Positions 1-36,970 of a stretch of 36,970 nt of DNA are shown here, piece after piece. Position 1 is the first letter of the stretch. The number at the start of each line of letters is the position of its first letter. The stretch comes from a virus, in IMG/VR virus record IMGVR_UViG_3300031754_000013, positions 1-36,970 of that record; one strand, given 5' to 3'. Made by a program: the position numbers and the translations under genes. The notes beneath the pieces were generated by a model that was not told the DNA's origin, searched no databases, and saw only the letters and a list, made by a program, of their open reading frames with translations.

Positions 1-127
1 ACGATGGGAGGCTCCATCGCCTGGTTGATGATAATCGCGCGAGGCGTCTTGGCAGCGGCGTTATCATTCAACTTCTGCATGGCTTGCAGGTAAGTGAGCA
101 AAGCGTTGGGCGGAGTGCCGGGAGTTC
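1..127. repeat. Terminal direct repeat, left copy (circular closure)
   Basis: Bases 1-127 are identical to bases 36844-36970. The repeat lies inside the coat gene and the reading frame continues across it, so joining the ends restores one uninterrupted gene. A length of exactly 127 equals a common largest assembler k-mer. I therefore read it as an assembly overlap of a circular or circularly permuted genome, not a biological terminal repeat. Confidence 0.95.
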
Positions 128-518
128 CTACCGCATTGGCGACGTTCAAGTACTGAAGCAGACCATCGGCGTCAATCTTGTTGGCAATGCGCGCCATCGC
201 CGGCTTGAGAAACCTGTCGGCAAAATTCTCGATGTTCAGGGTGAAATCTTCCGAGGTGAATGTGGTGTCTACGCCGAACTGCGTGGTAAGCACCAACTGA
301 ACTACCGTTTCGATTGCATCTTCTGTGCTCAAACCTTGTCCTGAACGGCCCGTGTATTTGGGCGGCTTGCGGATGTTCAGGATGGTGCCGATTTGAGCGC
401 CCTGCTTGGCAAAGTCTTTGTCGTACTCCCTTACAACTTCCTTGGTGAACGTTAGCTCGTTCTCCAAGACAGGGAGCGACTCCATTGTGACCATGCCAAT
501 CGTTAAAAGTTGGTTCAA
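1..518 (-). CDS. Major capsid protein, P22 coat family (N-terminal part)
   Basis: This is the N-terminal part of the coat protein; the rest is at 36144-36970 because the circular genome is cut here. Joined across the closure, the gene is 1218 nt and 405 residues, against about 430 for P22 coat. The start is a TTG at 516-518, with GGAAGGAG seven bases upstream. The encoded start NQLLTIGMVTMESLPVLENE matches the P22 coat family pattern, followed by FTKEVVREYDKDFAKQGAQI, IRKPPKYTGRSGQG and TQFGVDTTFTSEDF. An ATG eight codons downstream has no good ribosome site and would trim the conserved N-terminus. Product: the shell subunit, assembled on the scaffold encoded at 1656-2570. The TTG start is odd for such an abundant protein. 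Confidence 0.93.
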   Translation of the reverse strand, partial: MNQLLTIGMVTMESLPVLENELTFTKEVVREYDKDFAKQGAQIGTILNIRKPPKYTGRSGQGLSTEDAIETVVQLVLTTQFGVDTTFTSEDFTLNIENFADRFLKPAMARIANKIDADGLLQYLNVANAVGTPGTPPNALLTYLQAMQKLNDNAAAKTPRAIIINQAMEPPI

Positions 519-674
519 GGAGCGTCTCCTTCCTAAGAATAGAAATCAGTTTCGATTTCCGTCCCTGGGCGGAGATGCGTTTGGCGCGGAGTGGTCAGCA
601 CCAGCGGGGAGTAGTTCTACTGGCTGCGATAGGCGGCCGCAAGAGGTTTTACTGGCCTCAAGTCCTCATTGAGC
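519..674 (-). promoter_or_regulatory. 156-nt untranslated leader of the capsid gene with a hairpin
   Basis: This is the longest gene-free stretch in the head module, between the GIY-YIG gene and the coat gene. On the coding strand a hairpin (GAAATC, six-base loop, GATTTC; 542-559) lies just upstream of the GGAAGGAG ribosome site. I see no convincing -35/-10 pair. It may be an mRNA leader that tunes coat expression, or a remnant of endonuclease insertion. Confidence 0.4.
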
Positions 675-1187
675 TTATACGGCAGGTAAGTCTTGCTTGT
701 CAACTAGTTTTTCTAGCTCAAGAATCCTTTCCCTAAGAATTCCTGTTTCCTTTATAAGTTGGTCGATTTTGGCCTGCTTGCCGCCGCGTAGTCGGTTACG
801 TTTTTCGCGTTTAGTGTAATGGTCACGTTGGAGTACTGCATTTGGGATATGCTTTTTTACTTTAAGTATGTTCTCAACCGAATCACTGGAAAGATTTGAA
901 AAGCCGCTCGCTACACGCACCTGAACCGGGGACATATCTTTAATCAATGTTCGCACATCTCCATGATGGAGATTAAACCATTCTCCATTGATGCGCTGTT
1001 TCCCGTATTTTTCATGAAGAAGCTTCTCTGTTTGATGATGGTCGTGTACTTTCCAAATTGCGATGACTTCAATGCGAAAAGGAAGCAGAATCCCTAGGTC
1101 CGCCACGCGGATAGCAGCATCAATAGACTTTCCTATTTTGTACCAGTGAAATGTTGGGGAACCGATGAGGTAGACGTGTCCAGCCAT
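675..1187 (-). CDS. GIY-YIG family (T5orf172/MUG113-like) homing endonuclease candidate
   Basis: The 170-residue protein opens with HVYLIG, YKIGKS (about residues 16-21), an Arg helix and a Glu/Trp segment NGEWFNL (about 67-73). That order is typical of T5orf172-type GIY-YIG nucleases, which nick DNA. The C-terminal third is basic and coiled-coil-like and contains RGGKQAKIDQL (134-144), nearly the same as a motif in the scaffold encoded two genes upstream. It sits alone between the Cys-rich gene and the coat gene, the kind of essential locus homing endonucleases favour. There is no Shine-Dalgarno; a TGn-TATAAT motif ends six bases before the ATG, suggesting its own leaderless promoter. Confident on the fold family, less so on homing activity. 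Confidence 0.75.
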   Translation of the reverse strand: MAGHVYLIGSPTFHWYKIGKSIDAAIRVADLGILLPFRIEVIAIWKVHDHHQTEKLLHEKYGKQRINGEWFNLHHGDVRTLIKDMSPVQVRVASGFSNLSSDSVENILKVKKHIPNAVLQRDHYTKREKRNRLRGGKQAKIDQLIKETGILRERILELEKLVDKQDLPAV

Positions 1188-1193
1188 GCCGTT

Positions 1194-1202
1194 ATTATAT
1201 CA
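1194..1202 (-). promoter_or_regulatory. Extended -10 promoter of the GIY-YIG gene
   Basis: The minus strand reads TGATATAAT, a perfect TATAAT with an upstream TG extension, then AACGGC and the ATG. Transcription would start at or next to the start codon, giving a leaderless mRNA. No clear -35 is seen, which is acceptable for an extended -10 element. Confidence 0.55.
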
Positions 1203-1655
1203 TCTTGCCCTGTATCCTGACCGTATTTGCGACTTCCTGTCGGTCAGATATTCATCAGTGGACTTCTCTTCCTTTGGCTCCCAGCGGTTGCAACAGCCGA
1301 AAAACTCAATAGTGCCTTCCACCTTCTTACATAGGCTTGTAAGGGCATCACCGCCCAGCTTTTCATCGCAATTCCCACAATGCGTTGGCCCTGTTTCGAC
1401 ATAGCCCGCTATTTCTTTGCTGATGCGGTGCACTGGCTCAGGTAGCTTGGGCTTTACGCCATCAAACACCCTGCCATTAACGTACAGGCCACAAACTCCA
1501 TGTGCCGGATTGATTGGACCGTCTACTTCGATACATTTTCCAGTGCCCGACTCGGAGCCAACGAACTTCCAACAATCCCCACAATGCGCTCCCACATGGG
1601 AACCTAGCACTTCATCGCCCATGTAGAGCACTACTGCTTTATCGAGCTTCTCCAC
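1200..1655 (-). CDS. Cys-rich protein with two tandem Cys4 units
   Basis: The 151-residue protein carries two copies of one pattern: His-Cys-Gly-(Asp/Asn)-Cys, then about 10-14 residues to a third Cys, then V-x-G-x-I, then Gly-x-Cys. Copy 1 runs from HCGDC (about 24-28) through CIEVDGPI to GVCGLYV; copy 2 from THCGNC (about 91-96) through CKKVEGTI to GCCNRW. Single-unit relatives, annotated as HiPIP-like or Cys-rich phage proteins, occur beside capsid genes. It begins directly after the scaffold stop, so it is translated with the head genes. It probably binds metal (zinc or Fe-S); its role in the head is unknown. The tandem duplication is notable. Confidence 0.65.
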   Translation of the reverse strand: MEKLDKAVVLYMGDEVLGSHVGAHCGDCWKFVGSESGTGKCIEVDGPINPAHGVCGLYVNGRVFDGVKPKLPEPVHRISKEIAGYVETGPTHCGNCDEKLGGDALTSLCKKVEGTIEFFGCCNRWEPKEEKSTDEYLTDRKSQIRSGYRAR

Positions 1656-2570
1656 TTAACGTCTCGTGCCAGTACGTCGTTGCTGTCTGCGTTGCCGGAT
1701 GTATTCATCCGTATCGGTAATCTCATTTAGGGCCAGTTCTGGCCGCGCAGTACCGCCTGTCAGTCTGGTTCCTGGCTGTGGCGCGTTTGACACAAAGTCG
1801 CTGGGCTTGACCGCCAATCGCTCCGCTATTTTGCCAATCTCGATGACTTGCTGGAAGTCATCCATGCGCATCAGATTGCGCGCTGCAAGGTCATTCTCAG
1901 GCTTGGCCAGCCAGTAGACCACTTCTGGAGCTGCAAGCTTTGTGATTGCCTGCCGCGCCTGCTCTGACATGGTAAGGCCGCGAACGTGAGCGGCTTGCAG
2001 AGTGTCGTTGAAGTCTGGATGACTAACTACAAATGCTTTGCCCCGCTCAAGGAACCTGTCAAACTCTTCTTGGCGCTTGGTATCTGGCGCTGGTGCTGCT
2101 GGGGTAGTAGTTGGTACTGCTTGGGCTGGTGCTGGACGTTGTTCTGCCGCCCAAAGTGCCATGGCCGCGTGGTACTCTTCCACGTCTGTATACTCAGCCA
2201 TCTTGGGCCTAGGCTTAGGCTCTGTACTAGCTGGCTTTGGTGCTTCTGCTGGTACTTTCTTGGCTAGTTCCTCAGCCTTGAGTTGGGCTACTTTGGCATC
2301 AGCCTCAGCTTTGGCTGCCTTCTCTTCTGCTTCGTGCTTCTCGCGGGTGAGCTGGTCGATGCGGGCTTGTTTGCCACCACGCTCGCGCTTCTTCTTCTCA
2401 TCGCGCACTGTCAGGTAAGCGTCTACGGCTTGGCGGTCAGCGTCTGACCCAGGTTCAGGCTGTGCTTGAGGCTCTGTAGTGGCAGGAGGTTCCACCACAG
2501 GCGCGGGAGCCACTACAGGTTCCGCTGCTGACGGCTTTGGTTCTTCCACAATCGTAGGTGCTGTGCTCAT
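1656..2570 (-). CDS. Scaffolding protein candidate
   Basis: This 304-residue protein has a Pro/Ala/Glu-rich disordered N-terminus (1-45), a charged coiled coil (about 55-105) with RGGKQARIDQL at 64-74, another Pro-rich linker, and a helical C-terminal half ending in a basic tail (RQQRRTGTRR). This composition, and the position between portal and coat genes, match P22-like scaffolds (P22 gp8 is 303 residues), whose basic C-terminus binds coat protein. The ATG overlaps the preceding gene by four bases (ATGA). There is no enzymatic motif. Its role would be to guide procapsid assembly and then leave. Confidence 0.75.
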   Translation of the reverse strand: MSTAPTIVEEPKPSAAEPVVAPAPVVEPPATTEPQAQPEPGSDADRQAVDAYLTVRDEKKKRERGGKQARIDQLTREKHEAEEKAAKAEADAKVAQLKAEELAKKVPAEAPKPASTEPKPRPKMAEYTDVEEYHAAMALWAAEQRPAPAQAVPTTTPAAPAPDTKRQEEFDRFLERGKAFVVSHPDFNDTLQAAHVRGLTMSEQARQAITKLAAPEVVYWLAKPENDLAARNLMRMDDFQQVIEIGKIAERLAVKPSDFVSNAPQPGTRLTGGTARPELALNEITDTDEYIRQRRQQRRTGTRR

Positions 2571-2782
2571 TCCTCATCCTCTAAAAGCCACATCTTTCCA
2601 CAATCAAAAAGCCAGTTAATCTCTGAGCATTTCACATCATCCTGCGTAAAAATACCGCCGCTTCTATTCAATTCTTTCTTGGCCGAATAAAGAACAACTA
2701 CGTATTCCATATCATCGGCGGCTTCCATAGCTTTAGCGAGAGTTTCAGTAACATCATTAAAATTTGTTCGCTTGTCGCTCAT
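2567..2782 (-). CDS. Small acidic protein of unknown function
   Basis: A 71-residue acidic protein with an N-terminal helix (about residues 7-23) and the C-terminus CGKMWLLEDEE. It starts immediately after the stop of the upstream structural gene and its own stop overlaps the scaffold start (ATGA), so it is expressed with the head genes. I do not recognise a family. Two Cys (CSEINWLFDC) could pair or bind metal, but nothing firm can be said. Confidence 0.6.
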   Translation of the reverse strand: MSDKRTNFNDVTETLAKAMEAADDMEYVVVLYSAKKELNRSGGIFTQDDVKCSEINWLFDCGKMWLLEDEE

Positions 2783-3127
2783 CTAATCCTCATACTCTTC
2801 TTTCAGGTCGCTAGGATGGCGCACCCAACCCTCTTTTGCTAGGCGTTCCTCTTCTGCTTTGCTGGCTTCAATGTCTACCCCTCCGCCAGTGTCATAGACC
2901 ACCACCAGCATCGTGCGATAGTGATGCTGCGGGATGAGATGCGGCCCAACAGAACGGCCCTTGATTTCGAGGTCTGCCGCTCCAGCTTCCGGCAAAGGAT
3001 AATTGGGGCTGGCATCGTCGCCCACAAAGACCGGCTCGGCATCCTTGATGACGTGGCCAAAGATGTTGCGCGGATGCTTGATGGCCGTGTGGTAGAGCAC
3101 TCGCGGATATTCTGTGGTGTAAGCCAT
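2783..3127 (-). CDS. Head-module protein, paralog of the 34437-34973 gene
   Basis: The 114-residue product begins MAYTTEYPRVLYHTAIKH and carries AEPVFVGDDASPNYPLP. It ends with an acidic helix and GWVRHPSDL. The same landmarks in the same order (YPxVxY, AxKH, AEPxxxGDxxxPNYP, then GWVxHPSxL) occur in the protein encoded at 34437-34973 on the other side of the coat gene. I infer an old duplication. The start follows the upstream stop by two bases. The location implies a virion or assembly role, but I know no function for the motif. Confidence 0.7.
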   Translation of the reverse strand: MAYTTEYPRVLYHTAIKHPRNIFGHVIKDAEPVFVGDDASPNYPLPEAGAADLEIKGRSVGPHLIPQHHYRTMLVVVYDTGGGVDIEASKAEEERLAKEGWVRHPSDLKEEYED

Positions 3128-3129
3128 TG

Positions 3130-3414
3130 TCAGTCCCACTGAACGAAGAACTCTCCCGGCGTGCCCGTAACCGTGAATGCCAAGCCATTGGTGAACGCCA
3201 TCGGCGCTACAGGGTCTACCCATTGCTGGTTGGCCACTACCGGCACAGCGGCCGCACCAATCAGGGTTTTGTAATTACCAGATGGGTCTGGCCCATCTTT
3301 CGCCTGGAATGTGTAGGAAGTCCCAGCGGAAACGCCCGTAATGTTCCTGAGTGCCCCTCCGCCTAGTTTGACTTGGATTGTTCCTGCCGCTCCATTAACC
3401 GCTGTTACTGGCAT
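3130..3414 (-). CDS. Small beta-rich structural protein candidate
   Basis: A 94-residue Gly/Ala/Val-rich product (starts MPVTAVNGAAGTIQVKLGG) with AAGTIQV, SYTFQAKDGPDPSGNY and GLAFTVTGTPGEFFVQWD strands. This looks like a small beta-sandwich of the decoration or head-completion kind. The ATG at 3414 is chosen because AAGGAG lies seven bases upstream, and it overlaps the portal 3' end by 20 bases. No family recognised; the virion role rests on composition and position. Confidence 0.6.
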   Translation of the reverse strand: MPVTAVNGAAGTIQVKLGGGALRNITGVSAGTSYTFQAKDGPDPSGNYKTLIGAAAVPVVANQQWVDPVAPMAFTNGLAFTVTGTPGEFFVQWD

Positions 3415-5581
3415 CGCTGGCTCCTTGTGGCGGCGGTGTTTCTGCTTGCTGTTGGTCCGCTGCCTGCTGCTGGGTATTCTGTACCGCTTCATGTTGCTGC
3501 TGGTCTTTCTGCAAAGCTAGTTCATGGGCTGTCGAGTGCCCAAGCTCAAACTTCTCGAAATCCATTCTGGCGAGGTCGAGTTTAGCATTGATTCCAGCAA
3601 CTTCAACCTGTGTGGCGCTCTGGAGCTGCGCAATGGTGATTCTAGAATTGGCTTCTATCTGCTTTTGCTGGATGGTCTGCATCATCTCGGAGTTGTGCTT
3701 CATTAGCTCGGTGTTGATTTGCTGCAAGTTCTGCGTCGTCGCTGTGAGCTTCTGAATGGTCGTATCCTTGTCGGTCGGGTCATCGTCCAGCACGTTGGGC
3801 GGCACTAGTTTCTTGAGCCTAGCAGCTATGTCCTTTGCTCCTGGCATGTCGCTGTTGCCAACCACGATGTCCAAGCAGGCTTTGGATATTTCGCCGGTCT
3901 TGTCCGCTTGGATTAGTTGCATCTGGTCAGCAAAGGCTTCCTGACGCTTGGTCTTGTAGCTTGGCCCTACGTCGATAACCACATCGTAGGTTCCTACACT
4001 CAGGTCGTAGACTTCTTTGACATCTTCGTCTTTGAGAGCTTCGGCTGCGTTCTGTCTACCGGCGTGAACGATAACATGATTGGTCGTGCCGTCTGGTTTA
4101 ATGATTCTTTGGATCCTAGGAGCGTCGTAGATGAATGGGGCGGCGTCCAGAATAACTCGCCCGATGTGCCTAAGAGTGCGAGATAGATTGTCTGTGAAAT
4201 TAAGGTTGGTAAGTCCACCTTGTTTTTGGAGCAAATCAATGGCTTTACCAGACTGGTCCGTTTTGGTTTGTCCGAGTGATGGCTCATATATCCCCGTTAC
4301 GCTCTTTAAGTCTTGGTCCACAGCTTGCGACATTGCCAGTATCGCTTGAATCGGCGGCTCGAATTGATTGCGCGTTGGCAACGATGGCGCAGGCTGTCCC
4401 GAAGTAGTAACCACATCGGCTTCAAGGTAGGCATAGTTTACGAGGTTGGCGTTTTGCCATTTCCCGTCTTTGAACTGCCCTTTCCATCCAACCCAAGGAG
4501 CCTTCGGAGCCAGAGCGATAACCTCAGCAGCATAAGACCTAAAATAATTAATGGACCGCTGCGCATCTTTGCCGTTTCTAACAATACCGTATAGCTTTCT
4601 TTGACCATCAACATCGAAGTCCTCCCCTAAGCATGGAATGAGTGGTATGTAACCAATAGTTCCTGGGAATGTGTAGCTATCGATGACTTCCAGCGCATTC
4701 ATCACGTCGCATTGAATGGTGCATTTGCGCCATTTGCGCTTGGCCAATATCTCTGGCTTGGTGGCTGCGTCCATCTCGGCCGTCATTTCGTTGTAGGTCT
4801 CGCGGTCCATGATAGCCCCGCCCTTAAGCTGGTACAGTTGCGTATCTTCCCACTCCTTGTGCCAGTACTCGGCTACGCGGATGGTCTTGCCATCGCCCCA
4901 GCTAGGGAAGTTATTGCCTATCGAGGTAAAGTCGCTGAGAGTCGCCAACGCTGTCTTGCTGAACTCTGCTTTATACTCTGCAAAGGGATAATCGCAAATC
5001 TTGAACTTCCAGTTGGCGTCTGTTTCATCCGCCCAGGTGCTTGCCGGGTCGCAATAGACCGTGAAAGGGTTCTTGATGCGCCGGATGTATAGCTCTTGGT
5101 CAAACGTTCTGCCAGGCAGATATTCAGCACATAGTTCCAAATAGCCTTTCCCGCTGGAAACCATGTGCTCGAAGGCACAGTCTATCGGCACTTCCGAGTC
5201 GCTGTTGACTTGGATATGCCGCACGATACCTTCCCAGACCTCAGCAGTATCCACATCCGCGCCATCGCCTACTGGCTTGACCACGATGGCTGGTCGTTGC
5301 GCTCGCTGCTCATTGACAATCTGGCTCTTGATGGCCGGCATCCGGTTGATTGTTAGGCAAGGCCGATTCTCTTCTCCGCGCTGCTGCTTGGTTTCTGCCG
5401 GCCATTGCTCGCCGGTCAGGAAGCGTAGGTCATCTAAAGCCTCGCGCCGGAACTGTGATTCCGCGTCTACCGCTATTTTGAATCGCTCACGCGCTAGGGC
5501 TAATAGGTCTTTGTCGGAACCAGAGGCTTCACTGGCGAGGTATTCAGCGATGCGGGTGGGAGCTTCGGAGACGTAGGCCAT
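3395..5581 (-). CDS. Portal protein, P22 gp1-like family
   Basis: A 728-residue protein, the same size class as P22 portal (725). The N-terminal region has the family features: FRREALDDLRFLTGEQWP, RPCLTINRMPAIKSQIVNEQ, RAQRPAIVVKP, then an FTVYCDPAS segment. The C-terminal part is a long Gln-rich helical region with a disordered Pro/Gln/Ala tail, as in the P22 barrel. It forms the dodecameric vertex ring through which the terminase packages DNA. The ATG overlaps the previous stop by one base (TGATG), so translation is coupled. Family assignment is confident. Confidence 0.92.
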   Translation of the reverse strand: MAYVSEAPTRIAEYLASEASGSDKDLLALARERFKIAVDAESQFRREALDDLRFLTGEQWPAETKQQRGEENRPCLTINRMPAIKSQIVNEQRAQRPAIVVKPVGDGADVDTAEVWEGIVRHIQVNSDSEVPIDCAFEHMVSSGKGYLELCAEYLPGRTFDQELYIRRIKNPFTVYCDPASTWADETDANWKFKICDYPFAEYKAEFSKTALATLSDFTSIGNNFPSWGDGKTIRVAEYWHKEWEDTQLYQLKGGAIMDRETYNEMTAEMDAATKPEILAKRKWRKCTIQCDVMNALEVIDSYTFPGTIGYIPLIPCLGEDFDVDGQRKLYGIVRNGKDAQRSINYFRSYAAEVIALAPKAPWVGWKGQFKDGKWQNANLVNYAYLEADVVTTSGQPAPSLPTRNQFEPPIQAILAMSQAVDQDLKSVTGIYEPSLGQTKTDQSGKAIDLLQKQGGLTNLNFTDNLSRTLRHIGRVILDAAPFIYDAPRIQRIIKPDGTTNHVIVHAGRQNAAEALKDEDVKEVYDLSVGTYDVVIDVGPSYKTKRQEAFADQMQLIQADKTGEISKACLDIVVGNSDMPGAKDIAARLKKLVPPNVLDDDPTDKDTTIQKLTATTQNLQQINTELMKHNSEMMQTIQQKQIEANSRITIAQLQSATQVEVAGINAKLDLARMDFEKFELGHSTAHELALQKDQQQHEAVQNTQQQAADQQQAETPPPQGASDASNSG

Positions 5582-5763
5582 CAGTGCTTTACTTGCGCTT
5601 CGTCATGCCAGCTAACTAATTGCTGCACAGCAGGATACAGGAACTTATCAATGAAAGCTGATGGCTCCTGTTCAAAATCCTCATCGTTCAGCGTCATGTG
5701 CACAGCGCGCAGCATCTTGTACTCGCCGTCTGTCTCGGAGACTTCGCCTAGAACGATTCTCAT
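5581..5763 (-). CDS. Short acidic protein upstream of portal
   Basis: A 60-residue acidic protein (MRIVLGEVSETDGEYKML...) with the C-terminal helix AFIDKFLYPAVQQLVSWHDE. The ATG at 5763 overlaps the co-chaperonin stop (ATGA) and is preferred to a more upstream ATG at 5775. Its own stop overlaps the portal start. Tight coupling on both sides argues it is real. Function unknown. Confidence 0.65.
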   Translation of the reverse strand: MRIVLGEVSETDGEYKMLRAVHMTLNDEDFEQEPSAFIDKFLYPAVQQLVSWHDEAQVKH

Positions 5764-6257
5764 GCTTGGCTCCATGGCCCGCTTACCGCTCGATTGACGA
5801 AAAACTCTTGCTCCAGCGTGGGCTTGCCTAGCTTAGCCGATACGTCAAGGCTTGGAATCTTGCACAGGATGTCAGCCTCGCGTACCAGATGGAGCTTGCT
5901 GTCTTGCTTGTAGCTCAGCGGGCGCTCCAACGGGCCTTTGCCGTCTGCTCCTGTGCCTTTGTTTTCGGCGGCTGCGAGGTCATTCCACTTGCTGTTGAAC
6001 AGCACGGTATCACCTGGCTTGACTTCCATGCGCTCGCGCCAGCCATCTATCCAGTGCCAGCCGCAATCATAAATCGGTCGTCCCTCAATCTTTTTGTCAG
6101 TCGCATAAATGCCCTTCCACCATTCGCCAGGATGCCACTTCCCCGGCCCCACAGATAGGACCACCCCCTTTATGCCTTTGGGCGCATCCGTCAGCAAGAT
6201 GACGCTAGGCTCCTCTATGCGCTGGATTAAAACTCGGTCGTCTAACGGCTGAATCAA
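5760..6257 (-). CDS. GroES-like co-chaperonin with an internal insertion
   Basis: This 165-residue protein starts MIQPLDDRVLIQRIE, the classic Cpn10 opening (PLxDRVLI). Next comes a mobile-loop-like segment containing VILL (19-22), then KGVVLSVGPGK, a 30-40 residue Trp-rich insert (WHPGEWWKGI to WIDGWRERM), the diagnostic VKPGDTVLFNSKW, and finally LHLVREADILCKI. GroES is about 97 residues; the excess is the insert, a linker before the last strand and a C-terminal tail. By analogy with T4 gp31 it may cap host GroEL to fold the coat protein. It lies between terminase and portal, ATGA-coupled to both neighbours. Family call firm; action on coat protein is inference. Confidence 0.85.
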   Translation of the reverse strand: MIQPLDDRVLIQRIEEPSVILLTDAPKGIKGVVLSVGPGKWHPGEWWKGIYATDKKIEGRPIYDCGWHWIDGWRERMEVKPGDTVLFNSKWNDLAAAENKGTGADGKGPLERPLSYKQDSKLHLVREADILCKIPSLDVSAKLGKPTLEQEFFVNRAVSGPWSQA

Positions 6258-6541
6258 TGCCCTTTCCCTTTCTCGTAGTGATGCGTAACGCTCCCATGCT
6301 CGTGCGCGGTGAGGTTGCCAGCTACCTTGCCGGTGTTGGGCGTGCCATCTATCTTCTTGCCGGGATGTGGCTCGTGATGCGGGGTGTGCAGATGGTCAGC
6401 TACGTGTTTCTTCTCCATCGCTGCTCCTTTGGCTGTCTCTTTGTTGCCGTGCATGGCGCCGATGGCATTGAGCGTGCCATAGACCGCGTGTGGATTGTTG
6501 GGGTATTCAGCTTTAAGCTTTTTCTCTAAGAACTTCGGCAT
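6254..6541 (-). CDS. His-rich small protein of the packaging module
   Basis: A 95-residue basic protein: MPKFLEKKLKAEYPNNPHAV, then NAIGAMHGNKETAKG, then a His-rich stretch HVADHLHTPHHEPHPGKK and a His/Lys tail. The N-terminal helix resembles short proteins I have seen between terminase and portal in P22-like and marine podoviruses. The start at 6541 is chosen over an upstream ATG by that match. It overlaps the upstream gene by 29 bases and the co-chaperonin by four (ATGA). The His cluster could bind metal; function unknown. Confidence 0.65.
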   Translation of the reverse strand: MPKFLEKKLKAEYPNNPHAVYGTLNAIGAMHGNKETAKGAAMEKKHVADHLHTPHHEPHPGKKIDGTPNTGKVAGNLTAHEHGSVTHHYEKGKGH

Positions 6542-6758
6542 GGTCCATTGCCTCCTTCTCATTCAGCAATAGGAATTTGTAAGGGTCGTCCACCTCTCCA
6601 GCTCGACATCGCCAATGCTTCTCAAAGAATGCATCCAGTTGCTCATCGAACGTTCTATCGCTGTGGTTACGCGTGGACCAAGCATCGCCATAGCGCTTAG
6701 CGAGCATGAATCCATCAGGACATTCTGGGCAGCATAGATAGAGCCTGTCATTAGCCAT
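6513..6758 (-). CDS. Small protein with CCPEC motif
   Basis: The 81-residue protein has LCCPECPDGF (about 8-17) and later KHWRC, possibly a small zinc site, followed by an acidic helical C-terminus. The ATG follows the terminase stop directly. No family recognised. Its place after terminase suggests packaging or head expression timing only. Confidence 0.6.
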   Translation of the reverse strand: MANDRLYLCCPECPDGFMLAKRYGDAWSTRNHSDRTFDEQLDAFFEKHWRCRAGEVDDPYKFLLLNEKEAMDHAEVLREKA

Positions 6759-8243
6759 CTACACTCCCATCCAGCCGCCTAATGGTTTGCGCGCTGGCTG
6801 CTGGCGGTTATCTTGCGCGTCTGGCGGCGCTACGTCAACAGCAAAAGTCAGGCAGAGCGTGTCTCCACAGTCCGGTGACCGTAGCCCGCGCTTCTTCATC
6901 ATCTCTTTGGCTTCGAGTACGACTGAGCCATGTGCTCGCTTGCCTTGAGCGTAGTGGAATTGTGGACTGGTCAGGTCGCTAGCTAACTCCTCATCGTCTG
7001 GTATCTGCGCGCCGCCATCAAGCCAAGATTTGCACTTACCCCAAGTCTCCGCTCTACGATTAAAATATTTAACGCTGTCATACGCCGATTCACTTCCATC
7101 AAAGGCAATGACCTCGTACCCAAGAGACTTACAGTAATCAAACACCCCACCGCCGACTCCTCCGGCATCAATGATAGTAGCTCCGGGCTTAAGCTCGGAT
7201 ATTCTTGCAATAACGCGGTTCGCAGTAAATTGGGTATCTCGGTTCCTGAACTTTTCAAGCTGGACATATCTCCTCCCTTGCCGATAGCCTAGAACAGTCT
7301 GGTCGTCGCCAAATCTTGCCACGTCGCAGGCAAGGATTTTAGGCAAATACTCGTAACCTTCTGCTTTGTAATGCCTTGCACGGTATACGGAATCGCTGGA
7401 GATGAACTGAGTGTCACCCTGGCGGGGAAACACTCCCCTAACTCGGACTCGGAAGAAATCGCTATCTTCGCCCTCGTCCTCTTCCCATTGCTTGTAGAGA
7501 GCTTTGTTTGTCCCCTCGACAGTTCGACTGTCAATATGACGGTTTCGCCAGCGATGCGCTTGCGAGCCAAAGCACTCAAAGAATGGCCCGTCATTGAGAG
7601 TGGGATTACCAAACACAAGCCAGAGGATGACTGTGTTTTCATCGGTTAGCGCTCCTTTGGTGACTTCCCAAATGGGCCGGCTGATTGCGCTAGCCTCATC
7701 AAAGATGACGAGTATGAGCTTGCCTGCGTTGTGAAGCCCTGCGAAAGCTTCAGTGTTATTGTCTGCCCAAGTCTCGAAATCACAGCGATAATTCGCTCTA
7801 TACTCTGTATCCTTGGTGCTAACGCGAGTTGCCTGCACTTCCCATAAATCATGGTCATGCGCCAGTCTAAACCACTTTGCGACTTCCGGTTGAGTTTTCG
7901 AAGATAGCTGATTCCCAGTATTTGCGGTGACAATACAGCGAGCTTGCGGCCAACAACTCAATGCCCATTTCAATACCATCGCTACGAGGGCCGATTTACC
8001 TATATCATGCCCCGATGCGACCGCCGATTGATATGGCATGAATCTAGTTTCTGGGTTGCGAAGATGTTGACCAATAGCATCAAGTTCTTCGGCTTGCCAA
8101 GTGCGCGGACCTGAACTGTTGGCTAATTCACTTGTTCCCCAGGGGAAAATTTCTCTCACATAGCCAAGTGGGTCATACATGCACTCGGCAGCTAATTGCG
8201 TGGCTGATTCTACAAAATCAACTTGAGGATTGGCGGCTGGCAA
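6759..8243 (-). CDS. terL: Terminase large subunit (ATPase-nuclease)
   Basis: The 494-residue packaging motor has an adenine-binding-like WQAEEL (about 49-54), Walker A SGHDIGKSAL (77-86), Walker B LILVIFDEAS (about 176-185) and coupling motif GNPT (about 212-215). The RNase H-like nuclease follows, with D307 in ACDVARFGDD, D359 in IIDAGG and the acidic SPDCGD near 457-461. All catalytic landmarks are present. The start is a TTG at 8243, preceded by TAGGGAAAG and overlapping the small-subunit gene by 26 bases; the next ATG would remove conserved N-terminal sequence. It cuts and pumps DNA through the portal. Confidence 0.93.
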   Translation of the reverse strand: MPAANPQVDFVESATQLAAECMYDPLGYVREIFPWGTSELANSSGPRTWQAEELDAIGQHLRNPETRFMPYQSAVASGHDIGKSALVAMVLKWALSCWPQARCIVTANTGNQLSSKTQPEVAKWFRLAHDHDLWEVQATRVSTKDTEYRANYRCDFETWADNNTEAFAGLHNAGKLILVIFDEASAISRPIWEVTKGALTDENTVILWLVFGNPTLNDGPFFECFGSQAHRWRNRHIDSRTVEGTNKALYKQWEEDEGEDSDFFRVRVRGVFPRQGDTQFISSDSVYRARHYKAEGYEYLPKILACDVARFGDDQTVLGYRQGRRYVQLEKFRNRDTQFTANRVIARISELKPGATIIDAGGVGGGVFDYCKSLGYEVIAFDGSESAYDSVKYFNRRAETWGKCKSWLDGGAQIPDDEELASDLTSPQFHYAQGKRAHGSVVLEAKEMMKKRGLRSPDCGDTLCLTFAVDVAPPDAQDNRQQPARKPLGGWMGV

Positions 8244-8511
8244 GTAATCTTTCCCTAGCCTTCGTCAGCATTTCTGTATAGCTGATTGAGCCAGTCAGTT
8301 CAATACTTTCCTTGGGCTTGCCATAGCGATACTCCAGTAGACGCAACATGACCCCAGCTTGGACCTTCTCTGATTCGCTCTCTAATAGCGTTAGAAGCTT
8401 TTCGATGGGGTCAATTTGTCTGAATACTCGGTCAACAAACTCTTGTACATCTCGCGTAAGCTTGTTCTGCGAACCTTTCCTGCGCCCGCCTGTCTTTTTG
8501 CCGAGAGCCAT
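8218..8511 (-). CDS. Terminase small subunit candidate
   Basis: A 97-residue protein with the basic N-terminus GKKTGGRRKGSQNKLTRDVQ followed by helices. It lies directly upstream of, and overlaps, the large terminase gene. The 'GGRRKGSQNK' start is common in short DNA-binding proteins annotated as phage small terminase or DUF5681-like proteins. It would recognise packaging sites and recruit TerL. Position is the stronger evidence; the sequence alone is not decisive. Confidence 0.65.
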   Translation of the reverse strand: MALGKKTGGRRKGSQNKLTRDVQEFVDRVFRQIDPIEKLLTLLESESEKVQAGVMLRLLEYRYGKPKESIELTGSISYTEMLTKARERLLASRQSSS

Positions 8512-8521
8512 CTAAAATTGT

Positions 8522-8950
8522 CTATTTTAGAGTTCGGTAGGCCAAAATCCGTTCTATTTGTGCGTAGAATTGCTCCAACGTTTGGTCTGACTTCATTACA
8601 TTGCACAAATAGCAGCATGGCACACAGTTGCCGAGGATGTAGCCCTTGGCGCTGTCTACACGGTCTAAACTAGCTCCTCTGCTTTTCTCTAGGCTCGCAC
8701 CGCAATAAGTACAGAGTTTATGTTCTACGAGTTCTGTATATTGCTCAAAAGTAAGGCTTAATTCAATTCCACGAAACTTGCACTTACTTTTAAGGCCAGC
8801 CCAACGATTTGATATTTTGGCGTCATAATCAGGATGAGCAGCGCGGAATCTCTTACATGATGCTGCTTTGTAGGCTCGATAGGCTGGGTCATCTTTCCAG
8901 CGTTTCTGGAAGTTGATGGTGGCTCGTCGCTTGGCTTCTAAGCTGCGCAT
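8522..8950 (-). CDS. HNH endonuclease
   Basis: The 142-residue protein has a Lys/Arg-rich helical N-terminus (about 1-60) and a zinc/HNH core: CTYCGASL (about 80-87), ASLDRVDSAKGYILGN, then CVPCCYLCNVMKSD. This is the familiar phage HNH type in which D-R-x-D-S-x-K-G-Y replaces a canonical His-rich strand. It sits just upstream of the small terminase gene, an insertion point common for homing endonucleases. No Shine-Dalgarno is clear at the ATG. Confidence 0.8.
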   Translation of the reverse strand: MRSLEAKRRATINFQKRWKDDPAYRAYKAASCKRFRAAHPDYDAKISNRWAGLKSKCKFRGIELSLTFEQYTELVEHKLCTYCGASLEKSRGASLDRVDSAKGYILGNCVPCCYLCNVMKSDQTLEQFYAQIERILAYRTLK

Positions 8951-9006
8951 CTAGGAGGACCTATTTCTATGCTTATTTGCGCTCAATAGCAAGTTCTAGT
9001 ACCAGC

Positions 9007-9438
9007 TTATTTCTCGCGCTCCCCGGTTGGGCCTGGAACTTGGGGTGGCGTGGGGCGCGACCAGTCCCATATTCCCTGATGGCCGACTGCTTCTATCGGC
9101 GGGCTGAGCTTTTCGATTAGCGTGCAGAACCAGCCAAATCGTCCCATCTCGAAATCGCCGTAACTTCCTTCTGGGTACAGCATAATTTCTCGTTGGAATG
9201 CCTCGGTGAACTTCTCGAATTTGTCCAGCTTTACGATGGCAACTATGCAGCCGCGCGGAATCGTGAGCGGGTCATATCCCCATTGGCGAGAGCAGGTGTT
9301 GTCAACTCGCTTCGTCGCGTGAATCGCTACTTCTTGGCCTATTAGCCACGCTGGAGGTCGCCAGTGCCGCGTTTCAATCTTCTTGCGCCCATCAGCCATC
9401 AGCGAGGCCCAAGGTTGCCACAGAGACAACGCTTTCAT
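9007..9438 (-). CDS. ASCH-domain protein
   Basis: The 143-residue protein begins MKALSLWQPWASLMADGRKK and continues IETRHWRPP, VAIHATKR and later CIVAIVKLDKF and FGWFCTLIEKL. This is the ASCH/PUA-like beta-barrel pattern linked to RNA or modified-base binding; some ASCH proteins are ribonucleases or amidohydrolases. The ATG at 9438 overlaps the upstream stop (ATGA), with GGAGGAG as ribosome site from the repeated cassette described at 9443-9463. The last residues (RPTPPQVPGP) repeat the N-terminus of the upstream gene. Family call good; role in the phage unknown. Confidence 0.82.
   Translation of the reverse strand: MKALSLWQPWASLMADGRKKIETRHWRPPAWLIGQEVAIHATKRVDNTCSRQWGYDPLTIPRGCIVAIVKLDKFEKFTEAFQREIMLYPEGSYGDFEMGRFGWFCTLIEKLSPPIEAVGHQGIWDWSRPTPPQVPGPTGEREK
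9028..9058. repeat. 31-bp direct repeat, copy A
   Basis: A perfect 31-bp match to 9600-9630. This copy encodes RPTPPQVPGP at the C-terminus of the ASCH protein. The two copies bracket the ASCH gene and its upstream neighbour, and both are read in the frame giving that peptide. Confidence 0.95.
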
Positions 9439-9632
9439 TTGCTCTCCTCCTCCGCTCGCAAGGAAGCTGGGGGCGGGGCTGCACATCTCCAGCTACGAAC
9501 ATAGCAATCTGGATTTATAGAGCCGTCACTCTTCAAATAAACCCACCTTGTAGGCCACCAGAACGGGCCAACACGTAGAGCTTTTAGGGCCTCTGGATAT
9601 GGGCCTGGAACTTGGGGTGGCGTGGGGCGCAC
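9435..9632 (-). CDS. Small protein with Pro-rich N-terminus, unknown
   Basis: A 65-residue protein starting at a GTG, with RPTPPQVPGP at the N-terminus (encoded by repeat copy B), a Trp-rich middle (VGPFWWPTRWVYLKSDGS) and the C-terminus SLRAEEESK. The stop overlaps the ASCH start. The start codon has only a weak AAGG nearby, so the true 5' end is uncertain. No family recognised; it may be a fragment left by recombination between the 31-bp repeats. Confidence 0.5.
   Translation of the reverse strand: MRPTPPQVPGPYPEALKALRVGPFWWPTRWVYLKSDGSINPDCYVRSWRCAAPPPASLRAEEESK
9443..9463 (-). repeat. Repeated C-terminus/ribosome-site cassette, copy 1
   Basis: A 21-bp segment identical to 9947-9967, and partly to 10173-10186. 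On the coding strand it holds GCGAGCGGAGGAGGAG, encoding LRAEEE at the end of one gene and supplying the GGAGGAG ribosome site of the next. Here it serves the ASCH gene. Confidence 0.85.
9600..9630. repeat. 31-bp direct repeat, copy B
   Basis: Perfect copy of 9028-9058. This copy covers the start of the small gene at 9435-9632 and encodes its RPTPPQVPGP N-terminus. Recombination between the copies would delete 572 bp including the ASCH coding region. Confidence 0.95.
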
Positions 9633-9633
9633 C

Positions 9634-9945
9634 TTAAAATGCCTTTATCCGCTCTGCCAAAATACCGCTGTATACTTTCATCGCGTCGTACTGTCGCTCC
9701 AAACGGTCGCGCTCTTCTGGACTAAGAGAACCGAAAATCTTGGTATCTAGTCCAAAGCAAAATGCATGTAGCTTTTCCAATTTCCCATCTAGTTCCTTTT
9801 TTTCTGCAATTACTCGTTCTTGATGTGGCTGCATGATTTTCTCCTTGTGGTCGCGCTCAGGCCATGCGCATCTTCCGCACAGTCCTGGATTCGCTGGCCA
9901 ATGTTTGAAATTGTCGCAAACTTTCTCAGCTTGTCCGTAACTCAC
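9634..9945 (-). CDS. Helical protein related to crAss001_48 type, with Cys-motif extension
   Basis: From a GTG at 9945 (overlapping the upstream stop as GTGA, with GGAGGAG upstream) the product is 103 residues. Residues 1-37 form a Cys-motif segment with LCGRCAWPERDHKE. The rest, from an internal Met at 9834, has the all-helical pattern HQERVIAEKKELDGKLEKL ... LSPEERDRLERQYDAMKVYS and ends ERIKAF. It matches short stand-alone phage proteins annotated crAss001_48-related. A strong AAGGAG six bases before the internal ATG suggests a second 65-residue product. Function unknown. Confidence 0.7.
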   Translation of the reverse strand: MSYGQAEKVCDNFKHWPANPGLCGRCAWPERDHKEKIMQPHQERVIAEKKELDGKLEKLHAFCFGLDTKIFGSLSPEERDRLERQYDAMKVYSGILAERIKAF

Positions 9946-10169
9946 TTCTCCTCCTCCGCTCGCAAGGCCAGATACCACAAACCAATAGTCCCGCCAAGAA
10001 GGATAGCAATGCTCAAGAACGCGAGAGGAAACGAAGCAATCCATAATGCTGTTCCCAGTGGCTCACGAACGTGAATTGTGTAGTCCACCCACCACTCAGA
10101 CACATAGCCTATAGCAAACATCCAGCTAATCGGGAACACAATACCGAGCAGTCCGAAGATAACTCTCAT
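9942..10169 (-). CDS. Small membrane protein, two TM helices
   Basis: A 75-residue protein with TM1 at about 2-22 (VIFGLLGIVFPISWMFAIGY), a short loop, TM2 at about 42-67 (LWIASFPLAFLSIAILLGG...) and the C-terminus ALRAEEEK. It overlaps both neighbours by four bases (ATGA and GTGA). It lies in the accessory early region, not the lysis region, so an inner-membrane host-takeover or anti-superinfection role is as likely as a holin. Confidence 0.6.
   Translation of the reverse strand: MRVIFGLLGIVFPISWMFAIGYVSEWWVDYTIHVREPLGTALWIASFPLAFLSIAILLGGTIGLWYLALRAEEEK
9947..9967 (-). repeat. Repeated C-terminus/ribosome-site cassette, copy 2
   Basis: Identical over 21 bp to 9443-9463. It encodes LRAEEE at the end of the small membrane protein and provides the ribosome site for the GTG start at 9945. 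Confidence 0.85.
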
Positions 10170-10945
10170 TTGTCCTCCGCTCGCAAAACTGGCTCGGCCA
10201 ATAAGTCCTCACCTTTCTTGGTTCGCTCTATCCATTTGTCGAACACCAATTGCATGAAGTCCCCAAGTGTTTTGCTGTGGCTATGAGCTAGTGGCACGAC
10301 CCAATCTTTGTCCTGTTCTGAAATTCTGATGACTATACCGGACGTGAGCGTGTGCGCTTCATCGGCATCAACAAGTTTTTCCAGCGTGTCGAAATCTCGC
10401 GTCTTGCCTCCACATAGACTGCGGAGCACTTGGTAGGCGCGGACTTTCCTCGACTGCTCAAGATGGAGTTTATTTTCAGAATCAACTAGCTCGTTGAAAC
10501 GCTCAATGGAAAGCTGCATGACCGTGCTTGTTTCCAATTCTACTTTGGTGGAGTGCTGCATAAGCACCGCTGGCTCGGCAGGCGTGCGGCCTTCTTCAAT
10601 AGCCGTGTTCCGGATGTGCCTGAGCATTTCGTTGGCACAGTTTATTGCCTCGCTTAGAGTCGCGCCGTTTGCTATACCACTATGTGCTCGGTCGGCATCA
10701 ATGTCCACGTACCAGCGATTCTCTATTTTGTAAATGCGAAGATTGTATTCGTCTGTGGGCGGCGCTGGCGTGGGCGCGGCGAGCACGCGTCGCGCGTTGC
10801 TCAAGGCTAAATCCCATGTTGCTCCCCGATACTTCATCCCGTGCGCCGCTGCGAACTCAAAGATTGGTTGCGTGTCGGCGGCTACTCTATCTAGCTTGTC
10901 AACCAACTCTTGTAGCGCTTCCCGCAGTTCCCGCTCCGGTGTCAT
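10166..10945 (-). CDS. Hypothetical 259-residue early protein
   Basis: The protein starts MTPERELREALQELVDKLDR. It has a helical N-terminus (about 1-55), a Pro-rich linker (APTPAPPTDE), a small alpha-beta segment NLRIYKIENRWYVDID, then more helices and the C-terminus VLRAEDK. The start overlaps the preceding stop (ATGA). No catalytic motif or family is recognised. The IEEGRTPAEPAV region looks linker-like, so this may be several short domains joined. Confidence 0.65.
   Translation of the reverse strand: MTPERELREALQELVDKLDRVAADTQPIFEFAAAHGMKYRGATWDLALSNARRVLAAPTPAPPTDEYNLRIYKIENRWYVDIDADRAHSGIANGATLSEAINCANEMLRHIRNTAIEEGRTPAEPAVLMQHSTKVELETSTVMQLSIERFNELVDSENKLHLEQSRKVRAYQVLRSLCGGKTRDFDTLEKLVDADEAHTLTSGIVIRISEQDKDWVVPLAHSHSKTLGDFMQLVFDKWIERTKKGEDLLAEPVLRAEDK
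10173..10186 (-). repeat. Repeated C-terminus/ribosome-site cassette, copy 3 (partial)
   Basis: Fourteen bases shared with the other two copies. It encodes LRAED at the end of the 259-residue protein and supplies GGAGGA for the ATG at 10169. Confidence 0.75.
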
Positions 10946-11145
10946 GGCTTGCGCTCCTCAAACTCGTAATCGCCTTCCCATTCTTTCGGGTCGATACACG
11001 CTGCTTCGCCAAAGGTACAAGGACCGCAAAGCCCTGTCAGCGAAACAACCGGAGACGCATCGCAGTTTTCGCATCTCCGCGTGTAATCAGCGTAGACTTT
11101 CTCGATGCGCTTGCGGGCCGCTGGCTCCTTGGGATGGGCTTTCAT
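10942..11145 (-). CDS. Small zinc-ribbon-like protein
   Basis: A 67-residue protein from MKAHPKEPAARKRIEKVYAD, with CENC (about 25-28), CGPC (about 40-43), then ACIDPKEWEGDYEFEE. The two CxxC knuckles suggest one structural zinc. The ATG overlaps the upstream stop and its stop overlaps the next start (ATGA both sides). Function unknown. Confidence 0.65.
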   Translation of the reverse strand: MKAHPKEPAARKRIEKVYADYTRRCENCDASPVVSLTGLCGPCTFGEAACIDPKEWEGDYEFEERKP

Positions 11146-11294
11146 GGGCGCACCGGATGTGCTGCTATCCAAGCCTCGATACAGTCCTGAATGGCTTGCG
11201 CAAGCTCTTGCACTGGCTGCTCGTCCTTGCGCGGCGAGCCTTCCAAAAAGTAAAACGCCAACTCACCACATTTCTCATCATAGGAATATTTCAT
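11142..11294 (-). CDS. 50-residue protein of unknown function
   Basis: MKYSYDEKCGELAFYFLEGS opens a 50-residue protein ending in a helix (VQELAQAIQDCIEAWIAAH). Start and stop both overlap neighbouring genes by four bases (ATGA), and GGAGG lies about six bases upstream of the start. No family recognised. Confidence 0.6.
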   Translation of the reverse strand: MKYSYDEKCGELAFYFLEGSPRKDEQPVQELAQAIQDCIEAWIAAHPVRP

Positions 11295-11614
11295 TTCACT
11301 TCCTCCCGTTTCCCGCCCCCGCTGCCCAGCCATTGCTCCATGAATTGCTTGGCCTTGCCGCGCTTTACGTCGTTAGTGCTGAACCTGAGCATACGAATCC
11401 CCAGCATGGTCGCTGTGTTAGACTTCTCGTTGTCTGAGCCATAGCCAGCGCCATGCTTGCCGGCAAAATAGCCGTCCACCTCTATCCCGATTCCGTAATC
11501 CTGCAAGTAGAAATCTAGCCTCCACTTGCGCTCTGGACAGACAGGCTCTTGCTGGCGAAACAGCACACCCAATTCTTTCAAGTGAATAGCGAGCAAGATT
11601 TGCCCTTGATTCAT
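11291..11614 (-). CDS. PD-(D/E)XK-type small nuclease (DUF559/Vsr-like)
   Basis: The 107-residue protein has an N-terminal helix QILLAIHLKELGVLFRQQ (Glu16 possibly catalytic), RKWRLDFYLQD (Asp35) and GIGIEVDGYFAGKHG (Glu44, Asp46), then a basic helix and strand NTATMLGIRMLRFSTNDV. The LDF...IEVDG spacing is typical of the DUF559/Vsr group of the restriction-like fold. In a recombination or replication region it could resolve branched DNA or nick mismatches. The start overlaps the upstream stop (ATGA). Fold likely; substrate unknown. Confidence 0.7.
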   Translation of the reverse strand: MNQGQILLAIHLKELGVLFRQQEPVCPERKWRLDFYLQDYGIGIEVDGYFAGKHGAGYGSDNEKSNTATMLGIRMLRFSTNDVKRGKAKQFMEQWLGSGGGKREEVK

Positions 11615-11853
11615 ACCTTGCCCCACCGATGCGCATGGAGTCTCTTTATCTGTTTCTCGCGGGAATTGAGGTATTCAACCCTTAATTCGACTCGTAGCTC
11701 CTCTTTTGCTTTCCAGACCGTCTCCAGCGCGGCGTACAGGGCCGCATCCTGCCTTCTAGAAGCCTTCCACCACGCCCAAAGGTGATGCCCAGCCCTGATT
11801 AGCAGCAGTTCATGCGGAGCCGTGGCCCGATTGTCTAGCCGCTTATCCCTCAT
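11611..11853 (-). CDS. 80-residue basic helical protein
   Basis: MRDKRLDNRATAPHELLLIR opens a protein with a WAWWKASRR patch, a long helix and the basic C-terminus KQIKRLHAHRWGKV. It is ATGA-coupled on both sides. Composition suggests nucleic-acid contact, but no family is recognised. Confidence 0.6.
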   Translation of the reverse strand: MRDKRLDNRATAPHELLLIRAGHHLWAWWKASRRQDAALYAALETVWKAKEELRVELRVEYLNSREKQIKRLHAHRWGKV

Positions 11854-12056
11854 CGGCCTAAACCTCGTACCAGCGCGCAAAGGTTATGCTCTTGGCTGCC
11901 TGTCAGGTCCGGCCAGCGCAAGTTATCGCTCTTGAGTGGCGGTCTAGGCTTGTAGTAGCGTTGCTCCTGATAGTGCTTCTGGCAGCGCCCCTTGGCGAAG
12001 AACTTCCGCTTACAGCTTTGGACTCTGCACCGCTGCATCCCTTGGGCTTTGCTCAT
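11850..12056 (-). CDS. Small zinc-finger protein, possible HNH remnant
   Basis: This 68-residue basic protein has CRVQSCKRKFFAKGRCQKHY (residues 10-29), a Cys-x4-Cys-x8-Cys-x2-His arrangement. The same kind of domain opens the HNH protein encoded at 19803-20294 (CxxDRKHTAHGMCEPCYD). Here no nuclease core follows, so it may be a stand-alone DNA-binding mini-protein or the decayed N-terminus of a homing endonuclease. No clear ribosome site; stop overlaps the next start. Confidence 0.6.
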   Translation of the reverse strand: MSKAQGMQRCRVQSCKRKFFAKGRCQKHYQEQRYYKPRPPLKSDNLRWPDLTGSQEHNLCALVRGLGR

Positions 12057-12111
12057 GGCCGCTCCTCGCTCACTATCCCAAACTCTTCTCGCGAGCCCTC
12101 ATGCGCTGCTT

Positions 12112-12543
12112 TCACTGACTAGGCAACCACTTTGCAGTTATGCCCATGCGCCTAAAACGCTCTCGAGTAGCCTCTGCAAACACATCGCGTATCGCGTCTT
12201 TGTCCTCGAGTTCCTCATATTGTTTGCCTGTCATGCGCGGCGCAATCTCTCGAGCGATAGGCCGAATCACATTCAGGATTGGTTCTTGCTGCACGAATCG
12301 CCCTGGGTTTTCTGGCGGGAATCGTTGCTCGGGCATTCTCTGATGAAAGTCCGAGAGCTTCGGCATGAACTGGCACTCATTTAGGCATCGCTCGAAACCT
12401 TGTGCGATTTGATATGTGGTGCAGTTCCTCAGCGCATGAGTGAAAATCTCGAGCTGGTCCTCAGAAAGCTCAACTGAGAAATGCCTGCTAAGTTTCTTGA
12501 GCCACTCCAGAATGCAGTCGACGGACCCTTTCAATGGCTTCAT
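12112..12543 (-). CDS. Possible helicase-loader-type replication protein
   Basis: A 143-residue helical protein from MKPLKGSVDCILEWLKKLSR, with AQGFERCLNECQFMPKLSDF in the middle and a C-terminal RERFRRMGI segment. The 'x-FMPKLSDFH' portion recalls the FPPTxxE segment of G39P-type loaders that follow replisome organiser genes. The ATG is preceded by GAGGAACACAG and overlaps the preceding replication gene by 56 bases. Loader function is inferred from gene order and shape. Confidence 0.5.
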   Translation of the reverse strand: MKPLKGSVDCILEWLKKLSRHFSVELSEDQLEIFTHALRNCTTYQIAQGFERCLNECQFMPKLSDFHQRMPEQRFPPENPGRFVQQEPILNVIRPIAREIAPRMTGKQYEELEDKDAIRDVFAEATRERFRRMGITAKWLPSQ

Positions 12544-13318
12544 CTGTGTTCCTCGCCTTTTGTTGAGAAGCGCTGACTTTTTTGACAACTTGCGGAGCGT
12601 CTTTCCAGCGTCTTTTGTTGAGCCAAGTACTTGGGTATGGTATCTTGTCCATATCCTGCCATTGCTCAGTTCTCTTCCAGCATTCCAGTCCGGCCAGTAT
12701 TTCTCCGAGATTTCCATCAAGCATTCCTTTCACCCAAACCTTGAGCGCCTCGAGCCTGTCTACCTTTTTGGGGTAAGCATTCCAGAACTGATAAAACTCT
12801 TCGCTCCCTAGCGACCCCACGCTTTTCGTGGGGAGAGGTTTTATCTTCTCTACTTCTATATCTACTTCTCCTTCTACTACGCACCCCGGCGTGTTTTTAG
12901 TTGTAACTTCTGCCGCACCTTGCCGTGTTTTTCTGCGCCATGCTCTCTGACGCATGTACTCGGATTGATACTTAGCCCAACTCAAAATCTTTACGGCGTA
13001 CAGTTTCGGAGCTTCTTCTCGAGTCACGACCAACTCAATTTTCCCCTGTGATTCAAAGAGCCTGAACGTCTCGAGAATGTCCACCGATGCATCGCCAAGA
13101 ATCCCCGCATAACGGTCAAGCGGATACCCAAAGAGACTCGAGGGGTCATCGCCAGCGCAGACAACTCCAGGCACTCTCGAGCGACCCGCAAGCGTCAGCA
13201 AATCAACCCAAAATGCACGCTGACCACCAGACATTTCATACCGGCTTGTGCCATCCAACCATTCCGGCACCCAAAGTTTTATCCAGCTACGTCCCATAGA
13301 TTTGTAAGCTTCGGCCAT
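12488..13318 (-). CDS. Replisome organiser / replication initiation protein
   Basis: The 276-residue protein has an N-terminal winged-helix-like domain (about 10-125; IKLWVPEWLDG, MSGGQRAFWVDLL, FESQGKIELV, ILSWAKYQ), as in phage replisome organisers. A variable linker follows, then a C-terminal region FWNAYPKKVDRLEALKVW ... IPYPSTWLNKRRWKD, the common phage O-like C-terminal module that contacts the helicase or loader. It would bind origin DNA and recruit host replication proteins. No Shine-Dalgarno is seen; a promoter at 13328-13357 places the mRNA start within a few bases of the ATG. Confidence 0.75.
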   Translation of the reverse strand: MAEAYKSMGRSWIKLWVPEWLDGTSRYEMSGGQRAFWVDLLTLAGRSRVPGVVCAGDDPSSLFGYPLDRYAGILGDASVDILETFRLFESQGKIELVVTREEAPKLYAVKILSWAKYQSEYMRQRAWRRKTRQGAAEVTTKNTPGCVVEGEVDIEVEKIKPLPTKSVGSLGSEEFYQFWNAYPKKVDRLEALKVWVKGMLDGNLGEILAGLECWKRTEQWQDMDKIPYPSTWLNKRRWKDAPQVVKKVSASQQKARNTDEAIERVRRLHSGVAQET

Positions 13319-13327
13319 ATACTCGCA

Positions 13328-13357
13328 ATAGTGCGCTCACAAAGCGAACCATGTCAA
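13328..13357 (-). promoter_or_regulatory. Promoter candidate for the replication genes
   Basis: The minus strand has TTGACA (13357-13352), an 18-base spacer and CACTAT (13333-13328), nine bases before the organiser ATG. It sits in one of the few gaps of the early operon. The -10 matches consensus at three of six positions, so strength is uncertain. The -35 lies inside a repeated 13-mer (see 13352-13364). Confidence 0.45.
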
Positions 13358-13364
13358 GCAAAAT
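13352..13364 (-). repeat. ATTTTGCTTGACA repeat, copy 1
   Basis: This 13-mer is repeated exactly at 13388-13400 and with one change (G to T) at 17467-17479, always on the minus strand. Each contains TTGACA. It may be a -35-centred element or an operator for an early regulator such as the ribbon-helix-helix protein. Confidence 0.6.
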
Positions 13365-13367
13365 CCC

Positions 13368-13550
13368 TCATTTGGATGCCTCGCGCTTGTCAAGCAAAAT
13401 TCGCTGAGGCTTTAGCCTTGTCATGTTGGCAATAACCTTTTTAACTTTCCTTGCGCGTCGCTGATTCGGCCAGCGTCCCCAATGCAGACAATCTCTCGAT
13501 TTGTAATGCGGGTCTGAGCTGTAGATGCAACTTCCAAGAAGTCTTTTCAT
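13368..13550 (-). CDS. 60-residue basic protein
   Basis: MKRLLGSCIYSSDPHYKSRD opens this basic protein; it continues CLHWGRWPNQRRARKVKK and ends RILLDKREASK. Cys and His spacing (CIYSSDPHYKSRDC) could hold a metal. The ATG overlaps the upstream stop (ATGA). Its 3' end contains copy 2 of the ATTTTGCTTGACA repeat. No family recognised. Confidence 0.55.
   Translation of the reverse strand: MKRLLGSCIYSSDPHYKSRDCLHWGRWPNQRRARKVKKVIANMTRLKPQRILLDKREASK
13388..13400 (-). repeat. ATTTTGCTTGACA repeat, copy 2
   Basis: Exact copy of 13352-13364, 36 bp away, within the 3' end of the 60-residue gene. No -10 follows at a usable distance, which favours an operator over a second promoter. Confidence 0.6.
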
Positions 13551-13798
13551 TGCGATTCTTCCCACGCCGTGCGTAACGGACCTGGAGGTAAATCGGTAGC
13601 AACCATGCTCTCGCCTACTTTGTCAGCGCAGGCTTTGTGCATCGGCAATCGCTGGTTAGGAAACCACGAACACATGATTGTTGCCACGCTCTCGCCAAGT
13701 AAAATCTCTTTCAGGAAGTCATCCCCACACAAAGCACATTTGCCGAGAGAACCACCCGGCCTCGGCATACTAAACGTTGGTGCTAGTTTGTCTCGCAT
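13547..13798 (-). CDS. Small zinc-binding-type protein
   Basis: An 83-residue protein with KCALCGDDF (about 20-28), a central segment and MHKACADKVGE (CxxC plus HxxC spacing), then the C-terminus PPGPLRTAWEESQ. This pattern occurs in small phage proteins that give bacterial-looking single zinc knuckles. The ATG lies 29 bases inside the upstream gene. Function unknown. Confidence 0.6.
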   Translation of the reverse strand: MRDKLAPTFSMPRPGGSLGKCALCGDDFLKEILLGESVATIMCSWFPNQRLPMHKACADKVGESMVATDLPPGPLRTAWEESQ

Positions 13799-13973
13799 GT
13801 ACTCGCTCTACAGTTGCCTTGCGCTGCTCAATCCATTGCCTGCAAGACTCGCAATAGTCGCCATTGTTCTCGCACTTGCACTTATCGCGCGGCCAGCCTA
13901 GCGAGCAAATCATGCACGTATAGCTATTCAGCGAAGGACCACCGCAATACTGGCATTTCATTTTCCCGCTCAT
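13770..13973 (-). CDS. Zinc-ribbon protein with several CxxC knuckles
   Basis: From the ATG at 13973 the product is 67 residues: MSGKMKCQYCGGPSLNSYTC continuing to a CxxC (CMIC), then KCKCENNGDYCESC and a basic tail. About ten Cys could fold two zinc sites. The upstream TTG option (14048) lacks a ribosome site and overlaps its neighbour, so I chose MSGKM. Unknown role; typical of phage early regions that carry transcription- or nuclease-modulating zinc proteins. Confidence 0.55.
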   Translation of the reverse strand: MSGKMKCQYCGGPSLNSYTCMICSLGWPRDKCKCENNGDYCESCRQWIEQRKATVERVHARQTSTNV

Positions 13974-14016
13974 TGGCTCAATCAGCTCCTCTTTCCTTGC
14001 CGCTGGGCGCGCGGAG

Positions 14017-14214
14017 TTAAACTTCCACTCGTGTATTTTCTGCCCCAAAATCCGTATATGGCAAAGCCTTTATCCCGTCAGCGGTGATGCGTGCAGCTTT
14101 CCGTGTTATTTGCATAACCTCATCACGAGTAAGACCATTTCGTGAGCGCACCAAAACTTTCACTGTAATCCTAACTTCTTTATCATCGGCAACAATCAAT
14201 GCTGCTTTTTTCAT
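14017..14214 (-). CDS. 65-residue early protein
   Basis: MKKAALIVADDKEVRITVKV opens a small alpha-beta protein, with RNGLTRDEVMQITRKAARI as a likely helix. The ATG is four-base coupled to the preceding gene and has AGAGGAAAG as ribosome site. No family recognised. Confidence 0.6.
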   Translation of the reverse strand: MKKAALIVADDKEVRITVKVLVRSRNGLTRDEVMQITRKAARITADGIKALPYTDFGAENTRVEV

Positions 14215-14384
14215 AAGAACTTTCCTCTCTTTGGTTTGTTGACCCATCGCTTAAAAACCAAAAATACAGAAGTCCAACCATGTTTCTCTTCTAAGTCGAG
14301 CATCACGTTAACGGCATGTTTTATTTCTACTTCACGCTTGCGCAGTGTAGCTTTTTGCTCAGCGCGAATAGTTTTTAGGCTCAT
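14211..14384 (-). CDS. 57-residue basic protein
   Basis: Translating the minus strand from the ATG at 14384 gives MSLKTIRAEQKATLRKREVE, then helical sequence with LDLEEKHGWTSVFLVFKRW and the end PKRGKFL. AGGGTG lies five bases before the ATG and the stop overlaps the next start (ATGA), so coupling supports it. Lys/Arg-rich; function unknown. Confidence 0.55.
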   Translation of the reverse strand: MSLKTIRAEQKATLRKREVEIKHAVNVMLDLEEKHGWTSVFLVFKRWVNKPKRGKFL

Positions 14385-14393
14385 CGTTTCACC

Positions 14394-14540
14394 CTACCAG
14401 TGCAAAATGAAATGCTCAAAGGCCCATGAACCCAACGCTCCTAGCAGCGCGCCAAACAAAAACCCTTTCCAGTCCCACCAGCTTGGCGCATAGCGCCCCG
14501 GCTCCCGGCGCTTCAAGCCTTGCCCGCTCCAGGTCATCAT
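14394..14540 (-). CDS. 48-residue single-pass membrane protein
   Basis: The product begins MMTWSGQGLKRREPGRYAPS and has one hydrophobic helix (GFLFGALLGALGSWAFEHFI, about 26-45). The ATG overlaps the HNH gene stop. Small early inner-membrane protein; role unknown. Confidence 0.5.
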   Translation of the reverse strand: MMTWSGQGLKRREPGRYAPSWWDWKGFLFGALLGALGSWAFEHFILHW

Positions 14541-14896
14541 GTGATTGCCTCTTCCTCTTTCTTTGCCCAGCGGCTCCAACTGATTTGCACGTGCTTGTCT
14601 TTGTGGCATAGTTCGCACAACCAGATTAGGTTCACTTCGCACCAGCATCGCTGCGCACCAAGCCCGCCAACGATGTGATGCAGATGGCCTGTCTCGCTGC
14701 AATAGCGCCCGCATTCTGCGCAGCTATAGTTGTACCAGCAACGAATACGCTCCCGAACAGCGCCTACATCCTCGCCTTTGAGATACACGCAAGCGAATCT
14801 CTGGCCAGGATGAATGCGCAGCGACACATAAGACCGTGGGTCTTTGAAATGCGCCCTAGCTGTGGCTTCGCGGTCTTTCTTGTAGGTTCTCGGCAT
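14537..14896 (-). CDS. HNH endonuclease
   Basis: The 119-residue protein has a basic N-terminus (MPRTYKKDREATARAHFKD) and a complete HNH zinc core: CAECGRYC (about 59-66), GHLHHIVGG (His-His pair, about 70-78), then NLIWLCELCHKDKH. The two CxxC pairs frame the beta-beta-alpha metal site. As a stand-alone early-region HNH it may be a homing nuclease or a packaging-associated nicking enzyme. No Shine-Dalgarno is visible at the ATG. Confidence 0.8.
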   Translation of the reverse strand: MPRTYKKDREATARAHFKDPRSYVSLRIHPGQRFACVYLKGEDVGAVRERIRCWYNYSCAECGRYCSETGHLHHIVGGLGAQRCWCEVNLIWLCELCHKDKHVQISWSRWAKKEEEAIT

Positions 14897-14904
14897 ATTC
14901 GCGC

Positions 14905-15225
14905 TCAGGTGATTTCGGTACTTTCAGCATGGGCCATCCTCGCTATGCTCTCGTCCGGCAACGCTCGCAATACATCCAGCATCAACTGGAAAGCAACCTG
15001 AACATTCCCAGCACATTCCTTGTAGCGCGAGAACTCACCGGCAAAGTCCGAATATGTTTGCGCTGTATCTAGCTGGACTATCAACCTTGTGCGTCCCTCG
15101 GTGTTCTTGACCCGCTTTTTAGCTTCCAAGCGTGGGAAAATTACCTTCACCGGCTCCGTGCCAGCAACCTTGTGGTTGGCTTTAAGCCATTCCATGCGCG
15201 CCAATTCTTCATCGAATGAAGGCAA
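14905..15225 (-). CDS. 106-residue early protein, unknown
   Basis: MPSFDEELARMEWLKANHKV opens the protein. A Lys/Arg-rich middle (RLEAKKRVKNTEGRTRLIV) and a helical C-terminal half (FQLMLDVLRALPDESIARM) follow. It lies between two HNH genes, downstream of the ERF gene. No family recognised. Confidence 0.6.
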   Translation of the reverse strand: MPSFDEELARMEWLKANHKVAGTEPVKVIFPRLEAKKRVKNTEGRTRLIVQLDTAQTYSDFAGEFSRYKECAGNVQVAFQLMLDVLRALPDESIARMAHAESTEIT

Positions 15226-15227
15226 GA

Positions 15228-15677
15228 TTACCTCCCGCGTTCTCGCCTTCGCGTGTTTTGATTAGCATTGCGGCAAATCCTACATCCTCTCATTACTGCG
15301 CCATTCCTTCTTTTGCTGATGTTTAGGAATGTGTTTTCGGAATTAAATTCATGCCCGCGAATACAAAATCTCTTCTGAGCGTTAACAGCGGCTATCCCCA
15401 TTCCGCGAAGGATATTTTCTTTAAGTGTTACAACCTCAAGATGGGCAGGATTGACACACAGGCGGTTACGGCATAGGTGGTCGATGTGCATTCCTTTGGG
15501 GATGCGTTCTCTGTGATGTAATTGCCATGCGATTCTATGGGCAAGTTCATACGCATGGCCGTTCACCTGAAGCCTTCCATATCCCTTACCGTCAGGCGGA
15601 GCAATCCAATTCCAGCAAGTTGGAGTGACCTGCACCTTGCTCCAAAACCGCTCCCTAAAATCGGTGTTGCATTTCAT
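15228..15677 (-). CDS. HNH homing endonuclease
   Basis: The 149-residue protein has RFWSKVQVTPTCWNW at the N-terminus, GRLQVNGHAYELAHRIAW, the HNH core MHIDHLCRNRLCVNPAHLEV (His64, Asp66, His67, Cys74, Asn76, His79) and a C-terminal Cys-rich segment (FCIRGHEF ... CRICRNANQ). The domain order is the same as in the plus-strand HNH at 26202-26690, so the two are paralogs. It follows the ERF gene directly and uses GGAGTAGGT at the end of erf as ribosome site. Confidence 0.85.
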   Translation of the reverse strand: MKCNTDFRERFWSKVQVTPTCWNWIAPPDGKGYGRLQVNGHAYELAHRIAWQLHHRERIPKGMHIDHLCRNRLCVNPAHLEVVTLKENILRGMGIAAVNAQKRFCIRGHEFNSENTFLNISKRRNGAVMRGCRICRNANQNTRRRERGR

Positions 15678-15679
15678 AC

Positions 15680-16501
15680 CTACTCCACTGGCTTCAAAGC
15701 CTTCAACATGCCCCCTCTTTGTTCAAATAAGTATTTGAACGCATCCAGCCCTTCAGCATTGGTGCGCACCGTCGCTCGGCCCACCTTCTTGTCCACGTGC
15801 TTGATGCCATGCTTGAGCAGGATGTCGGAGTTAGCCTGCATGATGTAGCTGTCCCCGCTAATCTCGAACAGGTCACGCTCCAGCGCTACGCTGAAAAGCA
15901 CTATCGGTTTGTCAGGTGGCTGTTCCTGCGATTCGGGGGCGGTTCCAGCTATCTTCTCCTTGAGCTTGGATAGTTTGGCCTTGCCAACCGCTTGAGCGGC
16001 CTCTGTGGTGCCCGTAGGCTCATTACTGGTATCCTCTGGGTCATCGCCAGTGGGCAGCAAAAAGAGCTTCATTAAGAGATATTTTTCTGACCCTGTTATG
16101 GCGACGTACACGCCTTTATCACCGGGGGATTCTGAGCATCCGGGGATGTCGCACACAAATTGTTCCCCTGAATCTCCGTCTACCACGGTCCAGCGCATGA
16201 CTACATCGGTGGCGTAGGAAGTTTTTACATAATCCTTCATTGGGCGAGTAAGCGATGTTCGTGTCGTACTTACTAGCGTTGGGAAGATAATCACGTTGCG
16301 CTTGGCCAACTCCGGGCGAATCTTTTCCGCAATGTCAGCCTCGGTAACGTAGTGATAGCGTTGCGCCTCGTTCCAGCCTGTCTTTTGGGTGTAGCCTACA
16401 GCGGCCATGACTTCGCACAGCTTTTGCACGAGGTTCTTGGCCTTGGGCGTTTCCAGCACTGGCTCTGCGCCGTTAGCTTTGCTGGCTTGTGGCTCGCTCA
16501 T
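15680..16501 (-). CDS. erf: ERF-family single-strand annealing protein
   Basis: The 273-residue protein has the ERF signature: AAVGYTQKTGWNEAQRYHYV, then TEADIAEKIRPELAKRNVII (about 53-72), a beta-rich core with WTVVDGDSGEQ, then GSEKYLLMKLFLLPTGDDPE (about 140-159). The C-terminal part after a linker is a helical domain ending KYLFEQRGGMLKALKPVE. ERF proteins anneal single strands during phage recombination and genome circularisation, as P22 Erf does. The ATG at 16501 is preferred to one at 16513 because of the ATGA overlap with the upstream gene. Confidence 0.88.
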   Translation of the reverse strand: MSEPQASKANGAEPVLETPKAKNLVQKLCEVMAAVGYTQKTGWNEAQRYHYVTEADIAEKIRPELAKRNVIIFPTLVSTTRTSLTRPMKDYVKTSYATDVVMRWTVVDGDSGEQFVCDIPGCSESPGDKGVYVAITGSEKYLLMKLFLLPTGDDPEDTSNEPTGTTEAAQAVGKAKLSKLKEKIAGTAPESQEQPPDKPIVLFSVALERDLFEISGDSYIMQANSDILLKHGIKHVDKKVGRATVRTNAEGLDAFKYLFEQRGGMLKALKPVE

Positions 16502-16653
16502 GATTTGCTCCAAATCTCAGCTTTTTTCAATGCGTTACAGGCTGGACAAATGCAATGTTTCGTGTGGTTTAGCTGTTCCACTGCTTCTTTCAATGCAGCG
16601 GCAATAGCCTCAAGCTCCGCCTTGCTGAATGCCACGTAGCTGGTCGTTTCCAT
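16498..16653 (-). CDS. 51-residue protein with a CxxC motif
   Basis: Translating from the ATG at 16653 gives METTSYVAFSKAELEAIAAA, a helix, then KHCICPACNALKKAEIWSKS. GGGAGGAAGAAA precedes the ATG, a strong ribosome site, and the stop overlaps the ERF start (ATGA). Small zinc-knuckle protein of unknown role. Confidence 0.65.
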   Translation of the reverse strand: METTSYVAFSKAELEAIAAALKEAVEQLNHTKHCICPACNALKKAEIWSKS

Positions 16654-16669
16654 TTTCTTCCTCCCATTT

Positions 16670-16758
16670 CTACGCAAACCGCATCACGCGATACACTATT
16701 TCTGTTAGCTCGGCGCTGGTCACTGGCCGCTCGGCAAAGTAGGGCGGCTTGTTGTCAT
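16670..16758 (-). pseudogene. Possible frameshifted micro-gene
   Basis: An ATG at 16758 with AGGAG seven bases upstream overlaps the previous stop (ATGA) but reads only 12 codons. In the neighbouring frame the same stretch encodes DNKPPYFAERPVTSAELTEI and VYRVMRFA to a TAG at 16670-16672, which looks like real coding sequence but has no start codon. One extra or missing base near the ATG would join them. It could be a broken gene, a sequencing indel or a recoding site. Confidence 0.35.
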
Positions 16759-17048
16759 TGGTTTTCTCCTAAAATTCGGTCCTTGCAAAGCTGGAGCGCG
16801 TGCCGCCAGAGAAAGCCGCTCGTCTCGAAGCGTACATGCCAATCCCAGCCTAGGTCTTTCATCACATGCTGCTCGGCGCGTAGCACCACCCGCCAGCCGC
16901 AAGAGAGAATCCTATCAGCTTGGCTGAGGGCGCGTTGCATACGGTCCTCTTCGGCTTGCAACTTGGCGTCATCGGCCCTGTCTATCATGTCGTCTACTTC
17001 TTCTGGGCTGTGCCACTCATGATTCAATTCATTCTGCCAAGTCGTCAT
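16755..17048 (-). CDS. 97-residue early protein
   Basis: MTTWQNELNHEWHSPEEVDD begins an acidic helical N-terminal half, followed by CGWRVVLRAEQHVMKDLGWD and FETSGFLWRHALQLCKDRIL. The start is ATGA-coupled to the ribbon-helix-helix gene. Trp-rich; no family recognised. Confidence 0.6.
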   Translation of the reverse strand: MTTWQNELNHEWHSPEEVDDMIDRADDAKLQAEEDRMQRALSQADRILSCGWRVVLRAEQHVMKDLGWDWHVRFETSGFLWRHALQLCKDRILGENQ

Positions 17049-17227
17049 GGCTTCCCTCCGTTGGCTTCCGCGATGGGCTTCTCAAGGCTTTGGAAGTACA
17101 GGTCCAGCGCAAAGTTGAGCAGCCAGGAAATCGTGTGGCCATTTGCCCTAGCGATGCGGCGCAGTTCCTTGTAGCGGGTCTTGGTCACGCGCACCGGCAC
17201 TGTCTCAGTCATGCGATGGTCTTTCAT
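17045..17227 (-). CDS. Ribbon-helix-helix regulator candidate
   Basis: The 60-residue protein carries TVPVRVTKTRYKELRRIARA (beta strand then helix) and NGHTISWLLNFALDLYFQSL (second helix), the Arc/CopG/MetJ-like layout in which the strand reads DNA. It is the second gene of the leftward operon and overlaps its neighbours at both ends (TGATG and ATGA). It could bind the inverted repeat at 17465-17518 or the ATTTTGCTTGACA copies to control early transcription; that target is inferred. Confidence 0.7.
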   Translation of the reverse strand: MKDHRMTETVPVRVTKTRYKELRRIARANGHTISWLLNFALDLYFQSLEKPIAEANGGKP

Positions 17228-17433
17228 CAAAAGCTCTCCTGTATCGTGATTCCCGGCATGTCGTGAGCTAGATGCTTGTGGCGCGGGCAATACCCTGTCA
17301 TGCAATCAGGCCGAAGCGAGTAGGTCTGCGTGGCATGGTCTAGCTTGGTTACGCGCCACAGGCAACGATTCACAGGGCAGAATCTGTCTGGGTGCTTCTC
17401 TTTGTCGAGTGCAACCTTTGCTTGCATGTTCAT
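17227..17433 (-). CDS. First leftward gene: small Cys/His protein
   Basis: The 68-residue product begins MNMQAKVALDKEKHPDRFCP. It has CPVNRC and later DCMTGYCPRHKHLAHD, a possible Cys4/His zinc site. It is the first gene of the long leftward operon and has no Shine-Dalgarno; the promoter at 17443-17472 places the RNA start at or near the ATG. A TTG at 17472 would extend it but coincides with the -35 element. Role unknown; being first suggests early action. Confidence 0.6.
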   Translation of the reverse strand: MNMQAKVALDKEKHPDRFCPVNRCLWRVTKLDHATQTYSLRPDCMTGYCPRHKHLAHDMPGITIQESF

Positions 17434-17442
17434 GGTGATTGC

Positions 17443-17472
17443 AAAGTAGCATAATGTAGTATTCTGTGTCAA
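17443..17472 (-). promoter_or_regulatory. Main leftward early promoter candidate
   Basis: The minus strand reads TTGACA (17472-17467), 18 bases, then TACTTT (17448-17443) preceded by TGC as an extended -10. Nine bases separate it from the first ATG. It is the only non-coding gap upstream of the whole leftward gene array. The sequence from 17479 to 17467 is the variant third copy of the ATTTTGCTTGACA element. Confidence 0.6.
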
Positions 17473-17518
17473 GAAAAATCAGCAGGCAAGGCAAAGAAAT
17501 ATTCGCCAATTTGACACA
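17465..17518. repeat. Inverted repeat in the divergent intergenic region
   Basis: TGTGTCAA (17465-17472) is the reverse complement of TTGACACA (17511-17518), 38 bp apart, in an A/T-rich gap between divergent transcription units. The left arm is also the -35 of the leftward promoter. Candidate operator pair or origin-proximal site. Confidence 0.55.
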
Positions 17519-17547
17519 TATAATTCTTACATAGGTCATGGTACTAT
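17519..17547 (+). promoter_or_regulatory. Rightward promoter elements for the endonuclease VII-like gene
   Basis: A perfect TATAAT lies at 17519-17524 and an extended -10-like TGGTACTAT at 17539-17547, the latter five bases before the ATG at 17553. Either could start the only rightward transcript here. If the second is used, the mRNA is leaderless. I cannot tell which is active. Confidence 0.45.
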
Positions 17548-17552
17548 GCGCC

Positions 17553-17816
17553 ATGCTCTATGCCCTTCTTGGGAATCCTAAAACGCGCCGAGTTGTATAC
17601 GGCCATCTCTTCAAGGAGCAAAAAGGGAAGTGTGCTATTTGCGGCACTGAACGCGCTATTGATGCTCCAAAATGGATGAAACTACTAATAGACCATGACC
17701 ATGAAACCGATGAAGTTCGTGGTTTATTGTGCCAATCCTGTAACATCTTAGTGGGGCGTTTAGAGCACCGATTCGTAGAAAAAGCTTTGGATTATTTAGC
17801 TAAACATTCACGGTAA
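17553..17816 (+). CDS. Recombination endonuclease VII-like protein
   Basis: From the ATG at 17553 the product is 87 residues. It has CAICGTER (Cys27, Cys30), the histidine-aspartate core LLIDHDHETDEVRGLLCQSC (about 44-63) and NILVGRLE, the zinc-bound HNH-type fold of T4 gp49 family nucleases that resolve branched DNA. The C-terminal dimerisation part of gp49 is absent, so this is the minimal core. It stands alone on the plus strand beside the main leftward promoter. It may process replication junctions before packaging, or be a mobile nuclease. An ATG at 17538 would add five residues. Confidence 0.82.
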   Translation: MLYALLGNPKTRRVVYGHLFKEQKGKCAICGTERAIDAPKWMKLLIDHDHETDEVRGLLCQSCNILVGRLEHRFVEKALDYLAKHSR

Positions 17817-17825
17817 GATTTACAT

Positions 17826-17861
17826 GGAAAAGGGCTGCCCAGCCTTCTCGCTGAACAGCCC
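17826..17861 (-). terminator. Intrinsic terminator of the leftward late transcript
   Basis: On the minus strand, GGGCUGUUCAGC and GCUGGGCAGCCC form a 12-pair stem (two G-U pairs) closed by the loop GAGAAG and followed by UUUUCC. It lies just after the last late gene (17896-18372) and before the oppositely transcribed endonuclease VII-like gene. This marks the end of the genome-length leftward transcription unit. Confidence 0.85.
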
Positions 17862-17895
17862 CTCCGGGGTCGTACTCCCTCGGTCCTCTTAGGCT

Positions 17896-18372
17896 TTAGC
17901 GCCCTAAGACCTCGATGCTCGTTACAGGATGGATTTCTAAATGCCCATGCTGCGCGTCCAGTACCCAAACGCCTGTGACTTTGACATGTGCGCCGATTGG
18001 CGGGAGTTTGATTTGCTGCGAGAAGCCCTTGCGGAAGGCTACAGCGTCAGGTTGGGTGCTCTTGTAGATGTAGATTGGCTCGATGACAAGATTTGAATCT
18101 TGCTCAGACCTATTCTCAGCGTTGAGGTATTGCTCCTGCCCAGCATCGAGCTTTAGCCAGCAATGGCCGTCGCCATCCTTCTCGTGACGACAGCCATCAC
18201 CAGTTTTCCCATGGGAAGCGTCTTGCCAAATTCCAGTTACGCTCACGCACGCCTTCTGGACGTGTAGTCGCTGGGCGTGATAGATGTGCTTGGCCAGCAA
18301 CGGGTCACAGGTCTGACTATGGCAGATGCTTGGTAACGCCAGCAATGCCAGACTTAACAGCAGTTTCCGCAC
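17896..18372 (-). CDS. Secreted protein with an 'EIHPV' motif
   Basis: From a GTG at 18372 with AAGGAG seven bases upstream, the 158-residue product has a signal peptide RKLLLSLALLALPSICHSQ, then CDP, CVSVTGIWQDASHGKTGDGC, HEKDGDGHCWLKLD, LVIEPI and VKVTGVWVLDAQHGHLEIHP ending VTSIEVLGR. Uncharacterised exported bacterial proteins share this layout (CxHEKDGDxHCWL, VTGxxVxDxxHGxxEIHPV) and I suspect an OB-like fold. A chromosomal-type exported protein at the end of a phage late operon suggests host-derived cargo or an envelope role. Function unknown. Confidence 0.65.
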   Translation of the reverse strand: MRKLLLSLALLALPSICHSQTCDPLLAKHIYHAQRLHVQKACVSVTGIWQDASHGKTGDGCRHEKDGDGHCWLKLDAGQEQYLNAENRSEQDSNLVIEPIYIYKSTQPDAVAFRKGFSQQIKLPPIGAHVKVTGVWVLDAQHGHLEIHPVTSIEVLGR

Positions 18373-18487
18373 TTTGCGTCTCCTTAACAAACAAACCCTT
18401 TATTTTGCGCCCCACGGCCGGCGTGAATGCGCCCACCACAAAGCCGATGCACAGCCCGACTACCTGTCCTGCTAGATAATGGCCCAT
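18317..18487 (-). CDS. 56-residue small membrane protein
   Basis: Translating from the ATG at 18487 gives MGHYLAGQVVGLCIGFVVGA, one hydrophobic helix (about 5-22) and a short tail with KIKGLFVKETQSAETAVKSG, ending KHLP. A perfect AGGAGG lies five bases before the ATG. It overlaps the secreted-protein gene by 56 bases in another frame. In the lysis region it may be a small holin or accessory membrane peptide. Confidence 0.6.
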   Translation of the reverse strand: MGHYLAGQVVGLCIGFVVGAFTPAVGRKIKGLFVKETQSAETAVKSGIAGVTKHLP

Positions 18488-18496
18488 CGTTGCCTC

Positions 18497-18766
18497 CTAT
18501 TGATTTAGCTGGAATGTTTGAAAATTCTGTACGTTTCCTTGATACGATTGGGAACTAACGCTGCCATAAATATTGCCCTGGTAGTATGTCCATTGCGGCC
18601 AGATGGCTGGCTGAAATACCGGTCTAGGGTAGTAAGGATATACAGCCCAAGGATAGAAATAAGGAAGAGCCACATATTTCCCACACTTTCTACAACAGCC
18701 GCAATGGTCGCAGCGTTCGCATTTGTCACAAGCTCCGCAGTTTTTGCAATGGTCGGTATGTTCCAT
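18497..18766 (-). CDS. Period-3 cysteine protein with aromatic/Gln-rich tail
   Basis: The 89-residue protein has Cys at residues 7, 10, 13, 16, 19, 22, 25 and 28, exactly every third position, plus Cys24 (HCKNCGACDKCERCDHCGCC). A Tyr/Pro/Trp-rich stretch follows (PYFYPWAVYPYYPRP ... WPQWTYY), then a Gln/Asn/Ser tail with QGNIYGS and SYQGNVQNF. AGGAGGGATA precedes the ATG, so it is well translated. The Cys array could wrap a metal cluster (metallothionein- or ferredoxin-like) or form disulfides; the tail looks prone to phase separation or adhesion. No family recognised. Confidence 0.65.
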   Translation of the reverse strand: MEHTDHCKNCGACDKCERCDHCGCCRKCGKYVALPYFYPWAVYPYYPRPVFQPAIWPQWTYYQGNIYGSVSSQSYQGNVQNFQTFQLNQ

Positions 18767-18778
18767 TATCCCTCCTAG

Positions 18779-19426
18779 TCACTTACAATGAGAAGTTGCG
18801 CACACTGCTACCGCTCCGCCTATTGCGCCAATTCCGATGTATTTCAACGCCTTCACGGTCCTGTGCCAAGTCGTGCCGCCTTTTGCTTCCACGGCCAGCG
18901 CAGTGTTCTCTTTCTTGAGCGAGTCTATCTGTAGCTGGGCGAGGTTGGCTTGTGCTTGCCTGTCTGCGGCATCGGCGGTCACTTTGCTGAGATTTAGTTT
19001 GCAAGTCTCGCAATCTTGGATGTAGGATTTCGCTTGTGGGAAATCGACTTGCGGTACTTGCACTACGGATTGTGGGTTCGGGTTTGCTGCTGTGGGCGCT
19101 GGAGTCACAACTGTCAAAGGCTGTTTCAGCCCCATCAGTGTTGATACCAGCTGCGCTATTTGGGCCGGCGTTGCTGCTGCTTGAAATTGTCCTTGCAAAG
19201 ATTTCAAGGATGCTTGATAAGTTGCATCCCGCGCGTCCATCTGCTTCGCCAAATCGCTGACTTGCTGGGCGTAGGTGGCTTGGTCTTTCTTTGCGGTATC
19301 CACTACTGCTTGCGCTACAGCCTGTTGGCGCACCTTGTCATCATGCTCTTTTAGCGCAACTACGCCAATTAGGAGCGCGACAGCGATAGCCCCGACTTCC
19401 AGTCTCGTTTTAAGTAGGGGTAGCAT
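18779..19426 (-). CDS. Membrane-anchored coiled-coil protein, inner-spanin candidate
   Basis: The 215-residue protein has an N-terminal TM helix (VGAIAVALLIGVVAL, about 11-25), a long Ala/Gln-rich coiled coil to about residue 90, a Pro-rich hinge (VTPAPTAANPNP), a CETC pair, a second coiled coil and a hydrophobic C-terminal helix (IGIGAIGGAVAVCA). Anchor plus coiled coil next to an endolysin is spanin-like (Rz), but the second hydrophobic helix is not typical. Overlaps the upstream membrane gene by 17 bases. Confidence 0.5.
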   Translation of the reverse strand: MLPLLKTRLEVGAIAVALLIGVVALKEHDDKVRQQAVAQAVVDTAKKDQATYAQQVSDLAKQMDARDATYQASLKSLQGQFQAAATPAQIAQLVSTLMGLKQPLTVVTPAPTAANPNPQSVVQVPQVDFPQAKSYIQDCETCKLNLSKVTADAADRQAQANLAQLQIDSLKKENTALAVEAKGGTTWHRTVKALKYIGIGAIGGAVAVCATSHCK

Positions 19427-19802
19427 CGGGTGGCTCCGGTACTGGCGGCAACTCCCTCACAGCTATTCCTGGGAAGATGAGCACCAGCACCTTATCGAGT
19501 ACGCTGTCAGAAACCCAGCCAAATATCCCGCATAGCCCCATCTGCATGGCGAACGTGGGCACCCAAGCATCTAAGTTGATTACCTTGGGATTCTGCCACA
19601 CGAGCATAAACAAGCACAGCGAAATAAACCAGCGTAGCGCGAGCGGAGGCCAGCGCAACTTGAAGTAGTCTATCCAGCTCTGCAAGCCATTGAGCCGTGA
19701 CTTGCTGGCGATGAATGCCGTGCAAATTACCAGCAATACTTGGCCAGTCATGTAGGAGCCAAGCAGGAGCAAATAGGCCAGCGCTGGATGGTCGTCTAGC
19801 AT
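19410..19802 (-). CDS. Three-TM membrane protein, holin candidate
   Basis: A 130-residue protein with hydrophobic segments at about 8-32 (LAYLLLLGSYMTGQVLLVIC), 53-69 (LALRWFISLCLFMLVW) and 84-112 (MGLCGIFGWVSDSVLDKVLV). It ends in a Pro-rich cytoplasmic-type tail (PPVPEPPDATPT). The ATG follows the HNH stop immediately. Membrane topology and lysis-region location make it a holin candidate; GWVSDSVLDK is a motif I have seen in unnamed phage membrane proteins. Confidence 0.55.
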   Translation of the reverse strand: MLDDHPALAYLLLLGSYMTGQVLLVICTAFIASKSRLNGLQSWIDYFKLRWPPLALRWFISLCLFMLVWQNPKVINLDAWVPTFAMQMGLCGIFGWVSDSVLDKVLVLIFPGIAVRELPPVPEPPDATPT

Positions 19803-20294
19803 TTATTTCTCAACCCATTTTTTATATGGAGTCGTGAATTTCTTGGCGTTACAGTGACGGCAAGCTGGGACCAGATTAGAAGCCCATTGAGTGCCGCCGC
19901 GAGAAAGAGCGATTTTGTGGTCCTTGGTGAGCGTTAATAGAACTAGAGCTTTCTTGCAATAAACACATCGCCATCCAAAATATGTGACCCGCTCAAGCCA
20001 TTGGTAATGAGTATGCGTGCCGAGAGCATTGCGCTTTCTTCCTCTTTTGAGCTTCGTGTGATGGCACATTATCTGTGGATTGTTCTTTTGCCATACCTTA
20101 TTTCTTGCGAGGATTAGCGCTGGATGACTAAGACGATATTTCCTTTGGCGAGCATTGGCTTGTAACCTTCGTTTTTCACTGCCGCGATGTTTCCTTAAAT
20201 ACCAAGCATCGTAACAAGGCTCACACATCCCATGCGCCGTATGTTTTCTATCAGGATGGCAGGTAGGTATGCGTCCAGAACCTTTTACGGACAT
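19803..20294 (-). CDS. HNH endonuclease with N-terminal zinc domain
   Basis: The 163-residue protein starts MSVKGSGRIPTCHPDRKHTA, with an N-terminal Cys4-like domain (TCHPDRKHTAHGMCEPCYDA), a basic linker and a C-terminal HNH core: RCVYCKKAL, TKDHKIALSRGGTQWASNLV, PACRHCNAKK. All metal and catalytic positions are present (Asp-His pair, Asn, two CxxC). CAGGAAAG precedes the ATG. It interrupts the lysis cassette between two holin candidates, as expected for a homing nuclease. Confidence 0.85.
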   Translation of the reverse strand: MSVKGSGRIPTCHPDRKHTAHGMCEPCYDAWYLRKHRGSEKRRLQANARQRKYRLSHPALILARNKVWQKNNPQIMCHHTKLKRGRKRNALGTHTHYQWLERVTYFGWRCVYCKKALVLLTLTKDHKIALSRGGTQWASNLVPACRHCNAKKFTTPYKKWVEK

Positions 20295-20295
20295 T

Positions 20296-20529
20296 TCACT
20301 TTCCTGTTTTAAGATGCTGAACGTAGGCCGGATTAGCGTAACGAACTGCGAAATGCAGCCAGAGCCACGACAATCCAATCATCGTATAATACCACGGAAC
20401 GTACCTCGTAACCGCCTGTGTCAGCATCGGCGTGCGTGAATTGTGGTCGAGGCCGGCCCACAGTTCATAGCCAAGGAAGAAGCCAAACCAAATGGCCCAC
20501 GGAAGGCATCGAGTGAACAACCAATTCAT
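20296..20529 (-). CDS. Two-TM small membrane protein, holin candidate
   Basis: From the ATG at 20529, which overlaps the endolysin stop (ATGA), the 77-residue product begins MNWLFTRCLPWAIWFGFFLG (TM1). It continues through a polar loop to WYYTMIGLSWLWLHFAV (TM2) and a Lys-containing tail. Size, two helices and direct coupling to the endolysin fit a class II-type holin. Confidence 0.6.
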   Translation of the reverse strand: MNWLFTRCLPWAIWFGFFLGYELWAGLDHNSRTPMLTQAVTRYVPWYYTMIGLSWLWLHFAVRYANPAYVQHLKTGK

Positions 20530-21020
20530 GCTTCCTCCAGCGTATCGTCTGAGCTGACTGGCGGGAATAGGTACGGCACATAGTCGCACTTGATGTATGG
20601 CTCGCTATTGTGCGTCGCCCCCTCTAGCACTGAACGCACTCCCGGCTTGAGCCTGTTATAGCTCACATGTACGATGCTGGAGCCGTTCGCGCCATGCTCA
20701 AGGATGAGCTGGTGGAATGGTAGCATGGAGTTTTCGCGCATGAAGTCAAAGATAGTCCTAGCGGGAATCAGGCTAGAGTAGAAGTCCGCCGCGCAATAGT
20801 TCTCAGTCGCTACATGCTCGCTATTGGGTTGGCCGTGAGCCTCCACGTTGGCTTCTGGCGAGCGATAGCCGGACGTAATGATGAGCGGGCTATCGACGTA
20901 GGCACGGACAGGCTCAAGGATGGTCTTGGCCAGTTCCGCGAAGGTAGGGATACATTGAGCCGGGACAGGTTCGTTCTTCTCGAACTCGTCAAGAACGAAA
21001 TTCTGGCTGAGTTGGGTCAT
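20526..21020 (-). CDS. Endolysin, peptidase M15 family
   Basis: The 164-residue protein has the zinc peptidase M15 signature: ITSGYRSPEANVEAHG (about 48-63), SEHVATENYCAADF (67-80; His69 and Asp79 as ligands) and IVHVSYN (His118). It opens with LSQNFVLDEFEKNE, the usual start of this group. It would cut peptidoglycan peptide cross-links (D-Ala-D-Ala or L-Ala-D-Glu type) to release virions. There is no signal peptide, so it depends on a holin. GGAG precedes the ATG; 5' end overlaps the upstream membrane gene. Confidence 0.88.
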   Translation of the reverse strand: MTQLSQNFVLDEFEKNEPVPAQCIPTFAELAKTILEPVRAYVDSPLIITSGYRSPEANVEAHGQPNSEHVATENYCAADFYSSLIPARTIFDFMRENSMLPFHQLILEHGANGSSIVHVSYNRLKPGVRSVLEGATHNSEPYIKCDYVPYLFPPVSSDDTLEEA

Positions 21021-21555
21021 CTTTCGCTCCTACCAGCGCAATAATCGCAAAACACACTATGCACATCAGGGTGTTCCAATAGCTAGCTAAATCTTCCAAG
21101 AATCGCCAGTTCATGGCCCAAGCATAGTTCCAAGCCGCCAGCATCAGCCACAGGATGGCTAGTACCGAGTTCGGTATGTTCGCTGGCTGGCAGAACATGG
21201 ATAGGCCCGCTATGGCGAATCCCAGCCCCTCAGCGAGCGCAATCCCTGAGTTGAGGTCCAAGTGCCCACCTAGCCCGATTATCGCTATGGCAGTCAGCAG
21301 CAGGGCGGAGATAGCCATTCCAGCGCGTGGCCTAGACAGCCAGACAGCCGCAGACAGGTCAATCGAGCGGGAGACACAGAAAGCAGCAGCATACTCCTTG
21401 CTGGAGTAGTCCGGCCAGGTCAGCGATGCCGCCTCTATTCCCATCGTGGCCACCAATTCAGAGAGGATATAGAGCTTTAGCCTAGTCTCCTGCACTCGAA
21501 GCAGCGCCACCAACAGCACCGCTATCGTCGCCCCCATTAGGTAGTCGAGTAGCAT
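20989..21555 (-). CDS. Multi-pass membrane protein, unknown
   Basis: From the ATG at 21555 (GGAG ten bases upstream) the 188-residue product MLLDYLMGATIAVLLVALLR has about five hydrophobic segments, including ISALLLTAIAIIGLGG, GLGFAIAGLSMF, ILWLMLAAWNYAWAM and MCIVCFAIIALVG. It overlaps the upstream gene by 74 bases and the endolysin by 32. A polytopic membrane protein in a lysis region may alter the envelope or block superinfection; no family recognised. Confidence 0.55.
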   Translation of the reverse strand: MLLDYLMGATIAVLLVALLRVQETRLKLYILSELVATMGIEAASLTWPDYSSKEYAAAFCVSRSIDLSAAVWLSRPRAGMAISALLLTAIAIIGLGGHLDLNSGIALAEGLGFAIAGLSMFCQPANIPNSVLAILWLMLAAWNYAWAMNWRFLEDLASYWNTLMCIVCFAIIALVGAKDDPTQPEFRS

Positions 21556-21682
21556 GAATCGCGTACTCCGTTCCAGCTTTGAAATAAGCAATATCCGCAG
21601 CGTCAGCAACAAATTGCAAATCATTGCCTTCGGCCTTGACGCATGTAGCTTTCAGTGTGGTTCCGGGATTATGTCCTGCCAT
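21482..21682 (-). CDS. 66-residue soluble protein, unknown
   Basis: MAGHNPGTTLKATCVKAEGN opens a small beta-type protein with DADIAYF-like and YAIHATRLPNGG segments and a Gly/Ala/Ser tail. AAAGAGAGGG lies upstream of the ATG. No family recognised; it may be a small virion or accessory protein. Confidence 0.5.
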   Translation of the reverse strand: MAGHNPGTTLKATCVKAEGNDLQFVADAADIAYFKAGTEYAIHATRLPNGGDDSGAVGGAASSAGD

Positions 21683-21700
21683 ACCAGTACCCTCTCTTTC

Positions 21701-21934
21701 CTAATCGCTCCCATTGATACCCAATTTAGCTGCAATCTTGAGCCTGAATTTATAGAAGTCATTGTTGAGTTGGTCGTAGCGCCGTCCGTGAACGCTCAAA
21801 GCCCTGTGCAAGTCCTGAATATCCTGACGATATTTGCCCGCTGCTTGCCCAGCCTGGAACACACGCATTAGCAATGCACCGCACAAGCCACCAACCATCG
21901 TCAGCAACGTAGCAAGCGCGATGCTTGTTATCAT
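21701..21934 (-). CDS. 77-residue single-TM protein
   Basis: MITSIALATLLTMVGGLCGA gives an N-terminal TM helix, followed by a charged helical tail (RQDIQDLHRALSVHGRRYDQ). The start is ATGA-coupled to the 104-residue gene. Together they look like a pair of anchored coiled-coil proteins, possibly spanin-like or holin-antiholin, but this is not certain. Confidence 0.55.
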   Translation of the reverse strand: MITSIALATLLTMVGGLCGALLMRVFQAGQAAGKYRQDIQDLHRALSVHGRRYDQLNNDFYKFRLKIAAKLGINGSD

Positions 21935-22245
21935 TGTTTGTCTTTCGCTGCAAGACCTGGTGAGGCTGTGACGCCTAGCTTTTCTCCTATACGCGCGGTG
22001 TCAATCTGTACTTGCCGCAACTGTTCCGCAGTTTTAATCTGAGCATCGCGAAGCTCATCGAGCTTGGCTTTGATGTCCTTGGCGTCTCCTTCATAGGGAT
22101 TAGATTGGCGCATCAGCCCAGGAAGTTCTGCCTTAGTCACTACATCCCGCGTGGCAACGAAATAAGCACCAACGAGCGTGACCACGATGCTGCCCAGCGC
22201 GACTGCTACAGTTTTATACATCCCGTTGCCGTTGGTCATTTGCAT
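21931..22245 (-). CDS. 104-residue TM plus coiled-coil protein
   Basis: An N-terminal TM segment (TVAVALGSIVVTLVGAYFVA, about 12-31) is followed by a linker and coiled coil (DIKAKLDELRDAQIKTAEQL ...) with a Lys-rich end. The ATG overlaps the upstream stop (TAATG). The architecture is that of an inner-membrane-anchored periplasmic or cytoplasmic coiled coil, one of several spanin or holin-associated candidates here. Confidence 0.55.
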   Translation of the reverse strand: MQMTNGNGMYKTVAVALGSIVVTLVGAYFVATRDVVTKAELPGLMRQSNPYEGDAKDIKAKLDELRDAQIKTAEQLRQVQIDTARIGEKLGVTASPGLAAKDKQ

Positions 22246-22502
22246 TATGCCTCTACCGAAATGTTGTAAACAATCGAAGTTGGAGTAAGGGCAAGGATTG
22301 CTAGGATTCTAGCTGTTACGGTATCGTTCGCACTTACCCATGCGTGCCAATAGATACCAATACCAGGGTCGCCTTGCGGAGTGATTTTGACGTGATGCTG
22401 AGGCCGTGCGCCTGGAACTGTGACGGTCGCAGTAAGCACTTGCCCAGCGAGCAATGCCGAACCGCCTAGCGTGACGTTGTAGACTCCACTTGTGAAGCTC
22501 AC
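22245..22502 (-). CDS. 85-residue beta-rich protein after the tail protein
   Basis: The start is a GTG at 22502 overlapping the stop of the 934-residue gene (GTGA). The product reads SFTSGVYNVTLGGSALLAGQ, then VLTATVTVPGARPQHHVKIT and GIYWHAWVSANDTV, all beta-like. It may be a small tail or adhesin-associated domain. A longer ATG-initiated reading into the upstream gene lacks support. Confidence 0.55.
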   Translation of the reverse strand: MSFTSGVYNVTLGGSALLAGQVLTATVTVPGARPQHHVKITPQGDPGIGIYWHAWVSANDTVTARILAILALTPTSIVYNISVEA

Positions 22503-25303
22503 GGACCGCACCGCCGAATCACAATGTAGGTCGAAGCAGCAACCGGCGTTCCGTTGAATGTAAACACAGGAGCCGTAGAAGAAAGCGTGCTCTGATTGAT
22601 GAGCGTAGCTGTTCCGGTCCCACCTTCCATACGCATATCGCAAACGATTGTCGCTGCGGGTAGGGCAATTACTAGAGTGTCTGTAATAGTTGGATTTGCC
22701 GCTTGACCTGTCCCATTAGAGGTGATTGTCCAGTGGCAAGTCTGATTTATGCCTGCAACGGCTGTTACGGTCGCAGTGGTTCCAAAGCCAGCACTGAGAG
22801 CTAGTTCACCATTGGTACAGGCCGTACCGCCAACCACGCCGCTCGTAGAATAGTGACCGCCAAGCGCCGATAAAGCCCCGGTCGTTGAAAGGCTCGCCAA
22901 TGGGTTGCCATTCACTACCGTATCAACGCGGTGGTTGGAGTTGGACCCCATTTGCACCGCGCCAGCAGATAGCGCCGCCACAATCGCAGTAACAGTAGAG
23001 GACACTAATGTCTGTTGCGTGGTAGCCGCTGAACCCATCGTGAAATTGATTTTGTTTGTTGGACTTGTGCTGGGCGGGGAGGCATACCCGAAATGATGAA
23101 CTCCAGCCGCATCGAATTGGCTAGTGAATGCCTGCCGTGTGCTAGCCACAACCGACCCGCCACCACTGGCAGGAAGTGGATTCCCTGTCGCTACCGCTGT
23201 GGCATTGATTGGACCAGCACAAGTCCCCTGTGAAGAACAAGTAGGCAAGCCAGTGACGCTGTTCGTGTATGTGAACGTCGAGCCGCCATTACATCCCGGC
23301 GTCAGAACGGTGAAAGCCCCGTTGTAACCGTTGTTCACCAGCGGACTGCCGTTCACCACGTTGGCGATGGTGACTGTCTCTCCGGTCGTGAATGGACACG
23401 TAGCGCTTGTCGTAATCGTGACCGTACCAGCCGCCTCACTTGCCCCGGTAATCGTAAAGCCAGATGTAGTGATGTTGGAATCAATGCAGGTGAATGACGG
23501 GCTGCTGACTGTCTGGATTGGGCAGTCAATGTTGTAGCCCGATACGCCCATCCCTGTGATGTGCGCCACGCTGACCGGGCCAGTGGCCCCGGCTCCTGCG
23601 AAGTCTCCGCTGATGGCCGCATTGCAAGTAATCGTGATGGTATTGCCAACTTCCGAAGCTCCGTTTGGCGCAGCCAGCGGCGTGCAGGTAGTTCCAGCGG
23701 TAGTTGACCAAAACGCCTCAGTTTGTGATACGCCAGAATTAGCAGCCATCTCTCCGTATACGGTTCCCCAAGCTGGAGAATCAGAATAAAGCGGCCCATT
23801 GGCTTGTAAAGTGCTATAGCCTGCTCCAGCCCCAAAAAACTCACAGGCAATGACAGATGCAGCGCACCATCGGCCAGTAGTAGGTCTCGCTATGTTCGCC
23901 CCATGCCAGATGGCATCAGCCGTGTCGATCGTATCAGTGATGAACGCTCCAGTCTTGGCTCCCTTGCCTGCCGCGCTGGAGGTCATGCCGAGAAACGCAC
24001 TGATGTTCTGTGACCCAGCCGCGATATTGAAAGTATTCATCGGGCTGTAATCGTTGGCGGTATCTCCAAACCAACCCGGAGTGCGAGCCGTCTTGAGCAA
24101 GTTCTGCATGGACTGAACAAGGTGGGTTCCGGTCCCTGTGAACGCGGAAGTAGCGTAGAAGTCTGAGGCAATAGGATTGACGCTGCCATTTACGCCGAAG
24201 CTGGCCGCATTTCCGAATATCGCCACGCAATTTGTGGCATTGTCAGTCTGCGTTCCGCCAGAGTTTGTCCCTTGGCAGGTCATAATATCTTCGCCTGCCG
24301 CGCTTGTTACCACGTCATACCCTGAACTGGTCTGTACGTCATTGCGATGTCCGACTGCAAATCCAGCGCCGTTGGCTACAGGTGGGGCACCGAGATTGAG
24401 GCTCGTTGTCGTGCAAGGCGAGTTGATACCGTAGGGTAGGCTGGTGAGTGCTCCAGTCCCTACACCGCAATAGTTACCAAGATTGATTGGGTTGACCGGA
24501 AGAACGGCAGGGAGGCCCGTACCAGTTATCAACAATCCTGTAACCGTCAAACCCGAACTGTGGATTGGAGAGCCTGTAACTGTGCCGCCGCTGGAAGAAC
24601 TCAACCCGCTTTGATTATAGTAGGTGAACGTGTTCCCGCCGCCGCATCCGGCAATAACTTCGTAATTTCCATTGTAGAGCGCATTGCTCACGCCAGAGAT
24701 GTTCACCACCATGCCGGACGTGTACAAACAGACTCCAACTGTAGTCACTGTTACGGTCACGCTTGACTCGCTAACCGTGCTAATTATTGAAATCGGCCCT
24801 CCCGTGAACGTGCCAGAGATGGAACCTGGGCCGGTTACACTCGACGCTGGCGGCGCTGGACTTCCAGCCGTGGAGAATGGCCCAAGATGCACATTCACGA
24901 AGGTTGCGCTATTGCCGTTGAGATTGCTCACTACGCCGATGGTCTGCGTTGACGCTGATGCGCTGCAATGCCCTGTGCCGGCTACCGTCGAGCTGATAGA
25001 CACCTGATTGCCGAGCACGCAAGCGCCGTCCATTTGTACCAGCGGGTCGCCATTGGCCGTTATCTTGACCGTTTGCCCGCTATTCTGCGCCGAAGTTACC
25101 GCTACTCCAACAGCTCCCGTTGTGTCGGTAGTTAGCATGGGCACGACACGGCCAGTTGAATCTACCTTCACGATTTGCCCGCGATTGACAATGCTGCCGC
25201 TGGCCCAGTTCTGCGTCAAACCATCGGATGTCGTCTCGACATTCAATGGAGATTGCGCGAAAGCTGGGATTGCAAACAGAAACCAGATTAGAAGTCTTTT
25301 CAT
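22499..25303 (-). CDS. Large tail/adhesin-type protein with signal peptide and FCCH-like repeats
   Basis: The ATG at 25303 (TAATG overlap) gives 934 residues beginning with an apparent signal peptide, MKRLLIWFLFAIPAFAQ, cleavage after A16. Residues 20-140 are beta-rich (GQIVKVDSTGRVV, TDTTGAVGVAVTSAQNSGQT). FCCH-like units occur at about 181-243 and 624-708, with a diverged one near 552-610. They follow TVTT...C...GxxVxIxxV...NGxYxV...C-GG-TFTY, each with an unusual Cys pair. Position after the fibre gene suggests receptor contact, but a Sec signal is unexpected on a virion protein. Confidence 0.7.
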   Translation of the reverse strand: MKRLLIWFLFAIPAFAQSPLNVETTSDGLTQNWASGSIVNRGQIVKVDSTGRVVPMLTTDTTGAVGVAVTSAQNSGQTVKITANGDPLVQMDGACVLGNQVSISSTVAGTGHCSASASTQTIGVVSNLNGNSATFVNVHLGPFSTAGSPAPPASSVTGPGSISGTFTGGPISIISTVSESSVTVTVTTVGVCLYTSGMVVNISGVSNALYNGNYEVIAGCGGGNTFTYYNQSGLSSSSGGTVTGSPIHSSGLTVTGLLITGTGLPAVLPVNPINLGNYCGVGTGALTSLPYGINSPCTTTSLNLGAPPVANGAGFAVGHRNDVQTSSGYDVVTSAAGEDIMTCQGTNSGGTQTDNATNCVAIFGNAASFGVNGSVNPIASDFYATSAFTGTGTHLVQSMQNLLKTARTPGWFGDTANDYSPMNTFNIAAGSQNISAFLGMTSSAAGKGAKTGAFITDTIDTADAIWHGANIARPTTGRWCAASVIACEFFGAGAGYSTLQANGPLYSDSPAWGTVYGEMAANSGVSQTEAFWSTTAGTTCTPLAAPNGASEVGNTITITCNAAISGDFAGAGATGPVSVAHITGMGVSGYNIDCPIQTVSSPSFTCIDSNITTSGFTITGASEAAGTVTITTSATCPFTTGETVTIANVVNGSPLVNNGYNGAFTVLTPGCNGGSTFTYTNSVTGLPTCSSQGTCAGPINATAVATGNPLPASGGGSVVASTRQAFTSQFDAAGVHHFGYASPPSTSPTNKINFTMGSAATTQQTLVSSTVTAIVAALSAGAVQMGSNSNHRVDTVVNGNPLASLSTTGALSALGGHYSTSGVVGGTACTNGELALSAGFGTTATVTAVAGINQTCHWTITSNGTGQAANPTITDTLVIALPAATIVCDMRMEGGTGTATLINQSTLSSTAPVFTFNGTPVAASTYIVIRRCGP

Positions 25304-26184
25304 TAGGCCACCCATTCAAAAATTACAAGTCCTGCCGCTCCTGCTCCGCCAGCGTTATTTCCAACGCTTCCACCAGCCCCGCCACCGCCACTGCCATACC
25401 CAACTGCGGCTACTCCTGCTGTGTTCGCTCCACCACCAGCGCCACCACCACCCATAATGGACACTCCGCCTTCACCGCCTTGCGTAGATGTAATGCTAGG
25501 ATTGCCAGGAGAGCCACCGAGGTTCAAATCCCCGCCCGTGCCAATCGCTGTTACTGTTGTTCCGCCACTACCATTTGCTACCGCGCCACCCGCTCCGCCT
25601 CCTGCTGAAATTGTTGTGATGATTTGAGTTCCCGATGCAACTGATGAGCCAGTACCGGCATTTCCACTTGCATTGGAAACTCCAGTTCCAGCAACCCCTA
25701 TGGTTACGGTTAATGTATTGCTAGGCGTCAAGCCGGTAAACCATTTGATTCCAGCGCCCCCCGCTCCTCCTCCGCCTCCGCTAGTTGTTGAGTTTGCGCC
25801 GCCGCCAGCCCCACCTGCACCGATTACAGTGCATTTCACAACAGCAACGGGAATGGTGAATGTTCCGCTGGAAGTGAATATCTGCTTTTGCGGTCCCACG
25901 CCTACGATGCCGCCAATGATATTGTCCACCGTCCATTGCGTGACGCTCGCGGAGTTTTGCACCACAAACTTGTAGGCTATGTTGCTGGAGAGCCAAATAT
26001 TTGCAAAACCCCCGCTGTCCAAGACAATAGGATTTGGGTTAGGTGTTGAACCAGTACTATCTGTAAATGTTGCTAATGGTGTTGTGGTCCCGGCACTATA
26101 TGAAAAAATGAATCCCCCAGCGAGAGGGGCACCATTTGCACCGAAGAATTGTTGATGAGCAACGGGTGCTAAAGAGACGGCCAT
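25303..26184 (-). CDS. Tail fibre with poly-glycine adhesin region
   Basis: The 293-residue protein has an N-terminal virion-attachment-type domain (1-75; APVAHQQFFGANGAPLAGGF, TFTDSTGSTPNPNPIVLDSG, GFANIWLSS), then a strand-rich part (TFTIPVAVVKCTVIGAGGAG). From about residue 120 a glycine-rich domain follows (GGGGGAGGAG, GGAGGAVANGSGG, GGEGGVSIMGGGGAGGG), closing GLVIFEWVA. Such domains form packed poly-glycine II helices in adhesins (for example S16 gp38) and bind host receptors. AGGA lies eight bases before the ATG. Confidence 0.8.
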   Translation of the reverse strand: MAVSLAPVAHQQFFGANGAPLAGGFIFSYSAGTTTPLATFTDSTGSTPNPNPIVLDSGGFANIWLSSNIAYKFVVQNSASVTQWTVDNIIGGIVGVGPQKQIFTSSGTFTIPVAVVKCTVIGAGGAGGGANSTTSGGGGGAGGAGIKWFTGLTPSNTLTVTIGVAGTGVSNASGNAGTGSSVASGTQIITTISAGGGAGGAVANGSGGTTVTAIGTGGDLNLGGSPGNPSITSTQGGEGGVSIMGGGGAGGGANTAGVAAVGYGSGGGGAGGSVGNNAGGAGAAGLVIFEWVA

Positions 26185-26186
26185 TA

Positions 26187-26195
26187 TGGTATCCT
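26187..26195 (+). promoter_or_regulatory. Extended -10 motif of plus-strand HNH gene
   Basis: TGGTATCCT (TG, one base, TATCCT), then six bases to the ATG at 26202. A leaderless transcript is implied. The -10 matches four of six consensus positions. Confidence 0.45.
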
Positions 26196-26201
26196 ATACG
26201 T

Positions 26202-26690
26202 ATGCTGAGACACACTCCAATTGAAGAGCGATTTTGGAAGCATGTTTATAAGACTTCTGGATGTTGGTTTTGGATTGGCGGACTCAATGGGCATGGACGG
26301 AATACCTATGGCACATTCCGCACCGACCCAAAAACGATTGAAAAGAGTCATCGCGTTTCGTGGATGCTCCACTTTGGAGACATTCCAGCCGGTAAACAAG
26401 TTCTTCATACGTGCGATACCCCGCAATGTGTCCGCCCAGACCATTTGTTTCTTGGAGATAATTCGATAAATCAGCGCGATGCTTGGATAAAAGGTCGCCG
26501 TCATACCCCAGATAATAGAGGAGAGTCTCATGGTCTTAGCAAATTGACCGTTGCTGAAGTTAAGGAAATACGTCGCTTGTTTGTCCCACGAAAGCGTGGA
26601 TGCGTGCTCGCACTTGCTAAAAAATTCAATGTCACTACCCCAACCATATATTCGGTAATCTCCAGGGCACGATGGGGCCATATTGCTTAG
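26202..26690 (+). CDS. HNH homing endonuclease, antisense between tail genes
   Basis: The 162-residue protein has ERFWKHVYKTSGCWFWIGG at the N-terminus, KSHRVSWMLHFGDIPAG (His50), the HNH core VLHTCDTPQCVRPDHLFLGD (His69, Cys71, Cys76, His81) and a C-terminal helix-turn-helix (KLTVAEVKEIRRLF ... KKFNVTTPTIYSVI). It shares its core with the protein at 15228-15677. It lies antisense between the fibre gene (start 18 bp away, divergent) and the 117-residue gene (3' ends overlap by four bases), with no obvious ribosome site. Confidence 0.88.
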   Translation: MLRHTPIEERFWKHVYKTSGCWFWIGGLNGHGRNTYGTFRTDPKTIEKSHRVSWMLHFGDIPAGKQVLHTCDTPQCVRPDHLFLGDNSINQRDAWIKGRRHTPDNRGESHGLSKLTVAEVKEIRRLFVPRKRGCVLALAKKFNVTTPTIYSVISRARWGHIA

Positions 26691-27040
26691 AATGCACCTT
26701 TCCGCTTGCTGTAGATTATGCCATCCAGGTTCGCGCTGATAGAGATGAATCGCGTCATGCGCTCCAGCTTGTGGTGATGCGCGCGATGGAACAGATAGGC
26801 GAGCACTTCCTGCCCAGCAACCTCGGCAGTCAGCATGGCCGTGATGCCCGCACAGGATTGTGTTGGCAGGAAGTCCTCATGGCCTTTGTGGGTGACGTTA
26901 TAGCAGCTCTGCGCACTGTCAAAGGCTGAGAGCGTTACAGCCGCCGCTAGTTCTATCTTTGCTGGGCGGTCATAGAAGCGATGCTCGATTCTTGGCTGGG
27001 GCGCTGTCATGCAGCAGAAGAATAGAATAGCCAGGTTCAT
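26687..27040 (-). CDS. 117-residue protein with N-terminal hydrophobic leader
   Basis: MNLAILFFCCMTAPQPRIEH opens with a short hydrophobic leader that could be a signal or lipoprotein-like sequence (no clean lipobox). Then FYDRPAKIELAAAVTLSAFD, a CAGITAMLTAEVAGQEVLAY helix and HRAHHHKLERMTRF follow. ATGA-coupled to the ejection-type gene upstream. No family recognised; the position suggests a tail-module accessory. Confidence 0.55.
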   Translation of the reverse strand: MNLAILFFCCMTAPQPRIEHRFYDRPAKIELAAAVTLSAFDSAQSCYNVTHKGHEDFLPTQSCAGITAMLTAEVAGQEVLAYLFHRAHHHKLERMTRFISISANLDGIIYSKRKGAF

Positions 27041-27966
27041 TGATTTTTCAGCCTTCGATTGATTTCATTCTTGGCTAGCTCGTCGCCCCAATCAGCAAGC
27101 AATTTCAATCTGCCCAATGGGGCTTGCGTCAAATCCCCAGCCCTTTTCAAGTCCTCAGCGTTTGGTTGCTCTCCCGGCTTAACGAGTCGCCGTGTTCTCG
27201 TAATCAAATCCTGCGAACTAGAACTTGCAGGAGCGGTTTCCGCGGGCACCAACCCGCTCGGACCTTTGGTAAATCCGAATGCTTCTGGCTGTTGTTTCAT
27301 CGCCGCCATTATTTCTCTTCCGCGCATCTCGTAGAATTGAGCTACAGACGGCAGCGGCGCTCCCTTAGGCGGTTCAGGAATCCCAAAGGCTTCGGGTTGC
27401 TGCTTCATCGCAGCCATGATGTCCTTGCCGTGATTGGCATAGAACTCTTCCGCAGAAGGCAATGGTGCTCCAGTTTCCTTAAACTCTGGCTTATTGAACC
27501 ATTCCAAAACATTGCCTTTGGTCGGAACTTTCCCCCCGCCAGCCGCATACGCTCCACCAGCTAAGGATCCGATGTCTCCACCAAGTTCTGGCTGGCCAAC
27601 TAAACCCCCAGCTTCCCGACCCAGGAATTTGCCTGCCGCTGCTCCAAGAATCCCTCTGGCTATGGGATACAAAGGAGCCAGGCTGCGTGCCGCGATAGCT
27701 TCAACTCCCATGCCAGCAGTACCAATAGCGCCTAGTCCAGCGGCGGCAATGGGCGCTCCTTGAGCAATTTCCTCTTCTTCTCCGCCGCCTGCCGGTCGCG
27801 GCAATTTCTGAGTAAGCCTAGCCCAAGCTTCTTTCCATGTATGCGGCAGCCCCCAACCAGTATCGGGCTGCGCATTAAGTGGTGTGGCTTTGCTCATGTC
27901 GAAAAGCGGCGTAGGCGTAGAAATAGGAGTCGCCTTGCTCATGTCAAAAATAGGACTATTGCCCAT
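27037..27966 (-). CDS. Ejection-type protein with tandem repeats
   Basis: The ATG at 27966 (AGGAG nine bases upstream) gives 309 residues; a TTG at 27975 is less likely. Two N-terminal copies of (P)(I/L)FDMSKATP(I/L) are followed by a hydrophobic Gly/Ala segment (about 75-135; GLGAIGTAGMGVEAIAARSL) that could insert in membrane. Two copies of a ~36-residue unit follow: PLPSxxxFYxxxGxxIMAAM then KQQPEAFG. A charged helix ends the protein. Gene order (after two other internal-protein-like genes) suggests a P22-type ejection protein. Confidence 0.65.
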   Translation of the reverse strand: MGNSPIFDMSKATPISTPTPLFDMSKATPLNAQPDTGWGLPHTWKEAWARLTQKLPRPAGGGEEEEIAQGAPIAAAGLGAIGTAGMGVEAIAARSLAPLYPIARGILGAAAGKFLGREAGGLVGQPELGGDIGSLAGGAYAAGGGKVPTKGNVLEWFNKPEFKETGAPLPSAEEFYANHGKDIMAAMKQQPEAFGIPEPPKGAPLPSVAQFYEMRGREIMAAMKQQPEAFGFTKGPSGLVPAETAPASSSSQDLITRTRRLVKPGEQPNAEDLKRAGDLTQAPLGRLKLLADWGDELAKNEINRRLKNQ

Positions 27967-29347
27967 CAGGGACAACTCCTAGGTCTTTGGTCCCTTGTGC
28001 GTTTGTGTAGTGCATCTTTCCGTCTTTTCCTGGGACCTTATGCGTTGCTTCTGGTGGCGGTCCTGTAGGTGACTTCTGCGCTGGCTTGCTAGCTTCGCCA
28101 AGGGTTGTAGTAGTCCCGTCCTTCGCAAGTATCGGAACATCATGCGCATTGACCCTTCCAAGTGAGTTTGTCTCTGGGTCTTTGTGGAGCTTGATGGTGT
28201 ATTCCGCTTGCTTTTTGTAGCTGTCGTATTTCACGTCCTGGTATTTATCGATGAGTTCGCCCAAGTCCTTAGAAAGCTGTGGGCTGAGAGGGCCAGTCCC
28301 TTGCAGTTGCCCAATAGCTCCATTGATGCGCTCGACGAGCGAACCAGCGCCCTTCACGTCAGCAAACACTTGCGGATTGACGCGCGCAATGTCGCCGTTT
28401 GCTTTCATCTCAAATACAGCGGCTCCGAGAGGAGCGAGGGAAGCCGCTACCTGATTCCCTGCTAGACCTTGCGCGATAGCTGTCTTTACAGCATCGGCTT
28501 GACGTGAATACTTGGCATAGTCGTCGCCTTGCTTCTGTAGGTTCTCTAACCCTTGCCGGCCGGTAGCATTGGCACTCTCTGCCTGCCGTCCTAGCAAGGC
28601 GCGGTAATTAGCTTGCTGCTGTTCGTACTGAATAGCTGGAGTGACTTGGCCGGCCTGCTCAGTTTTCTTTTGCGCTTCTGCTGTCAGGGCTGCATTCTTG
28701 GCCTGTTCTGATGGCACAAGCGCCGCCGCCGCTTGGCCACGTAGCAAAGTACCAGCAGCAGATTGTTCCGTCGCGGCTGTTTTGCGCCTTTCCAGTTCAT
28801 TGGCAAGGTCTTTGGCGTGTCCCAAAGTAGATGCCAAATGCATCGACATGCTTTCATCGCTGTAATTGCCGCCGAATCCCTGCAACACTTGTGCTGCTTG
28901 CTGTGCGCTTATAGACCCATTTGTGACCAACCCCCCCAGCCCGTTTTTAAGCACGCTCTCTCGTTGCGCTGGGTCTGGTATCTTTTTAGCTGAATCATAG
29001 ACGCCGCCTATCAAATCGTTTTGAGTAGCTTGATTTGTTAGCTGGTCAGTCTGGAGCTTGGCCATCTTGGTCTGCTTATCAAGCAAAAGATTCGACAGGG
29101 TAAGAGCGGTCTGTGGGCGCACGCCACTCAGTACTTGCGGGTCTTGTAGAACAGCCCCTAAGTCGCCATTGTTACGCGCATAGGCAGCCATCAAAGTCTG
29201 CTGTTCCTGTTGTGCTTGGCGAGCGTTCTGGAGTTCAAGCTGGCGCATTTGGTGCTCTTGCTGGCCAGCCTGTAATTGCTGCACCCCTGCAAGTTGCTGA
29301 ACCGGAGATTCCGGCTGTTTAATCATCAACGCGGGGAAGCCGCCCAT
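27956..29347 (-). CDS. Internal/ejection protein, long Gln-rich helical
   Basis: A 463-residue protein rich in Gln and Ala, with heptad-like helices (QLAGVQQLQAGQQEHQMRQL; LELQNARQAQQEQQTLMAAY), a central helical region and a Gly/Pro/Lys-rich tail. There are no strands or catalytic motif. Such long all-helical proteins encoded after the tail hub are ejected with DNA in P22-like phages and form a periplasm-spanning channel. The start follows the preceding stop directly. Confidence 0.65.
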   Translation of the reverse strand: MGGFPALMIKQPESPVQQLAGVQQLQAGQQEHQMRQLELQNARQAQQEQQTLMAAYARNNGDLGAVLQDPQVLSGVRPQTALTLSNLLLDKQTKMAKLQTDQLTNQATQNDLIGGVYDSAKKIPDPAQRESVLKNGLGGLVTNGSISAQQAAQVLQGFGGNYSDESMSMHLASTLGHAKDLANELERRKTAATEQSAAGTLLRGQAAAALVPSEQAKNAALTAEAQKKTEQAGQVTPAIQYEQQQANYRALLGRQAESANATGRQGLENLQKQGDDYAKYSRQADAVKTAIAQGLAGNQVAASLAPLGAAVFEMKANGDIARVNPQVFADVKGAGSLVERINGAIGQLQGTGPLSPQLSKDLGELIDKYQDVKYDSYKKQAEYTIKLHKDPETNSLGRVNAHDVPILAKDGTTTTLGEASKPAQKSPTGPPPEATHKVPGKDGKMHYTNAQGTKDLGVVPDGQ

Positions 29348-30649
29348 TTATGCCCTCAATGCTTCTTTCAAGAAACCATCAAAAAGTTCCTGAGTTTCAA
29401 GACGCAATTTCCTGTCCGTTCTAATAGCCGCTGCCCATCGCTCGCCAACTTGTTTGTAGAATAGCCAGAATTGCCGCATTCGCGGAGTGTCGCGCAGCCA
29501 ATTCCGAACCGCAAACCACTTGGGCGTATACCATCCATAAAGTTCTCCAGCTACCCAACAAGGTATATAAGTACCGCCGTTAGCTGCTGCTGGGATACTG
29601 CCAGCTTCTGCTAATGGGTTGCTACTGCCAAGCAAGCCAGCTTGCTGGAGCATCAAGTACTGGCTGATGTTCCCGATTCCGCCATTCAAGGAGTTGGCTA
29701 TCCCAGCATAGCCCGAAGCCGTAGCTGCCCCTGCGTTCTGTAGCGAGTTGCCTACTTGCTGCCCAGTAGAGGCATTGATGTTGGCAATGTTGGCAGAACC
29801 TTGCTGCCCTAACTGGCCAAGCTGAGAGGCAGTAGTCTGCCCAACGCCAGCCAATGCCGCTAACCTGTTAAACGTATTAGCCTGGTTTCCCTGGAAGATG
29901 TTGTATCGTTGCTGGTATTCGGTTAGCGCCCGATTGTAGACATTAGAGTATTCGTTGCTGGCATAGTTCTGGGCGTACTGCTCCAAGGCTTGGCCAGTAT
30001 TGCCTGATAGCAGCCCTCCTTGCGCCGCCGCTGAGTTCTGTAGGGCTTGCTGACCCTGCTGGAGCCGAAATTGATAGCCAGGGTCATTTTGCTCGGTTGC
30101 CGCCGTGGGAGCTACAAAGGGCTGATTGAAGCCTTGAAGTAACGAACCATAGCCTATCTGCCCGCCAGCGGGAATAGAAGTAGTGCCGCCCTGGGCATTG
30201 CCTACCTGATTCGGAGCGGTTACAGAGCCTCCTGGGATGCTTCCCCCGCCTTCATTGGCATAGAGCAAGGCGCTGCGCGGCCCACCAGCAACCCCTCCTA
30301 CAGTTTGCTGCGCTGGAAGGCCGCTTAAGCCATTAATTCCAGGCGGTCCTGTCCCTATCGGCGCTGCTCCTGGGGCCGCTGGTGCCCCTTGTGGCGTGAT
30401 TCCTAGACCTGTCTCCAGTTGACTGAGAGCACCACTACCAGCCGCCAGCCAAGGCGCAAAGTTCTGTTGAGTAGTGTTGAACTGATTCTGCTGCTGGGCT
30501 AGTGATTGCTGGCCTAACTGGTATTGCAGGTTGGCGGCGTTAGTAGCTGCGCCAGCTTGCGCATTGGCAGCGCTGGAAGCCCCGACAGAGCCAATGATTG
30601 ACCCGCCAAGGCCAAGCAGTCCAATCGTTAGCAAGCCGCCGAATGGCAC
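29348..30649 (-). CDS. Ejection-type protein with C-terminal CWVA domain
   Basis: The GTG at 30649 (AAGGAG eight bases upstream) gives 433 residues. The hydrophobic N-terminus PFGGLLTIGLLGLGGSIIGS precedes a long Ala/Gln helical region (NAQAGAATNAANLQYQLGQQ). A Gly/Ala-rich middle and a distinct C-terminal ~80-residue domain follow: CWVAGELYGWYTPKWFAVRN then LFYKQVGERWAA. The CWVA...YG...W...R.WL pattern recurs in phage virion proteins. Likely a DNA-transfer protein (P22 gp7/gp20 analog by position). Confidence 0.7.
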   Translation of the reverse strand: MPFGGLLTIGLLGLGGSIIGSVGASSAANAQAGAATNAANLQYQLGQQSLAQQQNQFNTTQQNFAPWLAAGSGALSQLETGLGITPQGAPAAPGAAPIGTGPPGINGLSGLPAQQTVGGVAGGPRSALLYANEGGGSIPGGSVTAPNQVGNAQGGTTSIPAGGQIGYGSLLQGFNQPFVAPTAATEQNDPGYQFRLQQGQQALQNSAAAQGGLLSGNTGQALEQYAQNYASNEYSNVYNRALTEYQQRYNIFQGNQANTFNRLAALAGVGQTTASQLGQLGQQGSANIANINASTGQQVGNSLQNAGAATASGYAGIANSLNGGIGNISQYLMLQQAGLLGSSNPLAEAGSIPAAANGGTYIPCWVAGELYGWYTPKWFAVRNWLRDTPRMRQFWLFYKQVGERWAAAIRTDRKLRLETQELFDGFLKEALRA

Positions 30650-31005
30650 GCTATAAGCTCCTTAATCTGCGCGGTCTGCTCTGTCACCGGCCCATATTTT
30701 GCGAACAGTGACCGTTCGAAGTCATTCTTCGGGAAAGAGAAGTACACTGGAATCCCTTTGGTGAGCATACCCGATTCCAGCATTTCCCGAAGCGAATATG
30801 TGTACTTTTTGCCGCGATAATCGGGATGGACCCAGGAACCAGCAGCATGGAAAGCTGCTTGCACACAAGCAAAGCCTACAATTCTCTCGCCATCGCGCAG
30901 AATGGAAGCCAGTGATGCACCAGGAACTAACTGGACATTCCCCAGCGAACGCGAGAGCTTGTCCAGCTCTAGGATTTGCTGCCCTTCGATGATTTCTATG
31001 TTCAT
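30628..31005 (-). CDS. GNAT-like acetyltransferase fold protein
   Basis: The ATG at 31005 (TGATG coupling) gives 125 residues. Strands IVGFACVQAAFHAAGSWVHP lead to DYRGKKYTYSLREMLESGML, matching GNAT motif A (strand 4, then an R-G-K-x-Y/G loop and helix), and the end has VYFSFPKNDFERSLFAKYG, like motif B. The acetyl-CoA loop is not perfect. Virion-module GNAT-like proteins are seen in P22-like phages from environmental samples, with unknown substrate. An upstream ATG at 31035 would overlap its neighbour more. Confidence 0.65.
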   Translation of the reverse strand: MNIEIIEGQQILELDKLSRSLGNVQLVPGASLASILRDGERIVGFACVQAAFHAAGSWVHPDYRGKKYTYSLREMLESGMLTKGIPVYFSFPKNDFERSLFAKYGPVTEQTAQIKELIACHSAAC

Positions 31006-31271
31006 CAGAACGCTACCAGGGCGATGCGCTTCCATGTCCCATTCCCAAGGTTAACATACAGGAAACTGCCATCCGTTTGCATCGAAAAAGGGATATTGGC
31101 GATTCCTGCCGTAGCCGCCGAAGAGGTCGCCGGCGCGGTAGACGATACCGGCCCTTCCACTCGTTGCAAAAGTCCATTCAGTTGCCGCTGCCAAGAATCT
31201 GTGACTTTGCCATCCTTGTCAGCAATGGGCGAGTTGTACTGAAATGGCGAAACTTTCGGCGGAACACTCAT
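31005..31271 (-). CDS. Small tail-module protein
   Basis: An 88-residue protein: MSVPPKVSPFQYNSPIADKD, DSWQRQLNGLLQRVEGP, an Ala/Ser/Thr linker and the C-terminal strand-rich SFLYVNLGNGTWKRIALVAF. The motif '(D)SWQRQLNGLLQ' is common in small phage tail proteins encoded next to hub or fibre genes. Start overlaps the hub stop by four bases. Confidence 0.6.
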   Translation of the reverse strand: MSVPPKVSPFQYNSPIADKDGKVTDSWQRQLNGLLQRVEGPVSSTAPATSSAATAGIANIPFSMQTDGSFLYVNLGNGTWKRIALVAF

Positions 31272-32860
31272 GCGATTTTAGCGTACTTGCTCACCAGACG
31301 CTCCTCCACTTGATAGGCTGGAGTTGCTTTCAAGTAGCTGTCTATGACGCGCCAAGGTATCGGGTCGCTGCAAGACACTTCATAGATTCTCTGCCGCGAG
31401 CGTCCTAGCCTGCGCCATACCGCGCGTGTCTTGTACTTTCCTGCCTGCCCGACACCGACAAAGTACTGATTAGACCAGGTACGCCCGCCATCGTCTGACC
31501 AGCGCAGCATCAGTTGCGGGTCGCGGGCATTGCCGCTGCCATCGAGCAAGGGCGGGATAGGCCCAAGCCCAGCTTCTAGGTCTACTTGCATCTCGTGATG
31601 GAATACCCATTCTTTTTCTAGATTGATGTGCGGAGAGCGACGCAAACGTTGGATGGGATTGCCAAAGTCATCGGCAAAAGTCCAAGCCGAGCCGCTGGCG
31701 GTAGGAATCTTCATTTGGTAGATGGTCGCGCTATTCCAATCACCTACCAAGTGAGTATTGGTTTGTTGTACAAAGGCATGGCAATTGCTGCGATGCGCGG
31801 AAAAAGTTCCGTCTGAATTCAAAAAAGCTCTCTCATGCCACAATCCTGTAGCCGCGTCATAGAGCCAAGTCGCTCCCTTGCCACCATTGGCTGAGGGGAA
31901 ATAAAGCTGATAGAAGGAATGGCCTTGGTCCTGATAGCTGAAGCCTACAGCATCAGAAATCTGGCTGTAGCCTTGCATGGCATATTCCACAGCATGGTTG
32001 CTGACTCGTTGTGGTGTGTAGCCGTTCGCTCTCCAAACCATCGCTTGTCCGCGAGAATCTCCGCCGAGCCAGAAGATGCTATTGTCCATCTTTGCCGGTG
32101 AGTTTAATGCAGCACAGCCCTGCTCCATCATGCTTCCCTGGATGACATCGAATGGGAAAGGACTATTGCCGGAATCAAAATAGACCACGGAATTCTCCGC
32201 ACCGAGCAACCAAACCTGCCGCTGATTCACAATCATGGAAACCACATTGCCGGGGAATACGGATACCTTGGTTGTGGAAGTTCCCAGCCAAGTCGTCGCA
32301 TCTAGTGGAGCAGAAGCATAAATTTGATTGGACCCAGCGTTAAGCGCGAGAAAGAATCCGTCGCAGTAGGCCACCTGCGAGACAGGCTTATTATTGAAAT
32401 TCGCCAGCGACACGCCCGCAAGTGTGGTGGCTACCAGGTCATAGACGTAGACGTTTCCTGTAGCAGCGATTAGGATTTGCGTCGGTCCCGCAGCCATTGA
32501 AACCGGAGTGTCATCGTTTGGTACAAGGCCAAGCCCAGGAGCCACTATCGAGGTATTTCCCACTGGATTTAGTTCAAAAAATTGCGGACCGAACACCGTG
32601 AAAATCCTGCTCGTTCCTATAAATCCAAAAGGGATGGTATTGAGCTGATTAGTGCCAAGTAGCCCACGGCAATTCCTTGGGTGTCCCGCAGTAAAATTGC
32701 TTGCCAGATAAGCAGTAGCCAATCCCGGTGTCGGATACAGCGCATAGACTGATTTGCCAGCAGCTTCCAGGCGCTCTGGATACCAGTTCAGGCAGCGCTC
32801 ATCATCCGCAGCGGGAGACTGCGATGTGTAGGAAGGTCCCACGAAGGAATATCTTGCTAT
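31268..32860 (-). CDS. Tail hub / packaged-DNA stabilisation protein, P22 gp10-like
   Basis: The family's FVGPSYTSQSPAADDERCLN opening is present, followed by WYPERLEAAGKSVYALYPTP and many beta-propeller-like strands (FFLALNAGSNQIYASAPLDA, VWLLGAENSVVYF). No ATG, GTG or TTG precedes residue F at the family's start. The best in-frame start is ATA at 32858-32860 (GGTAGGTG about four bases upstream), giving ARYSFVGPSY and 530 residues; P22 gp10 is 472. A GTG at 32842 would cut the conserved start and lacks a ribosome site. It closes the head-tail channel after packaging. Confidence 0.8.
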   Translation of the reverse strand: MARYSFVGPSYTSQSPAADDERCLNWYPERLEAAGKSVYALYPTPGLATAYLASNFTAGHPRNCRGLLGTNQLNTIPFGFIGTSRIFTVFGPQFFELNPVGNTSIVAPGLGLVPNDDTPVSMAAGPTQILIAATGNVYVYDLVATTLAGVSLANFNNKPVSQVAYCDGFFLALNAGSNQIYASAPLDATTWLGTSTTKVSVFPGNVVSMIVNQRQVWLLGAENSVVYFDSGNSPFPFDVIQGSMMEQGCAALNSPAKMDNSIFWLGGDSRGQAMVWRANGYTPQRVSNHAVEYAMQGYSQISDAVGFSYQDQGHSFYQLYFPSANGGKGATWLYDAATGLWHERAFLNSDGTFSAHRSNCHAFVQQTNTHLVGDWNSATIYQMKIPTASGSAWTFADDFGNPIQRLRRSPHINLEKEWVFHHEMQVDLEAGLGPIPPLLDGSGNARDPQLMLRWSDDGGRTWSNQYFVGVGQAGKYKTRAVWRRLGRSRQRIYEVSCSDPIPWRVIDSYLKATPAYQVEERLVSKYAKIA

Positions 32861-32879
32861 GGCGCACCTACCCGAAACA

Positions 32880-32888
32880 TGCCATAAT
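32880..32888 (+). promoter_or_regulatory. Extended -10 motif of NUMOD4-HNH gene
   Basis: TGCCATAAT (TG, one base, CATAAT) lies seven bases before the ATG at 32896, implying a leaderless message. Five of six -10 positions match consensus. Confidence 0.55.
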
Positions 32889-32895
32889 ACCCAGC

Positions 32896-33420
32896 ATGGA
32901 AACTTGGAAACCTGTAGTTGGATATGAAGGCGTTTATGAGATTAGCGACCTCGGCCAAGTAAAGCGTATTAGCGGTTGGTCTGACGGCAGGAAAACAAAA
33001 CCTATCGGCATCCTTAAAACAGGACGCAAAAAAAGATACGCCACTGCTGTTCTCCACAATAAGAAGCTTGGAAAGCAAAAGCAGTATCCAGTTCATCGAT
33101 TGGTTCTCGCTGCCTTTGTTGGGCCACTTCCATATGGACACGAAGTGAATCACAAGAACGGCATTAAGCGCGATAATCGCCTTGAAAATCTTGAATACGT
33201 AACGCATTCAGAAAACCAACTCCATTCTTATCGAGTTCTCAATACCCCGACACGCCCAGGCTCCAAACATCACAATGCTAAAATCACCGAAGATGAAGCT
33301 TTGGCAATACGCGCACTGCATAGACGCGGGTGGAGTGGTAAGAAATTGGCGCAAGAATTTGGTATTGGGCCATCGACCGTCTGTTGGATTGTGAAGCGCA
33401 AAGCGTGGAAGCACGTGTAA
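32896..33420 (+). CDS. NUMOD4-HNH homing endonuclease, antisense between neck genes
   Basis: The 174-residue protein has an N-terminal NUMOD4 motif (WKPVVGYEGVYEISDLGQVK, 4-23), an HNH core YPVHRLVLAAFVGPLPYGHE then VNHKNGIKRDNRLENLEYVT (His67, His82, Asn85, His86) and a C-terminal AP2/HTH-like tail (TEDEALAIRALHRRGWSGKK ... GIGPSTVCWIVKRK). It lies antisense between the gp4-like gene (3' ends six bases apart) and the gp10-like gene (starts 36 bases apart, divergent). This is a classic group I-like homing endonuclease architecture without an intron. Confidence 0.92.
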   Translation: METWKPVVGYEGVYEISDLGQVKRISGWSDGRKTKPIGILKTGRKKRYATAVLHNKKLGKQKQYPVHRLVLAAFVGPLPYGHEVNHKNGIKRDNRLENLEYVTHSENQLHSYRVLNTPTRPGSKHHNAKITEDEALAIRALHRRGWSGKKLAQEFGIGPSTVCWIVKRKAWKHV

Positions 33421-33425
33421 TCCTA

Positions 33426-34175
33426 TTATCTGCGAAGTATATATGTATCACTTCGCCAATCGTATGCTGGCCAGCTCGTCTGACCGCTCAAGCCTGGGTC
33501 GCAGCGCAGCACTGGTGCTGGCAAATTGATGTCCTTCAGCGCCTCCAATGTACTAGCCGCGACAGCAACAAGTTCTGGCCGCAGCGGCGTGCCTGGAAAT
33601 TCAGTCGCTAATCGTATCGCTACGTTGTAGCGAAGTGCCTCCGCATAGGCTGGCGGGAAAATGATGTCCGTGGTCGCTAGGTCGGGAAACGTAGTCAGCG
33701 GATTCCATGAATAGATGACGCAGTTGCAGGCCAAGCCGGGGATTATCCAGAAGTTGAGCGTCATTACTGGCGGATTGCCTACAAAGCCATAATCGGGATA
33801 GCAGAACAGCGGATAGGAACCGGAGATATTCTTTACCCTTACGTTGGCCCAGCCATCGAAGTCCAGCAACGTAATCGGTATTTCGCTTGGCTGCGTGGGG
33901 TTGCTGAGAATCTGGCAGCCCATGCGTTGAATCTTGGCTGGCCGAACCATGCTGAAGTTCCCGCCAGTGCCGAGCGTGTAGGTTTGCTGGCCAAGAACGA
34001 ATGGGAAGATGTTGATGTTCTCGCTGAAGATTTTCAGGCCGTCTGCCTGCCAGGTGTCAATCATCTGCTGGAGAATTAGCAGTGCGTCGGCAGACTCCGC
34101 CCCTGATAAGGTTTCGCCGGATGCCACAATCCCCACCAGCCTCGCGGCGCTAGAGATCAGGTCCAGTGCCTTCAA
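33426..34175 (-). CDS. Head-tail adaptor, P22 gp4-like
   Basis: The 249-residue protein begins (TTG) KALDLISSAARLVGIVASGE. It has the family landmarks ADALLILQQMIDTWQADGLK and QTYTLGTGGNFSMVRP, then a strand-rich middle and DIIFPPAYAEALRYNVAIRL. These match the P22 gp4/tail accessory factor family that sits below the portal and seals the channel. The TTG at 34175 has AAAGGGG upstream and preserves the helix. It is longer than P22 gp4 (166). Confidence 0.78.
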   Translation of the reverse strand: MKALDLISSAARLVGIVASGETLSGAESADALLILQQMIDTWQADGLKIFSENINIFPFVLGQQTYTLGTGGNFSMVRPAKIQRMGCQILSNPTQPSEIPITLLDFDGWANVRVKNISGSYPLFCYPDYGFVGNPPVMTLNFWIIPGLACNCVIYSWNPLTTFPDLATTDIIFPPAYAEALRYNVAIRLATEFPGTPLRPELVAVAASTLEALKDINLPAPVLRCDPGLSGQTSWPAYDWRSDTYILRR

Positions 34176-34191
34176 GTTGCCCCTTTACCCT

Positions 34192-34437
34192 TTACCTCTT
34201 TTTGAATACTTCGTGGACGTGATTCGCTGGCTTCAGGCCATGCAGCGCCGGCAGAGAGTTGCCACTTGGCTGTTCGGCCTTGATAGCCGCTAGTTTGTTG
34301 CGCCGTGAATGCTGTGCGCTCTGTACTTGCTCATCTACGCGCACATTACGCTCTAGCGCGGCGGTGTGATGGTTTGCGGGCACGGACAGCTCATGTGCGG
34401 CGTTAACGGTGATTCCGCCTTGCTTGATTTGCGGCAT
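34192..34437 (-). CDS. 81-residue basic protein, unknown
   Basis: MPQIKQGGITVNAAHELSVP opens a His/Ala/Lys-rich protein (NHHTAALERNVRVDEQVQSA, LPALHGLKPANHVHEVFKKR). The ATG overlaps the upstream stop by one base (TGATG). No family recognised. Composition is like the His-rich packaging-module protein at 6254-6541, though I cannot align them. Confidence 0.55.
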   Translation of the reverse strand: MPQIKQGGITVNAAHELSVPANHHTAALERNVRVDEQVQSAQHSRRNKLAAIKAEQPSGNSLPALHGLKPANHVHEVFKKR

Positions 34438-34973
34438 CAGTCTACCTCCACAACACGCTCTGGCAGGTTCAGCTTGCTCGGATGGTCCACCCAGCCATTC
34501 TTTGTCAGGTGCGCTTCGTCCTTTTTGCAGTCTGCCTGGTCAATGGGCGTGGGGAATTGCGGGTCCCAGCCAATAGGCACAAAGCAAGTTGTGTAGGGAT
34601 AGACGATGTTCACACCCTTGTCGCTGCCGTGGCCGGTTACTTGGCCTTGATAGCCATTCTCGATTGCCAGAGCATACGGCATCGGATAGTTGGGGTTTAC
34701 GCGGTCGCCTTTATAGATTGGCTCGGCTTCAGGGTCCACTTTGCCATCCTTCAGCTTGTGCTTGACCGCCAGCTTATACATCACCTTCGGATAGACAGCC
34801 CATTCCTCGCGGATTTGGTCGGCGTAGAGCTTGTCCGTTCCGGTAATGTAGGGCGGTTTTGGGTCGTTCTGCTCCATTGCGCGAATCTGCGCATCCGTGC
34901 GGCCTGCTGAGTCGCGCGTTTCACGAATCAGCACCATCTCATTATTGCGCGGCTGCATTCGTACTACTGGCAT
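34437..34973 (-). CDS. Head-module protein, paralog of the 2783-3127 gene
   Basis: A 178-residue protein with an N-terminal segment MPVVRMQPRNNEMVLIRETR, then VYPKVMYKLAVKHKLKDGKV, AEPIYKGDRVNPNYPMPYAL, a middle stretch with VNIVYPYTTCFVPIGWDPQF, and the end GWVDHPSKLNLPERVV. Landmarks and their order match the 114-residue protein at 2783-3127; this copy has extra N-terminal and central sequence. One copy lies on each side of the coat gene. Function unknown, expression with virion genes. Confidence 0.7.
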   Translation of the reverse strand: MPVVRMQPRNNEMVLIRETRDSAGRTDAQIRAMEQNDPKPPYITGTDKLYADQIREEWAVYPKVMYKLAVKHKLKDGKVDPEAEPIYKGDRVNPNYPMPYALAIENGYQGQVTGHGSDKGVNIVYPYTTCFVPIGWDPQFPTPIDQADCKKDEAHLTKNGWVDHPSKLNLPERVVEVD

Positions 34974-34982
34974 TGGTCCTCC

Positions 34983-35462
34983 TTAGAGAAGTCGCTGGAC
35001 AGCGATAGAGAACGTCGCTGCGCCAGCGGTGGCTGCGGAGCCTGTTACTTTTGGCGTGTAAGTAATCGCCGCCGTGCCATTGGAGCGGAACGTGTAGGCT
35101 CCGAATACCGCCGTGCCGGCAGTAAGCGTCGATGTGGTTACCACGATTGGGCTTTGCGCCTGCACATCATCGGTATATCCAAGCGTGATGTTGGCCGTGG
35201 TATTGGTGACAAACGTTGTCGTTAGCACCATGTAGATGTTGACTTCATACACGCCAGCTGGGGTGGTAGCAGGCAGCAGAGTTACCGCAGTTGCCGCATT
35301 GAATACAGCAAAGCCCTGCGTGAGCTGCGAAGTCGCTGCCACCAAAATATCATTTGCCGCAGCGATGGCGTTGACCTGCGTCATTATGTCGTTGTCGAAG
35401 CATCCCTGCTTGACAATTGGAGTGTAGAAGTTGGCCGGTACTGCTGCCGGTGTGATAGGCAT
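34983..35462 (-). CDS. Beta-rich virion protein candidate (159 aa)
   Basis: MPITPAAVPANFYTPIVKQG opens a Thr/Ala/Val-rich protein with alternating strands (VYEVNIYMVLTTTFVTNTTA, GTAVFGAYTFRSNGTAAITY). Low charge and strand pattern fit a small structural protein such as a decoration or neck component. It directly follows the 223-residue gene. No specific family recognised. Confidence 0.6.
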   Translation of the reverse strand: MPITPAAVPANFYTPIVKQGCFDNDIMTQVNAIAAANDILVAATSQLTQGFAVFNAATAVTLLPATTPAGVYEVNIYMVLTTTFVTNTTANITLGYTDDVQAQSPIVVTTSTLTAGTAVFGAYTFRSNGTAAITYTPKVTGSAATAGAATFSIAVQRLL

Positions 35463-36134
35463 TTATGCCAACCTTAATGGATACCAGAGAGCCGCGCCGC
35501 TAGAAGTATCAAGGATGAAATCAACTGCGCTGCCCCCTGAAGTGGCTGTCCCGGTACGCGCGAACGCCACGCCCGTTCCGCCTCCGCCAGAAGTCCAAGC
35601 GCCAGCACCGTCAAAAATAATGGTGACGCGCGTGCCGTTGACGTAATTCTCTTCCGAGTTAGGACCGCTCTGGCTCAAGAGTGCAGAAGTAGGCGGTTGC
35701 ATGTTGGTGATACCAGTTGTCCCGCTCACGTGGAACAGCGAGCTGGGAGCAATGATGCTGGCCGCAGAAGCGATAACCGGCCCAGCAGTCTGGAAGCCGA
35801 TGTCCGGCTGCACGATTTGGAATGCCTTAATTGCAGGTACGAAGTTCTGGAAATCGTAATTCGTTCCAAAAATGACGTTGGTTAGCGCCGGATGAGGCAT
35901 GGCGCGAGTGCCCAGCATCCCACGCTTTACGTTGACCGGCGAAACACCGGAGCTAAATGTGCCGCTGATAACCTGCATCATCTCCTGGTCCGCTAGCACA
36001 TAGGTCTGAATGCCCACAGCGGGGTTGGTGGCGGCTTGGAAAATCGAGGCTGAGAAGCCTGTCCCTACCGTCACTGAGAACGAAGTATCGGTTGCCAGCA
36101 TTGCAGCTGTAGTCGTTGTATATGCAAAGGCCAT
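35463..36134 (-). CDS. Beta-rich virion protein candidate (223 aa)
   Basis: The 223-residue protein begins MAFAYTTTTAAMLATDTSFS and contains YVLADQEMMQVISGTFSSGV, NVKRGMLGTRAMPH, then a Gly/Ser-rich C-terminal half. The 'LADQEMMQV...V.RG..GT...AH' pattern is common in small virion proteins next to coat genes. Nine bases separate its ATG from the coat stop. Head or neck structural role inferred. Confidence 0.6.
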   Translation of the reverse strand: MAFAYTTTTAAMLATDTSFSVTVGTGFSASIFQAATNPAVGIQTYVLADQEMMQVISGTFSSGVSPVNVKRGMLGTRAMPHPALTNVIFGTNYDFQNFVPAIKAFQIVQPDIGFQTAGPVIASAASIIAPSSLFHVSGTTGITNMQPPTSALLSQSGPNSEENYVNGTRVTIIFDGAGAWTSGGGGTGVAFARTGTATSGGSAVDFILDTSSGAALWYPLRLA

Positions 36135-36143
36135 GTCGTCTCC

Positions 36144-36970
36144 TTATGCCATCACGCGGCAAGCAGTCTCGCCGTAGAGTGTCGCCCAGCCATATAGCAC
36201 GTCAAAGCGCCCTGGTAGACGGTCAGAGTTGATGTCGTAAGCCTTAATGTAGCGCATGGAAAGCCCAAGCTGGTCGCTCGATTTGCGCTCGGCCATGATA
36301 ACGCCGCCAGTCGGCAGAACCATGTCAGCCATGCCCAGGGTGAAGCTGCCTTTGTGGAAGCACAGACCTTGCGGTGAGTTTGTTCCGGCCGCGCCAAACA
36401 CATTGATGGAAGCGCCTGCGGCAGGGGCTGCCACTACGTTCTGGAACGGGCCGGAAAGCACGATGGCGGGAAAGATATTCGCGGTAGCAGCGCCGCCCGA
36501 TGAAGTTACGTCTGCTGTCAGCGTGAAGCATTGCAGCGACCCTGTGGAAGTCTTTTCCTGCGGGTTGACCGAATAGCAGCCGGTTGCTCCTGACCCGATG
36601 GTAAAGACGTTGGCCTTCTTGAATAGCGCGGTAACAGACCCAGCATTGGAAAGCACTAGCGATGAGCCTGACTGCCCACCAGCGTTGATAGTGATGGTTG
36701 TCGCCCCGTTCAAGGCTCCCACAGTGTTGATAGCGACGTTCTGGTCCATCGCCCAAGCTGCGCCGATAGCGTAGCCCATGTATCCTTCCTCGTACTGCTC
36801 GCGGATACGTTCGCTGGACTGGAACAAGCCCTTGAGAGCGTCGACGATGGGAGGCTCCATCGCCTGGTTGATGATAATCGCGCGAGGCGTCTTGGCAGCG
36901 GCGTTATCATTCAACTTCTGCATGGCTTGCAGGTAAGTGAGCAAAGCGTTGGGCGGAGTGCCGGGAGTTC
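36144..36970 (-). CDS. Major capsid protein, P22 coat family (C-terminal part)
   Basis: This continues the reading frame of 1-518 across the circular closure. It covers residues from about 131 on (LTYLQAMQKLNDNAAAKTPR, IIINQAMEPPIVDALKGLFQ, GYAIGAAWAMDQNV) to the C-terminus (SMRYIKAYDINSDRLPGRFD, VLYGWATLYGETACRVMA). The Pro-rich turn, AxDxNxDxxP-GRxDxLYG motif and 405-residue total all fit P22-type coat, including the HK97-like core with a family-specific insertion. The ATG at 36944 is internal, not the start. Confidence 0.93.
   Translation of the reverse strand, partial: TPGTPPNALLTYLQAMQKLNDNAAAKTPRAIIINQAMEPPIVDALKGLFQSSERIREQYEEGYMGYAIGAAWAMDQNVAINTVGALNGATTITINAGGQSGSSLVLSNAGSVTALFKKANVFTIGSGATGCYSVNPQEKTSTGSLQCFTLTADVTSSGGAATANIFPAIVLSGPFQNVVAAPAAGASINVFGAAGTNSPQGLCFHKGSFTLGMADMVLPTGGVIMAERKSSDQLGLSMRYIKAYDINSDRLPGRFDVLYGWATLYGETACRVMA
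36844..36970. repeat. Terminal direct repeat, right copy (circular closure)
   Basis: Identical to bases 1-127. Removing one copy leaves 36,843 bp as the unique circular genome. Confidence 0.95.

Follow-up and report, generated by a model that had tools for sequence, protein, structure and literature searches.

Zinc ribbons are usually built on knuckles that read CPxCG[K/R], and we know of no zinc ribbon in which two knuckles lie one residue apart. One report describes the Rad50 hook as a homodimer mediated by Zn (PMC5093744), and another reports prion-like domains in phages in general (PMC5694896).

The protein described here, 89 residues long (MEHTDHCKNCGACDKCERCDHCGCCRKCGKYVALPYFYPWAVYPYYPRPVFQPAIWPQWTYYQGNIYGSVSSQSYQGNVQNFQTFQLNQ), is encoded on the minus strand at positions 18497–18766 of a 36,970-nucleotide stretch of DNA from an IMG/VR virus record (the window), with the ATG at 18766–18764 and the stop codon at 18499–18497; the original prediction named no strand, and on the plus strand the same segment meets an early stop. 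Four nucleotides before the ATG is an AGGAGG ribosome-binding site (18776–18771, minus strand). Upstream, across a gap of 12 bp, lies a gene for a 215-residue, weakly Rz-like protein with an N-terminal hydrophobic segment (18779–19426, minus strand; weak match to phrog_4297, E = 0.045), and about 1.8 kb upstream is an M15-type endolysin gene marking the lysis region (20526–21020, minus strand; phrog_894, E = 2e-21; PF08291, E = 8e-10). The original prediction's placing of the gene in the lysis region thus agrees with the local gene order, and the high expression that it draws from the ribosome site is a putative one. Downstream is a gene with a ribosome-binding site of its own (18317–18487, minus strand), whose 56-residue product is rich in Gly and contains a single hydrophobic segment. 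An endonuclease VII-like ORF (17538–17816, plus strand; phrog_2914, E = 1e-21) lies on the strand opposite the late genes.

Eight of the nine cysteines are spaced at an exact period of three (residues 7, 10, 13, 16, 19, 22, 25 and 28), and the ninth is C24. Residues 7–18 make up a first four-Cys unit (CKNCGACDKCER; 18713–18748, minus strand), which lacks the knuckle Pro and reads CxxCGAC, and residues 19–30 a second (CDHCGCCRKCGK; 18677–18712, minus strand). By composition, the remainder divides into a P/Y/W/F block (residues 31–62; 18581–18676, minus strand) and an uncharged N/Q/S/G-rich tail (residues 63–89; 18500–18580, minus strand) in which QGN occurs twice and for which AlphaFold2 gives no confident fold. 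Translation of the ORF bears out the cysteine count and period first noted, together with the aromatic/Pro block and the low-charge Q/N tail with its repeated QGN; the prion- or adhesive-like character then ascribed to the tail fits the composition, the property itself being a reading of that composition. No signal peptide or transmembrane segment is evident on inspection by eye.

Simple chance models, all picked post hoc with the sequence already seen, do not account for the period-3 cysteines, the P/Y/W block or the uncharged N/Q tail. CxxCxxCxxC matches the protein at five overlapping positions against 0.24 expected from shuffles (0 of 100 shuffles reach five), and at the window's Cys frequency at least nine cysteines within 30 residues have P ~1e-11. 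Eight of nine cysteines falling in one residue class have P ~2e-5, and only two K/R/D/E among the 61 residues after C28 have P ~3e-5. Charged residues make up about 7% of the tails across the family described below, against 22% of other window proteins.

Searches of Pfam, PHROGs, PDB and INPHARED with the 89-residue protein returned no significant match, nor did searches of Pfam, PHROGs and PDB with the tested relatives; against isolated phages the tested relatives also gave none, a result limited by BLAST low-complexity masking. A clear match to a known zinc-ribbon or metallothionein family, which would have told against the original prediction, did not appear: the nearest PDB profile similarity, to the archaeal Nop10 zinc ribbon, is not significant (E = 0.04). 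No description of phage proteins with such a Cys knuckle and tail was found in the literature. Peptide-seed searches with the 89-residue protein recovered no relative, probably owing to overly strict seeds and to the low complexity of the sequence. Relatives were recovered from IMG/VR with degenerate Cys patterns, first L277, then L355 (the same as L424), L390, L564 and about 32 four-Cys proteins; the search for period-3 cysteines in phages proposed at the outset was productive in this form, whereas a plain seven-Cys scan gave mostly repeat or antisense noise.

Pattern scans of IMG/VR yield at least about 38 non-redundant small ORFs with the same plan, C-P-H-C-G-[YR]-C-P-[HT]-C-G-[RKQ] followed by a P/Y/W-rich and then an N/Q/S/T-rich stretch, most of them preceded by an RBS-like site. 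The consensus is drawn from 36 members with the exact core. The search patterns dictate its His at position 3, but the pattern that recovered most members left the Pro, Tyr/Arg and final R/Q/K positions free. Pro follows the first Cys in 28 of the 36 and the third in 27, and R/Q/K follows the last CG in 34. Invariant in the alignment are C19, C22, G23, C25, C28, G29 and P35, as well as H21, which is biased by the search pattern; P39 is conserved in at least 90%. Beyond these positions the tails differ strongly in length and composition. The 89-residue protein carries the core CxHCGxCxxCG[R/K/Q] at residues 19–30 (His being demanded by the search patterns), followed directly by a P/Y/W-rich stretch and a low-charge N/Q/S/T/G tail, and is a small ORF in a late neighbourhood, although some relatives have no identified late neighbour. 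It is 67% identical to L277 over 33 residues, 64% to L564 over 33 and 50% to L355 over 60. L355 and L424, one a 44-kb and the other a 125-kb contig, have 3.4 kb in common at 99.94% and come from different metagenomes. This small family is missing from PHROGs, Pfam and INPHARED and is seen here in uncultivated phages only, so that the earlier statement that the protein is unlike any phage protein that could be named holds for the searched catalogues but not for the relatives in uncultivated phages.

The core Cys run numbers four in 32 members, eight in five (the 89-residue protein, L355=L424, L277, L564 and L390) and five in one (L563). In the 89-residue protein it is the second unit that corresponds, in the alignment, to the CPHCGxCPHCGR core found in every relative; the first is an additional unit ahead of it, present in the eight-Cys subfamily only. 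As C24 occurs elsewhere only in L355/L424, the conserved core comprises the eight period-3 cysteines. Since the extra unit aligns before the common core and the runs are mostly of four or eight, the alignment indicates that the period-3 run arose from a 12-residue unit, CxxCGxCxxCx[RK], duplicated in tandem, two copies taking the place of the open-ended (Cys-x-x)n ribbon first envisaged.

Long C-x-x runs are also seen in other phage ORFs (L085, 348–998, minus strand; L094, 4030–9687, plus strand; L054, 3803–4486, plus strand; L263; L297), with up to 47 Cys per ORF, and several of these ORFs have a similar-looking N-terminal segment, W-x-D-E/Q-N-x-W ... L-x-N/Y-C. Those in L085, L094, L054 and L263 resemble the 89-residue protein in their runs but have many more CxxC triplets, other N-terminal segments and no P/Y/W tail, and no homology to the family was seen. 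Near-identical ORFs in L212, L215 and L249 (MKMNQFQQELQALSLNDYRS...) differ from one another in how many CGG units their Cys/Gly tract contains, and a 10.7-kb contig (L043, 5281–9078, plus strand) carries two adjacent long ORFs rich in CxxC, with 87 and 70 Cys.

The combination of a CPHCGxCPxCG head with a P/Y/W tail was found only in viral records within the data searched here. A complete scan located the head in 36 viral contigs, 35 of them with a P/Y/W-rich tail, making the combination rare in a scanned set of 2.9 million contigs, and three phylum searches, which sampled about 1,186 bacterial genomes, gave no match to the head. Among the matches listed for the looser CxHCGxCxxCG, 34 of the 97 viral ones have a P/Y/W tail after the core, against 2 of the 106 bacterial ones.

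Most pairs of relatives are near saturation at synonymous sites (pS ~0.6–1.0) with pN of ~0.3–0.4, in a set of pairs that was preselected at >50% identity, which biases the pN/pS ratio, and that excludes the 89-residue protein. Synonymous sites are thus near saturation in a conserved protein, which shows that its shared residues do not stem from DNA shared recently. The pairs L345/L433 and L364/L388 are more closely related and tell less. For the 89-residue protein itself, coding is supported by its protein-level match to L277, L564 and L355.

Among 85 neighbour proteins of the family, ten match the terminase large subunit in PHROGs, several the portal and others major head proteins. Terminase directly adjoins the family gene in L348, L563, L369, L332 and L363, portal in L277 and L364, and a PHROG endolysin in L337 and L335; in L567 the family ORF overlaps endolysin-like and holin-like ORFs, as judged by reading only. 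No packaging or lysis gene was identified around the family gene in L397, L379 and L403. Genes for terminase, portal, coat, endolysin or holin make up most of the identifiable neighbours, so the product is likely to be an accessory protein of the late phase; the varying position of the gene points to no single partner. In its behaviour the family gene is thus a late, accessory one, the timing being judged from position. Head-module kin (L002–L010; portal 61–77%, coat up to 96%), several of which are fragments, have no copy of the family as far as the contigs reach, and nothing in them resembles the lysis region of the window. Directly 3′ of the family gene in three lineages (the window, 18317–18487; L369, 1769–1909; L563, 11279–11395) is a small gene for a Gly-rich product with a basic tail and a single hydrophobic segment; next after it in L369, two genes beyond the family gene, is a PHROG holin.

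AlphaFold2, run on 22 family members, gives low confidence everywhere (mean pLDDT 53.9) and no secondary structure other than short bridges, those in the Cys region being single ones, so the knuckle geometry draws no support from prediction. In a crude torsion model limited to backbone, CB and SG atoms, other side chains being omitted, cysteines i, i+3, i+6 and i+9 of one chain form a clash-free tetrahedral S4 site at S–S distances of both the Zn type (3.8 Å) and the Fe–S type (6.4 Å), and the geometry therefore permits either.

Core cysteines numbering four or eight, with one exception at five, suggest four-ligand metal sites, and metal binding by the knuckles is quite probable; the family consensus lends support to the metal-cluster-type Cys head on an aromatic, Q/N-rich, low-charge tail that had been proposed. 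The CPxCG[R/K] knuckle, from what is known of such families, favours zinc, which we consider somewhat likelier than Fe–S. The N terminus of the 89-residue protein would comprise two tandem four-Cys knuckles (CxxCGxCxxC), where most relatives would have one, each probably folding round one metal ion, most likely Zn2+. This would be the sole ordered part, and the aromatic/Pro and N/Q/S/T tail would be disordered, its contacts weak and multivalent and its partners most likely proteins of the virion or of assembly made in the same phase. That the protein is a small accessory protein expressed late in the cytosol is likely; the whole chain, in which a metal knuckle with a disordered, sticky tail acts late in infection, is a tentative reading, somewhat short of an even chance, and a role in assembly or the virion is possible, if a shade more doubtful again. 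Different uncultivated phages carry the family next to genes for packaging, head and lysis functions. If confirmed, the loop-less knuckle would be a very short metal site present in one or two copies, and with its low-charge aromatic tail the protein would allow the part played by a disordered accessory protein late in phage infection to be tested.

Each four-Cys unit might instead hold a [4Fe-4S] cluster, making the 89-residue protein a di-cluster redox or regulatory protein. The 6.4 Å spacing is feasible in the torsion model, unit 1 resembles ferredoxin loops, and bacterial CxHCGxCxxCG matches are often, by reading, long ferredoxin-type Fe–S proteins; CxxCxxCxxxCP is nonetheless absent from the 89-residue protein, most members have CPxCG followed by R/Q/K as in a typical Zn site, and Pfam gives no ferredoxin match, which leaves this alternative unlikely. 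Less likely again is a zinc-linked oligomer in which CxxC pairs of different chains share Zn, cross-linking the sticky tails into polymers or condensates, for example in packaging or lysis. Every unit consists of two CxxC pairs, the Rad50 hook provides a precedent and the tail is low in charge, aromatic and Q/N-rich, but the torsion model allows coordination within one chain and the tails vary strongly among relatives. Its more elaborate form, a zinc-controlled condensate or virion/lysis scaffold in which loop-less double knuckles link chains into multimers and Q/N tails condense, is a speculation to which we give slightly less weight.

A metallothionein-like metal or redox buffer protecting late infection would suit nine cysteines in 89 residues and the extra C24 of two lineages. 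The only CxC (C22–C24) and CC (C24–C25) of the protein both use this non-conserved C24, however, the core of most relatives has just four Cys, the long aromatic tail would be unexpected and Pfam gives no match, so the idea is improbable. Marginally poorer is the alternative raised in the original prediction, a disulfide-crosslinked polymer or adhesive on, or released with, the virion: many cysteines together with Tyr, Trp and Pro would oxidise extracellularly, but the claim finds no support in a protein with no evident secretion signal, in core runs of four or eight cysteines with the single exception, in the conserved Gly, Pro and R/K/Q around them, which fit metal knuckles, or in relatives scattered over packaging, head and lysis loci. 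A spurious ORF of chance composition, to which an overlapping antisense ORF (18518–18778, plus strand) and the lack of any database match for the 89-residue protein alone might point, is strongly disfavoured by the homologues in other phages (L277, L564, L355), the near-saturated synonymous sites, the RBS-like sites and the viral bias of the P/Y/W tail among the matches listed.

The metal-knuckle reading is closest to the zinc ribbons and knuckles of the archaeal Nop10 N terminus, Pfam Zn_Ribbon_1 and DUF7577, which share with the family CPxCG followed by R/K/Q and then a Pro-rich stretch. Their knuckles are parted by a loop (about eight or more residues, as in Nop10), whereas one residue parts those of every family member, and all family scores against Pfam zinc-ribbon profiles are far below cut-off; two CPxCG-type knuckles occur in most four-Cys relatives, while the 89-residue protein has CxxCG without Pro. 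With [4Fe-4S] ferredoxin loops the family shares CxxCGxC spacing, as in the CxxCGAC of unit 1, but not CxxxCP. The likeness to the Rad50 hook, by sequence, lies in CxxC pairs as Zn ligands. Each chain of the hook contributes a single pair, at the tip of its coiled coil, and the family has two or four at the end of a predicted-disordered chain. Metallothioneins are likewise small, Cys-rich and of low complexity, but the family differs in its strict four-Cys units and long aromatic tail, with no conserved CxC, and the 89-residue protein has neither conserved CxC/CC clusters nor a curated profile match. On these comparisons the family appears zinc-knuckle-like, yet distinct from the zinc-ribbon, ferredoxin and metallothionein families.
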